Below, in pieces: positions 1 to 64,000 of a stretch of DNA of 64,000 nt. Numbering within the stretch: the stretch's first letter is position 1; each line of letters begins with the position of its first letter. A program made the position numbers and the translations under genes. The notes beneath the pieces are model-generated. The model was not told the origin of the DNA, ran no database searches, and was given only the letters and a program-made list of their open reading frames with translations. The stretch comes from Rhodoferax ferrireducens T118 (GTDB lineage Bacteria; Pseudomonadota; Gammaproteobacteria; Burkholderiales; Burkholderiaceae_C): contig NC_007908.1 in assembly GCF_000013605.1 (NCBI RefSeq), positions 372,001 to 436,000 on the forward strand, read 5' to 3'.

Positions 1-1
1 G

Positions 2-2404
2 ACCCACGGCGCGCCCACGACCGCAGCGGGTGCGCGCGCGCAACTCTGGATCGTCGGCATGGGCAAGCTCGGTGCGCGTGAGCTCAACGTGTCGAGCGAC
101 ATCGACCTGATCTACGTTTACGACGAAGACGGCGACACCGCCGGCGATAGCCAGGGGCGTGGCCGCATTTCAAATCAGGAATATTTTGCCAAGGCGGTGC
201 GGGCTATTTACGCGCTGGTGGGCGACACCACGGAGCACGGCTTTGTGTTTCGGGTTGATCTGGCGCTGCGACCCAACGGCAATTCAGGGCCACCTGCCGT
301 GTCGTTGGACGCGCTGGAACAATACCTGCATGTGCAGGGCCGGGAGTGGGAACGATTTGCCTGGCTCAAGAGCCGGGTCGTGGCCCCGCTGGGCTGTGTG
401 GCGGACGGCTCGACCCTGGCGTTGCGTAACGTGGTGATGCCGTTTGTGTTCCGGCGCTATCTTGACTACAGCGTGTTTGATGCGTTGCGCGTGCTGCACC
501 GGCAGATTCGCGAACATGCCAGCAAACGCAGCGCCGGGCACCCGGAGCGGGCCAACGACGTCAAGCTGTCGCGTGGCGGCATTCGTGAAATCGAGTTCAT
601 TGTTCAATTACTGCAGGTGGTGCGCGGTGGGCAATTTCCCGAGCTCAGAACGCGTGCCACGCTGAGAGCGCTGCCGCGGCTGGTCAAAGCGGGACTGATG
701 CCGAAAAACACGGCGCAGGCACTGGCCGATGCCTATGTCTTTTTGCGCCAGGTCGAGCACCGGATTCAGTACCTGGACGACCAGCAAACCCATGTGTTGC
801 CCACGCAGGACCAGGATCTGACCTGGATCGCCAGCACCCTGGGTTTTGCCACCGCGTGCCAGCTCTTGCACCAGCTCGACGCGCACCGCGAAGTGGTGGC
901 CGAAGAATTTGACAAACTGCTCGGCGGCGGGGCGGATCAGAGCTGCAAGGGCTGCAACGGGGGCAATGGCGCCAAGTCGGCCGCCGCACCCGGCTTTGAC
1001 GAAGTGCTTGAACAACTGGCTGATCAGTTCCGCCAGCGGGTGGCCAACTGGCGCGAGCACCCGCGGGTGCTGGCTTTGAAAGAAGAATCGCGCACCCGGC
1101 TGCTGCGTCTCATTGCGCGCACCGCCCAGTGGGTGCGCGAAGGCCGAGCAACCGAAGCCGCTGCCGTACGCCTGGTGGACTGGATGGAGCCGCTGTTACG
1201 GCGTGAAAGCTACCTGGCCCTGTTGCTGGAGCGACCCAACGTGCACGAGCGCTTGCTGCGCCTGCTCGATGCGGCGCGCTGGCCGGCGCGCTATTTGCTG
1301 CTGCACCCGGGTGTGATCGATGAGTTGGCCAGCGCCGACTTCCTGGATGAGCGCTTCTCTGCCAGCGATTTCGAGCATGAACTCGATCACCGACGTGCCG
1401 CGCTGGCGGGCACCGGCGAAGACGATGACGAAACCCTGCTCAATTTGCTGCGCCGCGCGCATCACGCCGAGGTGTTTCGTACCCTGGCGCGTGATGTGGA
1501 AGGCAAGTTGACGGTCGAGGCGGTCGCTGATGACTTGAGTTCACTCGCTGAGGCGGTCCTGCGCGTGACCACCCGCTGGTGCTGGAGTCGCCTGAAAAAC
1601 AGGCACCGGGAAACACCACAATTTGCCATCATCGCCTACGGCAAGCTCGGCGGCAAGGAACTTGGCTATGGCAGCGATCTGGACCTTGTGTTCGTCTTTG
1701 ACGACGATGATGAGCGCGCTCCGGAAGTCTATGCCAGCCTGGTGCGCAAATTGATCAACTGGCTGACGGTTAAAACCGGCGAGGGCGACCTGTACGAGAT
1801 AGACACCGCGTTGCGCCCCAACGGCAACGCCGGGCTCTTGATCACCAGCTTTGACGCCTACGCCAACTACCAGCAGCAGCGTGGCTCTAACACTGCCTGG
1901 ACCTGGGAGCACCAGGCCATGACGCGGGCCCGGTTTGTGCTGGGCGACGACACGCTGCGCCAGCGTTTTGATGTCATTCGCAAATCGGTCATCTCCGCGC
2001 CGCGCCAGGCAGAGGGCCTGAAAACAGAAATCAAGGCGATGCGGGAGCGGCTGCGCGACGCCCATGCTGGCAAAGAGGGGTATTTTGACGTCAAGTACAG
2101 CCCCGGCGGCATGATCGATGCGGAATTCGTCATGCAGTATCTGGTGTTGTCGCAGTCGGCGCAGCTACCCGAGTTGCTTGACAACTTGGGCAACATTGCC
2201 CTGCTTGAGCGCGCGGAAGTGATGGGCCTGTTGCCCGTCGGTGTCGGCCATGCGGCGGCCAGCGCCTACCGTACCCTGCGCCAGGTGCAGCACCGCGCAC
2301 GCTTGAATGATGAGCCCTACCAGGTTCGTCTGCCGCAACTGCAGGCCGAGCGCGATGCGGTGCTGGCGCTGTGGCACGCGGTGTTCGGCGCCGCGCTCCC
2401 TTGA
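2..2404 (+). CDS. glnE: Glutamine synthetase adenylyltransferase/adenylyl-removing enzyme, 5' truncated by window
   Basis: Bifunctional cytosolic enzyme that adenylylates and deadenylylates glutamine synthetase in response to PII. The reading frame is open from base 2, so the start lies outside the window; about 800 of the usual ~950 residues are present. Both nucleotidyltransferase cores are visible: the N-terminal one at about 59-125 (GMGKLGARELNVSSDIDL) and the C-terminal one at about 1640-1720 (AYGKLGGKELGYGSDLDLVF), each followed by the conserved REIEF or MIDAEFVMQY region. The gene ends at TGA 2402-2404. The next gene, nrdD, has its own promoter region, so the two are probably not one operon. 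Confidence 0.95.
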   Translation, partial: THGAPTTAAGARAQLWIVGMGKLGARELNVSSDIDLIYVYDEDGDTAGDSQGRGRISNQEYFAKAVRAIYALVGDTTEHGFVFRVDLALRPNGNSGPPAVSLDALEQYLHVQGREWERFAWLKSRVVAPLGCVADGSTLALRNVVMPFVFRRYLDYSVFDALRVLHRQIREHASKRSAGHPERANDVKLSRGGIREIEFIVQLLQVVRGGQFPELRTRATLRALPRLVKAGLMPKNTAQALADAYVFLRQVEHRIQYLDDQQTHVLPTQDQDLTWIASTLGFATACQLLHQLDAHREVVAEEFDKLLGGGADQSCKGCNGGNGAKSAAAPGFDEVLEQLADQFRQRVANWREHPRVLALKEESRTRLLRLIARTAQWVREGRATEAAAVRLVDWMEPLLRRESYLALLLERPNVHERLLRLLDAARWPARYLLLHPGVIDELASADFLDERFSASDFEHELDHRRAALAGTGEDDDETLLNLLRRAHHAEVFRTLARDVEGKLTVEAVADDLSSLAEAVLRVTTRWCWSRLKNRHRETPQFAIIAYGKLGGKELGYGSDLDLVFVFDDDDERAPEVYASLVRKLINWLTVKTGEGDLYEIDTALRPNGNAGLLITSFDAYANYQQQRGSNTAWTWEHQAMTRARFVLGDDTLRQRFDVIRKSVISAPRQAEGLKTEIKAMRERLRDAHAGKEGYFDVKYSPGGMIDAEFVMQYLVLSQSAQLPELLDNLGNIALLERAEVMGLLPVGVGHAAASAYRTLRQVQHRARLNDEPYQVRLPQLQAERDAVLALWHAVFGAALP

Positions 2405-2439
2405 GTCCCGGCCTGGCTGGGTCCGGGTTTGCCCATTTG

Positions 2440-2453
2440 CTGATTTGGATCAA
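2440..2453 (+). promoter_or_regulatory. FNR/ANR-type box upstream of nrdD
   Basis: The sequence CTGAT-TTGG-ATCAA matches the FNR consensus TTGAT-N4-ATCAA at 9 of 10 defined positions. It lies 105 bases upstream of the nrdD start, which fits oxygen-controlled expression of an oxygen-sensitive reductase. A -35-like TTGACA follows at 2474-2479, but no convincing -10 was seen at the standard spacing. Confidence 0.55.
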
Positions 2454-2496
2454 CCGCAGACAGAAAGATTCTCTTGACAGGGTCAAATCTATCCAA

Positions 2497-2512
2497 ACGC
2501 TACATTTAGTGG
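2497..2512 (+). promoter_or_regulatory. NrdR-type box, distal
   Basis: ACGCTACATTTAGTGG resembles the 16-bp NrdR palindrome (acaCwAtATaTwGtGt), with the central CTACATTTAG intact. Its start lies 31 bp (about three helical turns) before the start of the second box at 2528, the phasing expected of tandem NrdR sites in front of nrd operons. Confidence 0.6.
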
Positions 2513-2527
2513 TTAATATCCTGTTCC

Positions 2528-2543
2528 ACACTACCTATAGTGT
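2528..2543 (+). promoter_or_regulatory. NrdR-type box, proximal
   Basis: ACACTACCTATAGTGT is a near-perfect palindrome with ACACTA/TAGTGT arms and matches the NrdR consensus well. It ends 14 bases before the nrdD ATG. With the box at 2497 it forms a tandem pair, suggesting repression by NrdR when dATP is plentiful. Confidence 0.7.
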
Positions 2544-2557
2544 TCAAAGGGAACAAG

Positions 2558-4585
2558 ATGAGCGCAACAAAGCCACCCGTTTTCAGCCACATCATCAAAC
2601 GCGACGGTGGCATCAAGCCGTTTGACGGCGCCAAAATAGCCCACGCCCTGGCACGCGCCGCCCAGGTCAGCGGTGAGTTTGACGATACCGAGGCGCAGCG
2701 ACTGACCCACTACCTGGTGCTTCCAAAAATCAAGGTACACGGTCAAGTCACCCCGCACATTGAGCAGATTCAGGACGCGGTCGAATCTGCCCTGTTTGAC
2801 GCCGGTTACCCCAAGACGCTGCGCGCCTACATCGTTTATCGCGAGCAGCACCACAAATTGCGCAGCGATCGCAAAACCCTGGTTGATGTCGAGTCGAGCA
2901 TGAACGAGTACCTGCAGCAGTTGGACTGGCGCGTCAACGCCAATGCCAACCAGGGCTACTCGCTCGGTGGACTGATCCTCAACGTCTCGGGCAAGGTCAT
3001 TGCCAATTACTGGCTCAATCACGTCTACCCGCCCGAAGTCGGCGCCGCGCACCGCAGTGCGGCGATCCACATTCACGACCTGGACATGCTCGCCGGTTAT
3101 TGTGCGGGCTGGTCGCTGCGCACGCTGCTGCATGAAGGCCTGAATGGCGTGCCGGGCAAGGTCGAATCGGGGCCCCCGAAGCACCTGTCGAGCGCGGTCG
3201 GACAGATCGTCAACTTCCTGGGCACGCTGCAAAATGAGTGGGCCGGGGCGCAAGCCTTCAGTTCCTTCGACACCTACATGGCACCTTACGTCCGGCAGGA
3301 CAAACTGAGCTACGACGAGGTCCGCCAGAGCCTGCAAGAGCTGATCTACAACCTCAATGTGCCCTCGCGCTGGGGCACGCAAACGCCTTTTACCAACCTG
3401 ACCTTTGACTGGGTCTGTCCGCAAGACTTGCGCGAGCAAATTCCCGTGATTGCGGGAAAGGAGATGGCGTTCAGCTACGGTGAACTGCAGCCTGAGATGG
3501 ACATGATCAACCGTGCCTACATTGAAATCATGATGGCCGGGGATGCCAAGGGGAGGGTGTTTACCTTCCCGATTCCGACCTACAACATCACCGAAGACTT
3601 TGACTGGTACAGCACCAATGCGGAGCTGCTGTTCGAAATGACCGCCAAATACGGTTTGCCCTACTTCCAGAATTTCATCAATTCGGAACTCAAGCCCAAC
3701 ATGATCCGCTCCATGTGCTGTCGCCTGCAGCTGGACCTGCGCGAGCTGCTCAAGCGCGGCAACGGCCTGTTCGGCTCGGCCGAGCAGACCGGCTCGCTCG
3801 GCGTGGTCACGATCAACTGCGCGCGCTTGGGGTATCTGCACCGCGGCGACGAAGCGGCCATGCTGGCGGCGCTTGACGCCCTGCTGGAACTCGGCCGCGA
3901 CAGCCTGGAGATCAAGCGCAAGGTGATCCAGCGCCACATGGACAACGGCCTGTTCCCCTACACCAAGCGCTACCTGGGCACGCTGCGCAACCACTTCTCC
4001 ACGCTGGGGGTGAACGGTATCAACGAGATGATCCGCAACTTCACGCAGGACAAGTACGACATCAGCGGCGAGTGGGGTCACGCTTTTGCGGTGCGCCTGC
4101 TCGACCATGTGCGCGCCCGCATGCTCGAATTCCAGGACCAGACCGGCCACATGTACAACCTGGAGGCGACACCGGCCGAAGGCACGACCTACCGCTTTGC
4201 CAAGGAAGACGCCAAACAGTTCCCGGACATCCTGCAGGCGGGCACCAAGGACATGCCCTACTACACCAACTCCAGCCAACTGCCGGTGGGCTTTACCGAC
4301 GATCCGTTTGAGGCGCTGGAACTGCAGGACGATCTGCAGCGCAAGTACACCGGCGGCACCGTCTTGCACCTGTACATGACCGAGCCCCTGAGCAGCGCCG
4401 AGGCCTGCCGCCAACTGGTCAAGCGTTCGCTGTCGCGTTTTCACCTGCCCTACATCACCGTGACGCCCACCTTTTCGATCTGCCCGAAACATGGCTACCT
4501 GGGCGGACGGCATGACTTTTGCCCCAAATGCGACGCCGACCTCATTTCGCGCAAACAACTCGAAACCAATACCCAAGGAGACTGA
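2558..4585 (+). CDS. nrdD: Anaerobic (class III) ribonucleoside-triphosphate reductase, large part lacking the glycyl-radical domain
   Basis: Reduces ribonucleotides to deoxyribonucleotides without oxygen. An ATP-cone is visible at residues ~15-100. Candidate catalytic cysteines lie in YCAGWSLRTLLHEG and MCCRLQLDLREL. A C-terminal metal-binding knot follows (CPKHGYL then FCPKC). Normally the chain continues into a glycyl-radical loop RVxGY, but here it stops at TGA 4583-4585 just after the knot, and the radical loop is encoded by the next ORF in another frame. The start is placed at ATG 2558 because AAAGGGAACAAG precedes it at good spacing; a GTG at 2540 is in frame but lies inside the NrdR box. 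It forms an operon with the two following genes. Confidence 0.93.
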   Translation: MSATKPPVFSHIIKRDGGIKPFDGAKIAHALARAAQVSGEFDDTEAQRLTHYLVLPKIKVHGQVTPHIEQIQDAVESALFDAGYPKTLRAYIVYREQHHKLRSDRKTLVDVESSMNEYLQQLDWRVNANANQGYSLGGLILNVSGKVIANYWLNHVYPPEVGAAHRSAAIHIHDLDMLAGYCAGWSLRTLLHEGLNGVPGKVESGPPKHLSSAVGQIVNFLGTLQNEWAGAQAFSSFDTYMAPYVRQDKLSYDEVRQSLQELIYNLNVPSRWGTQTPFTNLTFDWVCPQDLREQIPVIAGKEMAFSYGELQPEMDMINRAYIEIMMAGDAKGRVFTFPIPTYNITEDFDWYSTNAELLFEMTAKYGLPYFQNFINSELKPNMIRSMCCRLQLDLRELLKRGNGLFGSAEQTGSLGVVTINCARLGYLHRGDEAAMLAALDALLELGRDSLEIKRKVIQRHMDNGLFPYTKRYLGTLRNHFSTLGVNGINEMIRNFTQDKYDISGEWGHAFAVRLLDHVRARMLEFQDQTGHMYNLEATPAEGTTYRFAKEDAKQFPDILQAGTKDMPYYTNSSQLPVGFTDDPFEALELQDDLQRKYTGGTVLHLYMTEPLSSAEACRQLVKRSLSRFHLPYITVTPTFSICPKHGYLGGRHDFCPKCDADLISRKQLETNTQGD

Positions 4586-4586
4586 C

Positions 4587-4790
4587 ATGACCGATCTAAG
4601 CGAACAACAATTGCTGACCCCCCAAGCTGTCGTACTGCGCGACGACGAACGCCAGCGCTGCGAGGTGTGGACCCGCGTGATGGGCTACCACCGCCCCATG
4701 TCGTCCTTCAACACCGGCAAAAAAGGCGAGTTCCATGAGCGCACTTACTTTGACGAGCGCTGCTGCAGCCCGAGTCAGCCCGACGCCTGA
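4587..4790 (+). CDS. Separately encoded NrdD glycyl-radical domain (67 aa)
   Basis: The protein contains CEVWTRVMGYHRP, a match to the RVxGY glycyl-radical loop that normally ends NrdD, followed by a tail conserved in such proteins (SSFNTGKKGE). It starts one base after the nrdD stop, in a different frame. Its own strong ribosome binding site (AAGGAG 4574-4579, 7-nt spacer) lies in the last nrdD codons, so it reads as a true gene and not a casual frameshift. Its 3' end overlaps the start of nrdG by 56 bases. By inference it is the radical-bearing subunit that joins the large NrdD chain, with NrdG making the radical. I am not certain how widespread this split is. Confidence 0.8.
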   Translation: MTDLSEQQLLTPQAVVLRDDERQRCEVWTRVMGYHRPMSSFNTGKKGEFHERTYFDERCCSPSQPDA

Positions 4791-5520
4791 TCGGGTCGAT
4801 GCGTTGGCGGCCGGCGCGCCAGCGCTCACCCTCAAAGTAGGCGGCATCACACCGTTCAGCGCTACCGACTATCCCGGCAAACTCGCCGCCGTGGTATTTG
4901 TCCAAGGTTGCCCGTGGCGCTGCGGCTACTGCCACAACCCGCATCTGCAGCCACGCACCGGCAGCAGCCTGGTGTCATGGAGCGCCGTGCTTGCCTTATT
5001 GAAGCGGCGTGTCGGGCTGATTGATGCCGTCGTCTTCAGCGGTGGCGAGCCGACCATGGACCCCGGTCTGCTTGATGCCATGCGTGCGGTGCGCTCACTC
5101 GGTTTTGGCGTTGGCCTGCATAGCGCCGGCATGTACCCGCGGCGTTTGGCCGAGGTGCTGGAGTTGGTGGATTGGGTCGGCCTGGATGTCAAGTCATCAT
5201 GGCCGGGCTACGACGCCATCACCGGCATCGCTGACAGCGCTCGCCAGGCCCGCGCTAGCGCACAGCTCGTGCTGGCCAGCGGCATCGCGCACGAATTTCG
5301 CACCACGGTGCATCCCGCGCTGCACACCGAAGCCGACATCCTGGCGCTGGCGAAAACCTTGCAGGCCATGGGCGTGCGCCACTATGTGCTGCAGGTATTT
5401 CGCGCGACCGGCTGTGGCGATGCCCGACTCAATGCCGGGTCCACCCTGGGTTACCCCGGCGCTGAGCTGCTGGCCCAGGTGGCGGCCCTGTTTGACAGCT
5501 TTACCTTGCGCCAAGTCTGA
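4735..5520 (+). CDS. nrdG: Anaerobic ribonucleotide reductase activating protein (radical SAM)
   Basis: Radical S-adenosylmethionine enzyme that installs the glycyl radical on the NrdD system. The CX3CX2C iron-sulfur motif is at residues ~60-67 (GCPWRCGYCHNP). FSGGEPTMDP follows, a typical SAM-binding GGEP motif. At 261 aa it resembles the longer NrdG-like activases. The chosen ATG 4735 has GGCGAG upstream and overlaps the preceding small gene by 56 bases, which suggests translational coupling. Last gene of the nrd operon. Confidence 0.9.
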   Translation: MSALTLTSAAAARVSPTPDRVDALAAGAPALTLKVGGITPFSATDYPGKLAAVVFVQGCPWRCGYCHNPHLQPRTGSSLVSWSAVLALLKRRVGLIDAVVFSGGEPTMDPGLLDAMRAVRSLGFGVGLHSAGMYPRRLAEVLELVDWVGLDVKSSWPGYDAITGIADSARQARASAQLVLASGIAHEFRTTVHPALHTEADILALAKTLQAMGVRHYVLQVFRATGCGDARLNAGSTLGYPGAELLAQVAALFDSFTLRQV

Positions 5521-5545
5521 CGGCATCAAGTAGTAACATTAGGCA

Positions 5546-5563
5546 ATCAGGGTAAACCCTGAT
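5546..5563. promoter_or_regulatory. 18-bp perfect palindrome upstream of the binding-protein gene
   Basis: ATCAGGGTAAACCCTGAT has perfect 8-bp arms around a central AA, between the nrdG stop and the binding-protein start. It could be an operator for the downstream gene or the stem of a weak terminator for nrdG, because CACTTTTGTCCTTATTT follows it. The two-base centre argues for a protein-binding site. Confidence 0.4.
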
Positions 5564-5599
5564 CACTTTTGTCCTTATTTGAAAGCCGGATCAATAACC

Positions 5600-6751
5600 A
5601 TGAAACTTGCCATCTCTTATCCCATGTCACTTCGCCTGACCGCCGCTGCCGCGTTGGGCCTGACGACTGCCGTGGCCTTTGCCCAGGATGTCCAGATCGT
5701 CCGCATCGCCCACGCCGGCCCAACGTCTGGCGGCATTGCCCATATTGGCAAGGACACCGAAAACGGCGTACGCCTCGCCATCGACGAGCTGAATGCGCAG
5801 GCGCTTGTGATTGGCGGCAAGAAGATCAAGTTCGAACTGGCCGCCGAGGACGACGCGGGTGACCCGCGCCAGGCCACCACGGTGGCGCAGAAGCTGTGCG
5901 ACTCCCATGTGGCGGGCGTGGTGGGCCACCTGCAGTCGGGCACCACCATCCCGGCTTCCATGGTCTACAACAAGTGCGGCCTGCCGCACATCACCGCAGC
6001 CGCCACCAACCCGGACGTGACCAAGCACGGCTACCCGACGACGTTTCGTCTGATCGCGAACGACAACGCGCTGGGCGCGGCGCTGGCGTATTTTGCCCAT
6101 GACGCGCTCAAGCTCAAGACGGTCGCCGTCATCGACGACCGCACGGCTTATGGCCAAGGTCTGGCCGATGTGTTCAAGGCCACGGCCCAGCAAAAGGGCA
6201 TGCGGATCGTGGCCGAGGAGTTCACCAACGACAAGGCGACCGACTTCATGGCCATCCTGACGGCCATCAAAAGCAAAAAACCCGACGCTATCTTCTACGG
6301 CGGCCTCGACGCCCAGGCCGGCCCGATGCTGCGCCAGATGGAACAGCTTGGCATGAGTAATGTCAGATATTTCGGCGGTGACGCCCTGTGCACCGAAAAA
6401 CTGCCGGAGCTGTCAAGCAAGGCGGGCACATTGAAGAACGTGACCTGCGCCACCGGCGGAGCATCGGTGCAAAAGATGCAGGGCGGCGCTGCCTGGAAGA
6501 AGAAGTACGACGCCCGCTTCCCCGGCCAGTTCCAGATCTACAGCCCTTACGCCTACGATGCCACCTTCGTCCTGGCGGACGCCATGAAGCGTGCCAACTC
6601 GGTGGACCCCAAGGTCTATGTGCCTTTTATTGGCAAGACCCACTACAAGGGCGTGACAGCCAACATCGCGTTCACGTCCAAAGGCGAGCTGACGCAGCCG
6701 AGCGTCACGCTCTACACCTACAAGGACGACGTGCGCGCCGCGCTGAACTGA
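5600..6751 (+). CDS. ABC transporter periplasmic substrate-binding protein, branched-chain amino acid (LivK-like) family
   Basis: Periplasmic type I binding protein that would deliver a small amino-acid-like ligand to a Liv-type ABC importer. The 383-aa chain has a signal peptide (MKLAISYPMSLRLTAAAALG then cleavage near AFA-QDV). The mature part matches the family: VRIAHAGPTSGG, KDTENGVRLAIDELNA, DDAGDPRQATTVAQKL, GVVGHLQSGTTIPAS. The start is placed at ATG 5600 because the signal peptide begins there. No permease or ATPase genes adjoin it, so it is an orphan whose ligand cannot be read from context. Confidence 0.88.
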   Translation: MKLAISYPMSLRLTAAAALGLTTAVAFAQDVQIVRIAHAGPTSGGIAHIGKDTENGVRLAIDELNAQALVIGGKKIKFELAAEDDAGDPRQATTVAQKLCDSHVAGVVGHLQSGTTIPASMVYNKCGLPHITAAATNPDVTKHGYPTTFRLIANDNALGAALAYFAHDALKLKTVAVIDDRTAYGQGLADVFKATAQQKGMRIVAEEFTNDKATDFMAILTAIKSKKPDAIFYGGLDAQAGPMLRQMEQLGMSNVRYFGGDALCTEKLPELSSKAGTLKNVTCATGGASVQKMQGGAAWKKKYDARFPGQFQIYSPYAYDATFVLADAMKRANSVDPKVYVPFIGKTHYKGVTANIAFTSKGELTQPSVTLYTYKDDVRAALN

Positions 6752-6774
6752 CCGTCTGCGACCCTGCAGGCAAT

Positions 6775-6806
6775 AAAAAAGGACTTGGCATTTCTGCCGA
6801 GTCCTT
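6775..6806 (-). terminator. Rho-independent terminator of tRNA-Ala
   Basis: Read on the minus strand, AAGGACTCGGCA pairs with TGCCAAGTCCTT around a 4-nt loop (one G-U pair), and TTTTTT follows. It begins 18 bases after the tRNA 3' end. It may also stop plus-strand transcription from the binding-protein gene, with a poorer T tract. Confidence 0.8.
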
Positions 6807-6823
6807 GATTGAAATTTAAGGGA

Positions 6824-6899
6824 TGGTGGACCGAAGGAGGATCGAACTCCTGACCTCTGCATTGCGAACGCAGCGCTCTCCCATCTGAGCTACCGGCCC
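6824..6899 (-). tRNA. tRNA-Ala (anticodon CGC)
   Basis: The 76-nt cloverleaf begins GGGCCGGTAGCTCAG and ends TCGGTCCACCA with CCA encoded. The acceptor stem contains the G3-U70 pair that identifies alanine tRNAs. The anticodon loop TTCGCAA gives anticodon CGC, reading GCG codons. The T arm has GTTCGATCC. A terminator follows at once. Confidence 0.96.
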
Positions 6900-6966
6900 C
6901 ACGATAAATCGTTTCAGGCGCACAGCTTAACCTATTTTTGACGGCGCGCGTCTGAGCGCCGCCGCA

Positions 6967-8472
6967 CTAGCGATTGGTCGGAAAACTGAAGACCGCCCCC
7001 TCACGCACCCCCGCTGAGGGCCAACGCTGGGTGATGGTCTTGCGCTTGGTGTAGAAGCGCACGGCATCCGGCCCGTAAGCTGACAGGTCACCAAACAAGG
7101 AGCGCTTCCAGCCGCCAAACGAGTGATACGCCACCGGCACCGGCAGCGGCACGTTGACGCCGACCATGCCGACCAGAATGTGGTCACTGAAGTAGCGGGC
7201 CGCTTCGCCGTCGCGGGTAAAGATGCAGGTGCCGTTGCCGTATTCGTGGGCGTTGATCAGGTCCATGCCTTCCTGCAAGGTCTTGACGCGCACGACACCC
7301 AGTACCGGGCCAAAGATCTCCTCTTGGTAAATCTTCATGCCAGGCTTGACGTGGTCAAACAGGCAAGCGCCCATGAAGTAGCCGCTCTCATGGCCTGCTA
7401 CCTGGACATTGCGGCCATCCACCACCAGCGTGGCGCCCTCCTGGACACCCTGGTCCACAAAACCCTTGACCTTGTCAAGGTGCGCTTTGGTGACCAGCGG
7501 GCCCATGTCATTGGCGCTATCGGTGCCGGGACCCACTTTCATTTTGGCGATCTCGGCTTTCAGGCCCGCCAGCACCGCGTCGGCGGTGGCATCGCCCACG
7601 GCGACGACCAGCGGAATCGCCATGCAGCGCTCGCCGCACGAGCCGTAAGCCGCGCCCATCAAGGCGTTCACGGCATTGGCGATGTCAGCGTCGGGCATCA
7701 CCACCGCGTGGTTCTTGGCGCCGCCCAGGGCTTGCACGCGTTTGCCGTGGGCACAACCGGTGGCATAGATGTACTCGGCAATCGGGGTCGAGCCGACAAA
7801 GCTGATGGCCTGCACGCGCTTGTCGGTCAAGAGCGCATCCACAGCTTCCTTGTCGCCGTTGACCACATTGAGCACGCCCGGTGGCAGGCCGGCCTGCAGC
7901 GCCAGTTCGGCCACCAACAAGGCACTTGAGGGGTCGCGCTCGGACGGTTTGAGCACAAAGGTGTTGCCGCAGGCAATCGCCATCGGCCACATCCACAGCG
8001 GCACCATGACGGGAAAGTTGAACGGGGTGATGCCGGCGGTGACGCCCAGCGGCTGGAATTCGCTCCACGAGTCCATCGACGGACCCACATTCTTGCTGTG
8101 TTCGCCTTTGAGCAGCTCCGGCGCATAAGAGGCGTATTCGACGTTTTCAATGCCGCGTTGCAACTCGCCCATGGAGTCGCTCAGCACCTTGCCGTGCTCG
8201 GCGGTGAGCAGGGCGCAGAGTCGCTCGGCGTTGTCTTCCAGCAGTGTTTTGAGCTTGCTCATGACGCGGGCACGCTTGAGCGGCGGCGTCGCGCGCCAGG
8301 CCGGGTAAGCGGCGTGGGCACTGGCAATGGCTTGCTCGACCGTGTGTTTGTCGGCCAGCAGCACGCGTTTTTCAGCCTGACCGGTGGCGGGGTTGAAAAC
8401 GTCAACCGAGCGAGTGCCACCCGCGACCAGCTGGCCGTCGATCAGGTGTTGGATTAGAGGAAGTTCATTCAT
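6967..8472 (-). CDS. mmsA: Methylmalonate-semialdehyde dehydrogenase (CoA-acylating)
   Basis: Aldehyde dehydrogenase superfamily enzyme that oxidises methylmalonate or malonate semialdehyde to propionyl-CoA or acetyl-CoA in valine, beta-alanine or myo-inositol catabolism. Seen are the family motif GITPFNFPVMVPLWM, the NAD-binding SFVGSTPIAEY, and the catalytic cysteine in GSCGERCMAI; length about 501 aa is normal. ATG 8472 was chosen; an in-frame TTG at 8487 would overlap the upstream stop by four bases and is also possible. It forms an operon with the upstream aminotransferase, which would supply malonate semialdehyde from beta-alanine. Confidence 0.93.
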   Translation of the reverse strand: MNELPLIQHLIDGQLVAGGTRSVDVFNPATGQAEKRVLLADKHTVEQAIASAHAAYPAWRATPPLKRARVMSKLKTLLEDNAERLCALLTAEHGKVLSDSMGELQRGIENVEYASYAPELLKGEHSKNVGPSMDSWSEFQPLGVTAGITPFNFPVMVPLWMWPMAIACGNTFVLKPSERDPSSALLVAELALQAGLPPGVLNVVNGDKEAVDALLTDKRVQAISFVGSTPIAEYIYATGCAHGKRVQALGGAKNHAVVMPDADIANAVNALMGAAYGSCGERCMAIPLVVAVGDATADAVLAGLKAEIAKMKVGPGTDSANDMGPLVTKAHLDKVKGFVDQGVQEGATLVVDGRNVQVAGHESGYFMGACLFDHVKPGMKIYQEEIFGPVLGVVRVKTLQEGMDLINAHEYGNGTCIFTRDGEAARYFSDHILVGMVGVNVPLPVPVAYHSFGGWKRSLFGDLSAYGPDAVRFYTKRKTITQRWPSAGVREGAVFSFPTNR

Positions 8473-8483
8473 AAGAGGCGGTT

Positions 8484-9833
8484 TCAAGCAGTTTGGTTGA
8501 TGGTTTCGCCCAGCGCATTGACCAGGCTGTCAATCTGGGCTGGGGTCGAGATGAAAGGCGGGGCCAGTTGAATGGTGTCGCCGCCGTAGCGCACATAAAA
8601 TCCCTTCTTCAGCATCGCCATGGCAATCTCGAACGGTCGCTTGGCGGGCTCGCCCGGCAAAGCATCGATGGTGAAGCCTGCGGCCAGCCCGTAGTTGCGG
8701 ATGTCGGTGATGTGCCTGACACCTTTGAGGCTGTGCACCGCGTTCTCGAAATGGGGCGCCAATGCCTTGACCCGGTCGATCATGTTTTCTTTCACCAGAA
8801 TATCCAGTGTTGCCAGCGCGGCTGCGCACGTCACCGGGTGCGCCGAGTAGGTGTAGCCGTGGGCAAACTCCAGCATGTAGTCGGGCCCGCCCGCCGCCAT
8901 GAAGGTGTCGTAGATTTCCTTTTTGGCCAGCACCGCGCCGATCGGTTGCGCGCCGTTGCTGATCTGCTTGGCCAGATTCATGATGTCAGGCGTCACACCA
9001 AAGGCTTCGGCGCCGGTGTAAGCGCCAGCGCGGCCAAAGCCGGTGATCACTTCATCAAAAATCAGCAGAATGTTGTTGGCGGTGCAGATCTCGCGCAGGC
9101 GCTGCAAATAACCTTTGGGCGGAATGATGACGCCAGCCGAGCCCGAGAACGGTTCGACGATCACGGCGGCAATGTTGCTGGCGTCGTGCAGCGCGATCAG
9201 GTTCAGCAGGTCATCGGCCAATTCGGCGCCCTTGTCCGGCATGCCGCGTGAGAACGCATTGCCGGCCAACTGGGTGTGGGGCAGATGATCGGCTTCGATG
9301 CCCTGACCAAACATCTTGCGCACGCCACCGATGCCACCGACCGAAACGCCGCCGAAGTTGACACCGTGGTAGCCTTTTTCGCGCCCGATCAGGCGCGTCT
9401 TGGTGGCCTGACCTTTGGCACGCCAGTAGGCACGCGCCATTTTGAGCGAGGTGTCGGCCGACTCGGAGCCCGATCCGGTAAAAAACACATAGTCCAGCCC
9501 GGCCGGGGTCAACTCCTTGAGCTTGTTGGCGAGTGCAAACGACAGCGGATGACCAAACTGGAAGGCGGGTGAGTAGTCCATCGTCGCCATCTGTTGGGTC
9601 ACCGCTTCGGTGATCTCGTTGCGCCCGTGTCCCAGGCCGCAGCACCACAGACCCGAGAGTCCGTCAAAAATCTGCTTGCCATGGCTGTCGGTGTAATAGC
9701 AGCCTTTGGCGCTGGCCATCATGCGCGGGTTGGCCTTGAATTCACGGTTGCCGCTAAAAGGCATCCAGTGGGCATCGAGCCAGGCCGCATCAAGGCGGGG
9801 GGTGGCCAGGGTTTGAACGTCGTTCATCTTCAT
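8484..9833 (-). CDS. Class III omega-aminotransferase, beta-alanine--pyruvate transaminase type
   Basis: PLP-dependent cytosolic transaminase of about 449 aa. It carries the class III signature LLIFDEVITGFGRAG and the PLP-binding lysine in NLAKQISNGAQPIGAV. HWMPFSGNREFK near the N terminus is typical of omega-amino acid:pyruvate transaminases. ATG 9833 has AGGAAA upstream. It is followed by mmsA 11 bases downstream, so the likely path is beta-alanine to malonate semialdehyde to acetyl-CoA. The divergent LysR gene is the natural regulator. The exact amine substrate is inferred from family resemblance and context. Confidence 0.9.
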   Translation of the reverse strand: MKMNDVQTLATPRLDAAWLDAHWMPFSGNREFKANPRMMASAKGCYYTDSHGKQIFDGLSGLWCCGLGHGRNEITEAVTQQMATMDYSPAFQFGHPLSFALANKLKELTPAGLDYVFFTGSGSESADTSLKMARAYWRAKGQATKTRLIGREKGYHGVNFGGVSVGGIGGVRKMFGQGIEADHLPHTQLAGNAFSRGMPDKGAELADDLLNLIALHDASNIAAVIVEPFSGSAGVIIPPKGYLQRLREICTANNILLIFDEVITGFGRAGAYTGAEAFGVTPDIMNLAKQISNGAQPIGAVLAKKEIYDTFMAAGGPDYMLEFAHGYTYSAHPVTCAAALATLDILVKENMIDRVKALAPHFENAVHSLKGVRHITDIRNYGLAAGFTIDALPGEPAKRPFEIAMAMLKKGFYVRYGGDTIQLAPPFISTPAQIDSLVNALGETINQTA

Positions 9834-9848
9834 GGTGTTTCCTGGTGA

Positions 9849-9890
9849 GCGGGACAGTGCTTGCGGCAGGGGCGCCAGAATCTGTCCCGC
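9849..9890. repeat. 9-bp inverted repeat in the aminotransferase leader
   Basis: GCGGGACAG (9849-9857) and CTGTCCCGC (9882-9890) are perfect inverse copies separated by 24 bases. They lie between the aminotransferase start and the divergent LysR gene. They could be a DNA operator or an mRNA hairpin; no second copy was seen. Confidence 0.4.
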
Positions 9891-9978
9891 CAAGTTTTGG
9901 AAGAAGCGGTAGTTGGCGATTCTGAACCGCTCTGTTACTCTTGTAATTGTCTAAGTATCACTACCAAGTGGGTAATCT

Positions 9979-10932
9979 ATGCAAGTAAAGAGCCGGGCCG
10001 CGCTGGGCCAGTTGAGTGATATGGACATTCGCCTGTTGCGCGTGTTCAAAAGTGTGGCCGAGTGCGGCGGCATGGCTGCGGCCGAGCTGGATCTCAACAT
10101 CGGCGTCTCGACGGTGAGCCGCCATATCAAGGACCTGGAAACCCGCCTCGGGCTCACCCTGTGTCGGCGCGGCCGGGCCGGCTTTGCGCTGACTGCGGAG
10201 GGCGAACAAATCTATGCCGAGACGCTGCGTCTGCTGGCCGGGGTGGACGCTTTTCGCAGCCGCGTGGACGAAATCCACCAGCGCATGGGCGGCGAGCTGC
10301 ATATTGCGGTATTTGACAAGACGGCCAGCAACCCCGCAGCGCATATCAGTTCAGCCATCGCGCGCTTTGCCGAGCAGGCGCCCGATGTAAGTCTGCACCT
10401 GCATGTGGCGCCGCTCAACACAATTGAGCGTGGCGTGCTCGATGGACAGTTCCAGGTCGGTGTTATTCCGGGGCACCGCAGCTCAGATACGCTGACGTAT
10501 GACGAGCTGTTTACCGAGACCATGTTTTTGTACTGCGGCGCGCAACATGCCCTGTTCCCGGACGGTCAAGCCGTGCAGGAGCCCGCTGACTGGGACGCGC
10601 TGCGCAAGCATGCCTTTGCCGGTCTGGGCTACCACTCGCCCAACATGGAAATCAGCCAGCGGGTGCACCTGGTGCGCAAGGCCACCGGCTACGACCAGGA
10701 GTCCATCGCCACGCTCATTCTGTCCGGCAATTACCTGGGGTTTCTGCCGGATCATTACGCTGACGGCTTTGTGCGCAACGGGCAGATGCGCGCGGTCAAG
10801 CCCGCCTTGTTTCGCTACAGCTGCAGCTTTTTCAGCATCGTGCGCGCCTCACCGCAGCCGTCGCGCGTGAGTCGCGCGTTTCGGGACTGCTTGCTGGCGG
10901 CGCACCGGGGCGTCAGCGCTGGCGCGGGCTGA
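9979..10932 (+). CDS. LysR-family transcriptional regulator, divergent from the aminotransferase/mmsA operon
   Basis: DNA-binding regulator of 317 aa. The N-terminal winged helix-turn-helix is at residues ~15-75 (MDIRLLRVFKSVAECGGMAA, then VSTVSRHIKDLETRLGLTLC). A type 2 periplasmic-binding-like sensor domain follows from ~105. The helix-turn-helix is somewhat unusual (LNIGVSTVSRHIKDLE). Its position and orientation suggest control of the neighbouring beta-alanine catabolic operon. An internal ATG at 10021 would remove 14 residues and start at the usual LysR N terminus. Confidence 0.88.
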   Translation: MQVKSRAALGQLSDMDIRLLRVFKSVAECGGMAAAELDLNIGVSTVSRHIKDLETRLGLTLCRRGRAGFALTAEGEQIYAETLRLLAGVDAFRSRVDEIHQRMGGELHIAVFDKTASNPAAHISSAIARFAEQAPDVSLHLHVAPLNTIERGVLDGQFQVGVIPGHRSSDTLTYDELFTETMFLYCGAQHALFPDGQAVQEPADWDALRKHAFAGLGYHSPNMEISQRVHLVRKATGYDQESIATLILSGNYLGFLPDHYADGFVRNGQMRAVKPALFRYSCSFFSIVRASPQPSRVSRAFRDCLLAAHRGVSAGAG

Positions 10933-10955
10933 CCAGGCCAGATGGAAAGCAAAAT

Positions 10956-11330
10956 CTAGTATGCCGCCTGACGTCCAAGCAGCTTGCCGTGCGGCAGCGT
11001 CGCCAACCGCGTGAACATGCGCCGACAGTAGCCTTCGACACGCAGGCATTTGTTGATCTCATCGACCGGCAGCGGGCCGGAGACCACCACGATGTCGTTG
11101 GCGCTGTCAAGTGAGCCGGCGGCGCGCAGCCGCCGCCGCGCCGTGGTTGCCCAGGAATGAATTCGCGCCGGGTTGCCATGCTCGTGCAGCGCGCCAGTGC
11201 TGGCGTCAAATGCGATGGCCACGGTGTCTGTACTGAGTCGCAGCCGGTGCTCGCCGGTGACCTTGCTTGCCGGGCTGCTGAGGTCGTACAAGTGGTAGTT
11301 GCCCCCTTTGAGTTGGTACTGCAATGTCAT
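10956..11330 (-). CDS. Conserved hypothetical protein (124 aa)
   Basis: No recognised domain. The protein is soluble, rich in Arg, with no signal peptide or membrane segment. The start ATG 11330 is preceded by AGGAGATCCG, a good ribosome binding site, and codon use matches the neighbours. It converges on the LysR gene with a 23-base gap and is read in the same direction as the gene at 11437-12039. Function unknown. Confidence 0.65.
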   Translation of the reverse strand: MTLQYQLKGGNYHLYDLSSPASKVTGEHRLRLSTDTVAIAFDASTGALHEHGNPARIHSWATTARRRLRAAGSLDSANDIVVVSGPLPVDEINKCLRVEGYCRRMFTRLATLPHGKLLGRQAAY

Positions 11331-11436
11331 CGGATCTCCTGGAATCTGGTGGTTTTTGGCGATTATGGGCCTGCCAGCGGGTCAGCCATCGCGGAAAAAG
11401 GGCCCTAAAGCAGGCTTGTTTGACGGCAGCAGCCCG

Positions 11437-12039
11437 TCATGTGCGCTCGGGCGGCTGTTTGTCGCCCAGTCTGACGCGGAATTGTTCCAGCTTGGCCTCG
11501 TAGTCTTGCGCCTCGCCGTAGGCCAGAAAGCGGGCATAGCGTGAATGGGCGCCCAGCATCTTGCGCGCGTGTTTGATCGGACAGAAATACTCTTCCGTGC
11601 GCCCGATGATCTCGCTGACATAGGCGATCAGGCCGTTGCCATAGGCGCAGTAGGTGCAATGAAACTTCTCAATGAAGTTGAGGTAGCCCAGCTGCTGGCG
11701 GTCGAACACGATGTAGTCGCTACGGCGGACCTTGGTGATGCCGTAGATCGGAAAACAGGTGGCTTGGTAAAAGCTCACACACAGGTCCAGCATGACTATC
11801 GGCACGATCATGCTGTAGATGATGGGCCCGGTGATCAGGTTTTGCGGCCGGTTTGTCACCAGCCAACGGAAAAAGCTGGTTTTGAGCTGGCGATGGGCCT
11901 GGCGGATGGCGGCCTCGAACTCGACCCGCTTGCCCTTGATCTGGTACAGGGCGCTGGCCTCCTGCGCCTGCACCTCACGCCGCAAATCGTCTTCAAGCGT
12001 GCTCATCTGGTCGAGTAACTGGCGGATTTTTTCGTTCAT
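11437..12039 (-). CDS. Conserved hypothetical protein with one or two membrane segments and a CxxC motif
   Basis: A 200-aa protein whose function I do not recognise. The N-terminal ~55 residues are charged and likely helical. A hydrophobic stretch at ~85-115 (IIYSMIVPIVMLDLCVSFYQ) should enter the membrane. The C-terminal half has CTYCAYGNG and EEYFCPIKHARK, so three cysteines and a histidine could bind a metal. Codon use is normal and the frame is cleanly bounded. Confidence 0.7.
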   Translation of the reverse strand: MNEKIRQLLDQMSTLEDDLRREVQAQEASALYQIKGKRVEFEAAIRQAHRQLKTSFFRWLVTNRPQNLITGPIIYSMIVPIVMLDLCVSFYQATCFPIYGITKVRRSDYIVFDRQQLGYLNFIEKFHCTYCAYGNGLIAYVSEIIGRTEEYFCPIKHARKMLGAHSRYARFLAYGEAQDYEAKLEQFRVRLGDKQPPERT

Positions 12040-12175
12040 GGTCCAAGCATTGGAACATCAACGCAGCTTGGCCTCATGGACAATCCGGGTTTAACCTAAT
12101 GAATGTACTGCGTATCGTGCTGCTCACTATGACGTTGACTCTCAACCCGCTTCATTCGCCTGACTGGGCTGGATC

Positions 12176-13441
12176 ATGATGCTCGGCCACGGCGCGCCTG
12201 ATTGGGGTGTGGTCGCGATCTTTGTCACGGTCTACCTCGGCATGATTCTGGGTGGCCTGCCGCGCCTGAAGCTCGACCGCTCGGGTGTGGCCTTGCTGGG
12301 GGCGATTGGCGTCATCGGCCTGGAGGTGATGACTACCGGGCAGGCCGCGCAAGCGGTGGACTGGCCGACCATTGTGCTGCTGTTTTCTTTTATGGTGCTG
12401 TCGGCGCAGATGCGCTTGGGCGGCTTTTACACGACGGTGACGCACCGGGTGGCCGCCCTGCCGCTCGGACGCGGTGGCCTGCTGGCCGCGCTGATTGCCG
12501 TGGCGGCGGCGCTGTCGGCCGTGTTTTCCAATGACATCGTGTGTTTGGCCATGACCCCGGTGGTGGCGCGCCTGTGCCTGCAGCGGCGTCTGGACCCGGT
12601 GCCGTTTTTGCTGGGCCTGGCCTGCGCCGCCAATATCGGCTCCGCCGCGACGCTGATCGGCAACCCCCAAAACATGTTGATCGGCTCGGTGCTGCAGCTG
12701 CCGTTCGGCGCCTACGTGCGCCAGGCCTTGCCGCCGGTCCTCATGAGCCTGGCGGTGCTGTGGGTCTGGTTGGTGTGGGGGCCGCAGGCGCGGGTGGCAA
12801 GTTTGCCCCGGCTGAAGCTGCCCCCGGACTTGGCCGCAGAACTGCGCGCAGGGGAACCGTTTGATGCGTGGCAATCCATCAAGGGCCTGGTTGTTGCCGC
12901 GGCGCTGCTGCTGGTTTTTCTGTTCACCGACTGGCCGCGTGAGGTCGCGGCTCTGGTCGGCGCCGGTGTGCTGCTGCTGAGTCGGCGCTTTCATTCCTCA
13001 CGCGTCATGGGGCTGGTTGACTGGGATGTGCTGGTGCTGTTCATGGGCCTGTTCGTGGTCAACCATGCGTTCGAATCCACCGGTCTGGCGGCGCAAGCGG
13101 TCACCTGGCTGGGTGCGCAAGGCGTGCACCTGGCTGACCCCGGCCCCCTGGTCGTGGCCGGGGTGGGTTTGTCGAATCTGCTGTCGAATGTGCCGGCCGT
13201 CATGCTGTTGCTGCCCCACCTCAAGGGCGTGGAGGCTGGCGTCACCCTGGCGCTGGTGAGCACCCTGGCGGGCAATCTGCTGCTGGTCGGCTCGATTGCC
13301 AACCTGATCGTGGTCGACCTGGCGCAACGCAGTGGCGTCATCATCGACTGGAGGGCTCATGCCCGGGTTGGCATTCCGGTGACGCTGATGACGCTGGCGA
13401 TTGTCTGGCTCTGGCTGTCGGGAATGTTGACCGTCGGATAG
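12176..13441 (+). CDS. ArsB/CitM/SLC13-like anion permease
   Basis: An integral inner-membrane transporter of 421 aa with about ten hydrophobic segments. The pattern fits the ion transporter superfamily: VFSNDIVCLAMTPVVA and NIGSAATLIGNPQNML in the first half, NLLSNVPAVMLLLP and LAGNLLLVGSIANLIV in the second, the two pseudo-symmetric halves typical of SLC13/ArsB proteins. Substrate is not readable; no arsenic genes are nearby. Start ATG 12176 or 12179. The gene stands alone. Confidence 0.82.
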   Translation: MMLGHGAPDWGVVAIFVTVYLGMILGGLPRLKLDRSGVALLGAIGVIGLEVMTTGQAAQAVDWPTIVLLFSFMVLSAQMRLGGFYTTVTHRVAALPLGRGGLLAALIAVAAALSAVFSNDIVCLAMTPVVARLCLQRRLDPVPFLLGLACAANIGSAATLIGNPQNMLIGSVLQLPFGAYVRQALPPVLMSLAVLWVWLVWGPQARVASLPRLKLPPDLAAELRAGEPFDAWQSIKGLVVAAALLLVFLFTDWPREVAALVGAGVLLLSRRFHSSRVMGLVDWDVLVLFMGLFVVNHAFESTGLAAQAVTWLGAQGVHLADPGPLVVAGVGLSNLLSNVPAVMLLLPHLKGVEAGVTLALVSTLAGNLLLVGSIANLIVVDLAQRSGVIIDWRAHARVGIPVTLMTLAIVWLWLSGMLTVG

Positions 13442-13486
13442 GTTTTTCAAGCAGTCCAGCGCGCCTTCGCGCATGGCAACTTGGAT

Positions 13487-13553
13487 GCTATATTTATTAT
13501 AGCTAATAACGCTTATTTGACGGTGGCTACAGACCAATTTGGCATAAATTTCC
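13487..13553 (+). repeat. Dispersed intergenic repeat, copy A
   Basis: Degenerate element with the course TATTATAGCTAATAACGCTT then a GGCTACAG core and AATTTGGCATAAA end. It aligns with copies at 43757 and 45834 in the same orientation. It lies between the permease stop and the end of the convergent glycine-zipper gene. Such AT-rich elements are, as I recall, common between genes in Comamonadaceae. Confidence 0.55.
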
Positions 13554-13561
13554 TGCTGACC

Positions 13562-14215
13562 TCAGCGCCAGTGCCGCCGACCGCCATAACCGCCGCGGTA
13601 GCCAAAATCAAACTCGATCCCCACCGGTGGGTAATAGGGCCGGGCGTAATACCCGGGATAGGCGGGTGGCATGAGCACCACATTGGCAGGCGGACCATAG
13701 GATGGCTGGACATAGCTGGTCGCATTGGCAGGTTCCTGCCATGGGGTGCCTGCGCCGACGGGTGTAATTTGCAGTTCAATGGTCGGCCCCGGGTCGTTCG
13801 GCATTTGGACAGAATACTGTTTACCGCCAAATTCATACACCACGTTGTAGGCCACTGGCCGGTTCTCAAAAAAGGTCTGCATTGCACAACGCTGCACGTT
13901 CTGAATTTCTGCTGCCGGCGCCCCTTCAATCCGGTCGCCCAGGACGGCGCCACCGACAATGCCGAGCATGGTGGCAGCTGCCTTGCCGCCGCCCCCACCC
14001 ACGGCGTTCCCCATAGCGCCCCCGGCAATGGCGCCCATGACGGCGCCGGCGCCTGATTTGGCGGGCTGGACCGCCACCTGCTCGGTGCTGCACACCTGAC
14101 GCGGGATGCCGACCTGTTGCATGACGGGTGTGGCGGAAATGACATGGCCCACCTCCTGCGCCAGACTCAGCCCACTGCTGACCATGGCTGCAGACAATAA
14201 AAGTAGTTTCTTCAT
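13562..14215 (-). CDS. Exported glycine-zipper (2TM-type) protein
   Basis: A 217-aa protein with a signal peptide (MKKLLLLSAAMVSSGLSLA). A glycine-zipper stretch follows at ~55-95 (GAGAVMGAIAGGAMGNAVGG), the kind seen in 17-kDa surface antigen/2TM proteins that associate with the outer membrane. The C-terminal quarter is rich in Pro, Tyr and Gly (PAYPGYYARPYYPPVG). Role is probably envelope-related but otherwise unknown. Confidence 0.78.
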   Translation of the reverse strand: MKKLLLLSAAMVSSGLSLAQEVGHVISATPVMQQVGIPRQVCSTEQVAVQPAKSGAGAVMGAIAGGAMGNAVGGGGGKAAATMLGIVGGAVLGDRIEGAPAAEIQNVQRCAMQTFFENRPVAYNVVYEFGGKQYSVQMPNDPGPTIELQITPVGAGTPWQEPANATSYVQPSYGPPANVVLMPPAYPGYYARPYYPPVGIEFDFGYRGGYGGRRHWR

Positions 14216-14336
14216 GATGTTCGTTTTGTCGTTGTCTGATCAAGGTAAATCACAAACGATTGGAATGCATTTCCTGGTTGAAGTTCCATTGAGAGGCGGC
14301 AACGCCTGCTTGCCTTTGCCGGCGCGCCCTCTGGCC

Positions 14337-17300
14337 TCAGGATTCTGCTGTGAGCACGGGTCCCGTGCCGCTAAAACGATCCAGCGCGAGGTAGATCACC
14401 GGCGTGATAAAGAGCGTGATGGCTTGTGAGAACACCAGCCCGCCCACGACCGCCAGGCCCAGCGGCTGACGCAACTCGGCCCCGGCGCCAAGGCCCAGGG
14501 CAATCGGCAGCGCGCCCATCAGGGCCGCCATGGTGGTCATCATGATGGGGCGAAAACGCAGGATGCAGGCCTCCCGAATCGCCTGCGCCGCCGCCATACC
14601 CTGATGGCGCTGCGCGTCAAGGGCAAAGTCGATCATCATGATGGCGTTTTTCTTCACAATCCCCACCAGCATCACGATCCCTATGGTGGCAATCAAGGTC
14701 AGGTCTTGTCCAAACAGCATCAAGGTGACCAAGGCCCCGACGGCCGCCGAGGGCAAACCGGCAATGATCGTGATCGGATGGATATAACTCTCATAGAGCA
14801 CCCCCAGCAACACGTAGATGACCAGCAAGGCGGCAATGATCAACACCAACTGGCTGCCTTGTGAGCTCTTGAAAACCGCGGCGTCGCCACCGTAGCTGGT
14901 GATGATGGACGAGGGCATCTGGATCGCCGCGCGGGCAGCATCAATTTTTGCCGTGGCAGCCCCCAGCGCCGCACCGGGCGCCAGATTGAAAGACACCGTG
15001 ACGGCCTGCAACTGACCCACATGGTTGATGGCGGTCGGCCCCAAGGTGCGCTCGACCGTGGTGAAGTTGGAGATCGGCACCAAGGCGCCGGTGTTCGAGC
15101 GCACGTAAATGCCGCCCAGCGCACGCTCGTCTTCCTTGGCGTCGGCTTGCACCTCCATGATCACCTGGTAGCTGTCGGTGGGCAGGTAAATGGTGGAGAC
15201 CTGGCGCTCCCCAAATGCGCTGTACAGCGCGGTGCGGATGCCATCGATTGAAACGCCGAGCTTGTTGGCGCTGTCGCGGTCAATCTTGAGCTGCGCCTGC
15301 AAGCCACGCAACTGCGCGTCGCTCGTCACATCGCGAAATAAGGGGTCAGCGCTCAGACTGTCTTGCAGCTTGCTGGCCCAGCTATTGAGTTCATCGGCCC
15401 GGACGCTCTGCAAAACGTATTGGTACTGCGCCTTGCTGGGGCGCCCCCCGAGTTGCAGGTTCTGAACCGGACGCATGAAGACGCTGATGCCGGCCAGCTC
15501 GCGCAGCTTGCGGCGCAAGCCTTCAACCACTTTTTTCATGGTCTGGCGTTGGTTGCTTGGTTTCAATGCGATAAACATGCGCCCCGTGTTCTGCGCACCA
15601 GAGCCGCCATTGAAGGAGCTCACAGCGGCCACGTTGGGGTCCAAGCGGATGATGGCTGCGGCTTGCTCCTGCAAACGCACCATCTCGGGGAACGAGGTGT
15701 CTTCAGACGCCTCGGTGGAAACCTGAATTTGCCCGATGTCTTCTTCCGGAAAGAAGCCCTTGGGAATGATGTTGGCGAGCCACACTGTGCCCACCAGTGT
15801 CGCCAGTGCCAGCAGCAGCACGAGGGTTCGGTGGCCCAGCGCGATGTCAAGCAGGCGGGTGTAGCCGGCCAGCAGACGATCAAAGCCACGCGCAAACGAG
15901 CGCACCACGGCACCGGGTGGCTTCTTGTGCGCCTCGCCGGTCAAAAAACGGCTGGCCAGCATCGGTACCAGGGTGAGCGACACAAAGGCCGAGACGATGA
16001 TCGCCAATCCGACCACCACGGCAAATTCATGAAACAAAAGGCCGATCACGCCGGGCATGAAGAAGATAGGAATAAACACCGCGATCAGGGAGGTGGAGAT
16101 TGAAATAATCGTGAACCCGACTTCACGCGCGCCCTTCAGCGCGGCTGGAAAGGGCGCCTCGCCGTTCTCGACGTGACGCATGATGTTTTCCAGCACCACA
16201 ATCGCATCGTCCACCACCAGACCCACCGCCAGCGTCAGGCCCAGCAACGAGATGTTGTCGAGGCTATAAGAAAAGCCCCACAGCAGCGCCACCGCGCCCA
16301 CCAACGACACCGGCAGCGACAGCATCGGGATCATGGTCGCCACAAAGCGGCGCAAAAAGAGAAAAATCACCAGCACCACCAGCGCAATCGTGCCCAGCAG
16401 CGTGAGGGACACGTCATGCAAGGCCTCGCGCACAGAAACCGAGCGATCCAAAAAGGGCACCAATTTGACCGATTGCGGCATCTGGCTCTGCAAATTTGGC
16501 AAGGCCTGCCGAATGGCGTCCACCACGCGCACCGTGTTGGCGCCGGGTTGGCGCTGTACCGCCAGCGTGATCGAGTTTTCTCCGTTGAAGGTGGCCCAGC
16601 TCTTGAGCGTTTCCAGAGAGTCTTCCACTTGCGCCACCTCTTTGAGTCGCACCGGATTGCCGCCCCGGTTACTGACAATCAGATCGGCAAAATCAGCCGC
16701 ATTCTGGAGTTGCCGATTGGCCTGCAGCATCAATGTCTGGCGCGGGCCGTCGAGTGTGCCAACGGGGGTATTCACATTGGCGGCGCGCAAGGCGGTACTC
16801 AATTCATCGAGCCCGATGTTGCGCACTGCCAGCGCCTCGGGGTGCACGCTCACGCGCACGGCGTAGCGTTTGGAGCCAAAGACGTTGACCTGCGCGACAC
16901 CATCGATGGTGGACAAGGTGGGTGAGATCAAATGCTCGGCAAAATCCTGCAGGTCGGACGGGGCCAGCGAGGGCGAGGTCATGGAAATCAACAGCACCGG
17001 CGCATCGGCCGGATTGACCTTGCGGTAGGACGGCGTTGCCGTCATGTCCTGCGGCAGCGAACGCTGCGCACGTAAGAGCGCGGCCTGCACATCAACCGCT
17101 GCCGCATCCACATTGCGGCCCTCGTCAAACTCCAGCGTCAGCGAGGTGCGCCCCAGCGTGCTGGTCGAACTGATGGTTTTGAGCCCCGGCACGGTCTGAA
17201 ACTGCTTTTCCAGCGGCAACGCCACCGAGCTGGCCATGGTTTCGGGATTGGCCCCAGGCAAAGCCGCAAATACATTGATCACCGGCGTGTCGTAGCTGGG

Positions 17301-17411
17301 CAATGCCGCCACCGGGATGCTCCGGAAACCGATCACCCCGGCCAACACGATGGCCAGATTGAGCAGCACCGTCATCACCGGGCGGCGGATAAAAAGTTCG
17401 GAAAAATTCAT
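14337..17411 (-). CDS. RND multidrug efflux transporter, inner-membrane subunit (HAE1/MdtB-C type)
   Basis: A proton-driven tripartite pump component of 1024 aa. MNFSELFIRRPVMTVLLNLA is a typical start. The paired transmembrane bundles are present, including the acidic proton-relay segment LTLAVGLVVDDAIVVLENI. Two periplasmic porter halves (PGANPETMASSVALPLEKQF) are visible. It sits directly after its adaptor gene with an ATGA overlap (17408-17411). No outer-membrane factor gene adjoins, so it probably uses a TolC encoded elsewhere. The substrate cannot be told from the sequence. Confidence 0.94.
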   Translation of the reverse strand: MNFSELFIRRPVMTVLLNLAIVLAGVIGFRSIPVAALPSYDTPVINVFAALPGANPETMASSVALPLEKQFQTVPGLKTISSTSTLGRTSLTLEFDEGRNVDAAAVDVQAALLRAQRSLPQDMTATPSYRKVNPADAPVLLISMTSPSLAPSDLQDFAEHLISPTLSTIDGVAQVNVFGSKRYAVRVSVHPEALAVRNIGLDELSTALRAANVNTPVGTLDGPRQTLMLQANRQLQNAADFADLIVSNRGGNPVRLKEVAQVEDSLETLKSWATFNGENSITLAVQRQPGANTVRVVDAIRQALPNLQSQMPQSVKLVPFLDRSVSVREALHDVSLTLLGTIALVVLVIFLFLRRFVATMIPMLSLPVSLVGAVALLWGFSYSLDNISLLGLTLAVGLVVDDAIVVLENIMRHVENGEAPFPAALKGAREVGFTIISISTSLIAVFIPIFFMPGVIGLLFHEFAVVVGLAIIVSAFVSLTLVPMLASRFLTGEAHKKPPGAVVRSFARGFDRLLAGYTRLLDIALGHRTLVLLLALATLVGTVWLANIIPKGFFPEEDIGQIQVSTEASEDTSFPEMVRLQEQAAAIIRLDPNVAAVSSFNGGSGAQNTGRMFIALKPSNQRQTMKKVVEGLRRKLRELAGISVFMRPVQNLQLGGRPSKAQYQYVLQSVRADELNSWASKLQDSLSADPLFRDVTSDAQLRGLQAQLKIDRDSANKLGVSIDGIRTALYSAFGERQVSTIYLPTDSYQVIMEVQADAKEDERALGGIYVRSNTGALVPISNFTTVERTLGPTAINHVGQLQAVTVSFNLAPGAALGAATAKIDAARAAIQMPSSIITSYGGDAAVFKSSQGSQLVLIIAALLVIYVLLGVLYESYIHPITIIAGLPSAAVGALVTLMLFGQDLTLIATIGIVMLVGIVKKNAIMMIDFALDAQRHQGMAAAQAIREACILRFRPIMMTTMAALMGALPIALGLGAGAELRQPLGLAVVGGLVFSQAITLFITPVIYLALDRFSGTGPVLTAES

Positions 17412-18610
17412 GATGCAGTCGGGCGCTGTTGGCTCGCCGCCGCACCGCCCGCCGGCCCCGATGCGCCTCCCGCGGGCGCGCGCGCCTGCTCAAGCACCGG
17501 TGAGTTGGGGCGCAGATTCTGTTTGCCATCGAGCACAATCGACTCGCCCGCCTTGACCCCGGTGACGGCGGCGTCATCGCCTTGGGCCAGGACAACCCGT
17601 ACCGGGCGCAGGACGGCCTTGCCAGCCTCCACCACATAAACCATCGTGCCACGAGCGTTCGGAATGATGGTCGCTTGCGGTATCACGATTGCGTCCTTGA
17701 GGGTGTTGACGGTCTGTGAGATGTCAACAAAAGCGCCCGGCCACAACTTGCCCTGCGGGTTGGCAAAAACAGCCTTCACTTTGACCGAGCCGGAACTGGA
17801 ATCGATGGCGTTATCCACAAAATTCAGATGCCCTATGAAGCTGGCACCCCCATCCGCAATCGTCGCTTTCACCGCCGCACCCCCATTCTTCAGAGCCGAC
17901 AGGGTATCTGCGAGCGTGCGCTGGGGCAGATTGAAGCCCACCGCAATCGGGTCAAGCTGGGTGATGGTGACCAGGCTGGTCAGGTTGGCTTGCACCACGC
18001 TGCCCTGGGAGACATTGACTGCGCCGGCCCGCCCCGCGTTGGGCGCGCTGATGCGGGCGTAGGAGACCGCCACTCGGGCCGCCTCGATGGCGGCCTGATC
18101 AGCCACCACTGACGCCGCCATGGAGTCCAGCTGCGCTTGTGCGGTATCGACAGCGCCTTGTGAAATAAAGTTTTGTGAATACAGCTGTTGGGCACGTGCC
18201 AGCTGGCGCTGGGCATCCGCGCGAAGCGCGCTGTCTTTGGCCAGCTGAGCGCGGGCTTTGGCCAGGTTTGCTTCATCGGTGCGCGAATCCAGTGTGAACA
18301 GCAGCTCTCCTGCTTTGACAAATTGCCCGTCCTGGATATGAATCTTGCTCACAACGCTGGTGACCTGGGATTTGATGTCCACGCTGGCCAAGGCCATGAC
18401 GGTGCCGGTGGCGCTGTACAGCACTGGCAGATCCCGCTGTTGGGCGCGCACGGTGGTGATGGTGACCGCGGGCAAAGCGGCCGCCGAAGGCTTGGCTGGC
18501 GCACTGCTGGAGGCCGCCGGCGCTGGCGCGTCGGTCTTGGCAGTGCAGCCGCCCAAACCGAGTGCCAACAGGCCACCGGTCAGGGTCAAAAAAAAGTGTC
18601 TGGCGTTCAT
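17408..18610 (-). CDS. RND efflux periplasmic adaptor (membrane fusion) lipoprotein
   Basis: Links the inner-membrane pump to an outer-membrane channel. The N terminus MNARHFFLTLTGGLLALGLG-GC is a lipoprotein signal with a lipobox cysteine. Then come a Pro/Ala linker, the barrel-sandwich halves (VDIKSQVTSVVSKIHIQDGQ, and SYARISAPNAGRAG), an alpha-helical hairpin and a beta-barrel. ATG 18610 is chosen over an in-frame GTG at 18622 because the signal peptide begins there. The last 25 residues are Ala/Gly/Pro-rich. Its stop overlaps the pump start. Confidence 0.92.
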   Translation of the reverse strand: MNARHFFLTLTGGLLALGLGGCTAKTDAPAPAASSSAPAKPSAAALPAVTITTVRAQQRDLPVLYSATGTVMALASVDIKSQVTSVVSKIHIQDGQFVKAGELLFTLDSRTDEANLAKARAQLAKDSALRADAQRQLARAQQLYSQNFISQGAVDTAQAQLDSMAASVVADQAAIEAARVAVSYARISAPNAGRAGAVNVSQGSVVQANLTSLVTITQLDPIAVGFNLPQRTLADTLSALKNGGAAVKATIADGGASFIGHLNFVDNAIDSSSGSVKVKAVFANPQGKLWPGAFVDISQTVNTLKDAIVIPQATIIPNARGTMVYVVEAGKAVLRPVRVVLAQGDDAAVTGVKAGESIVLDGKQNLRPNSPVLEQARAPAGGASGPAGGAAASQQRPTAS

Positions 18611-18863
18611 GCTGGTTATCACGGCTGGGCTTTGCTGAGGGGGTCGATTATCGGAGCGTCATGATAAGGCTTGCCAAACATCCTTCACTGGCTGGCCTCT
18701 TTTCAAGTCACTGGTGCGCGGTATGGTTGCTTGGTTTGAGAAAAAACAAGGCGTCAGGAGGCATCTTGCCTAGACTGGGGTCACGCGGGGTGGCTGGGCC
18801 GCCTGCGTGTCCGGACCCTGTCGGCAGGCAGGAAATCGGCCAAACTTGCTTTTGGAGTGACCC

Positions 18864-19364
18864 ATGAAAATCACGCGAATATTTGCGGCACTGCCGGTGC
18901 TCCTGCTGGCTTTGGTCGCCTGTACCACCACCGGGTCTGGCGGCGGTCAGTTGGCGGGCCCCGGCGCGCAGGAGGAACCCGTTGCGTTCAGTTGGACCAG
19001 CACGGACGGCGGCATGTCGGGCGCAATGACCGCGGCGCTGCCCAACGCGAGCTACCAGGGCCGGTTCTTTCAAATCACCCAGCAGACGCGGGGTGAAGTG
19101 TTGACACCCTTGTGGACACACTGGAACCGCGGCTGGTACGACTGGCCGTACTGGAGCGGTCCGGAATTTCAGCCGTACCCGGCCACCCAGTTCATCACCT
19201 TTTACTCCGGCAAGGTGGTGGCGACCCTGGAGTCGCCGGGCAACCAGCGCATGCGTTGTCGCTTTCACCTGGTTGAGCCCGTCCGCGGCATGTCCGGTGG
19301 TGGCGAAGGACAGTGCCAGCTCTCTGATGGCCGGCTGGTGCGGGCGACTTTCCCGGGGAAATAG
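18864..19364 (+). CDS. Hypothetical lipoprotein (166 aa)
   Basis: The signal sequence ends in a lipobox (LLLALVAC) at residue ~20, so the mature protein should be lipid-anchored. The rest is a compact, Trp-rich domain (THWNRGWYDWPYWSGPEF) with a pair of cysteines near the end (MRCRFHL, GQCQL). GGAGTGACCC precedes ATG 18864. I recognise no family. The 240 bases upstream contain no other gene. Confidence 0.72.
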   Translation: MKITRIFAALPVLLLALVACTTTGSGGGQLAGPGAQEEPVAFSWTSTDGGMSGAMTAALPNASYQGRFFQITQQTRGEVLTPLWTHWNRGWYDWPYWSGPEFQPYPATQFITFYSGKVVATLESPGNQRMRCRFHLVEPVRGMSGGGEGQCQLSDGRLVRATFPGK

Positions 19365-19416
19365 CGGTGACGCGCCCGCGACGGGCGCAAGCCAATGATG
19401 AGGCGATGAGAAAAGA

Positions 19417-20076
19417 ATGAACACATTGACCAAGATGGCGCTCGGCCTGATCGGGCAACTCAAACCCCAGCCTGCCGACGGCGACGCGGCCAGCACCACC
19501 TACCTGCCGGCGGCCAACACCACGGGCGGATTGCCGCTGATGCAGGCGCTGGCGCAACGGCAGTCGCAACGCGAGTTCGACCCCGCACCGCTGCCGCTGC
19601 AAATGCTGTCCGATCTGCTGTGGGCGGCTGCCGGCATCAACCGTTCCGAGTTGGCGGGTCGCACCGCGCCCAGCGCCATGAATGCCCAGGAAGTGGATGT
19701 CTACGTGGCCTTGCCCGAAGGCCTGTACCGCTACGCCGCGCCGACCCAGACGCTGCATCTGGTGCGCGCCACCGATGTGCGCCGTGTCACCGGCTACCAG
19801 GATTTTGTCGACACGGCGCCGCTCGACCTGGTGCTGGTGGCCGACCACGCGCGCATGAAGCTGGTGCCCGCGGCGCAGCGCGAGGCCTTTGCCTTTGCCG
19901 CCGCCGGTGCCATGGCGCAAAACGTCTACCTGTATTGCGCCTCAGCCGGCCTGGCCACCGTCATTCGCGCCTGGCTGGATCGCGACGCGCTAGCGCAGGC
20001 GATGGGGCTGAATAACGACCAGCAGGTTTTGCTGTCGCAGACGGTGGGGCGCCCCAAGACCGTGGCCACAGCGTAG
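19417..20076 (+). CDS. Nitroreductase-family (SagB-type) FMN oxidoreductase
   Basis: A 219-aa protein matching the compact SagB/ThcOx-like nitroreductases: the FMN-binding AQRQSQREFDPAPLPLQMLS near residue 45, LLWAAAGINR, and the C-terminal GAMAQNVYLYCASAGLATV. It lies 52 bases after the lipoprotein gene on the same strand. Its stop abuts the end of the convergent VOC gene. Such proteins often reduce quinones or nitro compounds; no peptide precursor for a SagB-style natural product was seen. Confidence 0.82.
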   Translation: MNTLTKMALGLIGQLKPQPADGDAASTTYLPAANTTGGLPLMQALAQRQSQREFDPAPLPLQMLSDLLWAAAGINRSELAGRTAPSAMNAQEVDVYVALPEGLYRYAAPTQTLHLVRATDVRRVTGYQDFVDTAPLDLVLVADHARMKLVPAAQREAFAFAAAGAMAQNVYLYCASAGLATVIRAWLDRDALAQAMGLNNDQQVLLSQTVGRPKTVATA

Positions 20077-20457
20077 CTACTTCGCGTTTTCGTCGGCTTG
20101 AATAAGCCCAAAGAAAAGGCCGCCGGGTTCAGCACAAGTGGCATACCAGCCAACGCCCGGGATCGGCATCTTTGCTTCGACGATGCGCCCGCCATTTGCC
20201 TGCACCAGGGACGTCACGACATCCAGGTTCGGGACAGGCACGGTGACCTGGGTCAATGGATTCCCGCCGCTAAGCGGCGTGTCTTTGATGCGGCCGATCC
20301 CGCCGTCGATGCCGGGCTCGCCTTCAGGACCGGCCTGGATGCGGTAGTACTCATAGGGCATAGGGAAACGCTCGAAGCGCCAGCCCAGGACCTTCTCAAA
20401 AAATACCCGGGCCCGAGCGAGATCGCGGACCGTGAGATCGAAGTAGGTGGGTTTCAT
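20077..20457 (-). CDS. VOC (glyoxalase/bleomycin-resistance-like) protein
   Basis: A 126-aa single vicinal-oxygen-chelate domain: MKPTYFDLTVRDLARARVFF at the start and AEPGGLFFGLIQAD at the end. Members bind a metal and act on small molecules or sequester them, and the substrate is unknown here. It begins 10 bases after the acyl carrier protein stop and is the last gene of the operon that starts at 26898. Confidence 0.82.
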   Translation of the reverse strand: MKPTYFDLTVRDLARARVFFEKVLGWRFERFPMPYEYYRIQAGPEGEPGIDGGIGRIKDTPLSGGNPLTQVTVPVPNLDVVTSLVQANGGRIVEAKMPIPGVGWYATCAEPGGLFFGLIQADENAK

Positions 20458-20467
20458 GGATGGGACT

Positions 20468-20719
20468 TCATTTCAGTCTGGCTTGCAGGTAGTTCACCAC
20501 GTCATTGAGACAAACCAGCCCCGCGTAGTCTGATTCCGGGATGCTCACCCCGAAGCGTTCATGCAGGCTCAGCAGAAAGTTGAGCCAGTCCATCGAATCC
20601 AGATCCACCTGCTGGCGCAAGGGGCGCTCGGGCGTCAGTGTCCCGGGCTCCACTTCCGGCGCGATGGCGCGCAGCAGTGTCAGCACGGTTGCCATCAGTG
20701 CGGCTCGGTCGGTGCTCAT
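20468..20719 (-). CDS. Acyl carrier protein
   Basis: An 83-aa acyl carrier protein. The phosphopantetheine attachment serine lies in VDLDSMDWLNFL, followed by helix III (LHERFGVSIPESDY). It is not the housekeeping AcpP in sequence or context. Its ATG overlaps the E2 stop (ATGA, 20716-20719), so it should be translated with the 2-oxoacid dehydrogenase E2. By inference it carries an acyl group made by, or handed to, this complex. That link is unusual. Confidence 0.88.
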   Translation of the reverse strand: MSTDRAALMATVLTLLRAIAPEVEPGTLTPERPLRQQVDLDSMDWLNFLLSLHERFGVSIPESDYAGLVCLNDVVNYLQARLK

Positions 20720-21969
20720 GTCGTATCTCCCGGCTGGATTGGGTTTGGCTTGGTGGCGTCAGCCAGTGTCTGCGGCTGCTGCAACAGCTCACGCAGCTCC
20801 GCCAGAAACAAGGCGCCACGGTGCCCGTCCGAAGCGCGGTGATCGGCGGCCAGCGTCGCGCACAGCAGGGGCAGCGCGTGCACTTTGCCGCCCTCAACCC
20901 AGGGGCGAACGGCAATGCCGCCCAAGCCCACCAGGGCCACCTGCGGCGGGTAGATGACGCCGAACACCGATTGCACACTCTGCTCGCCCAGGTTGGTAAT
21001 GGTGATGGTGGGGTCCATCATCTCGGAGCTGCGCAGCGAACCGGCGCGTGCACGTTTGACCAGATCCGCCAGCTCTCGCATCAACTGCGCCAGTGGCTTG
21101 GCGCCGACGTCATGCAGTGCCGGCGCCACCAGCCCGCCGCCGCGCAGCGAAATCGCCACGCCTGCATGCACGGCCACGCTGGGTTCAAACTGTCCATCGC
21201 GGTAAAAACCGTTGAGTTCCGGCGTGCGTTGCAGGGCCGCGGCCACCGCCTTGAGTAAGAGCGCAGCGGTGAGGATGCGTTCGGTCATCGGCAAGCCTTC
21301 ATTGCGCTGGCGCAGCCAGTCCAGGGCCCGGGTCATCGGGATCGTCTCGGACAGGTAGTAGTGCGGAATCTCGCGCTTGGAGCGGCTCATGGCGGCTGCA
21401 ATCGCCTTGCGCATGGCCTTCTGACGATCGCTTGCCAGCGCCGGGGAAGGGGCTGCGCCTGGCGCCGGTGCCGCGTGCGCCGCCGCCTCGATGTCAGCCA
21501 GCGTGACCGATCCCTGCGCACCGGTGCCGGGCACGGTGTCGGGGTCCATGCCAAGCTCCTTCGCACGCCGGCGCGCGGCAGGCGAAGCAGGATGGCGTGT
21601 GGTCGCCGGGAGCTGGTCGGGCTCCAGCGCGCGCTGCGTGGCAGGCGCCGGCCTGGCCACCGGCGCGGCGGCTGCGGCCGCCCGCGGTTCAGGTGCCGCA
21701 GCGCTGGCCGCAGCAGGTGCTGCCGCCACCTCCCCCGGTGCCAGCAGCGTCGCCAGCACCGTGTCCACCGGCACCTTCTCGCCGACCGCCACCCGCAACT
21801 CGTGCACCACACCGTCATGCCAGATTTCGACATCCACCGCCGCCTTGGAGGTGTCCACCACGGCCACCACCTGGCCGCGTTTGACCACATCGCCCGGCTT
21901 GATATGCCACTCCAGCAGTGTGCCTTCGTCCATGTCGGCGCCCAGTGAGGGCAGTTTGAATTCGATCAT
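20716..21969 (-). CDS. 2-oxoacid dehydrogenase E2 (dihydrolipoamide acyltransferase)
   Basis: Core acyltransferase of a pyruvate/acetoin-type dehydrogenase complex, 417 aa. Order of domains: lipoyl domain with the lipoyl-lysine in [12 protein letters not shown] at ~residue 43, an Ala/Pro-rich linker, a peripheral-subunit-binding domain ([20 protein letters not shown]), and the catalytic domain ending in [14 protein letters not shown] with the HxxxDG motif. ATG 21969 overlaps the E1beta stop. Only one lipoyl domain, as in acetoin-type E2 proteins. No E3 gene is present. Confidence 0.92.
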
Positions 21970-22955
21970 GCTGCGGCGCCCATCACCGCTTGCACCGCCG
22001 CCACGATTTTCGGCACCTGCGGCAGCGCCGCCTCTTCCAGGTGCCGGGCATACGGAATCGGCACCTCCTCGCTGCACACGCGCGCCGGCGGCGCGTCCAG
22101 GTCAAAAAAAGCCTGCTCGCTGATGCGTGCCATCACCTCGGCCGCCAGGCTGCCGGAGCGCCAGCCCTCATCCACCACGACTGCGCGGCGGCACCTGCGC
22201 ACCGAAGCCATTACGGTGGCGTCATCAAGCGGGCGCAGCACCCGCAGGTCGATCACCTCGGCAGAAATCCCAAGACTGGCGAGTTCGTCAGCGGCCTGCA
22301 GGGCCTTGGGCAGACAGCCGCCATAAGTGATCAGGCTGATATCCGAACCCGTGCGGCGCACGCGGGCGCCGGCAATGTCCACCGCCGCCGACTCATCGTC
22401 GGGTAGTTCGCCCTCGCTGTTGTAGAGCTGCGCGTGCTCGAAGATCAGCACCGGGTCGGGGTCGGCCAGGGCGGCCTGCAGCATGCCGCGCGCATCCTCC
22501 ACCGTGGCCGGCGCCAACACGCGCAGGCCCGGCACATGCGCGTACCAGCACTCAAAGCTGTTCGAGTGCTGGGCCGCCACCTGACGCCCGGCACCGGTGG
22601 CCATGCGGATCACCAGGGGCACCGAGAACTGTCCGCCCGACATGTGGTGCAACATGGCCGCGCTGTTGACGATGGGGTCGAGCGCCAGCAGGCTGAAGTT
22701 GACCGTCATGATTTCCACGATCGGGCGCATGCCGCCCAGTGCGGCGCCAATACCGGCGCCGACGAAGCCGAGTTCCGACAGTGGCGTGTCACGGATGCGC
22801 TCGGGGCCGAACTCCTCCAGCAGGCCCTTGGACACGGCATAGGTGCCGCCGTAGCAACCCACGTCCTCGCCCATCAGGAAAACGCGCGGGTCCGACTGCA
22901 GCGCCGCGCGCAGCGCCTCCCTCAGCGCGTCCCGGTAGCTGATGCGCCGCCCCAT
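21966..22955 (-). CDS. 2-oxoacid dehydrogenase E1 beta subunit
   Basis: Beta subunit of the thiamine-diphosphate-dependent decarboxylase, about 329 aa. Seen are the opening [57 protein letters not shown] and [20 protein letters not shown], all typical of PDH/acetoin E1beta. It begins ATG 22955 or GTG 22958, overlapping the E1alpha stop, and ends overlapping E2. Which 2-oxoacid is used cannot be fixed; pyruvate is the simplest guess given the acetyl-CoA synthetase-like neighbour. Confidence 0.93.
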
Positions 22956-23955
22956 CACGCGGCTCCCGCAGGCGTATGCACGTCGCGCAACAAATCTTCC
23001 ACCGGCTCCCAGTTGGAGCCTTCAGCAAAAGCCACGGCCGCCTCCACCTCGGCCTGCGCGCTAGCGTCGAGCGCCAGAAATTCGTCTTCCGAGAGAATCC
23101 CCTGCAATTTGAGGCGGGCGGTAAAGGTGTGGACCGGCCCGCGCGTCTTCCAGGCCTCAATCTCCTGCTTGGCGCGGTACAAGTCGGGGTCGAACATGGA
23201 GTGCGCGCGAAAGCGGTAAGTGCGCAACTCCACAAACATGGGTGCGCTGGCCTCACGCACCTTCTGCGCGGCAAAGCGCACCGCCTCATGCACGGCCACC
23301 ACATCCATGCCATCGACCGTCATGACCTCCATGCCATAGGACGCGGCCTTCAAGCACAGATCGGTCTGGGACTCGGAGCGCGCCAGCGCCGTGCCCATGG
23401 CATAAAGGTTGTTTTCGCAGCAAAACAGCACCGGTAGCCGCCACAGGGCGGCCAGGTTCATGGCCTCGTGAAACGCACCCTCGGCCACCGCACCTTCACC
23501 AAAGAAGCAGGCCGTCAGTGCCCGGCGTTTTAACAATTTGTCCGCCAGCGCCAAACCGGTTGCCAGAGGCAGGCCACCGCCGACAATGGCCTGGCCGCCA
23601 AAGAAGTGATGGGCCCGGTCAAACAGGTGCATGGAGCCACCGCGCCCGCGAGAGCAACCGTCCTGTCTGCCAAACATCTCGGCCATGATGGTGTCCATCT
23701 TGAGGCCGTGTAAGAGCGCGTGGCCGTGTTCGCGGTATGTGGCCACCACCTTGTCATCAGCGCTCAAAGCACGCAGGGCGCCGGCGGCCACTGCTTCTTC
23801 CCCGATGTACAGATGTAAAAAGCCGCGTATCTTTTGCTGGCCGTACAGTTCGGCCGCACGCTCTTCCATGCGGCGGATGCGCAGCATGTCAGACAGCAAG
23901 GACAAGGCAAACGGCTTGTCCCATGGCACCGGGCCACTGGGCGGGGCCGGCACTT

Positions 23956-23968
<13 letters not shown>
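22955..23968 (-). CDS. 2-oxoacid dehydrogenase E1 alpha subunit
   Basis: Thiamine-diphosphate-binding subunit, 337 aa. The cofactor motif [20 protein letters not shown] ends in [10 protein letters not shown]; the active-site/regulatory loop is [32 protein letters not shown] is also typical. It starts inside the end of the acyl-CoA synthetase gene (13-base overlap), so the two are coupled. It pairs with the E1beta gene that follows. Confidence 0.93.
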
Positions 23969-25743
<1,775 letters not shown>

Positions 25744-25784
25744 GCGCCTGCCTTGACTGAGCATGCCGGGGCGATCCGTTCCGG

Positions 25785-26237
25785 CTAGTCACGCTCGTTG
25801 ATTTCCCGGTCACGGGCCCCGGCCAGTCCGGCGGCCAGATTCGCCAGCTCACGCGCCAGCAGCTCCAGCACGTCTTCCATCGTGACGATACCCACCAGGC
25901 GGCCTTTGTCGTCTGTGATCACCAGGCGGCGCAATCGATGCGTTTTCATCAGTTGCACGGCATCCATCGCGTCCATTTCGGGGGTGGCCAGCACCAGATC
26001 GACGGACATGATGTCGCCCGCCGTAAAAACCGCCGGGTCCAAGCCTTCGGCCATCAACTCAAGCACCAGGTCGCGATCAGTCACGATGCCGATTGGACGC
26101 GTCTTTTCATGGGTGTCGACCACAACCAAAGCGCCAATGTGGTGTTTGCGCATGAGTTGCGCCACCAGCAGCGTGGGGGTCTCAGGCTCCACGACGGCGA
26201 CCATCGAGGTCGCGAAGTCCTTCAGTTGGCTGGCCAT
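25785..26237 (-). CDS. Tandem CBS-domain protein
   Basis: A 150-aa protein made of two CBS motifs (residues ~10-70 and ~75-135; [13 protein letters not shown] and [18 protein letters not shown]). Free-standing CBS pairs bind adenine nucleotides and act as energy sensors on partner proteins. It is 7 bases after the BON gene and 41 before the synthetase gene. The partner may be one of the operon's enzymes, but this is inference. Confidence 0.9.
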
Positions 26238-26244
26238 GGCGGCG

Positions 26245-26898
26245 CTAGGCCTCGATCGTCAACTGGTTGTTGACGCGGCTCACACCGGGCGCCGACCAGG
26301 TCGCGCCTTCGGCCGCATTGCGTTCGGCCCAAGAGTGGACGTGTCCACGCAGGGTCGCCACGCTGCCATCCATCGATATCTCGATCCGTTTGGCTTCACG
26401 CTGCGCTTGGCGGGTCAGGGCATCCTGAATCCGGGCGGACAAGTTGGCGGGAACGGGCAGGGCCTTGAGTCGAATGTTGTCAACGATGCCGACCACCCCT
26501 TTGAGCGGGCGTGTCATACGCTCCACCGCACGGCGTTGAAAATTCCAGTCCAGCTCGCCACTCAGGGTCACCCAGCCTTTTTCCACTGTCACCTTGACCC
26601 GGTCTTGTGGCACTGACGTGTTCCAGCTCAGCGCATGTTCCACGGCGGCGGCAATTTCAGTATCGCTGCGCTGGTGAATGCCGGCCGGGATGACGTCGAG
26701 TTCCACCGCAATCGCCTTGACACCGCTGACACGCTCAACCGCCCGTTTGGCCGCCACTTTTTCGGCATAGGTGTCGAGGTGCCCGGTCAAGGTCACCACG
26801 CCGTCAGTGACCGAAACACCCACGCGAGCTTCGGGAATGAGGGGGTCCCACAACATTTCTGCCAGCACGTCCTTTTTCAATTCCGAATCTGTTTTCAT
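26245..26898 (-). CDS. Three-BON-domain protein
   Basis: A 217-aa protein with three BON domains (about residues 5-70, 78-145 and 150-217; VGVSVTDGVVTLTGHLDTYA, VKVTVEKGWVTLSGELDW, IEISMDGSVATLRGHVHSW). BON domains bind lipid or periplasmic partners, but no signal peptide is seen, so a cytosolic or membrane-edge role is likely. ATG 26898 is chosen for its strong AGGAGA site. First gene of the long operon running to 20077, and the nearest to the FNR-type box at 26972. Confidence 0.88.
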   Translation of the reverse strand: MKTDSELKKDVLAEMLWDPLIPEARVGVSVTDGVVTLTGHLDTYAEKVAAKRAVERVSGVKAIAVELDVIPAGIHQRSDTEIAAAVEHALSWNTSVPQDRVKVTVEKGWVTLSGELDWNFQRRAVERMTRPLKGVVGIVDNIRLKALPVPANLSARIQDALTRQAQREAKRIEISMDGSVATLRGHVHSWAERNAAEGATWSAPGVSRVNNQLTIEA

Positions 26899-26971
26899 GG
26901 CATCTCCTGGTGAGTAATTCAACGAGACAAATAATCCTCGTATCAGAATAACCAGGGCCTGCCGCACCACG

Positions 26972-26985
26972 TTGAGAAAAATCAA
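26972..26985. promoter_or_regulatory. FNR/ANR-type box between the BON operon and the COG2187-like gene
   Basis: TTGAG-AAAA-ATCAA matches TTGAT-N4-ATCAA at 9 of 10 defined positions. It lies 73 bases before the BON start and 77 before the divergent gene at 27063, so it could serve either. This suggests oxygen-responsive control of the 2-oxoacid dehydrogenase operon. Confidence 0.55.
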
Positions 26986-27062
26986 GTACCCACTTGAGCA
27001 ATCAAGCAGACTTCGCCGCGTTGGCTGCCGAAACATGCGCCCTAACTTTCTCAAGGCTTAAC

Positions 27063-28100
27063 ATGCCCGACATTGAGGCCAAGCTGAAGTTCTTGCGATC
27101 GCCTGCAAGCTACGGATCCTTGGGTCAGCAGGTCGAGCTCATCGAAACCCACATGTCATGGGTTTTCGTGCTGGAGCAACGGGTCTTCAAACTTAAAAAA
27201 CCTGTTTGTTTCCCGTTTCTCGATTTCAGCACCCTGCAGGCGCGCGAGTTTTATTGTCGTGAAGAAGTTCGGCTGAACGCGCGTCTGGCGCCGGGGGTCT
27301 ATCTCGGCGTGGTGGCCTTGCAATGGCAGGATGGCGCCTTCGCCCTGGTGCCCGAAGCGCAATGGCCGGCTCCCGGAGAAACCGTTGACTGGCTGGTTGT
27401 GATGCGGCGCCTGCCACGGCAGCGCATGCTGTCCGAACTGATTGCGCGCCACAGTGTCGCAAGAAGCGACATTGACGCGCTGCTTGCCTTGCTTGGCGCG
27501 TTCTACCGGGCGGCGCCGGCAGCTCCCGTGAGTGCGAACGACTATGTGTCGCGCTTGCGCCATGAGCAGGCCTTGAACCGGGAGGTGCTGCTGCGCCCCC
27601 AGTTTGTGCTCCAGGATGTGCGGCTGGCCATTGAACGCCTGGATGCGGCGCTGGCACAGTGCACCGACTTGTTGCGGGCTCGCGCCTCGCGCCGTCATGT
27701 GCTGGACGGGCACGGTGATCTACGACCTGATCATGTCTGCCTGCTCGATCCCCCGGTGGTGATTGACTGCCTGGAGTTCAACCCGCAATTGCGCCAGGTT
27801 GACCCCTTTGATGAAGTGGCCTACCTGGGCCTGGAGTGCGACTTGGCGGGTGCTCCCTGGATTGGTTCGCAGCTGGTCGCGGGCATCGCCGACGCGCTGG
27901 GCGATCATCCTGGGCCAAGCCTGATGCATTTTTATACCGCGTACCGTGCCATGTTGCGTGCACGCCTGGCGATGGCGCATCTGCTCGATCCGCGACCGCG
28001 CTCGCCTGAAAGGTGGCCAGCGCAGTCCGAGCGGTATATTGCGCATGCCCTGGTGGCGCTGGACGCCTTCAACCAGACCATGCACCTGCAGACGCCTTGA
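27063..28100 (+). CDS. Aminoglycoside-phosphotransferase-like kinase domain protein (COG2187 type)
   Basis: A 345-aa protein with a kinase-like fold. The N-terminal VFVLEQRVFKLKKPVCFPFL holds a likely ATP-binding lysine; the catalytic loop is HGDLRPDHVCLL and the metal-binding aspartate is in VVIDCLEFNPQLRQVDPFDE. In many bacteria this domain is fused to an AAA-type ATPase, which is absent here. ATG 27063 is preceded by CAAGG; a TTG at 26994 is an alternative. Its last 32 bases overlap the convergent PRPP synthetase gene. Substrate unknown. Confidence 0.82.
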   Translation: MPDIEAKLKFLRSPASYGSLGQQVELIETHMSWVFVLEQRVFKLKKPVCFPFLDFSTLQAREFYCREEVRLNARLAPGVYLGVVALQWQDGAFALVPEAQWPAPGETVDWLVVMRRLPRQRMLSELIARHSVARSDIDALLALLGAFYRAAPAAPVSANDYVSRLRHEQALNREVLLRPQFVLQDVRLAIERLDAALAQCTDLLRARASRRHVLDGHGDLRPDHVCLLDPPVVIDCLEFNPQLRQVDPFDEVAYLGLECDLAGAPWIGSQLVAGIADALGDHPGPSLMHFYTAYRAMLRARLAMAHLLDPRPRSPERWPAQSERYIAHALVALDAFNQTMHLQTP

Positions 28101-29028
28101 TGGCCTGGGCAAACAGGGGTACCGCAGAGGCGATGGACAGCTTGCGCCGCGCCGCGCACGCCAGAGGCAGGCGAAATGGCGGAACGCTGTCGGTGATGAT
28201 TATTCTTGCAATGCTGTCGTCGGTCAACACTTGCGCCGCCGAGCCGGTGAAGAGTCCGTGAGCAACACAGGCCAGCACCTCGCGCGCACCCGACTGTCTC
28301 AAGGCAAGCGCCGCGCGCCGCATGGTCTCTCCGCTGGCGATGAGGTCATCCAGCAGCAAGACCCTCATGCCATCGACCTCACCGGCCACCAGGTTCTCGC
28401 TGCTGACAACGCCGGCGCTGCGACGCTTGTCAACCATGGCAAAGCCAACCGGGCGCAGGAGTGTCGTTTCCAGTGATTCGCGCCAGAGTTGGGCCCGTTT
28501 GACGCCGCCGGGGTCGGGCGAGGCCACCGCCAGTCTGGCGTCCCCCGCCAACTCAAGAGCCATGGCGTTGAACGCCTGGTGTGCTTCCAGGTGCATGGTT
28601 GGACAACGAAAGGCGTTCTGGAATGCCGCCACGTTGTGGGCCTCCAGCACCATCAACTGCGTCGTACCGACGGCCTCAAACAACTGGGCGACGTAACGCA
28701 AGCTGACCGGATCGAATGGTTTGGTTTGCCGGTCTTTGCGGGCGTAGGCCAGGTAGGGCACGACCGCCGCCACCCGCGCCGCTCCATGCTCGCGCAAGGT
28801 CGCGATGAACATCAATAGCTGGCACAGCTTGTCGTGTGGGCTGTTCTGCGCATCACCATGCAGACTGTGAACGACGAAGGTATCGCTGCCGCGTGGGTCC
28901 AGCAGCGGCCTGAGCTTGTGCTCGCCGTCTTCAAAGCGGCGGTACTCATGGGGTGCAAGCTTGACGCCCAGACTGGCCGCCAAGCCTTGGGCAAACGTGT
29001 CATCCGAGTCCAGCGAGTAGAGCAACAT
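28069..29028 (-). CDS. Ribose-phosphate pyrophosphokinase (accessory PRPP synthetase)
   Basis: Makes PRPP from ribose 5-phosphate and ATP. The 319-aa protein starts MLLYSLDSDDTFAQGLA and has FEDGEHKLRP, PYLAYARKDRQTKPFDPV (ATP loop) and the PRPP loop VLLLDDLIASGETM. It is divergent from housekeeping Prs and of the kind found beside phosphoribosyltransferases. ATG 29028 is chosen as it gives the usual N terminus; TTG 29055 would add nine residues. It probably works with the phosphoribosyltransferase at 29649. Confidence 0.88.
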   Translation of the reverse strand: MLLYSLDSDDTFAQGLAASLGVKLAPHEYRRFEDGEHKLRPLLDPRGSDTFVVHSLHGDAQNSPHDKLCQLLMFIATLREHGAARVAAVVPYLAYARKDRQTKPFDPVSLRYVAQLFEAVGTTQLMVLEAHNVAAFQNAFRCPTMHLEAHQAFNAMALELAGDARLAVASPDPGGVKRAQLWRESLETTLLRPVGFAMVDKRRSAGVVSSENLVAGEVDGMRVLLLDDLIASGETMRRAALALRQSGAREVLACVAHGLFTGSAAQVLTDDSIARIIITDSVPPFRLPLACAARRKLSIASAVPLFAQAIKASAGAWSG

Positions 29029-29133
29029 GCCTTGGGCCAGTTCATGACGCGCCAACCATCTTCATGACACCGCATGGCAAGCGCAGCAATACAAAACTTC
29101 AATTTCAGGATAGCGGCGGCTTGCCGCGCCGCG

Positions 29134-29147
29134 TTGCGAATAATCAA
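29134..29147. promoter_or_regulatory. Degenerate FNR-like site between PRPP synthetase and cytochrome c genes
   Basis: TTGCG-AATA-ATCAA keeps one full half-site and three of five positions in the other. It is in the divergent promoter region between 29028 and 29220. Weaker than the boxes at 2440 and 26972. Confidence 0.3.
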
Positions 29148-29219
29148 GCCCTGATCTTGGCAGACAAGGAAACTCCAGCTTGACAGTTCAGACATTTTCC
29201 AATTTTCAGGAGATAAATC

Positions 29220-29630
29220 ATGAAACAGTCGACGGTGTTTTTGGCCGGGTCCTTGGTGGCGCTGACCGTGGTGAGCAGCACTAGTTTTGCGCAGGGTAGT
29301 GTTGACTTTGGAAAAAACGAGTACATGGCCAGTTGCGCCAGCTGTCATGGCGCCTCTGCCAAAGGCGATGGTGCGATGCGCACCTACCTGACCAAGGCGC
29401 CGACAGATCTGACCATCATGGCCAAACGCAATGCTGGGGTGTTCCCGACCCAGTACGCGTGGGAAGTGATCGACGGCAGAACGTCGGCCGCGATTGGGTC
29501 CCACGGCGCGCGTGAGATGCCGGTCTGGGGTTATGTCTACCGCGCCGAGGACTCGCAACCCGCGGACCTGCACGCACGCACCCGTATTGGCTCGCTGCTT
29601 GATTACCTGGCGCGGATCCAGGTGAAATAG
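29220..29630 (+). CDS. Periplasmic class I c-type cytochrome
   Basis: A 136-aa protein with signal peptide (cleavage near SFA-QGS), one heme attachment motif CASCH at ~residue 39-43, and a methionine near the end (REMPVWGYVYRAE) that could be the axial ligand. Strong AGGAGA precedes ATG 29220. It probably passes electrons in the periplasm. It is followed 18 bases later by the phosphoribosyltransferase gene. Confidence 0.9.
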   Translation: MKQSTVFLAGSLVALTVVSSTSFAQGSVDFGKNEYMASCASCHGASAKGDGAMRTYLTKAPTDLTIMAKRNAGVFPTQYAWEVIDGRTSAAIGSHGAREMPVWGYVYRAEDSQPADLHARTRIGSLLDYLARIQVK

Positions 29631-29648
29631 CCTGCGCGCGCCTGAACC

Positions 29649-30272
29649 ATGTTTCGTGATCGCGATGAAGCGGCTGGTCGGCTGGCCGAGAAACTCAAGT
29701 CCTACCGGGGCAAGAATCCCCTGATCCTGGCAATCCCGCGCGGCGCGGTGCCGATGGCGAAAATCGTCGCCGACAAGCTGGGCGGTGAACTGGACGTGGT
29801 GCTGGTGCGCAAGCTGCGTGCGCCGCACCAGCCGGAACTGGCACTTGGCTCAGTCAATGAAAGCGGCTGGACTTATCTGGCTGATTTCGCCCAGCTCTAT
29901 GGCGGCAGTTCGGACTACCTTGAGGGCGAGAAGCGGACCCAGATGGAGACCATTCGGCAGCGCCGCGCCCAGTACACGCCGATTCGCCCTCCCATTGATC
30001 CGGCCGGGCGCATCGTCATCGTGATTGACGATGGCTTGGCCACGGGTGCCACCATGATCTCTGCGCTACACGGTTTGCGGGCCATGAAGCCTGCCCAACT
30101 GATTTGCGCCATCCCCGTGTCGCCGCCGGACACACTGGCCAAAGTGGCTGATCTGGCGGACGAGGTGGTGTGTCTTGAAGCGCCGCCATTTTTCCAGGCG
30201 GTGGGGCAGTTCTACCAGCACTTCCCGCAGGTGGACGATGACGAGGTGATTGAGCTGTTGAAAGAGGCCTGA
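29649..30272 (+). CDS. Type I phosphoribosyltransferase-like protein
   Basis: A 207-aa protein with the PRPP-binding loop IVIVIDDGLATGATM and an N-terminal FRDRDEAAGRLAEKLKSYRG typical of a stress-linked PRTase family often found beside alpha/beta hydrolases or PRPP synthetases. The base acceptor is unknown. It lies between cytochrome c and the convergent hydrolase gene; a PRPP synthetase is 0.6 kb upstream. Confidence 0.85.
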   Translation: MFRDRDEAAGRLAEKLKSYRGKNPLILAIPRGAVPMAKIVADKLGGELDVVLVRKLRAPHQPELALGSVNESGWTYLADFAQLYGGSSDYLEGEKRTQMETIRQRRAQYTPIRPPIDPAGRIVIVIDDGLATGATMISALHGLRAMKPAQLICAIPVSPPDTLAKVADLADEVVCLEAPPFFQAVGQFYQHFPQVDDDEVIELLKEA

Positions 30273-30304
30273 ACCGGCCTGACCGGCTTCGGGGGCCACC
30301 GTCG

Positions 30305-30952
30305 TCAGTTCTTCAGGTACTGGTTGAACCACACGGCGGCCTGGCGCGCCACTTCTTCCAGCGTGCCCGCTTCCTCGAACAGATGGGTTGCGCCAGGGAC
30401 GATGCTCAATTCCTTGGTGCAGGGCAGGCGGGCGTAGGCCTCGCGGTTGAGTTCAATCACGTCTTCATCGCGGCCACCCACCAGCAGCAAGGTGGGGGAT
30501 TTGACCTGCTCCAGGCTCTGATTTCCCGCCAGGTCCGGACGCCCTCCACGCGACACGACCGCCTGGATGTTGTCGCCCAAAGCGGCGGCGGCCTGCAGCG
30601 CCGCCGCCGCCCCGGTGCTGGCGCCAAAATAGCCAATCGGCAGCTGTCGCGTGGCCGCTTCCAGTCTGACCCAGCGCGTTGCAACCAGCAGACGGTGCGT
30701 CAGCAAGGCAATGTCGAAACGGGTCTGGTAGTCCAGGTCTTCAGCGACGGTGAGCAAGTCCATCAGCAGCGTGCCAATGCCTTTTTCGTGCAGCACGCGC
30801 GCCACGTAGTTGTTGCGCGGGCTGTGACGGCTGCTGCCGCTGCCGTGGGCAAACAGCACAATGCCCAGGGGCCCGGGGGGCAATTCCAGCATGCCTTCGA
30901 TGTGGACATCATCCACCGGAATATGGACCAGTTGTGCGTGTGTTGGTTTCAT
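30305..30952 (-). CDS. Alpha/beta hydrolase (dienelactone hydrolase-like)
   Basis: A 215-aa hydrolase. FAHGSGSSRHSPRNNYVA forms the oxyanion region, GYFGASTGAAAALQAAA holds the nucleophile serine, GGRDEDVIELN the acid, and ATHLFEEAGTLEEV the catalytic histidine. This small family often neighbours a phosphoribosyltransferase, to which it is fused in some bacteria. Here it ends 32 bases from the convergent PRTase and follows the AmmeMemoRadiSam genes by 19 bases. Confidence 0.87.
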   Translation of the reverse strand: MKPTHAQLVHIPVDDVHIEGMLELPPGPLGIVLFAHGSGSSRHSPRNNYVARVLHEKGIGTLLMDLLTVAEDLDYQTRFDIALLTHRLLVATRWVRLEAATRQLPIGYFGASTGAAAALQAAAALGDNIQAVVSRGGRPDLAGNQSLEQVKSPTLLLVGGRDEDVIELNREAYARLPCTKELSIVPGATHLFEEAGTLEEVARQAAVWFNQYLKN

Positions 30953-30971
30953 TGAAGCACCTCTGCGCCGT

Positions 30972-32048
30972 TCAGGCGCCTATGGCAATCGGGATGCGCT
31001 GGCGGCCGAAGTCGCCCGCTTGCGCGTCAAAGCGCCCGGCGACGGCAGCGCCGCAGTCCGGGCAGTGACCGTTGGTGTCGAGCCGGTATTGGTTGATCTG
31101 ATACCAGTCGCGAACGATCAGCGGCGCGTGGCAGCTCGGGCAAAAGGTGGTGTCGCCTTCGGCGTGATGCACATTGCCGGTGTACACATAGTGCAAGCCC
31201 GCCTTGAGCGCGATGTTGCGGGCGCGTACCAGTGTGGCCGCAGGGGTGGCGGGCACGTCCGGCATTTTGTGGTCTGGATGAAAGGCCGAGAAGTGCAGCG
31301 GCACATCGGGCCCGAGTTCCTGCATGACCCAGCGGCTCATGGCCGTGATTTCCTCGTTCGAATCGTTGTGACCGGGGATCAAGAGGGTGGTGATTTCGAA
31401 CCACACCCGGGTTTCGCGCTTGAGATAGACCAGCGTGTCGAGCACCGGCTGCAGGTGCGAGCCGGTCAGCTTGAAATAGAAGTCGTCGGTGAAGGCTTTC
31501 AGGTCGACATTGGCGGCGTCCATCTTGGCATAAAAATCACGCCGTGGCTGATCGTGCATGTAGCCGGCCGTCACGGCCACCGCCTGCACGCCGCGTGCGT
31601 GGCAGGAATCGGCCACATCCATCGCATATTCGGCAAAGATCACCGGGTCGTTGTAGGTGAAGGCGACACTCTTGCAGCCGTATTTGACGGCCTCCATGGC
31701 GATGGCCTCGGGCGAGGCCTGGTCCATCAGGCGGTCCATGTCGCGCGACTTGCTGATGTCCCAGTTCTGACAGAACTTGCAGGCCAGGTTGCACCCGGCC
31801 GTGCCAAACGACAGCACGCTGCTGCCGGGGTAAAAGTGGTTCAGCGGCTTCTTCTCGATCGGGTCGATGCAAAAGCCCGATGAGCGCCCGTAGGTGGTCA
31901 GAATCATCTGCCCACCCTGGCGCATGCGCACAAAGCAGGCGCCGCGCTGGCCCTCGTGCAAGCGGCAGTCGCGCGGACACAGGTCGCATTGCATGCGGCC
32001 GTCATCGAGCCAGTGCCAGTAACGGCCGGGGTAGCTGGATTCCTGCAT
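30972..32048 (-). CDS. AmmeMemoRadiSam system radical SAM enzyme
   Basis: A 358-aa radical SAM protein. Cysteines CDLCPRDCRLHEGQRGAC at the N terminus resemble a pyruvate-formate-lyase-activase-like cluster region; the core motif is CNLACKFCQNW (CX3CX2C); the C terminus has zinc-ribbon cysteines (CPSCHAPL, CPDCGAAV). ATG 32048 has GGAGA upstream and overlaps the stop of the AMMECR1 gene (TAATG). Together with the next two genes it forms the AmmeMemoRadiSam set, whose reaction is not known. Confidence 0.92.
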   Translation of the reverse strand: MQESSYPGRYWHWLDDGRMQCDLCPRDCRLHEGQRGACFVRMRQGGQMILTTYGRSSGFCIDPIEKKPLNHFYPGSSVLSFGTAGCNLACKFCQNWDISKSRDMDRLMDQASPEAIAMEAVKYGCKSVAFTYNDPVIFAEYAMDVADSCHARGVQAVAVTAGYMHDQPRRDFYAKMDAANVDLKAFTDDFYFKLTGSHLQPVLDTLVYLKRETRVWFEITTLLIPGHNDSNEEITAMSRWVMQELGPDVPLHFSAFHPDHKMPDVPATPAATLVRARNIALKAGLHYVYTGNVHHAEGDTTFCPSCHAPLIVRDWYQINQYRLDTNGHCPDCGAAVAGRFDAQAGDFGRQRIPIAIGA

Positions 32049-32689
32049 TACAAGTTCTCCTGGTTCGGGGCCTTGGCGGTGGCGGGCCGAAGGTCGGTTT
32101 CCTTCCATTTGCTCACGCTGTAGCGCTGCAAGCGCACACCAGGGGCCCAGAAGCCGGGCGGCAGGCCGGCCTTGTGTTTCAGATGGGCCATGAACTCGGG
32201 CACGCTGGGCAGTTGCTCCCACACCTGTGGCAAAAACGTGCTGCGGTAGTGGGCAAATTCAAACACCACACCGTCAATGCCGGGCTGCAACTGGGCCAGC
32301 GCGTGGGCTTCGTTTTCAAACTGCATCGCCTGCATGGCCGACAGCAAAGAGACTTCAATCTCGGTGTGTTCAAGTTCTGCTGCGACCAGCGGCGAAAAAC
32401 GCGGGTCGGCGAAGGCGGCTGCCAGCGCATTGGCCTTCACGTCAGCCAGCAGGGCGCGGCGCGCCTCCAGCGTGCCAATGCAGCCGCGCAGTTGGCCGCG
32501 CTGGGTCAAGGTGACAAAACAGGCGCCCGACTCTTGCAGCCAGAGCGCTTGTTCCGGTGCTTCAAGGGGGCGCCCCAAAGCCGTTGAAATGGTGGCGCGG
32601 GCAATCGGCAGCAAGGTGTGGCCCTTGGCCGCTGCGCCATGCGAATCAGGATGCGCCGCCGTGTGCGGCTTAGTGTGAGATTTGGACAT
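32048..32689 (-). CDS. AmmeMemoRadiSam system protein A (AMMECR1 domain)
   Basis: A 213-aa AMMECR1-domain protein. The hallmark LRGCIGT lies at ~residue 60 (GQLRGCIGTLEARR); ALAAAFADPRFSPL follows. The N-terminal ~20 residues are His/Lys-rich. Human AMMECR1 is linked to a disease syndrome but its biochemistry is unclear. The gene overlaps the Memo gene by 20 bases and the radical SAM gene by one or more, so all three are co-translated. Confidence 0.92.
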   Translation of the reverse strand: MSKSHTKPHTAAHPDSHGAAAKGHTLLPIARATISTALGRPLEAPEQALWLQESGACFVTLTQRGQLRGCIGTLEARRALLADVKANALAAAFADPRFSPLVAAELEHTEIEVSLLSAMQAMQFENEAHALAQLQPGIDGVVFEFAHYRSTFLPQVWEQLPSVPEFMAHLKHKAGLPPGFWAPGVRLQRYSVSKWKETDLRPATAKAPNQENL

Positions 32690-33494
32690 CGCTCAACTCC
32701 TGCCTGAACGCCAGCGCCGCGTAGCCCACCACTCGGCTTTTGTCGCCCGCCGTGTCCCCCGAGTTGCACAGCCCAAGCAGCTCGGGTTGCAGGTGGTGCT
32801 GGCGGGCCGCCTGCAGCAGGCCGTTGACCGGCGTGCCGCCGCAGGCCTGGTGGTGCGTGATGCTGCTGTTGAGCTGCATCATGTTTTGCACCGTTTCGCT
32901 GTCGACCGCTTGCGCCGTGCCATAGGGCAAGAAGTGCGACAAGTCGGAGCTGATGACGATCAGCGTCTCGTCTCCCCCCCAGAGCGCCTCAATCACCTCG
33001 GCCACTTGTGCCGGCGTCGCATCGCCCACCGCCAGCGGCACCAGTTTGAAATCATCCAGTACAGCTTGCAGGAACGGCAATTGCACCTCCAGCGAATGCT
33101 CCTGGGCGTGGGCGGCGCGGCTGACCACCACTTGCGGCAAGTGCGCGATGGCGGCCACGGCGTCCTGGTCGACTTCGATGCGGCCCAGGGGCGTGGCAAA
33201 GGCGTCAACGCCCGGCAACGCCAGGCCCCTGACGGGCACCCGGTGTACCGGGCCCAGCAAAACAACGCGCTGGATACTGGCGCGCCCGCCAGCGAGCTCT
33301 GCATAGGCCCGCGCGGCGGTTGCACCCGAGTAGATGTAGCCGGCATGGGGCACGATTAGCGCCTTCGGGGCGGGTTCGCGCAAGTTTGCGCCGGGCCGGG
33401 CCTGAGTCAGCAGGGTAGTGACATCGTTCAACAAGACCGACGCCTGTCCAGGGTAAAAAGTGCCGGCAACAGCAGGGGGACGCACAAGGGACAT
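32670..33494 (-). CDS. AmmeMemoRadiSam system protein B (MEMO1 family)
   Basis: A 274-aa protein of the MEMO1/dioxygenase-like fold. Likely metal ligands are conserved: VPHAGYIYSG, LLGPVHRVPV, SSDLSHFLPY and the cysteine in HHQACGGTPV, matching positions that bind iron or copper in human MEMO1. First gene of the AmmeMemoRadiSam operon; the 139-base upstream region to the divergent ArgP-like gene holds the promoter. Confidence 0.92.
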   Translation of the reverse strand: MSLVRPPAVAGTFYPGQASVLLNDVTTLLTQARPGANLREPAPKALIVPHAGYIYSGATAARAYAELAGGRASIQRVVLLGPVHRVPVRGLALPGVDAFATPLGRIEVDQDAVAAIAHLPQVVVSRAAHAQEHSLEVQLPFLQAVLDDFKLVPLAVGDATPAQVAEVIEALWGGDETLIVISSDLSHFLPYGTAQAVDSETVQNMMQLNSSITHHQACGGTPVNGLLQAARQHHLQPELLGLCNSGDTAGDKSRVVGYAALAFRQELSDVQISH

Positions 33495-33633
33495 GGCTAC
33501 CTCCGTTTGGATAGAAGCTTAATCCTACGCAGATCGGGGCGGCTTGTGGATTGTCAAGTCTGAAGTAAGGGTTTCAGAAATCGCCATCGCCGCAGTCGTG
33601 AAATGTTTGTGATACGGCATTAGACTAACTGAT

Positions 33634-34542
33634 ATGAGTACTTTTGACCCGGATGCCTTGGAATGCCTCGCCGCCATCGTGGAAGAGGGGGGCTTTGAGC
33701 GCGCTGCCGTGCGCCTGTCGATCACCCAATCAGCCGTGTCGCAGCGCTTGCGCTCGCTTGAGGTCCAGGTGGGCACGGTCCTGATTGTGCGCAGTCGTCC
33801 GTTGAAACCCACATCGGCAGGTCGCCTGCTGCTCAAGCACGCCTTGCAGACGCGGCTGCTGCGGGCTGACCTGCAGCGTGATCTGAAAGACCTGGCGCCG
33901 GGTGCTGCGGGCAGTGGTGGGGATGTGGAGCGAATTTCCATCGCGATCAACGCCGACAGCATCGCCACCTGGGCCTTGGCCGCCTTGAGTGAGCTGGCCC
34001 GGCGCGGCCTCGGGCTCGAAATCATCACCGATGACCAGGACTTCACCATCGAGTGGCTGCGCGAGGGCCGGGTGCTGGGTTGCGTGACGACGCTCAAACA
34101 AGCCTTGCGCAGCTGCAAGATGGTGCCACTGGGAGCGATGCGCTACGTGGCGGTCGCAGAAACCGCCTATGCGGCGGCTCATTGCCCGGATGGCTTGTCA
34201 CCGCACAATTTTCGCCATGTGCCGTTCATAGCGTTCAACCGCAAGGATGATTTGCAGGGCGAGTTCATCGCGCACGTTTTTCATCTTAAACATGTGGCGC
34301 TGAGCCAGTTGTATGTGCCCAGCTCGGAAGGCCAGGTCAGCGCGGTGTTGGCGGGCTGGGGGGTCAGCGTGCTGCCGGAGTTGCAGGTGCGCGAGCATCT
34401 GCGCAGTGGTCGTCTGGTCAATTTGGCGCCTGGGCATGTGCTGCCGGTCGACCTGTACTGGCATTGCTGGAATCTGGACTCGGTGGTGCTCGATGCGCTG
34501 ACGGCAGCCTTGACCGAGGCCGCTGCCGTGGCCCTGCGGTGA
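33634..34542 (+). CDS. LysR-family regulator, ArgP-like
   Basis: A 302-aa LysR protein with the ArgP (IciA) style N terminus: DPDALECLAAIVEEGGFERA then SQRLRSLEVQVGTVLIVRS. ArgP activates amino-acid exporters such as lysE/argO. The usual partner exporter is not next to it; the divergent neighbours are the AmmeMemoRadiSam genes. Assignment to ArgP is by sequence style. Confidence 0.85.
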   Translation: MSTFDPDALECLAAIVEEGGFERAAVRLSITQSAVSQRLRSLEVQVGTVLIVRSRPLKPTSAGRLLLKHALQTRLLRADLQRDLKDLAPGAAGSGGDVERISIAINADSIATWALAALSELARRGLGLEIITDDQDFTIEWLREGRVLGCVTTLKQALRSCKMVPLGAMRYVAVAETAYAAAHCPDGLSPHNFRHVPFIAFNRKDDLQGEFIAHVFHLKHVALSQLYVPSSEGQVSAVLAGWGVSVLPELQVREHLRSGRLVNLAPGHVLPVDLYWHCWNLDSVVLDALTAALTEAAAVALR

Positions 34543-34564
34543 CGCGCCTGGATGAGTTCTGAGC

Positions 34565-35182
34565 ATGAACCCCGACAACGCCGTCAGAACCTCGTTCAAG
34601 CAGCAAATGCTCCAGGCCCGCGAAGAGGCCATTATTCAAACCGCGAATCGGCTGCTGGCTGAAAAAGGCTTTGAAGCCATGACGGTCGATGAGGTGGCGC
34701 TCCAGGCGGGTATTGCCAAAGCCAGCCTTTACAAACACTTTGCCAGCAAGGAAGAGCTGGCGGCGGCGGCGACGGCGCGGGTGATGCGCCGGGCGCGGGA
34801 TTTCATCCGTGCGCTGCCGGAGCAAGCGCCGCCGCTGGACAAGCTGCGTGCCGTGCTGCGATGGACGCTGGAAGTCAAATTGGCGGGCGATATGCCGTCC
34901 TTGCCCAGCCGGAACTCCACGTTGCGTACCGCGCTGATTGGCAACCAAGACTGCATGGAGGGTTGGATGGAAGTGAGTGACCGCCTGCGCGCATGGATCG
35001 AGGCCGCGCAAGCCGCCGGGGCACTCAACCCGGCGCTGCCTGCGGTTGCCGTTTTGTACACCTTCTTTGCCCGCGCCTGCGATCCGGCGCTGGAGTTTCT
35101 GAGGATCGGTGGCCGCTACCAGGATGAGCAAATCGTGACCCTGGTGCTCAGCACCTGCTTTGAGGGTCTAAATGCCCGCTAG
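34565..35182 (+). CDS. TetR/AcrR-family transcriptional regulator
   Basis: A 205-aa repressor-type protein. The helix-turn-helix is clear at residues ~20-65 (IIQTANRLLAEKGFEAMTVD, then AGIAKASLYKHFASKEEL), followed by a ligand-binding helical domain. It follows the ArgP-like gene by 22 bases. No obvious target operon adjoins it. Confidence 0.88.
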   Translation: MNPDNAVRTSFKQQMLQAREEAIIQTANRLLAEKGFEAMTVDEVALQAGIAKASLYKHFASKEELAAAATARVMRRARDFIRALPEQAPPLDKLRAVLRWTLEVKLAGDMPSLPSRNSTLRTALIGNQDCMEGWMEVSDRLRAWIEAAQAAGALNPALPAVAVLYTFFARACDPALEFLRIGGRYQDEQIVTLVLSTCFEGLNAR

Positions 35183-35246
35183 CCCCCGTCCAATAAGCCA
35201 GTCTCGCTACTAAAATAATAGTGGTTCGAACCCCCCGGTGAGCGCT

Positions 35247-35669
35247 TCAGCGCACCAGCAGCACCGGTACCGTGCAATGTGCCAGCACCTCGGTCGCCAC
35301 CGAGCCCATCACCAGGTTGACCAATGTGCCGTGGCCATGTGAACCCATGATGATCATGTCGAACTTGCCTTTGTCGGCGAACTGGGCAATGGTTTCACCG
35401 GCGTGGCCGATCTTCCAGTCGCTCTTGGCATCGATGCCATGGCGCAGCAAAAACTTGGCCACGGGTGCGAGCACCCGTTCGGCTTCGTCCATATAGTACT
35501 TGTCCATGACTTGCTTGCCCACGGCGGCGCGTGCACGCGCCGGTATTCCCGGCTGAACCGTGAGCACGAAGTACTCGTTGCCCGGGCTAAATAGCTCATC
35601 ATGCGTGGTCAGGTAAGCCAGCATTTTCTTGGTGTAGGCACTGCCGTCGACGGCAAGAAGAATTTTCAT
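35247..35669 (-). CDS. Universal stress protein (UspA family)
   Basis: A 140-aa single Usp domain. MKILLAVDGSAYTKKMLAYL at the start and the ATP-binding motif GSHGHGTLVNLVMGSVATEV near the end, ending in CTVPVLLVR. Probably an ATP-binding stress protein. Convergent with TetR; the 64-base gap has no clear terminator. Confidence 0.93.
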   Translation of the reverse strand: MKILLAVDGSAYTKKMLAYLTTHDELFSPGNEYFVLTVQPGIPARARAAVGKQVMDKYYMDEAERVLAPVAKFLLRHGIDAKSDWKIGHAGETIAQFADKGKFDMIIMGSHGHGTLVNLVMGSVATEVLAHCTVPVLLVR

Positions 35670-35782
35670 GAGGGTGCTCCGTTGGTAAGTGGTCCAGTGT
35701 ACTCAGGGCCGGGGGCGGGCATCTGTCGAATATCAAGAAGCCGTGCCGATCCGCAGGATGCAAAAGGACGCCATCGCCGCCC

Positions 35783-36622
35783 TTAAAACCGGGCATCCAG
35801 CCATTTCTTGAGTTCGGCAAAAACCGGCGCGGCGTCGAGCTCGTTGAAGATTTCGTGGTACAGCGCCTCGAAGCAATGGGCGCTGAGCACCGTCTTGGGT
35901 GCCGCCGCGGCAAAGGCCCGACTGCCGGCCGGGTTGACCAATCGGTCGGCCCCGGCATACAGCAACAGCGTGGGCACGGACCAACTGGCCGCCTGCGCCA
36001 GCGTGGCCGGTCCGCCATCGGCAATGAAGCGCGCCAGGCGAGCCGATACCCGGTCGTGCACCAGCTTGTCGGCCTGGTAAGCCGCGACCACGGTGGAATC
36101 GTGCGAAATGAGCGAGGCATCGAGTCCGTTGCCGATGCGCAAATCGGGCGCGATTTTGGGCAGCACGGCCAGCAGCAGTTTCTGAATCGCATTGAGGCCG
36201 GGGTCGAGTGCTGGCGAAGACAAAACCAGCGCCTGCACCGGACGCAGGCCCAGGGCCACGAAGCGTGCGGCCACCAGGCCGCCCATGCTGTGTCCGAGCA
36301 GGATCAGCGGCGTGTGCGGGTCCATGCGGGCGCGTGTGCTGTCCACGATGTCGCTCAGATCGTCGAGCAAACGGGTGTCGGTGGGCAGGCCCCCGCGCGG
36401 CCCGCCCGACTCGCCATGGCCATATTGGTCGTAGCCGCGCACCGCAAAGCCCCAGTCGTTGAGTCGACCGGCCAGGCGGTCATAGCGGCCGGCATGTTCG
36501 CCCAGGCCATGCACCAGCAAGACCACGCCGCGCAAGACCTGCTGCGATGCCAGGGGCCAGTCCTGCACCGCCAGGTTGTCGCCATCCAGAGCGACAAAAG
36601 TGGAAAGTGTGCTGTCGGTCAT
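35783..36622 (-). CDS. Alpha/beta hydrolase (monoacylglycerol lipase/lysophospholipase type)
   Basis: A 279-aa hydrolase with HGLGEHAGRYDRLA (oxyanion region), the nucleophile in LLGHSMGGLVAARFVALG, acid in YAGADRLVNPAG and the catalytic His in FEALYHEIFNE, a close match to the lysophospholipase family. Its ATG overlaps the peptidase stop (TGATG), so the two are coupled. Confidence 0.88.
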   Translation of the reverse strand: MTDSTLSTFVALDGDNLAVQDWPLASQQVLRGVVLLVHGLGEHAGRYDRLAGRLNDWGFAVRGYDQYGHGESGGPRGGLPTDTRLLDDLSDIVDSTRARMDPHTPLILLGHSMGGLVAARFVALGLRPVQALVLSSPALDPGLNAIQKLLLAVLPKIAPDLRIGNGLDASLISHDSTVVAAYQADKLVHDRVSARLARFIADGGPATLAQAASWSVPTLLLYAGADRLVNPAGSRAFAAAAPKTVLSAHCFEALYHEIFNELDAAPVFAELKKWLDARF

Positions 36623-38097
36623 CACGGCACCTGGGCGATCACCTGCGCCACGGCGGCGGTCAACTTCTTGGCATAGGGCACATGCAGGAACTCATTGGGC
36701 CCGTGCGCGTTGCTCTTGGGGCCGAGTACGCCGCAGACCATCATCTGCGCCTTCGGAAAGCCGCTGGACAGCATGCTCATGAGCGGAATGGTGCCGCCCT
36801 GGCCGATGTAGCCGCAGGGGGCGCCAAAGTAGTCTTGCGAGGCCGCGTTCAAGGCCTGTTCAAACCACGGGGCGGTGCTGGGGGCGTTCCAGCCGCTGGC
36901 GTGGGAGTCGGGTACAAAACTCACCCGCGCTTGGTAAGGGGCGTTGTCTTCCAGCAGCGCCTTGAGCTGTTGCACGGCTTGGCCTGCCTCCACCAGCGGC
37001 GGCAGGCGCAGGCTGAGCTTGAAGGCGGTGAAGGGGCGCAGCACGTTGCCCGCGCTTTTCAGCTCGGGCAGACCTTCTGCGCCCGTGACGCTGAGCGTGG
37101 GGGTCCAGGTGCGACTCAGCAGCGCTTGCAGCGGGTCGGTGGTGGTGGGCAGCATGGTCTGGCTGGCGCCGCCGCAATCCGCGTGCGCCCAGGGGAAGCG
37201 CTTGTAGAGCTCCTCGCCCAAAATGGCGGCGGTGGCTTGGGCTTGGCGCAAGCGCTCAAAGGGCACCTCGCAGTGAAACGGCGCGGGCAGCAGGCGGCCG
37301 GTCGCGCTGTCTTCGAGCCGGTCCAGCAGGTGACGCAGAATCCGAAAGCTCGAGGGCACCAGGCCGCTGGCATCGCCCGAATGCACACCCTCGGTCAACA
37401 CCTCAACCTTGAGCGTGCCGCTGGCCATGCCGCGCAGGCTGTTGGTCAGCCAGAGCTGGTCGTAATTGCCCGCGCCCGAGTCCAGACAGATCACCAGCGC
37501 CACGTCGCCCAGCCGCGCGCGCAGCGCGTCGATGTAGGGCGGCAAATCATAGGAGCCGCTTTCTTCGCAGGTTTCGATCAGGCCCACGATGCGCGGGTGC
37601 GCCACGTGCTGGCTCTTGAGTGCCTGGATGGCGGTGATGGCGGCATAGATGGCGTACCCATCGTCGGCACCGCCACGGCCATAGAGTTTGCCGTCTTCAT
37701 ATTTCGGCGTCCAGGGTCCGAGGTCACTGCGCCAGCCGGTGACCTCGGGCTGCTTGTCCAGGTGGCCGTACATCAACACCGTCTGGTTCGACACCGCGTG
37801 ATTGGCGCTGCCGGTGGACGCCGCCACTTCAAAAAACAGCACCGGCGTGCGCCCGGGCAGGCGGATGATTTCCAGTGTCAAGCCGGCCACCTTCTGCGCC
37901 TCGACCCAGCTCGCGGCATTGCGCACCACGGTGTCGATAAAGCCGTGCTGTACCCAGTCGGCATCAAACATGGGCGACTTGGCAGGGATGGCGATGTAGT
38001 CGCTGAGCTGGGCCACGAGGTCGTCGTCCCAGGCACGACTGATCTGGTTCAGCGCCTGGGTGGTGTTCAAAGCCGGGGCCGGGATGCGTACATTCAT
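36622..38097 (-). CDS. M20-family metallopeptidase (dipeptidase-like)
   Basis: A 491-aa zinc peptidase. Metal ligands are visible in order: LMYGHLDKQPEV, YGRGGADDGYA, GLIETCEESGSYDLP, VICLDSGAGNYDQLW, with a late histidine in CGVLGPKSNAHGPNEFLHV. ATG 38097 is chosen as AAGGAA precedes it. Probably hydrolyses dipeptides. It overlaps the hydrolase gene that follows. Confidence 0.9.
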   Translation of the reverse strand: MNVRIPAPALNTTQALNQISRAWDDDLVAQLSDYIAIPAKSPMFDADWVQHGFIDTVVRNAASWVEAQKVAGLTLEIIRLPGRTPVLFFEVAASTGSANHAVSNQTVLMYGHLDKQPEVTGWRSDLGPWTPKYEDGKLYGRGGADDGYAIYAAITAIQALKSQHVAHPRIVGLIETCEESGSYDLPPYIDALRARLGDVALVICLDSGAGNYDQLWLTNSLRGMASGTLKVEVLTEGVHSGDASGLVPSSFRILRHLLDRLEDSATGRLLPAPFHCEVPFERLRQAQATAAILGEELYKRFPWAHADCGGASQTMLPTTTDPLQALLSRTWTPTLSVTGAEGLPELKSAGNVLRPFTAFKLSLRLPPLVEAGQAVQQLKALLEDNAPYQARVSFVPDSHASGWNAPSTAPWFEQALNAASQDYFGAPCGYIGQGGTIPLMSMLSSGFPKAQMMVCGVLGPKSNAHGPNEFLHVPYAKKLTAAVAQVIAQVP

Positions 38098-38236
38098 ACC
38101 AAATTCCTTGCGTGGTTTGTCAACAATGCCTGTGATCATGCCACGGCGCACCGCCATCTGAAGGTGCCCAGCACGCCTGGGGCAGCCAGCGGCGCAGCTT
38201 CATGGCCACATCGCATCCGGTAGCCTGGCAGTGGTT

Positions 38237-39358
38237 TCAAGCGCCTTTGAGCGTTGGGTAATCGGTATAGCCCTTGGCGCCGCCGCCGTAGAAGGTGCTG
38301 CTATCCCATTTGTTGAACGGGCCGCCGCGGCGCAGACGCGCCACCAGGTCCGGGTTGGCAATGAAGAGGCGGCCAAAGGCCACCAGGTCAGCACCGTCGG
38401 CAATGGCGGCTTGCGCCAGCTCTTTGTCCAGGCCGTTGTTGACCATCCAGGCGCCTTTGCCACCGGCGGCCCGGTAGGCCCGGCGCAAACCGGTGTAGTC
38501 GAACGGGCGCTCGGGCAGCTCGCGGGCGCCTGCGGTGGCGCCTTCAATGATGTGCACATAAGCCAGTTTGAACGTGGCCAGTTCGCGCACCACGTAGTCA
38601 AACAGAGGTTGCGGATCGGGGTCAAAGGCATCGTTGGCCGGGGTCACGGGCGACAGGCGAATGCCGACGCGACCGGCGCCCACGGCGGTGGTCACGGCCT
38701 GCATCACTTCGAGCAGCAGGCGGGCGCGGTTTTCGATGCTGCCACCGTAGTCGTCACGGCGCAGGTTGGAGCCCGCTTTTAGAAACTGGTCCAGCAAATA
38801 GCCGTTGGCGGCGTGAATCTCGACCCCGTCAAAGCCGGCGGTCTGCACCGCGTTGCGGGCGGCCGCCTGGTAGGTGTGCACGATGTCAGGCAATTCATAG
38901 GCCTGCAGCGCACGCGGCTCCGACGTGTCGACAAAGACCGGCACGCCGTCCTGCAACAACACGGTTTTGGTCTTGGCGGCGATGGCCGACGGCGCCACCG
39001 GCTGGCCGCCCTCGGGCTGCAGGCTGGTGTGCGAGACCCGGCCCACATGCCAGAGCTGCACCACGATCTTGCCGCCGGCGCCGTGCACGCCGTGGGTGAC
39101 ATGTTTCCAGCCCTCCAACTGCTCCGAGCCATACAAGCCGGGCACGTCGGCATAGCCCTGGCCCTGATGGCTGATGGCGGTGGCTTCAGAAATGATCAGG
39201 CCGGCGCTGGCGCGCTGGGTGTAGTACTGGGCCATCAGCGGCGTGGGAATGGCATCGGGCGCGCGGTTGCGCGTCAGCGGTGCCATCACGATGCGGTTGG
39301 CAAGTGTCAGGTCGCCGGCATGGACCGGGTCAAACAGGGTGGCAGTGCGGTGTGGCAT
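38237..39358 (-). CDS. Old yellow enzyme family alkene reductase (NemA-like)
   Basis: FMN-dependent NAD(P)H oxidoreductase of 373 aa that reduces activated double bonds or nitro compounds. TLANRIVMAPLTRNRA at the start, the substrate-anchoring pair in GVEIHAANGYLLDQFL (here HxxN), DDYGGSIENRARLLLEV, and the C-terminal FGRLFIANPDLVARLR all fit. Stands alone in the minus direction. Confidence 0.94.
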   Translation of the reverse strand: MPHRTATLFDPVHAGDLTLANRIVMAPLTRNRAPDAIPTPLMAQYYTQRASAGLIISEATAISHQGQGYADVPGLYGSEQLEGWKHVTHGVHGAGGKIVVQLWHVGRVSHTSLQPEGGQPVAPSAIAAKTKTVLLQDGVPVFVDTSEPRALQAYELPDIVHTYQAAARNAVQTAGFDGVEIHAANGYLLDQFLKAGSNLRRDDYGGSIENRARLLLEVMQAVTTAVGAGRVGIRLSPVTPANDAFDPDPQPLFDYVVRELATFKLAYVHIIEGATAGARELPERPFDYTGLRRAYRAAGGKGAWMVNNGLDKELAQAAIADGADLVAFGRLFIANPDLVARLRRGGPFNKWDSSTFYGGGAKGYTDYPTLKGA

Positions 39359-39438
39359 ATAAAGCAGTCATGGTTGGCGGGTTAAGTGAAATAGCCGGGA
39401 GCAAAGGCGCGACATCAAAGGAGCCCAAAAGCACACCC

Positions 39439-40020
39439 TTATCTCGACAGCTTGTAGACCGAGGTTCCGGCCAGCAGATTGGGCAGTCGGCGCACGACTT
39501 TGGCGTTCTGCAGCCCAAAGCTGTCGAGCACGGTCAAGCCATTGCGCCCGGCCAGAATGCCCAGATCGGCATGGGTGCCGACGCGAATATTGGGCGTGTC
39601 AAACCACTGGTAAGGCAAGCGGCGTGTCACCGGCATACGCCCGCTCAAAATGCTCAGGCGGTTCGGCCAGTGCGCAAAATTGGGGAAAGCCACAATGCCG
39701 ACGCGCCCGACACGCACCGTCTCGCGCAACATCACCTCGGCATTGCGCAGGTGTTGCAAGGTGTCGATTTGCAGCACCACGTCAAACGAAGCGTCTTCAA
39801 ACATCGACAGACCCTCATCCAGATTGAGCTGGATCACATTGACCCCGCGCTTGACGCAGGCCAGCACATTGGCATCGTTGATCTCGATGCCGTAGCCGCT
39901 ACAGCCGCGGGTCTGCTGCAGGTGCGCCAGCATGGCGCCGTCACCGCAGCCCAGATCGAGCACGCGGGCGCCCTCCGGCACCAGCCGCGCCAGCGCATCC
40001 ATGGTGTGGGGGTCGCTCAT
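39439..40020 (-). CDS. metW: MetW, partner of homoserine O-acyltransferase
   Basis: A 193-aa methyltransferase-fold protein with the SAM-binding loop [15 protein letters not shown]. MetW is found with MetX in most Proteobacteria and supports its acyltransferase activity. ATG 40020 overlaps the metX stop (ATGA), the usual arrangement. Confidence 0.95.
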
Positions 40021-41159
40021 GCCGGCTCCTTAATACTATCAAAATAAGAGCGCAAAACGCCCATATAACGGGGGTCATCGAGCAAAAAGGCATCATGACC
40101 ATGCGGCGCGTCGATCTCGGCATAACTCACGTCGCGCCGGTTGTGCAGCAGCGCCTTGACGATCTCGCGGCTGCGCTTGGGCGCAAAGCGCCAGTCGGTG
40201 GTAAAGCTCACCAGCAGGAATTTGCAGCTGGCGCGCGCCAGCGCGTGGCTCAGGTCGCCGCCATAGGTACGGGCCGGGTCAAAATAGTCCAGCGCACGCG
40301 TGATCAGCAGGTAGGTGTTGGCGTCAAAGTACTCGGCAAACTTGTCGCCCTGGTAACGCAGGTAGCTCTCGATCTGGAATTCAGCCTCCAGCGTGCTGAA
40401 CAGGTAATCGTCCTGCGCACCGCCTTTGCCCGCCGCGATCAGCTGGCGGCCAAACTTCTCGTTCATGACGTCATCACTCAGGTAGGTGATGTGGCCAATC
40501 ATGCGGGCAATGCGCAGACCGCGCTTGGGCACGGTGCCATGGGCGTAAAAGTGCCCGCCATGGAAGTCGGGGTCGGTCACGATGGCCCGGCGCGCCACTT
40601 CGTTGAAGGCGATGTTCTCGGCCGTCAGGTTGGGTGCGCTGGCAATCACCACCGCGTGCCGGACGCGCTCGGGGTACTGCAGCGCCCAGCTCAGTGCCTG
40701 CATGCCGCCCAGGCTGCCACCCATCACGGCGGCGAGCGTCTGGATGCCCAGGGCATCGAGCAAGCGGGCCTGCGCATTGACCCAGTCTTCGACCGTGACG
40801 ACCGGAAAATCCGCGCCATAGACACGCCCGGTGTCGGGGTTGATGTGCATCGGGCCGGTGGAGCCAAAGCAGGAGCCCAGGTTGTTGACGCCGATGACAA
40901 AGAATTTGTCCGTGTCAAGCGGCTTGCCGGGGCCGATCATGTTGTCCCACCAGCCCTCGGATTTGTCCTGGCCCGCGTAGCTGCCTGCCACATGATGCGA
41001 GGCGTTCAGGGCGTGGCAGATCAGCACGGCGTTGGACTTGTCGGCGTTGAGCTCGCCATAGGTTTCAAAACTCAGCGCGTAGCCGCGCAGAGAGGCGCCA
41101 CTTTGCAAGGGCAAGACAGTATCGAACTGCATGGACTGGGGGGTAGCGATCATTTTCAT
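40017..41159 (-). CDS. metX: Homoserine O-acetyl/succinyltransferase (MetX)
   Basis: First committed step to methionine: acylates homoserine. The 380-aa alpha/beta hydrolase-fold protein has [20 protein letters not shown] (nucleophile Ser), the oxyanion stretch [13 protein letters not shown], and catalytic [12 protein letters not shown] near the end. ATG 41159 or the in-frame ATG 41153. Which acyl donor is used cannot be told by eye. It lies 53 bases after recQ and overlaps metW. Confidence 0.95.
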
Positions 41160-41212
41160 CAGTTGGGGGGAGGGCCAAGTATGCGTCGCATGACTTTAGG
41201 CCATGCCACATC

Positions 41213-43195
41213 TTAATCAGTTGGGGGCCGGCCTGGCTCAAGGTTGGCCAATTGCTGCCCCACCCATTGCCGCACCTCGGCATACGGGTGGTTTTCCAGC
41301 GCAGCGAAACCCGCCAGGCTGCGCGCCTTGAGTTGGGTCAAGAGCGGCGCGGCCACGCCGCACAAGAAGCGCGTCAGACTGTCGGCGCTCATCGGGCTGG
41401 GGCCAAGTGCCCGGTGGCGAGCCATCAAGTCGCCACACAAGGCCGGAAAGTTCTGCCCGGCCAGCGCTGCCCGTGGCGCGGGTGCTGGCAAGTGCGCCAC
41501 CTGGCCGTGGCAGACCGAGCAATGCCCGCATTGCAGCGGCGCTGCGCTGTCGCCAAAATAAGCGGCGAGATGCTGGCTCAGGCACTGCTCGCCGGCAAAA
41601 AAAGCCAGCATGGCGTGGATGCGTGCAATTTCGCTGCGTTCCTTGGCCTGAAAATAGGCCAGCAGTTCCAGGCTTAACGTTTGCGCATCAAAACCCGGCG
41701 CCAGCACCGCATAGACCTCGGTCATTTGTTTGGCCTCAAGCTCGATCCAGCCCTGGGCCGCCAGGTAGTCCAGTGCCGTGACCACCCGGCTGTGTTCGGC
41801 CTGGCAGGTCTGGTACAGCGCCTCGAAGTCCAGCGTGCACCAGGTGCGGGCCGGTCTGGCGCAGCGCAGGATGGCCTGCACAAATTGCTGGCGTTCCCCC
41901 TTGAAGTGCGCCAGCAGGGCCTCGGGCTCCATCAGGTATTTGAACCGGTACTCGGCAAAATAGGCGTAACGCGAGGCAATGATGCCGCGCAGCTCCAGCT
42001 GCACCAGCAGGGTTTTCAGCGGCAACAGGCGAATGTTGCTTTGCTCTGACAGGGCATTGAGGCTCAGCTCCCAGGGCTTGGCCGGCGCCACGGCCAGAAT
42101 CTCATCGAGTACGCAGCGGATGCCCCCGGCTTCGGGCGTGTCGCCATAGACAAAGTTCTCCAGCACCTGCAGGCTGTCGCGATTGGCCAGCGCCAGGCAG
42201 TCGGAGGGCAGGCCATCGCGGCCCGCGCGACCAATCTCCTGGCTGTAGCCCTCGATCGACTTGGGCAGGTCAAAATGCACCACGTTTCGGATGTCGCTTT
42301 TGTCAATGCCCATGCCAAAGGCGATGGCGGCGACGATGCAGTTGAGGCGGCCGGCCATGAATTGTTTCTGGATCGATTCGCGCTGCTCGTGCGGCATGCC
42401 CGCGTGGTAAGCGTGGGCGCCCAGGCCGTGCTGGCTCAGGTGCCGCGCTACCTGCTCGGCGGTTTTTTGCAGGGTCACATAGACAATGGTTGGCTGATTG
42501 GCGCGCATGGACAGCCACTCAAGCAGCCGCTGCAGTTTGTCCCGGCCGCTGACGGCCTCCACCAGCAAATGGAGGTTGGGCCGGTAAAAGCCGGTGGTCA
42601 CCACATCATGGGCCGCAATGGCAAACCTGGTTTGCATGTCAGCCACCACCGGCGGCGTGGCGGTCGCGGTCAGCAACAGGGTCTGCGGGATGCCGAACTG
42701 GCGCTGGTAGTGCGGCAGCTTGAGGTAGTCCGGGCGAAAGTTATGACCCCACTCCGAGATGCAGTGCGCTTCATCGACCACCAGCAAGGAGATGGGCACT
42801 TGCGCGATGAAATTGCGAAAACGCTCGTTTTTGAGCCGCTCCACCGAGATCATCAAAATCTTGAGTTGGCCGGTGCGGGCTTGCGCCATCACACTTTGCG
42901 TCTGCTCGCGACTTTGCGCCGAATCGATGCTGGCGGCGGCGATGCCGTGGCGCGTCAGATAAGCCAACTGGTCTTGCATCAGCGCCAGCAAGGGCGACAC
43001 CACCAGCGTCAGGTGCGGCAGCAGCAGCGCGGGCAACTGGTAACACAGCGATTTGCCCGAGCCGGTGGGGAAAATCGCCGCTGCGGATCGGCCCGCCAGT
43101 ACCGCGCTGATCACCGCCTCCTGGCCGGGGCGAAACTGCGGATAGCCAAAAACGCTCTCTAAGGTTTGCTGCATGGCAGGAGTCAACGGTCGCAT
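41213..43195 (-). CDS. recQ: ATP-dependent DNA helicase RecQ
   Basis: A 660-aa 3'-5' helicase. Walker A FPTGSGKSLCYQLPALL, DEAH box VVDEAHCISEWGHNFRPDYL, motif VI EIGRAGRDGLPSDCL. Zinc-site cysteines in LQCGHCSVCHGQVA sit in an RQC-like region later than in E. coli RecQ, and the C terminus lacks a standard HRDC domain, as in a shorter RecQ group. Confidence 0.94.
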   Translation of the reverse strand: MRPLTPAMQQTLESVFGYPQFRPGQEAVISAVLAGRSAAAIFPTGSGKSLCYQLPALLLPHLTLVVSPLLALMQDQLAYLTRHGIAAASIDSAQSREQTQSVMAQARTGQLKILMISVERLKNERFRNFIAQVPISLLVVDEAHCISEWGHNFRPDYLKLPHYQRQFGIPQTLLLTATATPPVVADMQTRFAIAAHDVVTTGFYRPNLHLLVEAVSGRDKLQRLLEWLSMRANQPTIVYVTLQKTAEQVARHLSQHGLGAHAYHAGMPHEQRESIQKQFMAGRLNCIVAAIAFGMGIDKSDIRNVVHFDLPKSIEGYSQEIGRAGRDGLPSDCLALANRDSLQVLENFVYGDTPEAGGIRCVLDEILAVAPAKPWELSLNALSEQSNIRLLPLKTLLVQLELRGIIASRYAYFAEYRFKYLMEPEALLAHFKGERQQFVQAILRCARPARTWCTLDFEALYQTCQAEHSRVVTALDYLAAQGWIELEAKQMTEVYAVLAPGFDAQTLSLELLAYFQAKERSEIARIHAMLAFFAGEQCLSQHLAAYFGDSAAPLQCGHCSVCHGQVAHLPAPAPRAALAGQNFPALCGDLMARHRALGPSPMSADSLTRFLCGVAAPLLTQLKARSLAGFAALENHPYAEVRQWVGQQLANLEPGRPPTD

Positions 43196-43420
43196 GGGTC
43201 AATTCAGATGTTCAGGGGCTGTGCGCGCATCTGTGAACCATAGCATTCATCGGCGCCGCAAACCGCCTGGCCTGCGGGGCGCACATCAGCGGCGTCGCAG
43301 AAATGGTTGTCAACTGAAATAGGCGGTGCTGGAGCGCGCTCGCTTGAGTCTTGTCAAACAAATATTCTTCATGGCGCGTAGTCTGAGCCGCATGGACATT
43401 ACGGCAAACGGAGGAACATG

Positions 43421-43744
43421 ATGAAACATAAAGTGCCAGTCACGGGTGCTGCCAGCGAACCAGCATTGGCGCAAGAAGGGCCGGACGCAGGCGGTGAGGA
43501 TGAGCGGATCATGGCGCGACCGGATGGGTATTACTGGCTGGCCCTGGATGGAAAGCAGGAGTTTGGGCCGTTCGAGAGCATGGAGCTCGCGCAGGCCGAT
43601 AGGGACGCTTCTGAGGGGCAGGATTCGGGGCCGGGCGAAACGCTGCAGGAGGCCGAGGAAGAGATTGGAATGTCCACCTGGATCGACCCTGAGACGGGAG
43701 AACCTGCCGAGGGGCAGTCGCCGCCACGATTGGAAGAAGAGTGA
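43421..43744 (+). CDS. Acidic hypothetical protein (107 aa)
   Basis: A small very acidic protein: GPFESMELAQADRDASEGQD, ETLQEAEEEIGMSTWIDPET. GGAGG at 43410-43414 lies 6 bases from ATG 43421 (ATG 43418 is also in frame). No signal peptide or membrane segment. YYWLALDGKQEFGPFES recalls small conserved proteins of Burkholderiales, function unknown. A dispersed repeat follows. Confidence 0.68.
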   Translation: MKHKVPVTGAASEPALAQEGPDAGGEDERIMARPDGYYWLALDGKQEFGPFESMELAQADRDASEGQDSGPGETLQEAEEEIGMSTWIDPETGEPAEGQSPPRLEEE

Positions 43745-43756
43745 CGCTGCCCATGC

Positions 43757-43817
43757 AATAAGCTATTAATATAGTAGCATATTACCTAGTGCAGACGAGG
43801 GCTTTGGCCCTATTTTG
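43757..43817 (+). repeat. Dispersed intergenic repeat, copy B
   Basis: AAGCTATTAATATAGTAGCA, then a GGGCTTTGGCCC core and TATTTTGTACC. It aligns with copies at 13487 and 45834. It supplies the stop codon and last codons of the convergent AraC-type gene, whose TAG is at 43810-43812. Confidence 0.55.
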
Positions 43818-44631
43818 TACCCGCGTTGATGCGTCCATCCGCGCCTTTGCGGAACTCGTCTGGCGTCGTCCCCACCAGCCGCTTGAACATGGTGATGAAG
43901 GCCGATGCGCTGCCGTAGCCCAGGTCCAGAGCAATGGTCTCCACCGTCTGGCCGGCCTCCAGCAGCGGCATGGCTTTCACCACCCGCAGGCGTTGGCGCC
44001 ACTCGACAAACGACATGCCCAGGTCGCGCCGGGCTCGGCGCATCAACGTGCGCTCGGTGGTGTGGACGGCATGGGCCAGTTCGGGTAATGACCGGTTGTC
44101 GCCGGGCTGCTCTTCCAGCATGCGCAGCACCGCCCCCAGCAGGGCGTCGTCGGAACTGGGCAGGTAGCTGCCGGCACAGGGTGCCAGCGCCAGCTGGTCC
44201 ACCAGCACCCGCAGCAGGCGCTCGTCCTGCAGCGTGCCGGGCTGCTCGGGCGGCTGCTGGCGCAGGTGCTCCAGCAGGGCGCGCACCAGCGGGCTCACCG
44301 TCAGCGCACAGGCGGCGCGGGGCAGGTTGCCACAGCCCTGGGGCGCGATGTACAGCGAGCAGTGCACGGCCTCATAGCGGTTCAGGCCCACATGCTCCAC
44401 ATCGGGCGGCAGCCAGATGCCGTACTGCGGTGGTGCGAGGTAGTGGTGGTCGGCCAGCTTGACCTCCATGACGCCGCTGAACGAGTAAACAAACTCCCCC
44501 CACGCATGGCGGTGTTGCGGGTACATGCCTTCTGCGGGGACGTAGGCGCTGCGAAATACGATGGGCGCGGGCAGCGTGTCGCTAAACGGCGCAATCTGCA
44601 GGTTTTTGGCTTTGCTGGGCAGGCTGCGCAT
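43810..44631 (-). CDS. AraC-family transcriptional regulator with cupin sensor
   Basis: A 273-aa regulator: N-terminal cupin (YPQHRHAWGEFVYSFSGVME, residues ~38-58) and C-terminal double helix-turn-helix (TLMRRARRDLGMSFVEWRQR, then ETIALDLGYGSASAFITMFK). It is divergent from the EamA-type exporter gene with a 103-base shared promoter, so it probably controls it. Confidence 0.9.
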   Translation of the reverse strand: MRSLPSKAKNLQIAPFSDTLPAPIVFRSAYVPAEGMYPQHRHAWGEFVYSFSGVMEVKLADHHYLAPPQYGIWLPPDVEHVGLNRYEAVHCSLYIAPQGCGNLPRAACALTVSPLVRALLEHLRQQPPEQPGTLQDERLLRVLVDQLALAPCAGSYLPSSDDALLGAVLRMLEEQPGDNRSLPELAHAVHTTERTLMRRARRDLGMSFVEWRQRLRVVKAMPLLEAGQTVETIALDLGYGSASAFITMFKRLVGTTPDEFRKGADGRINAGTK

Positions 44632-44734
44632 GGTGGATGTCGCGTGGGCGCTATGGGTTGTCGGTATTTCACTATATCAATTAAAGCCGTCAGCCGAATA
44701 ATCGGGCTCACTCGTACCAGAAACAAGGAAGCCC

Positions 44735-45676
44735 ATGGACACGCGCAAAGCGCTCGACGGACAAGCCATCGCCTTGATGCTGGTGCTCTGCATGGTGTGG
44801 GGCTTGCAGCAGGTCGTGCTCAAGGCGACGGCGGCCGACATTGCGCCCGTTTTTCAGATCGCCCTGCGCTCCGGTGCGGCCGCTGTGCTGGTGGGATTGT
44901 TGATGGCCGTGCGGGGCGAGCGCATGGCACTGGCCGACGGCATCTGGCGTCCCGGTTTGGTGGTGGGCCTGCTGTTTGGGCTGGAGTTCCTGTTGCTGGG
45001 CGAGGGCCTGCGCCACACCTGCGCCTCGCACATGGTGGTGTTTTTGTACACCGCGCCCATTTTTGCGGCGCTGGGCCTGCACTGGAAGCTGCCCACCGAG
45101 CGTTTGGGTGCCCTGCAGTGGCTGGGCATTGCGCTGGCTTTTGCGGGCATTGCGCTGGCCTTCCTTGGCCGTAGCCGGGGCGCAGTGGCAGAGCCCGCGC
45201 AGATGCTGTGGGGCGACTTTCTGGGCCTGCTGGCCGGTCTGGCCTGGGGTGCAACCACGGTCGTGGTGCGCTGCTCCAGTCTGGCCAAAGCGCCGGCCAC
45301 GCAAACCTTGCTGTACCAGTTGCTGGGTGCCTTTGTGCTGCTGATGGCTGCGGCGTATGCCACCGGCCAGGCCCATTTCAGACCCACGCCCCAAGTCTGG
45401 GCCAGCCTGGTGTTCCACTCGCTGGTGGTGTCCTTCGCCAGCTTTCTGGCGTGGTTCTGGCTGCTGCGCAAGTACCTGGCGTCGCGCCTGGGTGTGTTCT
45501 CGTTCATGACGCCCCTGTTTGGCATTGCCTTCGGCGCGTGGCTGTTGCATGAGCCGATCGAGCCGGGCTTTTTGCTGGGGGCCGTGCCCGTGTTGGTGGG
45601 AATCGTGTTGGTGAGTGGGGGTGGCTGGGTGCTGCAGATGCTGAGTGGTCTGGGACTGCGGCGCAAGAATGTCTGA
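44735..45676 (+). CDS. DMT-superfamily (EamA) exporter
   Basis: A 313-aa inner-membrane protein of ten predicted helices in two EamA repeats (residues ~10-145 and ~160-300). LMLVLCMVWGLQQVVLKATA and FSFMTPLFGIAFGAWLLHEP are typical. AAGGA precedes ATG 44735. Members export metabolites or amino acids. Likely target of the divergent AraC regulator. Confidence 0.9.
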   Translation: MDTRKALDGQAIALMLVLCMVWGLQQVVLKATAADIAPVFQIALRSGAAAVLVGLLMAVRGERMALADGIWRPGLVVGLLFGLEFLLLGEGLRHTCASHMVVFLYTAPIFAALGLHWKLPTERLGALQWLGIALAFAGIALAFLGRSRGAVAEPAQMLWGDFLGLLAGLAWGATTVVVRCSSLAKAPATQTLLYQLLGAFVLLMAAAYATGQAHFRPTPQVWASLVFHSLVVSFASFLAWFWLLRKYLASRLGVFSFMTPLFGIAFGAWLLHEPIEPGFLLGAVPVLVGIVLVSGGGWVLQMLSGLGLRRKNV

Positions 45677-45833
45677 GCAACCGGCCCACGCCATCAATTG
45701 CATTTGCCCATCCGCACTCAAGCCTTGCGGGACAAGGCGACCAAGAGGTCGTGCCCAGCGTCGTGACAGCGGGCGCGCGCAAAGCCGGGAGCAAAGAGGC
45801 CACACGCCAAAGACAGGTGAAGCGCAATTTGCT

Positions 45834-45894
45834 CCTTAATTTATAGCATATTGCGCTTATTCTGCGGGGGCTGGAGCCCTATTTGGCATCAGGT
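45834..45894 (+). repeat. Dispersed intergenic repeat, copy C
   Basis: TTAATTTATAGCATATTGCG then CTTATT, a GGGGGCTGGAGCCC core and TATTTGGCATCAG. Best preserved of the three copies; it lies in the 245-base gap between the EamA gene and cusA. I see no gene in that gap. Confidence 0.55.
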
Positions 45895-45921
45895 ATTTGG
45901 TCAAGAGCCGGTGCGACGAGG

Positions 45922-48900
45922 CTATTCCATCCCGCGCGTCAGGCGCCACTGCTTTACCAGAGCGTAAATGGCCGGAATCACCGCCAGCGTCAGCACCGTG
46001 CTGGAGATCATGCCGCCGACCATGGGCGCTGCGATGCGGCTCATCACTTCGGAGCCGGTGCCGGTTCCCCACATGATGGGCAGCAGGCCGGCCATGATGG
46101 CGACGACGGTCATCATCTTGGGCCGCACGCGCTCGACGGCGCCTTCCATCACGGCGCCGTACAGATCCGTCACCGTCGGCGCGCGGTTGGACTGGCGGCA
46201 TTTATCCTTCACGTCTTCCCAAGCGTGGTCCAGGTAAATCAGCATGATGACGCCGGTCTCGGCCGCCACGCCCGCCAGCGCAATAAAGCCGACCGCCACC
46301 GCCACCGACAGGTTGTAGCCCAGCGCCCACATCAGCCAGATGCCGCCGACCAGGGCGAAGGGCACTGAGAGCATCACGATCAGCGTTTCGGTGATGCGCC
46401 TGAAGTTGAGGTACAGCAGCATGAAGATCGACAGCAGGGTGACCGGGATGACGATCTTCATCGTCTCAAGGGCGCGCTCCATATTTTCAAACTGGCCGCT
46501 CCAGGTGACGTAATAGCCGCTGGGGAAGCTTACTTGTTCTGCAACGGCCTTCTTCGCGTCACGCACATAGCTGCCGATGTCGCGGTCGCGAATGTCAACG
46601 TAGATATAGGCCGACAGCAACGCGTTTTCGGTGCGGATGCCGGGCGCCCCCTTGGCGACGATCACCTTGGCCAGTTGGCCCAGCGGGATCATGGCGCCCT
46701 CCATGGTGGGCACCAGCACTTGTGTGGCAATCTGTTGCGGGTCAGAGCGCAACTCGCGCGGATAGCGCACGGTCACGCCATAGCGCTCGCGTCCCTCAAC
46801 CGTGGTGGTGACCATTTCGCCGCCGAGAGCCGTGCCGACCACATCAAGTAAATCGCCCACGCTCAGGCCATAACGCGCCAGTTGCTCGCGGTCGGGTTCA
46901 ATATTGAGGTAGAAGCCCCCGGTGATGCGCTCGGCAAAGGCGCTGCTGGTGCCGGGAACGGTTTTCACCACAGCTTCAATTTGCCGCGCCAGTTTTTCCA
47001 TCTCATCCAGATCTTTGCCGAAGACCTTGATGCCAATGGGCGTGCGGATGCCGGTGGACAGCATGTCAATGCGGGCCTTGATCGGCATGGTCCACGAGTT
47101 GGCCACACCGGGGAACTGCAAGGCTTTGTCCATTTCGGCAATCAGCTTGTCAATCGTTAAACCTGCACGCCACTCGGATTCGGGTTTGAGGTTGATCACG
47201 GTCTCGAACATCTCGGTGGGGGCCGGGTCGGTCGCGGTGTTGGCGCGTCCGGCCTTGCCGTAGACCGAGGTTACTTCGGGGAAGCTCTTGATGATCTTGT
47301 CTTGTGTTTGCAGCAGCTCGGCGGCCTTGGTGATCGACATGCCCGGCAGCGAGGCCGGCATGTAGAGCAAGCTGCCCTCGTTGAGCGTGGGCATGAACTC
47401 GGAGCCCAATTTGGAGGCCGGGTAGTAGGAGACAGCCAGGGCCACCAGCGCCAGAAATATCGTCAATTTCTTCCAGCGCATCACGCCCGCGATGATGGGG
47501 CGGTAGGCCCAAATCAATGCGCGGTTGACCGGGTTCCTGGCCTCCGGCATGACCTTGCCACGAATGAACAGCAGCATCAGCACCGGCACCAGGGTGATGG
47601 ACAGCAGAGCGGCGCTGGCCATGGAGAAGGTCTTGGTGTAGGCCAGGGGTGAGAACAGGCGCCCTTCTTGCCCTTCCAGCGCAAACACGGGCAAAAACGA
47701 CACCGTGATGATCAGCAGCGAGAAAAACAGCGCCGGGCCCACCTCTTTGCACGCTTCCAGCATGGCCTCAAAGCGCTGTAGCTTGGTGTGGTCCTCAGGC
47801 AGGCGCTCCAGGTGCTTGTGGGCGTTTTCGATCATCACGATGGCCGCGTCGATCATGGCGCCGATGGCAATCGCAATGCCGCCCAGGCTCATCAGATTGG
47901 AGCTCATGCCCAGCAATCGCATGGCGATGAAGGCCATCAAGATGCCCACCGGCAGCATCAGGATGGCGACCAGCGCACTGCGCACGTGCATCAGAAAAAC
48001 GACGCACACAACAGCCACGATCAGCGACTCTTCCAGCAGCGTGCGTTTGAGCGTGTCGATGGCGCGGTTGATCAGCTCGGAGCGGTCATAGACGGTTTGC
48101 ACCGTCACACCCGCGGGCAAGCCGGGGCCAATCTCGGCGATCTTGGCCTTCAGGTTGGAGATCACCTCCAGCGCGTTCTGCCCGTAGCGGGACATGGCGA
48201 TACCCGAGACCACCTCACCTTCGCCGTTGAGCTCCGTCAAACCGCGCCGCTCGTCCGGTGTCAGCTCGACCCGTGCGATGTCGCGGATCAGCACCGGCGT
48301 GCCTTTGTCGCTTTTGACGACCAGCAGCTCGATGTCGCCCTTGCCCCTGAGGTAGCCTTTGCCGCGCACCATGTACTCGGTCTCGGCCATCTCGACGGCG
48401 CGCCCACCCACGTCGCGGTTCGAGTCGCGAATGACCTGCGCCACTTTCATCAGCGGGATGCCGTAGGCACGCAGCTTCACCGGGTCCACCGTCACCTGGT
48501 AGGTTTGCACAAAGCCACCGACCGAGGCCACTTCCGCCACACCGTGCGCCTTGGTCAACTGGTAGCGCACATACCAGTCCTGAATGCTGCGCAACTCGGC
48601 CAATGTCTTGTCCTTGGCCAGCAGTGCGTACTGATAGACCCAACCCACGCCCGTAGCATCAGGCCCGATCTGCGGCGTGATGCCTTTGGGCATGCGCCCG
48701 GAGGCGAAATTGAGGTACTCCAGCACCCGCGAGCGGGCCCAGTAGATGTCGGTTCCATCTTCAAAAATGATGTAGACGAAGGAGGCGCCGAAGAACGAGA
48801 AACCGCGGACCACCTTGGATTTGGGTACCGACAACATCGACGTGGTGAGCGGGTAGGTGACCTGGTCTTCCACCACCTGCGGCGCCTGGCCGGGGTACTC

Positions 48901-49053
48901 GGTGTAGACGATGACCTGCACGTCCGACAAGTCCGGCAGCGCATCGATGGGCGTGCGCAGCACGGCAAAGATGCCGCCAACGACGATGAACAGCGTGGCC
49001 AGCAGCACCAGAAAGCGGTTGCGGCCTGACCAGTCAATGATTCTGGAGAGCAT
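45922..49053 (-). CDS. cusA: Cu(I)/Ag(I) efflux RND transporter CusA
   Basis: Heavy-metal RND pump of 1043 aa in the inner membrane, moving Cu(I)/Ag(I) outward through CusBC. MLSRIIDWSGRNRFLVLLA at the start, PDLSDVQVIVYTEYPGQAPQ, the proton-relay segment GGIAIAIGAMIDAAIVMIEN, and the methionine-bearing porter stretch MPIKARIDMLSTGIRTPIGI match CusA rather than CzcA. Last gene of the six-gene cus operon, 12 bases after cusB. Confidence 0.93.
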   Translation of the reverse strand: MLSRIIDWSGRNRFLVLLATLFIVVGGIFAVLRTPIDALPDLSDVQVIVYTEYPGQAPQVVEDQVTYPLTTSMLSVPKSKVVRGFSFFGASFVYIIFEDGTDIYWARSRVLEYLNFASGRMPKGITPQIGPDATGVGWVYQYALLAKDKTLAELRSIQDWYVRYQLTKAHGVAEVASVGGFVQTYQVTVDPVKLRAYGIPLMKVAQVIRDSNRDVGGRAVEMAETEYMVRGKGYLRGKGDIELLVVKSDKGTPVLIRDIARVELTPDERRGLTELNGEGEVVSGIAMSRYGQNALEVISNLKAKIAEIGPGLPAGVTVQTVYDRSELINRAIDTLKRTLLEESLIVAVVCVVFLMHVRSALVAILMLPVGILMAFIAMRLLGMSSNLMSLGGIAIAIGAMIDAAIVMIENAHKHLERLPEDHTKLQRFEAMLEACKEVGPALFFSLLIITVSFLPVFALEGQEGRLFSPLAYTKTFSMASAALLSITLVPVLMLLFIRGKVMPEARNPVNRALIWAYRPIIAGVMRWKKLTIFLALVALAVSYYPASKLGSEFMPTLNEGSLLYMPASLPGMSITKAAELLQTQDKIIKSFPEVTSVYGKAGRANTATDPAPTEMFETVINLKPESEWRAGLTIDKLIAEMDKALQFPGVANSWTMPIKARIDMLSTGIRTPIGIKVFGKDLDEMEKLARQIEAVVKTVPGTSSAFAERITGGFYLNIEPDREQLARYGLSVGDLLDVVGTALGGEMVTTTVEGRERYGVTVRYPRELRSDPQQIATQVLVPTMEGAMIPLGQLAKVIVAKGAPGIRTENALLSAYIYVDIRDRDIGSYVRDAKKAVAEQVSFPSGYYVTWSGQFENMERALETMKIVIPVTLLSIFMLLYLNFRRITETLIVMLSVPFALVGGIWLMWALGYNLSVAVAVGFIALAGVAAETGVIMLIYLDHAWEDVKDKCRQSNRAPTVTDLYGAVMEGAVERVRPKMMTVVAIMAGLLPIMWGTGTGSEVMSRIAAPMVGGMISSTVLTLAVIPAIYALVKQWRLTRGME

Positions 49054-49065
49054 GGTGAGTTCCCG

Positions 49066-50679
49066 TCACTGACCGGCGTGCGGGTCAGCCGGCTTGGCGC
49101 TGGTGATGACCCATTCGCCGGGTTGGCGCTCAATAAACTCGACCGTGACTTTGGCGCCGGGTTTGAGCGCTTGCAGCAGCGCGGCGTTGGCGGTCTTGAA
49201 CTCCATCGTCATGGCGGGCCATTTGAGGCTGGCGATGGGGCCGTGGCTCAAGGAGACCGTGCCCGCCTTCAAATCAACGCCGTCCACCGTGCCTGTCGCC
49301 TGGTGGCCCACGGCCTTGGCGGGTGCTGCCGCCTGCGTGGCCGGCGCAGCCACTGCTGTGGCGCTGGCTGCTGTAGCCGGTGCTGGAGCAGCGCTGCCAA
49401 GGCCACCTAGCGCGGCCTTGAGGTTGCTCTCGGCATCAATCAAGAAGTTGGCAGCCACCACCACTTGCTCGCCTTCCTTGACGCCCTCACGCACTTCCAC
49501 ATGGGTGTCGCTGCGTGCACCCAGCTTGACTTCACGCGGTTCAAAACGACCGGGCGCTTGCTGGATCAAGACAATCTGGCGGGTGCCACTGTCAATCACA
49601 GCCGACACCGGCACCGTGATGACCTGGCCTTTGGCCGTTACCGGCAATTCAACCTGGGCAAACATGCCGGGTTTGAGCAACAGACCGGGGTTGGCGAGTT
49701 CCACGCGCACGGCCACCGTTCGCGTCTCGGCCTTGAGGGTGGGATAAACATAAGTGACCCGGCCCGCAAACGCCTTGTCCGGGTAGGCGTTGATGCTTAC
49801 CGTGGCCTTGGCGCCGTTTTTGACCAGACCAATGTCCTGCTCAAACACGTCGGCAATGACCCACACCGTCGACAAGTCTGCGATCTGATAGAGCGCCTCG
49901 CCGGGCATGAAACGCATGCCTTGCACGGCCTTTTTTTCCATCACGATACCGCTGACGGGCGAGCGAAAGGTGAGCGTGCGGGTGGTCGCACCGGACTGCG
50001 TCAGCGCCTTGATCTGCGCTTCTGAAATATCCCAGTTGCGCAGCCGCTGCAAGCTGGCGCCGGCCAGTTGCTGCATGCCCGACTGCGCCTGGCCGCCCGC
50101 ATCCTTGAGCGTGGCCACGCCCTGCGCCGCAATTGCATATTCGCGCTGGGCCGAGACCAGCTCCGGGCTATAGACCTCAAACAGCGGCTGGCCTTTGCCA
50201 ACCGCCTGGCCCGTGACGTTGACATGCAAGCGCTCCACATAGCCCTCAAACTTGGGTGAGATGGCATACACACGCCGCTCGTCGGGCTCAATGCGGCCCG
50301 ACGCTCGCACGGATTTGTCGAGCGCACGCAGTTGCGCGGCTTCCACGCGAACGCCGAGCTTTTGCACTTTCTCGGTGCTGATCCTGACCTGATTGGCAGC
50401 GGCTGGTTCTTCGTCCGCCCCACCGGCATAGACGGCGATGTAGTCCATGCCCATCGGGTCTTTTTTCGGCGTGGGAGAGGTGTCGGGCAAGCCCATGGGG
50501 TTGCGGTAGTACAGCAGTTTTCTCGAAGTGCTGCCAGCGCCGGTGTCAACGGCGGCGGCCGTCGCTGACACGGTTCCCTGAGCTTGGGACGCCGGGCCTT
50601 TGTGGCCTAGCCAGTAGCCAGCGCCCGCAGCAATCACCGCGGCCATGACGGCAACCGCGATCCCTGTGCCTTGTTTCAT
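49066..50679 (-). CDS. cusB: CusB periplasmic adaptor with a fused C-terminal CusF domain
   Basis: Adaptor of the Cus pump, 537 aa, longer than E. coli CusB (~407). Order: N-terminal membrane anchor, a heavy-metal-binding domain (YYRNPMGLPDTSPTPKKDPM) at ~55-75, adaptor domains with the barrel-sandwich and hairpin (~100-420), an Ala-rich linker, then a CusF-like domain (~460-535) whose ligands are visible in LSHGPIASLKWPAMTMEF (His, Trp, two Met). The metal chaperone is thus tethered to the pump. Its start overlaps the cusC stop. Confidence 0.93.
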   Translation of the reverse strand: MKQGTGIAVAVMAAVIAAGAGYWLGHKGPASQAQGTVSATAAAVDTGAGSTSRKLLYYRNPMGLPDTSPTPKKDPMGMDYIAVYAGGADEEPAAANQVRISTEKVQKLGVRVEAAQLRALDKSVRASGRIEPDERRVYAISPKFEGYVERLHVNVTGQAVGKGQPLFEVYSPELVSAQREYAIAAQGVATLKDAGGQAQSGMQQLAGASLQRLRNWDISEAQIKALTQSGATTRTLTFRSPVSGIVMEKKAVQGMRFMPGEALYQIADLSTVWVIADVFEQDIGLVKNGAKATVSINAYPDKAFAGRVTYVYPTLKAETRTVAVRVELANPGLLLKPGMFAQVELPVTAKGQVITVPVSAVIDSGTRQIVLIQQAPGRFEPREVKLGARSDTHVEVREGVKEGEQVVVAANFLIDAESNLKAALGGLGSAAPAPATAASATAVAAPATQAAAPAKAVGHQATGTVDGVDLKAGTVSLSHGPIASLKWPAMTMEFKTANAALLQALKPGAKVTVEFIERQPGEWVITSAKPADPHAGQ

Positions 50680-51947
50680 AAATCTTCTCCCAATAGTTTT
50701 TCGATTTCGGCCAAACGCATTTGCCCTTCAAACTGGGCTTTGATTCGGCTTTGCTTGGCCTGGCGGATCTGGCGCTGGGCGTCGAGCAGGGTGGCAAAGT
50801 CCAGCTTGCCGTTCTCGTAGCTGGCCATCGCGGAACTGAACGTCAGATCCGCCTGCGGCAGCAAGCTGCTGCTGGCCAGCAGTTCCGTGCGGCGTGCCGC
50901 TTCGATCGCGGCCAGGTTCTGCGCCAGTTCAGCCAGCACCTGGTTGGCAGCGGCTTCCTTGCGCGCGCGCGCGGCCGAGAGCATGGCTTCCGCTTCACGC
51001 TCCATGGCGCGCCGGGAGGACTGCTGCAGCGGAATGTTGACCTCCAGCATCAAGCCCCATTCCTTGACGTTCGTTTGAGTCTGGGTGGGCGAAATACTGA
51101 GCGTGAAATCGGGATAGCGGTTCTTGTAGGTCAAGTCCCGGCTCTTCTGGGCCGCCTGGATGCGGGCTTCCTCAACAAACAACTGCGGGTTGCGGTTGCG
51201 CACACGCTCTTCCAGCTTTGCCGCGTCCAGCAGTGACTGTGCAGGCAGGGGGCGCAGGCTCTCGGGTGCGGCCAGCGCTGCCATCGCAGGGCGCGCCAAC
51301 AAGGCATTCAAGCGCGCATCAACCTGCAGGCTTTCGCTCTCGATCATCACCAACTCATTCCTCATGTTGGTTTGCTCCACCTGGGCCCGGATGACATCTT
51401 GTTGTGCAGCCAGACCACCGGCATAACGGCTTTGGGCGACCTGCTCCAGGCGCGCCATCAGGTCAAGAATTTCTTGCGTCAATTCCTTATTGCCGCGCAG
51501 GTAGTAGCGCTGCGCCTGCAAGGTCTTGACCCTGGCTGCCAGCTCAAGCCAGGTGCCCAGCGCCTTGCCCTGGCTGCCTTCAGCGTCAAAGTGAGCAATG
51601 TCGCGTTTCAAGTCACGTTTGCCAAACCACGGAATATCCTGCATCAGTGTGTATTTGGTGCTGCCGACATCACTGGGCCACAGCGTTGGGTTCTGCTCAC
51701 CCATTTTCGTGATGTCCATCCACTCGATGCGAAATTTCGGGTCCATCAAAGCGCCCGCAGGCTTGACACGTTCAGCCGCGGCCTGCGCCTCGAAACGCAT
51801 GCTGGTGTACTCCGGATTGCTCGCTTGGGCCAGTTCAAGCAGGGTTTGCAGACTGGCACCGGGCAGCGCTTCGCCGGCGAGCACGCCAGCAGGCACAGCC
51901 ATGACCAGCACCGCAGCGATAGCGCCGGCGCGTAATACGTGTTGCAT
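50676..51947 (-). CDS. cusC: CusC-type outer-membrane efflux protein (TolC family)
   Basis: Outer-membrane channel of the Cus pump, 423 aa, with signal peptide (MQHVLRAGAIAAVLVMAVPA then GVLAG). TolC-like helical repeats are seen: LLELAQASNPEYTSMRFEAQ and KLDFATLLDAQRQIRQAKQS. ATG 51947 begins 4 bases after the upstream stop and puts the signal peptide first. cusB overlaps its end. Confidence 0.88.
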   Translation of the reverse strand: MQHVLRAGAIAAVLVMAVPAGVLAGEALPGASLQTLLELAQASNPEYTSMRFEAQAAAERVKPAGALMDPKFRIEWMDITKMGEQNPTLWPSDVGSTKYTLMQDIPWFGKRDLKRDIAHFDAEGSQGKALGTWLELAARVKTLQAQRYYLRGNKELTQEILDLMARLEQVAQSRYAGGLAAQQDVIRAQVEQTNMRNELVMIESESLQVDARLNALLARPAMAALAAPESLRPLPAQSLLDAAKLEERVRNRNPQLFVEEARIQAAQKSRDLTYKNRYPDFTLSISPTQTQTNVKEWGLMLEVNIPLQQSSRRAMEREAEAMLSAARARKEAAANQVLAELAQNLAAIEAARRTELLASSSLLPQADLTFSSAMASYENGKLDFATLLDAQRQIRQAKQSRIKAQFEGQMRLAEIEKLLGEDL

Positions 51948-51951
51948 AGGT

Positions 51952-52608
51952 CTACTTTGTGTTGGTATTGACCAGCGCTTCGTCAACGAGTGTCTGCAAT
52001 TGCTCAAAGCCAAAGCTGGGCAGCGGCTTGCCATTGACAAAGTATTCGGGCGTCATGGTGACGTTCATGGTTTTCGCGTCGGCCAGGTCTTGCGCAATCG
52101 TGCGGGCAATTTCCGGTGAATTCATGTCGCTTTTGACCCGCTCCATGTCCAAGCCCAGGGTGCCCAGCGGTGACCAGATCAAATCGACGTGCGCCGTATG
52201 GTTTTGCACCCACACCGTCTGGGACGCAAACAGCGCCTCCAGCGTTTGCTGGAACTGACCTTGCTTGCGCGCCGCCTCCATCACTTTCACCACCTGATCC
52301 GAGCCGGGATGAAAGGGTGCATAGCGCATCGTGAGCCGGATCTTGCCAGGATGGGCCGCCATCAGATTTTTCACCAGCGGGTAGAACTCGCGGCAGGTGC
52401 CGCAAGCGGGGTCGAAAAACTCGACGATGTGCACGGGCGCGTCGGCGTTGCCAAAACTGGGCGCATCAGCACGCACCAGTGCGGTCTGGTTTTTCGCCGC
52501 CAGTTGTGCCGCCTGTTCGGTTTTCTGGTTCTTGTAAAAGAATGCGCCAACGATGAACGCGGCAATGAGCAGCACCGCAGCCAGGGTGAAAATACTTTTC
52601 TGTTTCAT
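51952..52608 (-). CDS. Membrane-anchored DsbA-like thiol:disulfide oxidoreductase
   Basis: A 218-aa periplasmic thioredoxin-fold protein: a single N-terminal hydrophobic anchor (FTLAAVLLIAAFIVGAFFY), active site CGTC in FFDPACGTCREFYP at ~70, and a cis-proline in TMTPEYFVNGKPL. It overlaps the dsbB-like gene by 4 bases. Together they form a BdbD/BdbC-like pair that could make disulfides in metal-handling proteins or protect thiols from copper. Confidence 0.88.
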   Translation of the reverse strand: MKQKSIFTLAAVLLIAAFIVGAFFYKNQKTEQAAQLAAKNQTALVRADAPSFGNADAPVHIVEFFDPACGTCREFYPLVKNLMAAHPGKIRLTMRYAPFHPGSDQVVKVMEAARKQGQFQQTLEALFASQTVWVQNHTAHVDLIWSPLGTLGLDMERVKSDMNSPEIARTIAQDLADAKTMNVTMTPEYFVNGKPLPSFGFEQLQTLVDEALVNTNTK

Positions 52609-53024
52609 TTGGGTGTTTTCAGGTAAGTGGTGATCAGCAACGCGTTAACCACCAGAAATGCGAAAAAAGAAAGCAACGGGATGGTGATAAACCCCAGCCA
52701 TTGCACCTGCACGGTCGAACAGGGAATGCCTTGCCGGCAAGGGGCCAGATTTTCCGGGATGTAGCCCGCGACCAGCAGCAGGTGAAAGCCCGCCACCAAC
52801 AAGCCGACGGCGGCCAACGGCAAGGCGTAACGCAGCACTTTCGGGTCGAACGGAAAGAGCCCTGCCGCGAGAATGAAAACCAGCGGGAACATGAAGATGC
52901 GCTGATACCAGCACAGCACGCAAGGCGCAAAGCCCATGATTTCGCTCATGAACAAGGCGCCCAGTGTCGCCATGGCGGCGATCAGCCAGGCGCCAAAAAC
53001 AAGCGTCCAGGGGGAGGTTTTCAT
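52605..53024 (-). CDS. DsbB/BdbC-like disulfide bond formation membrane protein
   Basis: A 139-aa inner-membrane protein with four helices. Redox cysteine pairs are in GFAPCVLCWYQRI (first loop) and APCRQGIPCSTVQ (second loop), the pattern of DsbB/BdbC, which reoxidises a DsbA partner using quinone. That partner is encoded immediately downstream. Second gene of the cus operon. Confidence 0.9.
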   Translation of the reverse strand: MKTSPWTLVFGAWLIAAMATLGALFMSEIMGFAPCVLCWYQRIFMFPLVFILAAGLFPFDPKVLRYALPLAAVGLLVAGFHLLLVAGYIPENLAPCRQGIPCSTVQVQWLGFITIPLLSFFAFLVVNALLITTYLKTPK

Positions 53025-53052
53025 GCTGAAGGGTCAGCGCTGACGCAAGGTC

Positions 53053-53403
53053 TTACTTGGCCGGCTCAAAGCGCGACACGGTCATGCCGTCTGCCGGGTC
53101 GGTGGCAAAGCGAATCTTCTGCCCGACCGTCATTTTGTCGAGCCAGGCCGCGTCTTTGACCTTGTAGGCCATGGTCATGGGCGGCATGCCGTTGGGCAGC
53201 GCACCATGCGCCAAGGTGACGGTTCCTTTGGTTTTGTCGATTTTCTTCACCAGGCCTTCACCCAGGGCGGCCTCAGCGGTCTTTGCGGCGGGCATCGCCA
53301 CTGGCATGCCATGCATGTTGTGGTCTGTTTGGGCGACGGCGGGCAGGGCGAAACCTGTGGTGGCAAGCGCCAGGAGCAAAACGGAATGAAATCGGGTTGT
53401 CAT
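53053..53403 (-). CDS. cusF: CusF-like periplasmic Cu/Ag-binding protein
   Basis: A 116-aa exported protein: signal peptide cut near AVA-QTD, a Met/His-rich N terminus (TDHNMHGMPVAMP), then a CusF beta barrel. The metal site reads LAHGALPNGMPPMTMAYKV: His and both Met are kept, but the position of the Trp that caps the metal in E. coli CusF is Met. First gene of the cus operon, 60 bases behind a CusR-type promoter. Confidence 0.88.
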   Translation of the reverse strand: MTTRFHSVLLLALATTGFALPAVAQTDHNMHGMPVAMPAAKTAEAALGEGLVKKIDKTKGTVTLAHGALPNGMPPMTMAYKVKDAAWLDKMTVGQKIRFATDPADGMTVSRFEPAK

Positions 53404-53434
53404 GAAGAGATCCTTTGGTGAATGGAATGAGCGC

Positions 53435-53489
53435 ATTGTCGTCAACTGGCGCCGACAGCAAGCTGTCATCAACATTACATTTTTGTTAT
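53435..53489 (-). promoter_or_regulatory. Copper-responsive promoter of the cus operon
   Basis: On the minus strand: ATAACA, 4 nt, TGTAAT (53479-53474), 5 nt, TGACAG, then 22 nt to GACAAT (53440-53435) as the -10. The same layout occurs before copK, the gene at 58402 and the DUF4148 gene. No good -35 is present, as expected for an activator-dependent promoter. The rest of the 53404-53834 gap holds this promoter and the copK promoter, and I see no convincing gene. Confidence 0.6.
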
Positions 53490-53704
53490 TTTCGCGCCTG
53501 CCATGGATCCGATGACGGCGTAGACGCTCCTTAAGGAGGCGTATCGCCGATTAACGCAACAATTCGGCCTTTTTTTGCCGCGATGAAAACCCGGTGATGA
53601 GTGTGACATCTGGGTGTTGGCAGGAATTCCATTAGTGCTGGCATCCATTCTGCGTCCACAAAATTTGCCTTCAATAACTGGTTCAAACCCGAAAGCTGTC
53701 GCAC

Positions 53705-53750
53705 TTGTAATGTTCCGGTCATGAGTCCGACGGGCTCATGTTTTTACATT
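53705..53750 (+). promoter_or_regulatory. Copper-responsive promoter of copK
   Basis: TTGTAATGTTCCGGTCAT (53705-53722), then 22 nt, then TACATT (53745-53750) as the -10. It matches the DUF4148 promoter at 14 of the first 18 or more bases, with identical spacing. Confidence 0.6.
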
Positions 53751-53834
53751 GGTGTCGGTGATGCAGCATTTGCGTCACCGGCACTTCGACAAAGGTCCGT
53801 CGTGCATCGCAAATCATTCACTGGGAGTTCTACC

Positions 53835-54116
53835 ATGTCTATTCGCAAATCATTGATCGCCTTGAGTCTTGTTGCGACCGCGCTGTCGGCTGCCGCCGCT
53901 GGCGATAGTGACATCGTGCAGTCCGTTCAACTCAAGGACGGAACCACCATGCATCACTACAAAGATGGCAAGATGTCCATGGAGGGCAAAAACGGCAATA
54001 TCGTTTTTATGAAAGAAGGCATGACCATGGAAACCACGGACGGCAAAACAATCACCATGTCCGGTAACGAAGTCGCACGGCTCTACATGCAAAAGAAACT
54101 GGAAAACAAGAAGTAG
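53835..54116 (+). CDS. copK: CopK periplasmic copper-resistance protein
   Basis: A 93-aa exported protein; signal peptide cut near AAA-GDS. The mature part (QLKDGTTMHHYKDGKMSMEG, MKEGMTMETTDGKTITMSGN, EVARLYM) matches CopK of Cupriavidus metallidurans, a Met-rich Cu(I)/Cu(II)-binding protein made at high copper. ATG 53835 begins the signal peptide. It is divergent from the cus operon and convergent to copA. Confidence 0.9.
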   Translation: MSIRKSLIALSLVATALSAAAAGDSDIVQSVQLKDGTTMHHYKDGKMSMEGKNGNIVFMKEGMTMETTDGKTITMSGNEVARLYMQKKLENKK

Positions 54117-54190
54117 TGCCTTGCCTGACTAGCGGTTCTTCGACAATCAAACAGCCTGTGACGATGTCAGACTGCTAGCGGGGCGGTGCC

Positions 54191-54222
54191 GGGCAACCGG
54201 GTGAAGTGCCCGGTTGTTGCCC
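54191..54222. terminator. Probable bidirectional hairpin between copK and copA
   Basis: AACCGGG (54195-54201) pairs with CCCGGTT (54209-54215); flanking GGGC/GCCC extends the stem with a small bulge. It lies between the convergent ends of copK and copA. No T tract follows, so it may act as an mRNA-protecting hairpin instead. Confidence 0.4.
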
Positions 54223-54223
54223 T

Positions 54224-56674
54224 TCACGTGGAGCGCTCAATGTCAGACGGCGTTGCAGGTGCCTTTGCCTTGCCGGGTTCAAGGAGGCCGCCCAACCTGG
54301 CGCGCTTCAAGCGCAGCGCGTTGCCAATCACCGAGACCGAGCTGAAGCTCATGGCCAGGGCCGCGATCAGTGGCGACAGCAGCCAGCCGGTCAGCGGGTA
54401 CAGCACACCGGCAGCAATTGGAATACCCAACGCGTTATAGAGGAGGGCGAACAACAGGTTCTGTTTCATGTTGGCCACCGTCGCATTGGACAGCGCCCTT
54501 GCAATTGCGATGCCACGCAAATCGCCCTTGACCAGGGTGACCTGCGCGCTGTTCATCGCCACGTCCGTGCCGGTGCCCATGGCGATGCCGACATTGGCTT
54601 GGGCCAGCGCGGGCGCGTCGTTGATGCCGTCACCGGCCATCGCCACCACACGTCCTTCCTTTTGCAGGCGCTCGACCAGAATCAGCTTGTCCGCCGGTTT
54701 GACCTCGCCATACACCTCGTCAAGGCCCAGGCGTGCCGCCACGGCCCTGGCTGTGGTCAGACCATCGCCGGTGGCCATCACAATACGCAAGCCGGCGGCC
54801 TTGAGCGTCGCCAAGGCCTCGGGCGTGCTGGACTTGATCGGATCAGACACCGCCAGCAGGCCGGCCAGTTGACCATCGACCGCCAGATGCATCACGCTGG
54901 CGCCCTCGGCGCGCAGGGCCTCGGCCTGTGATACCAGGGGCGCGAGCGGGACGCCTGTTTGTTCCATCAGCGTGCTATTGCCCAGCGCCAATTGATGGCC
55001 TGCGACCCGTCCGCGCACGCCGATGCCGGAAACGGAGTCAAAGCCTTCCGGCTTGTCCAGCGTCATGCCGCGCTCGCGGGCGGCGCGTACGATCGTTTCG
55101 GCCAGCGGATGCTCACTGCCCTGGTCCAGGCTGGCAGCCAGGCGCAACACCTCGTCGGCCGCAAAGCCCGGCGCCGGCACCGCACGGTCAAAGGCCGGGT
55201 GGCCTTCGGTCAGGGTACCCGTCTTGTCAATGATGAGCGTGTCGATTTTGCGCAGGTTTTCTATGGCGGCGGCATCGCGAAACAACACGCCCTGTGTCGC
55301 GCCGCGACCGGTTGCCACCATGATGGACATCGGCGTGGCCAAGCCCAGGGCGCAGGGGCAGGCGATGATGAGCACCGCCACCGCGTTGATCAGGCCGAAA
55401 ACCCAACTGGGCTCGGGGCCAAAAAATCCCCAGGCAAAGAAAGTCAGCGCGGCAATGGCCACGACAGTCATGACAAAGTAGCCCGCGACCAGGTCGGCCA
55501 TGCGCTGCATCGGCGCTTTGGAGCGCTGGGCTTGCGCGACCATCTGCACGATCTGTGCGAGTACCGTGCTGGACCCGACCCGCTCTGATCGCATCACCAG
55601 CGCGCCACTGGTGTTGAGTGTCGCGCCTATCACTTTGTCCCCGACGCGCTTGCTTACCGGAAGGGGTTCACCGGTCAGCATGGATTCATCAACGGAACTG
55701 CTACCTTCGGTAACCGTACCGTCCACCGGCACTTTTTCCCCAGGACGGATGCGCAACACGTCGCCCACATGCACGTGGCTTAAGGGTACGTCTTCTTCGC
55801 TGCCATCGGCCCGGATGCGCCGCGCTGTCTTGGGGGCCAGGCCGAGCAGGGATTTGATCGCCGCCGACGTTTGGGAACGGGCTTTGAGCTCCAGCACCTG
55901 ACCCAGCAAGGTGAGCGAGATAATCACGGCCGCCGCTTCAAAATAGACGGCGACGCGTCCCATCGAGATGAACGAGGCCGGAAACACCTGCGGCGCCACC
56001 GTCGCCACCACGCTGTAGACAAAAGCAGCGCCGGTGCCCAGCCCGATCAAGGTCCACATGTTCGGGCTGCGCTTCACCACCGACTGCCAGCCGCGAACGA
56101 AGAAGGGCCAACCGGCCCACAGGACGATGGGCGTGGCGATAAGCAGTTCAACCCAGCTCTGAACGGCCATGTCCATCCACTGCAGGCGGTGGCCCAACAT
56201 GGCGAGCACAAAGACGATGGCCGTCAGCGGCAAGGTCCACCAGAAGCGGCGCTGAAAGTCGTGCAGCTCAGGGTTCTCGTCATCCTCAAGAGTGGGCAAC
56301 TCCGGCTCCAGCGTCATGCCGCACTTGGGGCAGTTGCCAGGATGGTCCTGGCGCACCTCCGGATGCATCGGGCAGGTGTAAATCGTCGCGTCGGCCGGTG
56401 AAGGTGACCTCGACGCCAACAACTCCGGCGATGGCGATGCGGCCATGGGGGAAGCAGGTGACAGGTAGCGCAGCGGATCAGCAGCGAACTTGCCCTGGCA
56501 CTTTGCGCTGCAGAAATAGAACATGCGCCCATCGTGCACCAACTGGTGCGGTGATTGCGCGGTCACCGTCATGCCACAGACCGGGTCCTTCAGTGGCGGC
56601 GCAGCACCCGCGCCTGGTCCGGATTCTGCAAGCGGATGCTCGGGCGAAGCGGCAGGGTGCACGGGGTGGTTCAT
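54224..56674 (-). CDS. copA: Cu(I)-exporting P1B-type ATPase with YHS and heavy-metal-binding N terminus
   Basis: ATP-driven exporter of Cu(I) from the cytosol, 816 aa. In place of classic CxxC HMA domains it has a YHS domain (KDPVCGMTV to YFCSAKC, ~29-60) and a heavy-metal-binding domain ([20 protein letters not shown], ~100-125). Then eight helices with the CPC motif in [12 protein letters not shown], phosphorylation [26 protein letters not shown], and the P1B-1 signature YNALG and [15 protein letters not shown]. Closest in type to CopF/CupA proteins of Burkholderiales. Confidence 0.94.
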
Positions 56675-56716
56675 GTTGCGCCTCGAATGCTGGATAAGGA
56701 CTCCGGGCCACGGTTG

Positions 56717-57361
56717 TCAGGCGGACCGTCTGCGCCATGATGGCAAAAAGCGCGGCGTGTGCGCCGCGTAAGTTTCGAATTCCGCACCGAACTGCTTGCG
56801 CATCTGGGCCTCTTCCGTTATCGCCAGCCGCGCATACATGAGCAGCAGAATGGGGAACATGGCCAAGGTGAGCAGCGTTGGCCATTGCAGCAGGAAGCCC
56901 AGCATGATGAGCACGAAGGCGACATATTGAGGGTGGCGAATCCGCGCATAGGGGCCGGTCACGGCCAGGACGTTTTGACGCTGCGCCTCGTAAAGGACTT
57001 TCCATGCGCTGGACAGCAGATAAAAACCGAAGCCAAGAAAGACATAACTGGCGATGTGCAGAGGGCCAAAGTGCGGATCGCCCTTTTCACCCAGCAGCGT
57101 TGACCACAGGTGACCCGTGTTGTGGGAAAGCAGGTCCAAACCCGGATACCGGGTTTGCAGCCATCCCGAGAACAGATAGATGGTCAACGGAAAGCCGTAC
57201 ATCTCCACAAACAGCGCCACGATAAAGGCGGAAAATGCGCTAAAAGTTCGCCAGTCTCGTGCCGTTGCCGGTTTGAAAAAGCTGTAGGCAAACATGATGA
57301 AGATCGCCGAGTTAAAAACCACCAGCGACCACAGCCCGTAGGCTGCCGGGTCTTGGTTCAT
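56717..57361 (-). CDS. Isoprenylcysteine carboxyl methyltransferase-like membrane protein
   Basis: A 214-aa protein with about five helices and the ICMT/PEMT C-terminal signature GPYARIRHPQYVAFVLIMLG followed by MYARLAITEEAQMRKQFG. Such proteins often sit in copper or lead resistance islands; their substrate there is unknown. Start overlaps the stop of the DUF2933 gene. Confidence 0.87.
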   Translation of the reverse strand: MNQDPAAYGLWSLVVFNSAIFIMFAYSFFKPATARDWRTFSAFSAFIVALFVEMYGFPLTIYLFSGWLQTRYPGLDLLSHNTGHLWSTLLGEKGDPHFGPLHIASYVFLGFGFYLLSSAWKVLYEAQRQNVLAVTGPYARIRHPQYVAFVLIMLGFLLQWPTLLTLAMFPILLLMYARLAITEEAQMRKQFGAEFETYAAHTPRFLPSWRRRSA

Positions 57362-57639
57362 GATGGCTCTCCTGGCTTGGGCTGGACTGGCCCAGCTTCA
57401 GCGTTGTTGTCGCCAGGGCGAGAATCATGACCACCATGATTGCCATGACCATGGTGCATGAAGATATGCATCAACGGGCAGGCCAGCAGCAGCAGGTATG
57501 GCAAGGCACCAACGGTGTGCGCCAAGTGCTCTGTCAGCAGAAAGTAGCCCGCAACGGCTCCGAAGACGATCAATCCGATAGCGTAGCGGGAAGCCCAAAA
57601 ACTGTGCGGGGCCTCATGTTCTTTATGTAGATGGTTCAT
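57358..57639 (-). CDS. DUF2933-type small membrane protein
   Basis: A 93-aa protein with two hydrophobic segments (YAIGLIVFGAVAGYFLLTEH, LPYLLLLACPLMHIFMHHGH) followed by a His/Gly-rich tail (HGHGNHGGHD) that could bind metal. This family accompanies P-type copper ATPases in Proteobacteria. Coupled to the ICMT-like gene by an ATGA overlap. Confidence 0.82.
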   Translation of the reverse strand: MNHLHKEHEAPHSFWASRYAIGLIVFGAVAGYFLLTEHLAHTVGALPYLLLLACPLMHIFMHHGHGNHGGHDSRPGDNNAEAGPVQPKPGEPS

Positions 57640-57696
57640 GGCGATTGCTTCGGGTGATTGCTGAACATTTACACCACATCAAGCTGCCCCGTCAAG

Positions 57697-58122
57697 CTAC
57701 TTGGCCATTGGCATGTCAGCAGACTGCCGATCCATCATCATTTGCATCATCATCTGCATCATCTCCATGCGTTTGGCCATCATCTTGTGGTGCGCACCCA
57801 TGTCGCCAGTCATGCCCGGCATGCCTTTCATGTCGCCCATGCCAGCGCTGGACATGTCGCCCATCATGGCCATGCCGTCCTGCATGGCTTTCATGTGCTC
57901 GGCCATCAGCTTGCTGCGTTCTTGCGGCGTCTTGGCATTGATCATTCTGTCGTGCATGGCCTGCATGGTCTTCATCTGCGTGTCCATCCTGGCCATGTGG
58001 TCGGGGGTGGCCATGCTGCTGGCAGATGCGCCCATGGGCGTCGTCGGCGCTGTGTTGCAGGCCGCCAGCAAGACGGCGCTGGTGAGGACAGCGGCCAATG
58101 GGATAAATCGGAAATGGGTCAT
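57697..58122 (-). CDS. Methionine-rich lipoprotein
   Basis: A 141-aa protein with lipobox (AVLLAACNTAP) at ~22. The mature part is largely Met, His, Asp and Lys (MARMDTQMKTMQAMHDRMIN; KRMEMMQMMMQMMMDRQSAD), suited to bind Cu(I) or Ag(I) at the envelope. AGGAG precedes ATG 58122. It follows the small membrane protein gene by 76 bases and is probably co-transcribed. Confidence 0.8.
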   Translation of the reverse strand: MTHFRFIPLAAVLTSAVLLAACNTAPTTPMGASASSMATPDHMARMDTQMKTMQAMHDRMINAKTPQERSKLMAEHMKAMQDGMAMMGDMSSAGMGDMKGMPGMTGDMGAHHKMMAKRMEMMQMMMQMMMDRQSADMPMAK

Positions 58123-58198
58123 GACAGACTCCTGGTTAGGTTGATTGACACCGCGAATGGCGAGGGAGATTCGATACATAGGCAGTCCTGCAATGGCG

Positions 58199-58402
58199 TC
58201 ACTTGCCGCCCCGCCTGACGACCCATACCACAAGCGCGACAATGACGACAAGCAGCAGGATTGGCATCCCTATGCCACCGTAGCCACCCATCCACCCGGT
58301 GCCCCACGTGCCACCATTCATCATGTTGCCGTTCTGCGCCAACGTGACACCGGTGGTGAACAGGGCCAGTGCACCAACTGCCAAAGCAAGCAAGGTCTTC
58401 AT
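58199..58402 (-). CDS. Small exported/membrane protein (67 aa)
   Basis: Signal peptide (MKTLLALAVGALALFTTGVT), then a Gly/Met-rich stretch (NGNMMNGGTWGTGWMGGYGG) and a hydrophobic helix (ILLLVVIVALVVWVV) ending in RRGGK. AGGAGAAG precedes ATG 58402. Probably a small metal-related membrane protein; it is divergent from cusR with a CusR-type box between. Confidence 0.75.
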   Translation of the reverse strand: MKTLLALAVGALALFTTGVTLAQNGNMMNGGTWGTGWMGGYGGIGMPILLLVVIVALVVWVVRRGGK

Positions 58403-58531
58403 CAATCTTCTCCTGTAAAACATGGAGCGTTCAATCTAAGTTGGCATCCTGCAGATGTCTGTGCGGCAGCACACGCAACAGGGCGTCAACAAAGACGAGG
58501 GGGGTCTTCTCCAGCGCGTTTCACTTGTGGC

Positions 58532-58586
58532 AGTGTGCAAGCTCGTTCCCATCAGCGAGCTGACAGCCAGATTACATTCCTGTTAT
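58532..58586 (-). promoter_or_regulatory. CusR-type box between the small membrane protein gene and cusR
   Basis: On the minus strand: ATAACA, 4 nt, TGTAAT (58576-58571), 5 nt, TGTCAG, then 22 nt to CACACT (58537-58532). The 16-bp core ATTACATTCCTGTTAT differs in two bases from that at 53474-53489. It is 40 bases from the cusR start, so it could also allow autoregulation. Confidence 0.55.
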
Positions 58587-58625
58587 CTGACGCGCGCTGG
58601 CGCGCAGGCAGCGCAAAATGGCGAC

Positions 58626-59309
58626 ATGAAAATTCTCATCGTCGAAGACGAACCAAAAACGGGCGACTACCTCAAACAAGGTTTGGGCGAGGCTGGCTTT
58701 GTGGTGGATTTGCTGCGAGATGGCACCGACGGCCTGCATCACGCGCTCACAGAAGACTACGATCTGGCGATTCTCGATGTGATGCTGCCTGGCATGGACG
58801 GTTGGGCGGTTCTGGCCGGTATCCGCAAAGCGGGCAAGGACATGCCGGTGCTGTTTCTGAGCGCGCGCGACCATGTTGATGACCGCGTCAAGGGCCTGGA
58901 GCTGGGCGCGGACGACTACCTGGTCAAACCATTTGCCTTTTCTGAATTACTGGCCCGCGTGCGCACGCTCTTGCGCCGGGGCGGCAAAGGTTCGTCCACG
59001 GAGTTTTTGCGCGCTGCCGACCTGGAGCTTGACTTGCTGCGCCGCCGGGTCACCCGCGCCGGCAAACGCATTGATCTGACTTCCAAAGAATTTGCCCTGC
59101 TGGAGTTGTTGCTGCGCCGCCAGGACGAAGTGCTGCCTCGCTCACTGATCGCGTCCCAGGTGTGGGACATGAATTTCGATTCCGACACCAATGTGATCGA
59201 GGTTGCCATGCGACGCCTGCGCGCCAAGGTGGACGACAATTTTGAACCCAAACTGATTCGTACCGTGCGCGGCATGGGCTACGTGCTGGAGAGTCCCGCT
59301 TGCGCTTGA
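58626..59309 (+). CDS. cusR: Copper-responsive response regulator (CusR/CopR type, OmpR family)
   Basis: A 227-aa response regulator. Receiver domain: acidic pocket VEDEPKTGD, phospho-Asp in [14 protein letters not shown], Thr/Ser in [11 protein letters not shown], Lys in [15 protein letters not shown]-terminal winged helix: [20 protein letters not shown] and [16 protein letters not shown], as in CusR/CopR/IrlR. ATG 58626 begins the receiver. The sensor gene overlaps its end. Confidence 0.92.
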
Positions 59310-60694
59310 TTGGCAGAACATCCATCACCCGACGTCTGGCGCTGCTGTTTGTGACCGCTTCGTCGGCGGTCTTGCTGGCGCTGGGCTTTGTCATCGCCAC
59401 CTCGGTGGAGAAACACTTCGAGCAACAGGACATGGAAGTTCTGAGCGGCAAGATGGAGTTGGCCCGCCATGCACTCAAGACATTCAAGTCGCAGGACGAC
59501 CTGGATCGCATTTCGCAATTGCTGGACAACTCGCTGGTGGGACACCATGGGCTTGAACTCATCGTCTTCGGCCCCAATCACGCGCTGCTTTACGCCACAC
59601 CAAACGCCAATTTCCCGTTCGACATGATGGCCGCCCGTGCGGCCCAGAGTCCGCATCGCCCCATGACCTGGCTACTGGGCGACCAGACTTATCGCGGTAT
59701 CGCTGCTGAATTGCCAACCGGCATCAGCGAACGCTCGCGGGTCGTCGTGGCGGTCGCCCTCGACATCGCCCATCATCAGGCATTCATGCGCTCTTTCCAG
59801 CAGACACTGTGGTTTTTTGTCGCCGGCGCTGCGCTTCTGACGGGCCTGCTGGGCTGGCTAATTGCCCGGCGCGGCCTGGCGCCACTGCGCGCCATGCGCG
59901 AACAGGCACAAGTGGTCACAGCCCAACAACTCAGTCATCGATTGCAGGTGGAGACCGTGCCGGTTGAGCTGGCCGAACTGGCACAGTCCTTGAACGATAT
60001 GCTGGCGCGGCTGGAGGATGCCTTCCATCGGATTTCCGATTTTTCTTCGGACATTGCGCACGAGTTGCGCACCCCGGTGAGCAACCTGATGACGCAAACC
60101 CAGGTTGTCTTGTCACGGGCACGCGACGCAGACGAGTACCGCAGCATTCTTGAATCCAACGCCGAGGAGTTTGAGCGCATGGCCCGCATGATCTCGGACA
60201 TGCTGCTGCTGGCCAAGGCCGACAACGGTCTGGTGGTGCCCAGCCGGGAAACACTCCATGTGGCCGCAGAGGTCTTGGCATTGTTTGACTATTACGATGC
60301 GGGGGCCGAAGAAAGGGGGCTGGGGCTCTCGGTCGAAGGCGATGGCGAGGTGAGCGCAGACCGGTTGATGTTGCGCCGCGCACTGGGCAACCTGCTGTCC
60401 AACGCAGTGCGGCATTCGACCGCCCACACCACGGTGCGCGTTCGTGTTCATACCGATCAGGACGCGGTCTCGATTGGCATGGAAAACACGGGCGACGGCA
60501 TTGCGCAAGAGCATCTGGAGCGTGTTTTCGACCGCTTCTTCCGGGTCGATCCCTCGCGACAGCGCAGCACTGAAGGCACCGGCCTGGGCCTGGCCATCAC
60601 CAAGTCAATCGTCGTCGCCCATGGCGGCACGATCACTGTCGCCTCCATCGGCAAAGTGACCACGTTCACGATCAGACTGCCGCGCGTACCCTGA
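59300..60694 (+). CDS. cusS: Copper sensor histidine kinase (CusS type)
   Basis: A 464-aa membrane sensor. Two hydrophobic segments flank a periplasmic domain (~35-160), then a HAMP region, the H box [20 protein letters not shown], and ATPase boxes ([23 protein letters not shown]). It starts at TTG 59300 inside the end of cusR, and no nearby ATG gives the first helix. Members of the heavy-metal sensor kinase family detect periplasmic Cu or Ag. Confidence 0.92.
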
Positions 60695-60712
60695 GACGAA
60701 TTGCTGACCAGT

Positions 60713-60758
60713 TTGTAATTTGCCGGTCATCTCCCTGTCGGGGTCCACTTTCTATAGT
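60713..60758 (+). promoter_or_regulatory. CusR-type promoter of the DUF4148 gene
   Basis: TTGTAATTTGCCGGTCAT (60713-60730), then 22 nt, then TATAGT (60753-60758). It differs from the copK box at only two of 18 positions and has the same spacing, so the DUF4148 gene is probably copper-induced. Confidence 0.6.
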
Positions 60759-60857
60759 TCACTCATATCGCGATGTGGCGATAGAAGGTGGACAAGACGG
60801 TACACGATGACGACCGACCTGCCCGGAGATGTTTAACAAGCTTTGAAAGGAATCATC

Positions 60858-61322
60858 ATGAAAACCAAATTTGCAGCCATCACCCTGGTCCTCGCCTCCG
60901 GCCTGATCGCTGGCACCCCGGCCCTCGCCGATGTCACTCGCGCACAAGTGAAAACCGAGTTGGCCGAAGCCATTCGCACCGGCGACATGCTGGCCCCCGG
61001 TAATCGTGGCTTGAAGCTGAATGAGTTGTACCCGAGTCGTTATCCCGCCAAACAGGTGCAGGCGAGCCTCACGCGTGAACAAGTGAAAGCCGAGCTGGCC
61101 CAAGCCATTCGCACCGGGGATATGCTTGCTAGTGGAGAGCAAAGCCGAAAGCTTAATGAGCTGTACCCGAGTCGTTATCCCGCCAAACAGGTACAGGCGA
61201 CCCTCAGTCGCGAACAGGTGAAAGCCGAGCTGGCTGAAGCCATTCGCACCGGTAACTTCATGATCTCGGACAATGGTCAAAAGTGCAACGAGGCACACCC
61301 CAGCATGCATCCGTCTGTGTGA
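60858..61322 (+). CDS. Exported DUF4148-type protein of three tandem repeats
   Basis: A 154-aa exported protein (signal peptide ending near ALA-DVT). The mature part is three repeats of ~44 aa, each starting with R-(A/E)-Q-V-K-(T/A)-E-L-A-(E/Q)-A-I-R-T-G and continuing KLNELYPSRYPAKQVQA in the first two; the third is degenerate (KCNEAHPSMHPSV). AAAGGAATC precedes ATG 60858. Function unknown; the promoter links it to copper. Confidence 0.85.
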   Translation: MKTKFAAITLVLASGLIAGTPALADVTRAQVKTELAEAIRTGDMLAPGNRGLKLNELYPSRYPAKQVQASLTREQVKAELAQAIRTGDMLASGEQSRKLNELYPSRYPAKQVQATLSREQVKAELAEAIRTGNFMISDNGQKCNEAHPSMHPSV

Positions 61323-61407
61323 ATTTGGATGGGTGCCACGCTGAACACGCGGCAATACGCCAGCTAAGCTATGCAGTCAACCGCGATGGCTTGTTGTGAC
61401 CAACCTG

Positions 61408-61432
61408 AAATCCCGCCCTGGTGGCGGGATTT
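61408..61432. terminator. Rho-independent terminator after the DUF4148 gene
   Basis: ATCCCGCC (61410-61417) pairs with GGCGGGAT (61423-61430) with flanking AAA/TTT. It lies downstream of the DUF4148 gene and just beyond the stop of the convergent membrane-protein gene, so it can serve both. Confidence 0.75.
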
Positions 61433-61433
61433 T

Positions 61434-61916
61434 CTACTTTAACGAGTGACTATCCATTAGTGTCGATGGTCCAACAGGCAATCGACGATATATCCACCAA
61501 AAAACAAAGCCTGGAACAAATAGCCACTGCGCGACAGGCGCCAAACCGATGCCCAATAGACGCGGCATCGCCGCAGAGTAGGCCCAACTTTGTGTGACCG
61601 TCGTGTTGTGCCATTCGCTGTAAACGGTATAGCCCAGGCCAAGCTGAATAGTGATCAACGCAATTGTCTTGAATCGACTGTCTGGCCACTCCTGCCTTCC
61701 CGCCATGAGCAAGGAAAAGACCAGACTACACACAGCAATCAGCACATCACCCGCCGTGCAATGCAGCAAGGCGAAAACAATATCGCGATGACTGCCCGTG
61801 GACCAGATCGTGTAAAGAGGCAACTGCAAAATTTCCCAGCCAAGATTGAGCAGCGTGACCAAAACCACGTAAGTCCTCAGCGTACCAAGCCATGCTGGCG
61901 AATTTATGGCAGACAT
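61434..61916 (-). CDS. Hypothetical four-helix membrane protein (160 aa)
   Basis: About four hydrophobic segments: TYVVLVTLLNLGWEILQLPL, DIVFALLHCTAGDVLIAVCS, TIALITIQLGLGYTVYSEWH, and LGIGLAPVAQWLFVPGFVFW. NLGWEILQLPLYTIW and YSEWHNT look like conserved cores of an uncharacterised family. No functional call possible. It ends against the terminator at 61408. Confidence 0.72.
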   Translation of the reverse strand: MSAINSPAWLGTLRTYVVLVTLLNLGWEILQLPLYTIWSTGSHRDIVFALLHCTAGDVLIAVCSLVFSLLMAGRQEWPDSRFKTIALITIQLGLGYTVYSEWHNTTVTQSWAYSAAMPRLLGIGLAPVAQWLFVPGFVFWWIYRRLPVGPSTLMDSHSLK

Positions 61917-62106
61917 TTCCAGTTCAGTCTTTGGCGATGTTGGCAGAGATTTTTCGCCCCTGTGATTGGTGTCAGAAAACAGGGTCTGTCATTCTATAAA
62001 TCCATCTTGCCCGATCCATGGATCTTCTCAGCCGTTTCATTATGCAATCCTCCGGCTGTGCGCCAGCGCACGGACGGCGGCAAGATGAGGCCGTAAATTG
62101 TTGACC

Positions 62107-62565
62107 ATGAAATATTTCTTCAGCTCGCGACGAACACGGTACACCGCTGCCGTGATGTTGTTCGTCTGGCTGATGTCATTGGGAATAGGTGTTGCGAATG
62201 CTTGTCTTGTGCAGCACAACCCTGCAAAGGACGAGTTTTTAGGCCACACCCGTTCCGGGTATATGTCCAAGGCGACTATCGAGCGCGAGCGGGCGTTGGA
62301 CAACTTTGCCAAGGCTCACGTTCAAGCTGGCGAGAACGACAAGTTGCCCGAAAAATTGGCGTGCCTGAATTTCTGCGCGGCAGAACAAGACACCCTGGTC
62401 AAGGACCACGCAGACACGCTTGTCGCCCAGGATATCGTCCCAGTGCTGTTTTTGACCTGGTTGCTGATGCCGGCGCTAGATCCAATCCCTCAGCCGGAGG
62501 CATTCGGTAGTCTGACCTGGTCGGAGCCCCCCGTCTCCATCCGCTATTTGCGGTTCACTATTTGA
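62107..62565 (+). CDS. Hypothetical exported protein with conserved cysteines (152 aa)
   Basis: The N terminus has a hydrophobic signal-like stretch (TAAVMLFVWLMSLGIGVANA). Cysteines are in NACLVQH and LACLNFCAAEQD; a second hydrophobic segment (IVPVLFLTWLLMPAL) lies near the end. Its place beside copper genes suggests a metal link, but I recognise no family. ATG 62107 chosen; TTG 62098 is in frame. The 190 bases upstream show no gene. Confidence 0.6.
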   Translation: MKYFFSSRRTRYTAAVMLFVWLMSLGIGVANACLVQHNPAKDEFLGHTRSGYMSKATIERERALDNFAKAHVQAGENDKLPEKLACLNFCAAEQDTLVKDHADTLVAQDIVPVLFLTWLLMPALDPIPQPEAFGSLTWSEPPVSIRYLRFTI

Positions 62566-62832
62566 CCCCCTCTTAAGCAGGCCCTCTGCTGCGCGGATTG
62601 ATCCGTTTGGCAGTGTGCCTGCATCTTCTTTCGGATGGCCGTTTTGGGCCACACCGGAACGCTTCTTTCTTGTTGCCTTAACTTTCGCAATTGGAGTTCA
62701 CCATGTCTCACCTTCGTCACGCCGCACTGGCCATCGCGCCCACGATGATCGATTGCATGGCACCGCCAGCTGCCCTGTGAAGAAGTCGACTGTGAATATT
62801 ACTATTTTGCGTAGAACTGTCAGGAGGATCGC

Positions 62833-64000
62833 ATGGCTGCACTGATCGACGTGAAGAAATGCAAGGTGTTGCGAGCAGCACCGCGGCTGATGCAAATCAT
62901 GCGCGTGTTCGCCCGGCACAAGTTTCTGGGAGCCCTGTTCGGCAGGGGACACTAGCCGACGCCGAAGGAGCTACGGGAAACCTTCGAGGAGCTCGGGCTG
63001 GTCTTTCTCAAATTCGGACAGGTGCTCGCGTTGCGGCGTGACCTGCTGCCGACGGCCTACATTGAAGAGTTGGAGTTGCTGCACGACCAGTTGCCGGCGA
63101 TGGATATTGACATGGTGCGCGCGACGGTCGAGGCCGAACTGGGCGCCCCGTTGACCAAGTTTTTCTCCGCGTTCGGAGAGACGCCGCTTGCCGCTGCCAC
63201 CATCGCCCAGGTGCATGTGGCGACGCTACTGAAGTGCTCATTCGCGCCGCGCTGGCAGATGTCCCCGATCTCTGGATACCGGATGTCATCGCTTCGTGCT
63301 CGGGAGAAACCGTGCTGACGATGGAGTACTCGCCCGGCGAACGGGTCGATCTCTACGCCAAGTCCCACCCGCAAGCGTTGCCGCGGGTAGTCAACACCCT
63401 GGTCAAGCTGATGCTGCATTCGATCTTCGAAGAGGGGCTGTTTCACGCCGACCCCCATCCCGGCAATGTCTTCGTTCTGCCGGACGGGCGGCTCTCCCTG
63501 CTCGACTTCGGGAATACCGGCGATCTTGACGAGCCGATGCGCGAGTCGCTGACACTTCTTCTCGAAGCCGTCGTCAAAGGCGACGCGCGGGCCGCCACCG
63601 AGGCTTATCTGGAAATGGCACCGGCGAGCGAAAAAGTCAATCATGTGGCGCTGCTGGTGGACATCAAGGCCGTGCTTTATGAAATCCGCAGGACCAATCT
63701 GGAGGATGTTTCAATCGGGAGTGCGTTCGAAGCACTGCTGCGTGCCGGTAGCCGCAACGGAGTCCACAAGCCCGGCGAGTTTGTCCTGCTGACGCGTGCG
63801 TTCGCCATCCTGGAGTCGATGATCGGCCTGCTCGCCCCGGGCTACAACCACATGGAATCGTTTCGCGAGGAGATCTCGCGCCTGACTGCGCAGCACTTCT
63901 CGCCGGAGCGGATAAAGGATAAGACCACGAAGCTGGCACGCGAAATGGAGCGCCTGGTCACCGAGGCACCTGGCGACACGCGACGCGTCCTGCGGCGCTT
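62833..64000 (+). pseudogene. Broken ABC1/UbiB-family kinase gene, runs off the window
   Basis: Starts ATG 62833 behind a strong AGGAGG. After about 40 codons an in-frame TAG occurs at 62953-62955. The same frame then continues with the UbiB KxGQ region (FLKFGQVLALRRDLLP) to AAATIAQVHVA at ~63220. There the conserved VAVKV segment with the ATP-binding Lys/Glu is missing, by my estimate about 65 residues. Reading resumes in another frame from about 63231 with HADPHPGNVF and LLDFGNTGDL, open to the window end. It has thus lost an essential part and cannot work as a kinase unless the sequence is wrong. Confidence 0.8.

What the first reader, a model, noticed from the sequence alone, without database searches (positions are those of the whole stretch)
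4587..4790. Free-standing glycyl-radical domain for anaerobic ribonucleotide reductase
NrdD stops right after its metal knot, and the radical-bearing RVMGY loop is a separate 67-aa gene in another frame with its own strong ribosome binding site, followed by nrdG. The layout recalls GrcA, the spare glycyl-radical part for pyruvate formate-lyase. A detachable radical subunit could be replaced after oxygen cleavage without remaking the whole enzyme. The frame change and the dedicated AAGGAG argue against a simple sequencing error. I do not know how common this split is in related species.
Basis: partly seen in the sequence, partly recalled or inferred. Interest (0 to 1): 0.72.

Follow-up and report, generated by a model that had tools for sequence, protein, structure and literature searches.

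The report
Detached radical subunit of DNA-precursor enzyme
In this bacterium the oxygen-sensitive, radical-carrying tip of the anaerobic enzyme that makes DNA building blocks is a separate small protein; many related bacteria are built the same way, and phage genomes carry loose copies of the same tip.

Summary
NrdD (2558-4585) ends 17 residues after its zinc knot; the glycyl-radical loop (RVMGY, Gly33) is a 67-aa ORF (4587-4790), one base downstream in another frame, with its own AAGGAG, followed by nrdG. It is not a sequencing error: the 80 nearest NrdD loci held all have a separate glycyl ORF, and in 399 same-order genomes all 104 with the truncated core also carry a free glycyl ORF. The split is also in a Pseudomonas-like family and in Cupriavidus necator H16. 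A tree fits one split and four later re-fusions. Some genomes keep the glycyl gene far from nrdD and eight of the 104 carry extra copies, so it should work in trans. I read it as an obligate two-subunit class III ribonucleotide reductase; exchange of the subunit after oxygen damage is plausible but untested. It is not a GrcA, because the core has no loop of its own. Also found: 107 of 109 viral loci carry a lone NrdD-type glycyl ORF, in three prophages between endolysin and spanin genes. My ten paper searches showed no description of a split cellular NrdD.

The parts
2440..2453 (+). FNR/ANR-like box CTGATTTGGATCAA, 118 nt before nrdD (1 mismatch to TTGAT-N4-ATCAA)
   Evidence: a box with 1 mismatch within 260 nt upstream in 23 of 78 loci tested (window included) against 1.7% of random 260-nt stretches; 2 or fewer mismatches in 44 of 78 against about 12%; 34 of 78 have no such box. 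Regulation is inferred; the consensus is recalled.
2558..4585 (+). nrdD core subunit, 675 aa: ATP-cone, 10-stranded barrel, zinc knot; no glycyl loop
   Evidence: NF006126 1130.8 bits, PF13597 positions 2-528/562, PF03477 ATP-cone residues 11-99
3713..3724 (+). MCCR finger-loop motif (residues 386-389), double-cysteine type; place of the cysteine that takes up the radical
   Evidence: M386-R389 invariant in 46 rows; motif classes from PMC9669993 section 9
4481..4531 (+). zinc-knot ligands C642, H645, C655, C658 kept at the end of the core
   Evidence: all four invariant in 46 aligned rows; metal binding inferred from solved NrdDs
4575..4580 (+). AAGGAG ribosome-binding site of the glycyl ORF, inside the last codons of nrdD
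   Evidence: Sequence; statistics
4587..4790 (+). free-standing glycyl-radical subunit, 67 aa
   Evidence: PF13597 positions 531-562; 4037 proteins of similar length at E <= 0.001, best 120 listed
4674..4688 (+). RVMGY loop; radical glycine Gly33, codon 4683-4685
   Evidence: G33 invariant in 14 rows. In the linked model the offset to the four T4 NrdD chains 1h78, 1h7b, 1h79, 1hk8 and to 1h7a is 129, which puts residue 709 (= Gly33) on T4 position 580
4735..5520 (+). nrdG radical-SAM activase, 261 aa; start overlaps the glycyl ORF by 56 nt
   Evidence: TIGR02495 NrdG2 205.9 bits, cut-off 131.15

Best explanation
The operon encodes a class III (anaerobic) ribonucleotide reductase made of two non-covalent parts: a core (NrdD 1-675: ATP-cone, catalytic barrel with the MCCR cysteine loop, zinc knot) and a 67-aa glycyl-radical subunit, activated by the NrdG radical-SAM enzyme encoded next. 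Shown: the two ORFs tile one NrdD, the small ORF is a conserved protein-coding gene with its own ribosome-binding site, every truncated core in the order sample comes with a free glycyl ORF, and the glycyl gene can be unlinked from the core or present in extra copies. Inferred: the small subunit docks its RVMGY loop into the barrel beside the finger-loop cysteine; NrdG puts the radical on Gly33; the subunits work together in trans and the truncated core is inactive without its partner. Further inference: the small subunit is what oxygen cuts, and it can be exchanged without remaking the core.
For:: core and small ORF match complementary stretches of PF13597; 80 of 80 nearest loci split; glycyl frame relative to the core 30/22/29 (same/+1/+2), stop-to-start distance -41 to 376 nt; 104 of 104 truncated-core genomes carry a free glycyl ORF; of the other 295 only G557 does; all 36 scorable of 37 matching genomes in a Pseudomonas-like family split; 13 same-frame cases looked at, each with a stop codon between core and glycyl ORF; glycyl gene away from the core (G043, G474, G993, G868, G1015); purifying selection; one split then four re-fusions; a linked model places the loop as in T4 NrdD. 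Function of such operons in vivo: nrdDG of C. necator H16, split here, is reported essential for complete denitrification (PMC2864759, passages, citing Siedow 1999, which was not held).
Against: No biochemical evidence. No nrdG was found within about 3 kb of the glycyl gene in G868. G557 has a glycyl ORF and nrdG but no core match (fragmented genome). In G1116 the glycyl match holds an internal TAG. The model's glycyl part has only moderate confidence (pLDDT about 49-61 over residues 681-730 apart from one block at 85) and the two chains were joined by hand. Re-fusions show that a separate subunit is not required for function. Papers on C. necator were not checked for the small gene.
Confidence: 0.87

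Rival explanations
1. Replaceable part: the split was kept because the small subunit, cut at its glycine by oxygen, can be swapped for a fresh one, as GrcA does for pyruvate formate-lyase.
For: Extra glycyl ORFs in 8 of 104 truncated-core genomes of the order and 0 of 294 others (Fisher p 1.8e-5, not corrected for kinship; G557 left out), and in G841, G1002, G857. Viral contigs carry lone copies. PMC8683613 (passages) describes oxygen cleavage of pyruvate formate-lyase, rescue by YfiD or T4 Y06I, and speculates on spare parts for other glycyl-radical enzymes.
Against: In 96 of 104 genomes there is one copy, in the same operon as the core. Nothing shows exchange after docking, or excess synthesis. 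Four lineages re-fused.
Confidence: 0.4
2. Programmed frameshift or stop read-through joins the two ORFs into one NrdD, with TGAC and an upstream AAGGAG as in the release-factor-2 gene (recalled).
For: In the window, L012 and L013 the junction is AAGGAG-ACTGAC-ATG with a 1-nt gap.
Against: Only 3 of 81 loci have this junction; others have gaps to 376 nt, all three frames, one or more stops between, or the glycyl gene on another contig.
Confidence: 0.03
3. Sequencing error or decayed gene.
For: None specific; G1116 may be a decayed case.
Against: 80 of 80 relatives split, dN/dS well below 1, conserved ribosome-binding sites.
Confidence: 0.01
4. The split mainly eases activation or regulation: a free small subunit reaches the NrdG active site without the fused domain having to swing out, or lets dATP control docking.
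For: In Prevotella copri NrdD, dATP binding to the ATP-cone disorders the glycyl domain (PMC11226230, abstract and passages); the window's core keeps an ATP-cone.
Against: No direct evidence; fused enzymes do the same job; the fused relatives L124, L125, L142 and L202 align to the core only from residue about 101-105 on, so a link between cone and split is not established.
Confidence: 0.25

Closest known systems
Fused class III ribonucleotide reductase NrdD (E. coli, phage T4, Prevotella copri, Thermotoga maritima)
   Same: Core and small ORF match PF13597 end to end; double-cysteine MCCR finger loop; zinc knot; NrdG beside it
   Different: The glycyl loop is on a separate polypeptide
GrcA/YfiD and T4 Y06I, autonomous glycyl radical cofactors of pyruvate formate-lyase
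   Same: Small separate protein carrying a glycyl loop; phage-borne copies exist
   Different: NrdD-type domain (PF13597 C-terminus), not PF01228; partner core has no loop of its own; encoded in the operon of its enzyme
Split class II ribonucleotide reductase NrdJa/NrdJb of Pseudomonas aeruginosa (PMC4520616, passages)
   Same: A ribonucleotide reductase divided at its C-terminal part into two genes of one operon
   Different: Class II, B12-dependent; NrdJb serves disulfide exchange, not radical storage. That paper calls split NrdJ the only split RNR found in a non-viral organism
Phage nrdD genes split by introns, inteins or unexplained breaks (PMC3653736, passages)
   Same: nrdD coding sequence in pieces
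   Different: Individual interruptions in single phages; here one conserved junction, no intron or intein, spread over Pseudomonadota

Membership tests
Class III ribonucleotide reductase (NrdD) | NRDD catalytic barrel | tested here: met
Class III ribonucleotide reductase (NrdD) | finger-loop cysteine motif (MCCR or MGCR) | tested here: met
   MCCR, residues 386-389; motif from PMC9669993
Class III ribonucleotide reductase (NrdD) | C-terminal zinc site | tested here: met
   C642, H645, C655, C658 invariant in 46 rows; metal not measured
Class III ribonucleotide reductase (NrdD) | glycyl-radical loop in the same polypeptide | tested here: not met
   Core ends at PF13597 position 528; loop on a separate ORF
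Class III ribonucleotide reductase (NrdD) | NrdG activase encoded nearby | tested here: met
   4735-5520, TIGR02495
Class III ribonucleotide reductase (NrdD) | stable glycyl radical and NTP reduction | not testable with these tools
   Needs EPR and an activity assay
GrcA/YfiD autonomous glycyl radical cofactor | PF01228 Gly_radical domain | tested here: not met
   small ORF matches PF13597 (and DUF5069 below cut-off), not PF01228; no PF01228 match in the whole genome
GrcA/YfiD autonomous glycyl radical cofactor | backs up an enzyme that has its own glycyl domain | tested here: not met
   one NrdD core in the genome, truncated; only one glycyl match
GrcA/YfiD autonomous glycyl radical cofactor | restores activity to an oxygen-cleaved enzyme | not testable with these tools
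   Bench experiment
Split class II NrdJab | class II B12-type catalytic subunit | tested here: not met
   Core is NRDD; only its ATP-cone matches the class I and class II models
Intron- or intein-interrupted nrdD | intervening intron, intein or homing-endonuclease sequence | tested here: not met
   Junction is TGA-C-ATG with 1 nt between ORFs; most gaps in relatives short (median 25 nt), longer ones not examined for introns

The most novel reading that the evidence does not exclude
The glycyl subunit is an exchangeable radical part that also moves on its own: bacteria with a split class III ribonucleotide reductase can use glycyl subunits made elsewhere in the genome, and phages (phrog_4132, unknown function) and plasmids carry stand-alone copies that dock on the host's split enzyme, keeping or raising dNTP supply during anaerobic infection or after brief exposure to oxygen, as T4 Y06I does for pyruvate formate-lyase.
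Probability: 0.4. Interest if true: 0.9.

Novelty: new variant of a known kind. Interest (0 to 1): 0.76.

Why it matters
Textbook class III ribonucleotide reductase stores its radical on a glycine of the same chain (a 2015 review tabulates 'Glycine in enzyme', PMC4390871, passages). Here the enzyme comes as a core plus a radical subunit, in laboratory organisms such as Cupriavidus necator. That gives a natural two-part system in which to load, cut and swap a protein radical separately from the active site, and a direct test of whether oxygen damage can be repaired by exchange. It also proposes a function for a phage protein family now labelled unknown, and matters for annotation: a clone or knock-out of 'nrdD' alone in such organisms would be read wrongly.

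Tried and rejected
Sequencing error, pseudogene, frameshift and read-through: rejected (see rivals). Membership in GrcA: rejected on PF01228 and on the truncated core. The first tree was rooted on very distant E. coli-type NrdDs (branch length 10) and its root was not trusted; I built a second without the 5 outgroup rows, one duplicate and 33 rows thinned by hand (70 of 109 rows kept), rooted on the fused L093, L143, L153, which are themselves long branches, so the direction of change is likely but not certain. The first alignment for folding put the small proteins in the wrong place and was dropped. The phage record MT835493 (L153) was first labelled split by my pattern; its translation shows it fused. 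Promoter, RNA-family and defence libraries were not searched. Ten of ten paper searches and passages of 15 papers showed no description of a split cellular NrdD; Siedow 1999 was not held, and most subscription papers are not in the library, so absence in print is not proven. Whether P. aeruginosa itself is split was not tested by sequence (only 'Pseudomonas' names and a 76-kDa PA1920 in PMC12284477, passages).

Counts: genomes were sorted into split and fused by reading the tables; several same-frame cases could not be told apart from long-linker fusions there, so 13 were fetched and translated: 13 of 13 have a stop between. Some rows count a stop inside the match, which I take to be the end of the ORF; they were not examined one by one.

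Full report
Observation. Reading the window confirms every structural element of the finding: nrdD 2558-4585, a stop, one base, then ATG 4587 in a new frame, AAGGAG at 4575-4580, a 67-aa ORF with RVMGY, and nrdG from 4735. Profile searches show that core and small ORF tile one NRDD domain (PF13597 2-528 and 531-562 of 562), that the core keeps an ATP-cone, and that nrdG is of the NrdG2 type. The whole genome holds one NrdD core (the only other match is an ATP-cone of another protein), one glycyl ORF and no PF01228 glycyl-radical domain.

How common. Relative to the core the glycyl ORF lies in the same frame 30 times, +1 22 times and +2 29 times (81 loci with the window); stop-to-start distance is -41 to 376 nt, median 25. 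In the survey with PF13597: phylum sample, 66 of 397 genomes match, of which I read 17 as split of this type, 46 as fused, 2 as another NrdD type cut by an in-frame TAG, 1 as a fragment; order sample, 128 of 399 match, 104 truncated core, 22 fused only, 1 core fragment, 1 glycyl only; class of G415, 29 of 289 match, 20 truncated, 8 fused, 1 other type; family of G428, 37 of 99 match, 36 truncated, 1 contig-edge fragment, none fused. That last family gives small-protein hits named Pseudomonas and Stutzerimonas. Named examples are Cupriavidus necator H16 pHG1, Sulfuricurvum kujiense with a 4-nt overlap and Shinella zoogloeoides. NCBI labels both pieces as the reductase, so the split is visible in annotation although I found no paper that discusses it.

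Linkage of the two parts. With an alignment of free glycyl proteins (A1) the same 399 genomes were searched. Set comparison: 104 of 104 truncated-core genomes have a free glycyl ORF; of the other 295 only G557 does. In G043 the glycyl ORF and nrdG lie about 9.5 kb from the core, in G474 and G993 on another contig with nrdG beside them, in G868 and G1015 on another contig. A plasmid of Allochromatium vinosum has the glycyl gene and no core on the whole plasmid (its chromosome was not searched). Eight of the 104 genomes carry extra glycyl ORFs (G645 two, G787, G726, G572, G636, G493, G706, G518). A cis-only product is therefore excluded for those genomes.

Evolution. On a tree of 70 core sequences rooted on fused relatives, the labels need five changes: one fused-to-split, then four re-fusions (L142 with L202; the Acidiphilium plasmid L125; the Actinomyces oris plasmid L124; f122 L154, L155, L157) (starred branches force at least four). 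In the re-fused proteins the stretch between the last cysteine of the zinc knot and the CE(V/I)WTRVMGY block is short (for instance CPICSQSCEIWTRVMGY), whereas split pairs have about 17 residues of core tail and about 24 residues of small-protein arm there. The cut thus falls in a linker.

Mechanism. The established class III cycle (family knowledge) is: NrdG with SAM takes a hydrogen from the glycine; the glycyl radical oxidises the finger-loop cysteine; the thiyl radical starts NTP reduction. The core keeps the MCCR loop (double-cysteine class with methionine in PMC9669993) and four zinc ligands, all invariant in 46 rows. A single-chain AlphaFold2 model of core plus small ORF (mean pLDDT 74, pTM 0.71) aligns to T4 NrdD with a constant offset of 129 at its C-terminal end, so Gly33 (residue 709) falls on T4 position 580, the T4 radical glycine (title in the reference list of PMC3019208). 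The glycyl part is modelled with moderate confidence, the chains were linked by hand, and the fold program knows the T4 structure, so this is consistency, not proof.

Physiology. An FNR-like box stands 118 nt before nrdD and at a similar place in many relatives. nrdDG of C. necator, split by our reading, is reported essential for complete denitrification, with rescue by B12 (PMC2864759, passages); the same paper numbers nrdD and nrdG of C. metallidurans Rmet_5137 and Rmet_5139, leaving one number for a gene between them. In P. aeruginosa an nrdD deletion strongly reduces anaerobic growth and nrdDG was cloned for complementation (PMC4860495, passages); whether its nrdD is split was not tested here.

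Phages. A scan of IMG/VR with A1 gave 259 stretches encoding a relative (best 80 kept) and one with the window protein 65. Of the 109 distinct loci, 107 have no NrdD core in the held flank by tblastn and 2 do; 52 of the 107 have at least 2.5 kb on both sides. Several contigs are near copies, and a few ORFs look degenerate (L320, L353). All 10 small proteins scanned, the window's included, match phrog_4132, function unknown. Neighbours were scanned in 9 viral loci: 7 have head, tail or packaging genes (L252, L257, L258, L280, L303, L327; L301 weakly), L268 and L275 none. Among the extra copies in bacterial genomes, three lie between an endolysin and an Rz-like spanin gene (L358 of G636, L360 of G706, L361 of G518) and one between a serine recombinase and an M15 endolysin (L229 of G841); for the others no phage gene was shown, and most of their neighbours were not scanned. 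Cultured phages are poor in it: 1 of 50,697 records matched the window protein, and that one is a fused NrdD.

Judgement. A two-subunit class III ribonucleotide reductase is well supported by sequence alone and needs a bench test. The GrcA family itself is not the right label.

Noticed in passing
L246-L354 (viral contigs), for instance L327:6001-6123, L303:6001-6135, L252:6001-6129: Lone NrdD-type glycyl ORFs in phage genomes, matching phrog_4132 (unknown function); 107 of 109 loci without an NrdD core nearby.
   Followed up: partly
L358:2460-2624, L360:5760-5918, L361:5680-5835: In three prophages the glycyl ORF sits between an endolysin and an Rz-like spanin gene, inside the lysis cassette.
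   Followed up: partly
L260, L322, L330, L331, L336, L351: Six of 107 lone viral glycyl ORFs carry an upstream Cys/His-rich stretch (CxH...C..G...P..C..C..Y) ending 16 residues before the glycyl loop; perhaps a zinc knot of their own.
   Followed up: no
L144, L122, L184 (G297, G363): A different, distant NrdD type is also cut between its zinc knot and glycyl loop, by an in-frame TAG: an independent split, or a recoded stop.
   Followed up: partly
L141 and L243 (G238, G927): Split in the same frame with TAA codons between, and an unusual loop CE(V/I)FSRSMGF.
   Followed up: partly
L154, L155, L157 (f122), L124, L125, L142, L202: Fused NrdDs nested among split ones: apparent re-fusions with shortened linkers.
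   Followed up: yes
L147:3016-3225: Allochromatium vinosum plasmid pALVIN01 carries a glycyl gene without an NrdD core on the plasmid.
   Followed up: partly
L373 (G1116): The free glycyl ORF of this genome has an internal TAG in the match; possibly a decayed copy or an assembly fault. Not mended.
   Followed up: no
window 2440-2453: FNR/ANR-like box upstream of nrdD, shared by many relatives.
   Followed up: partly
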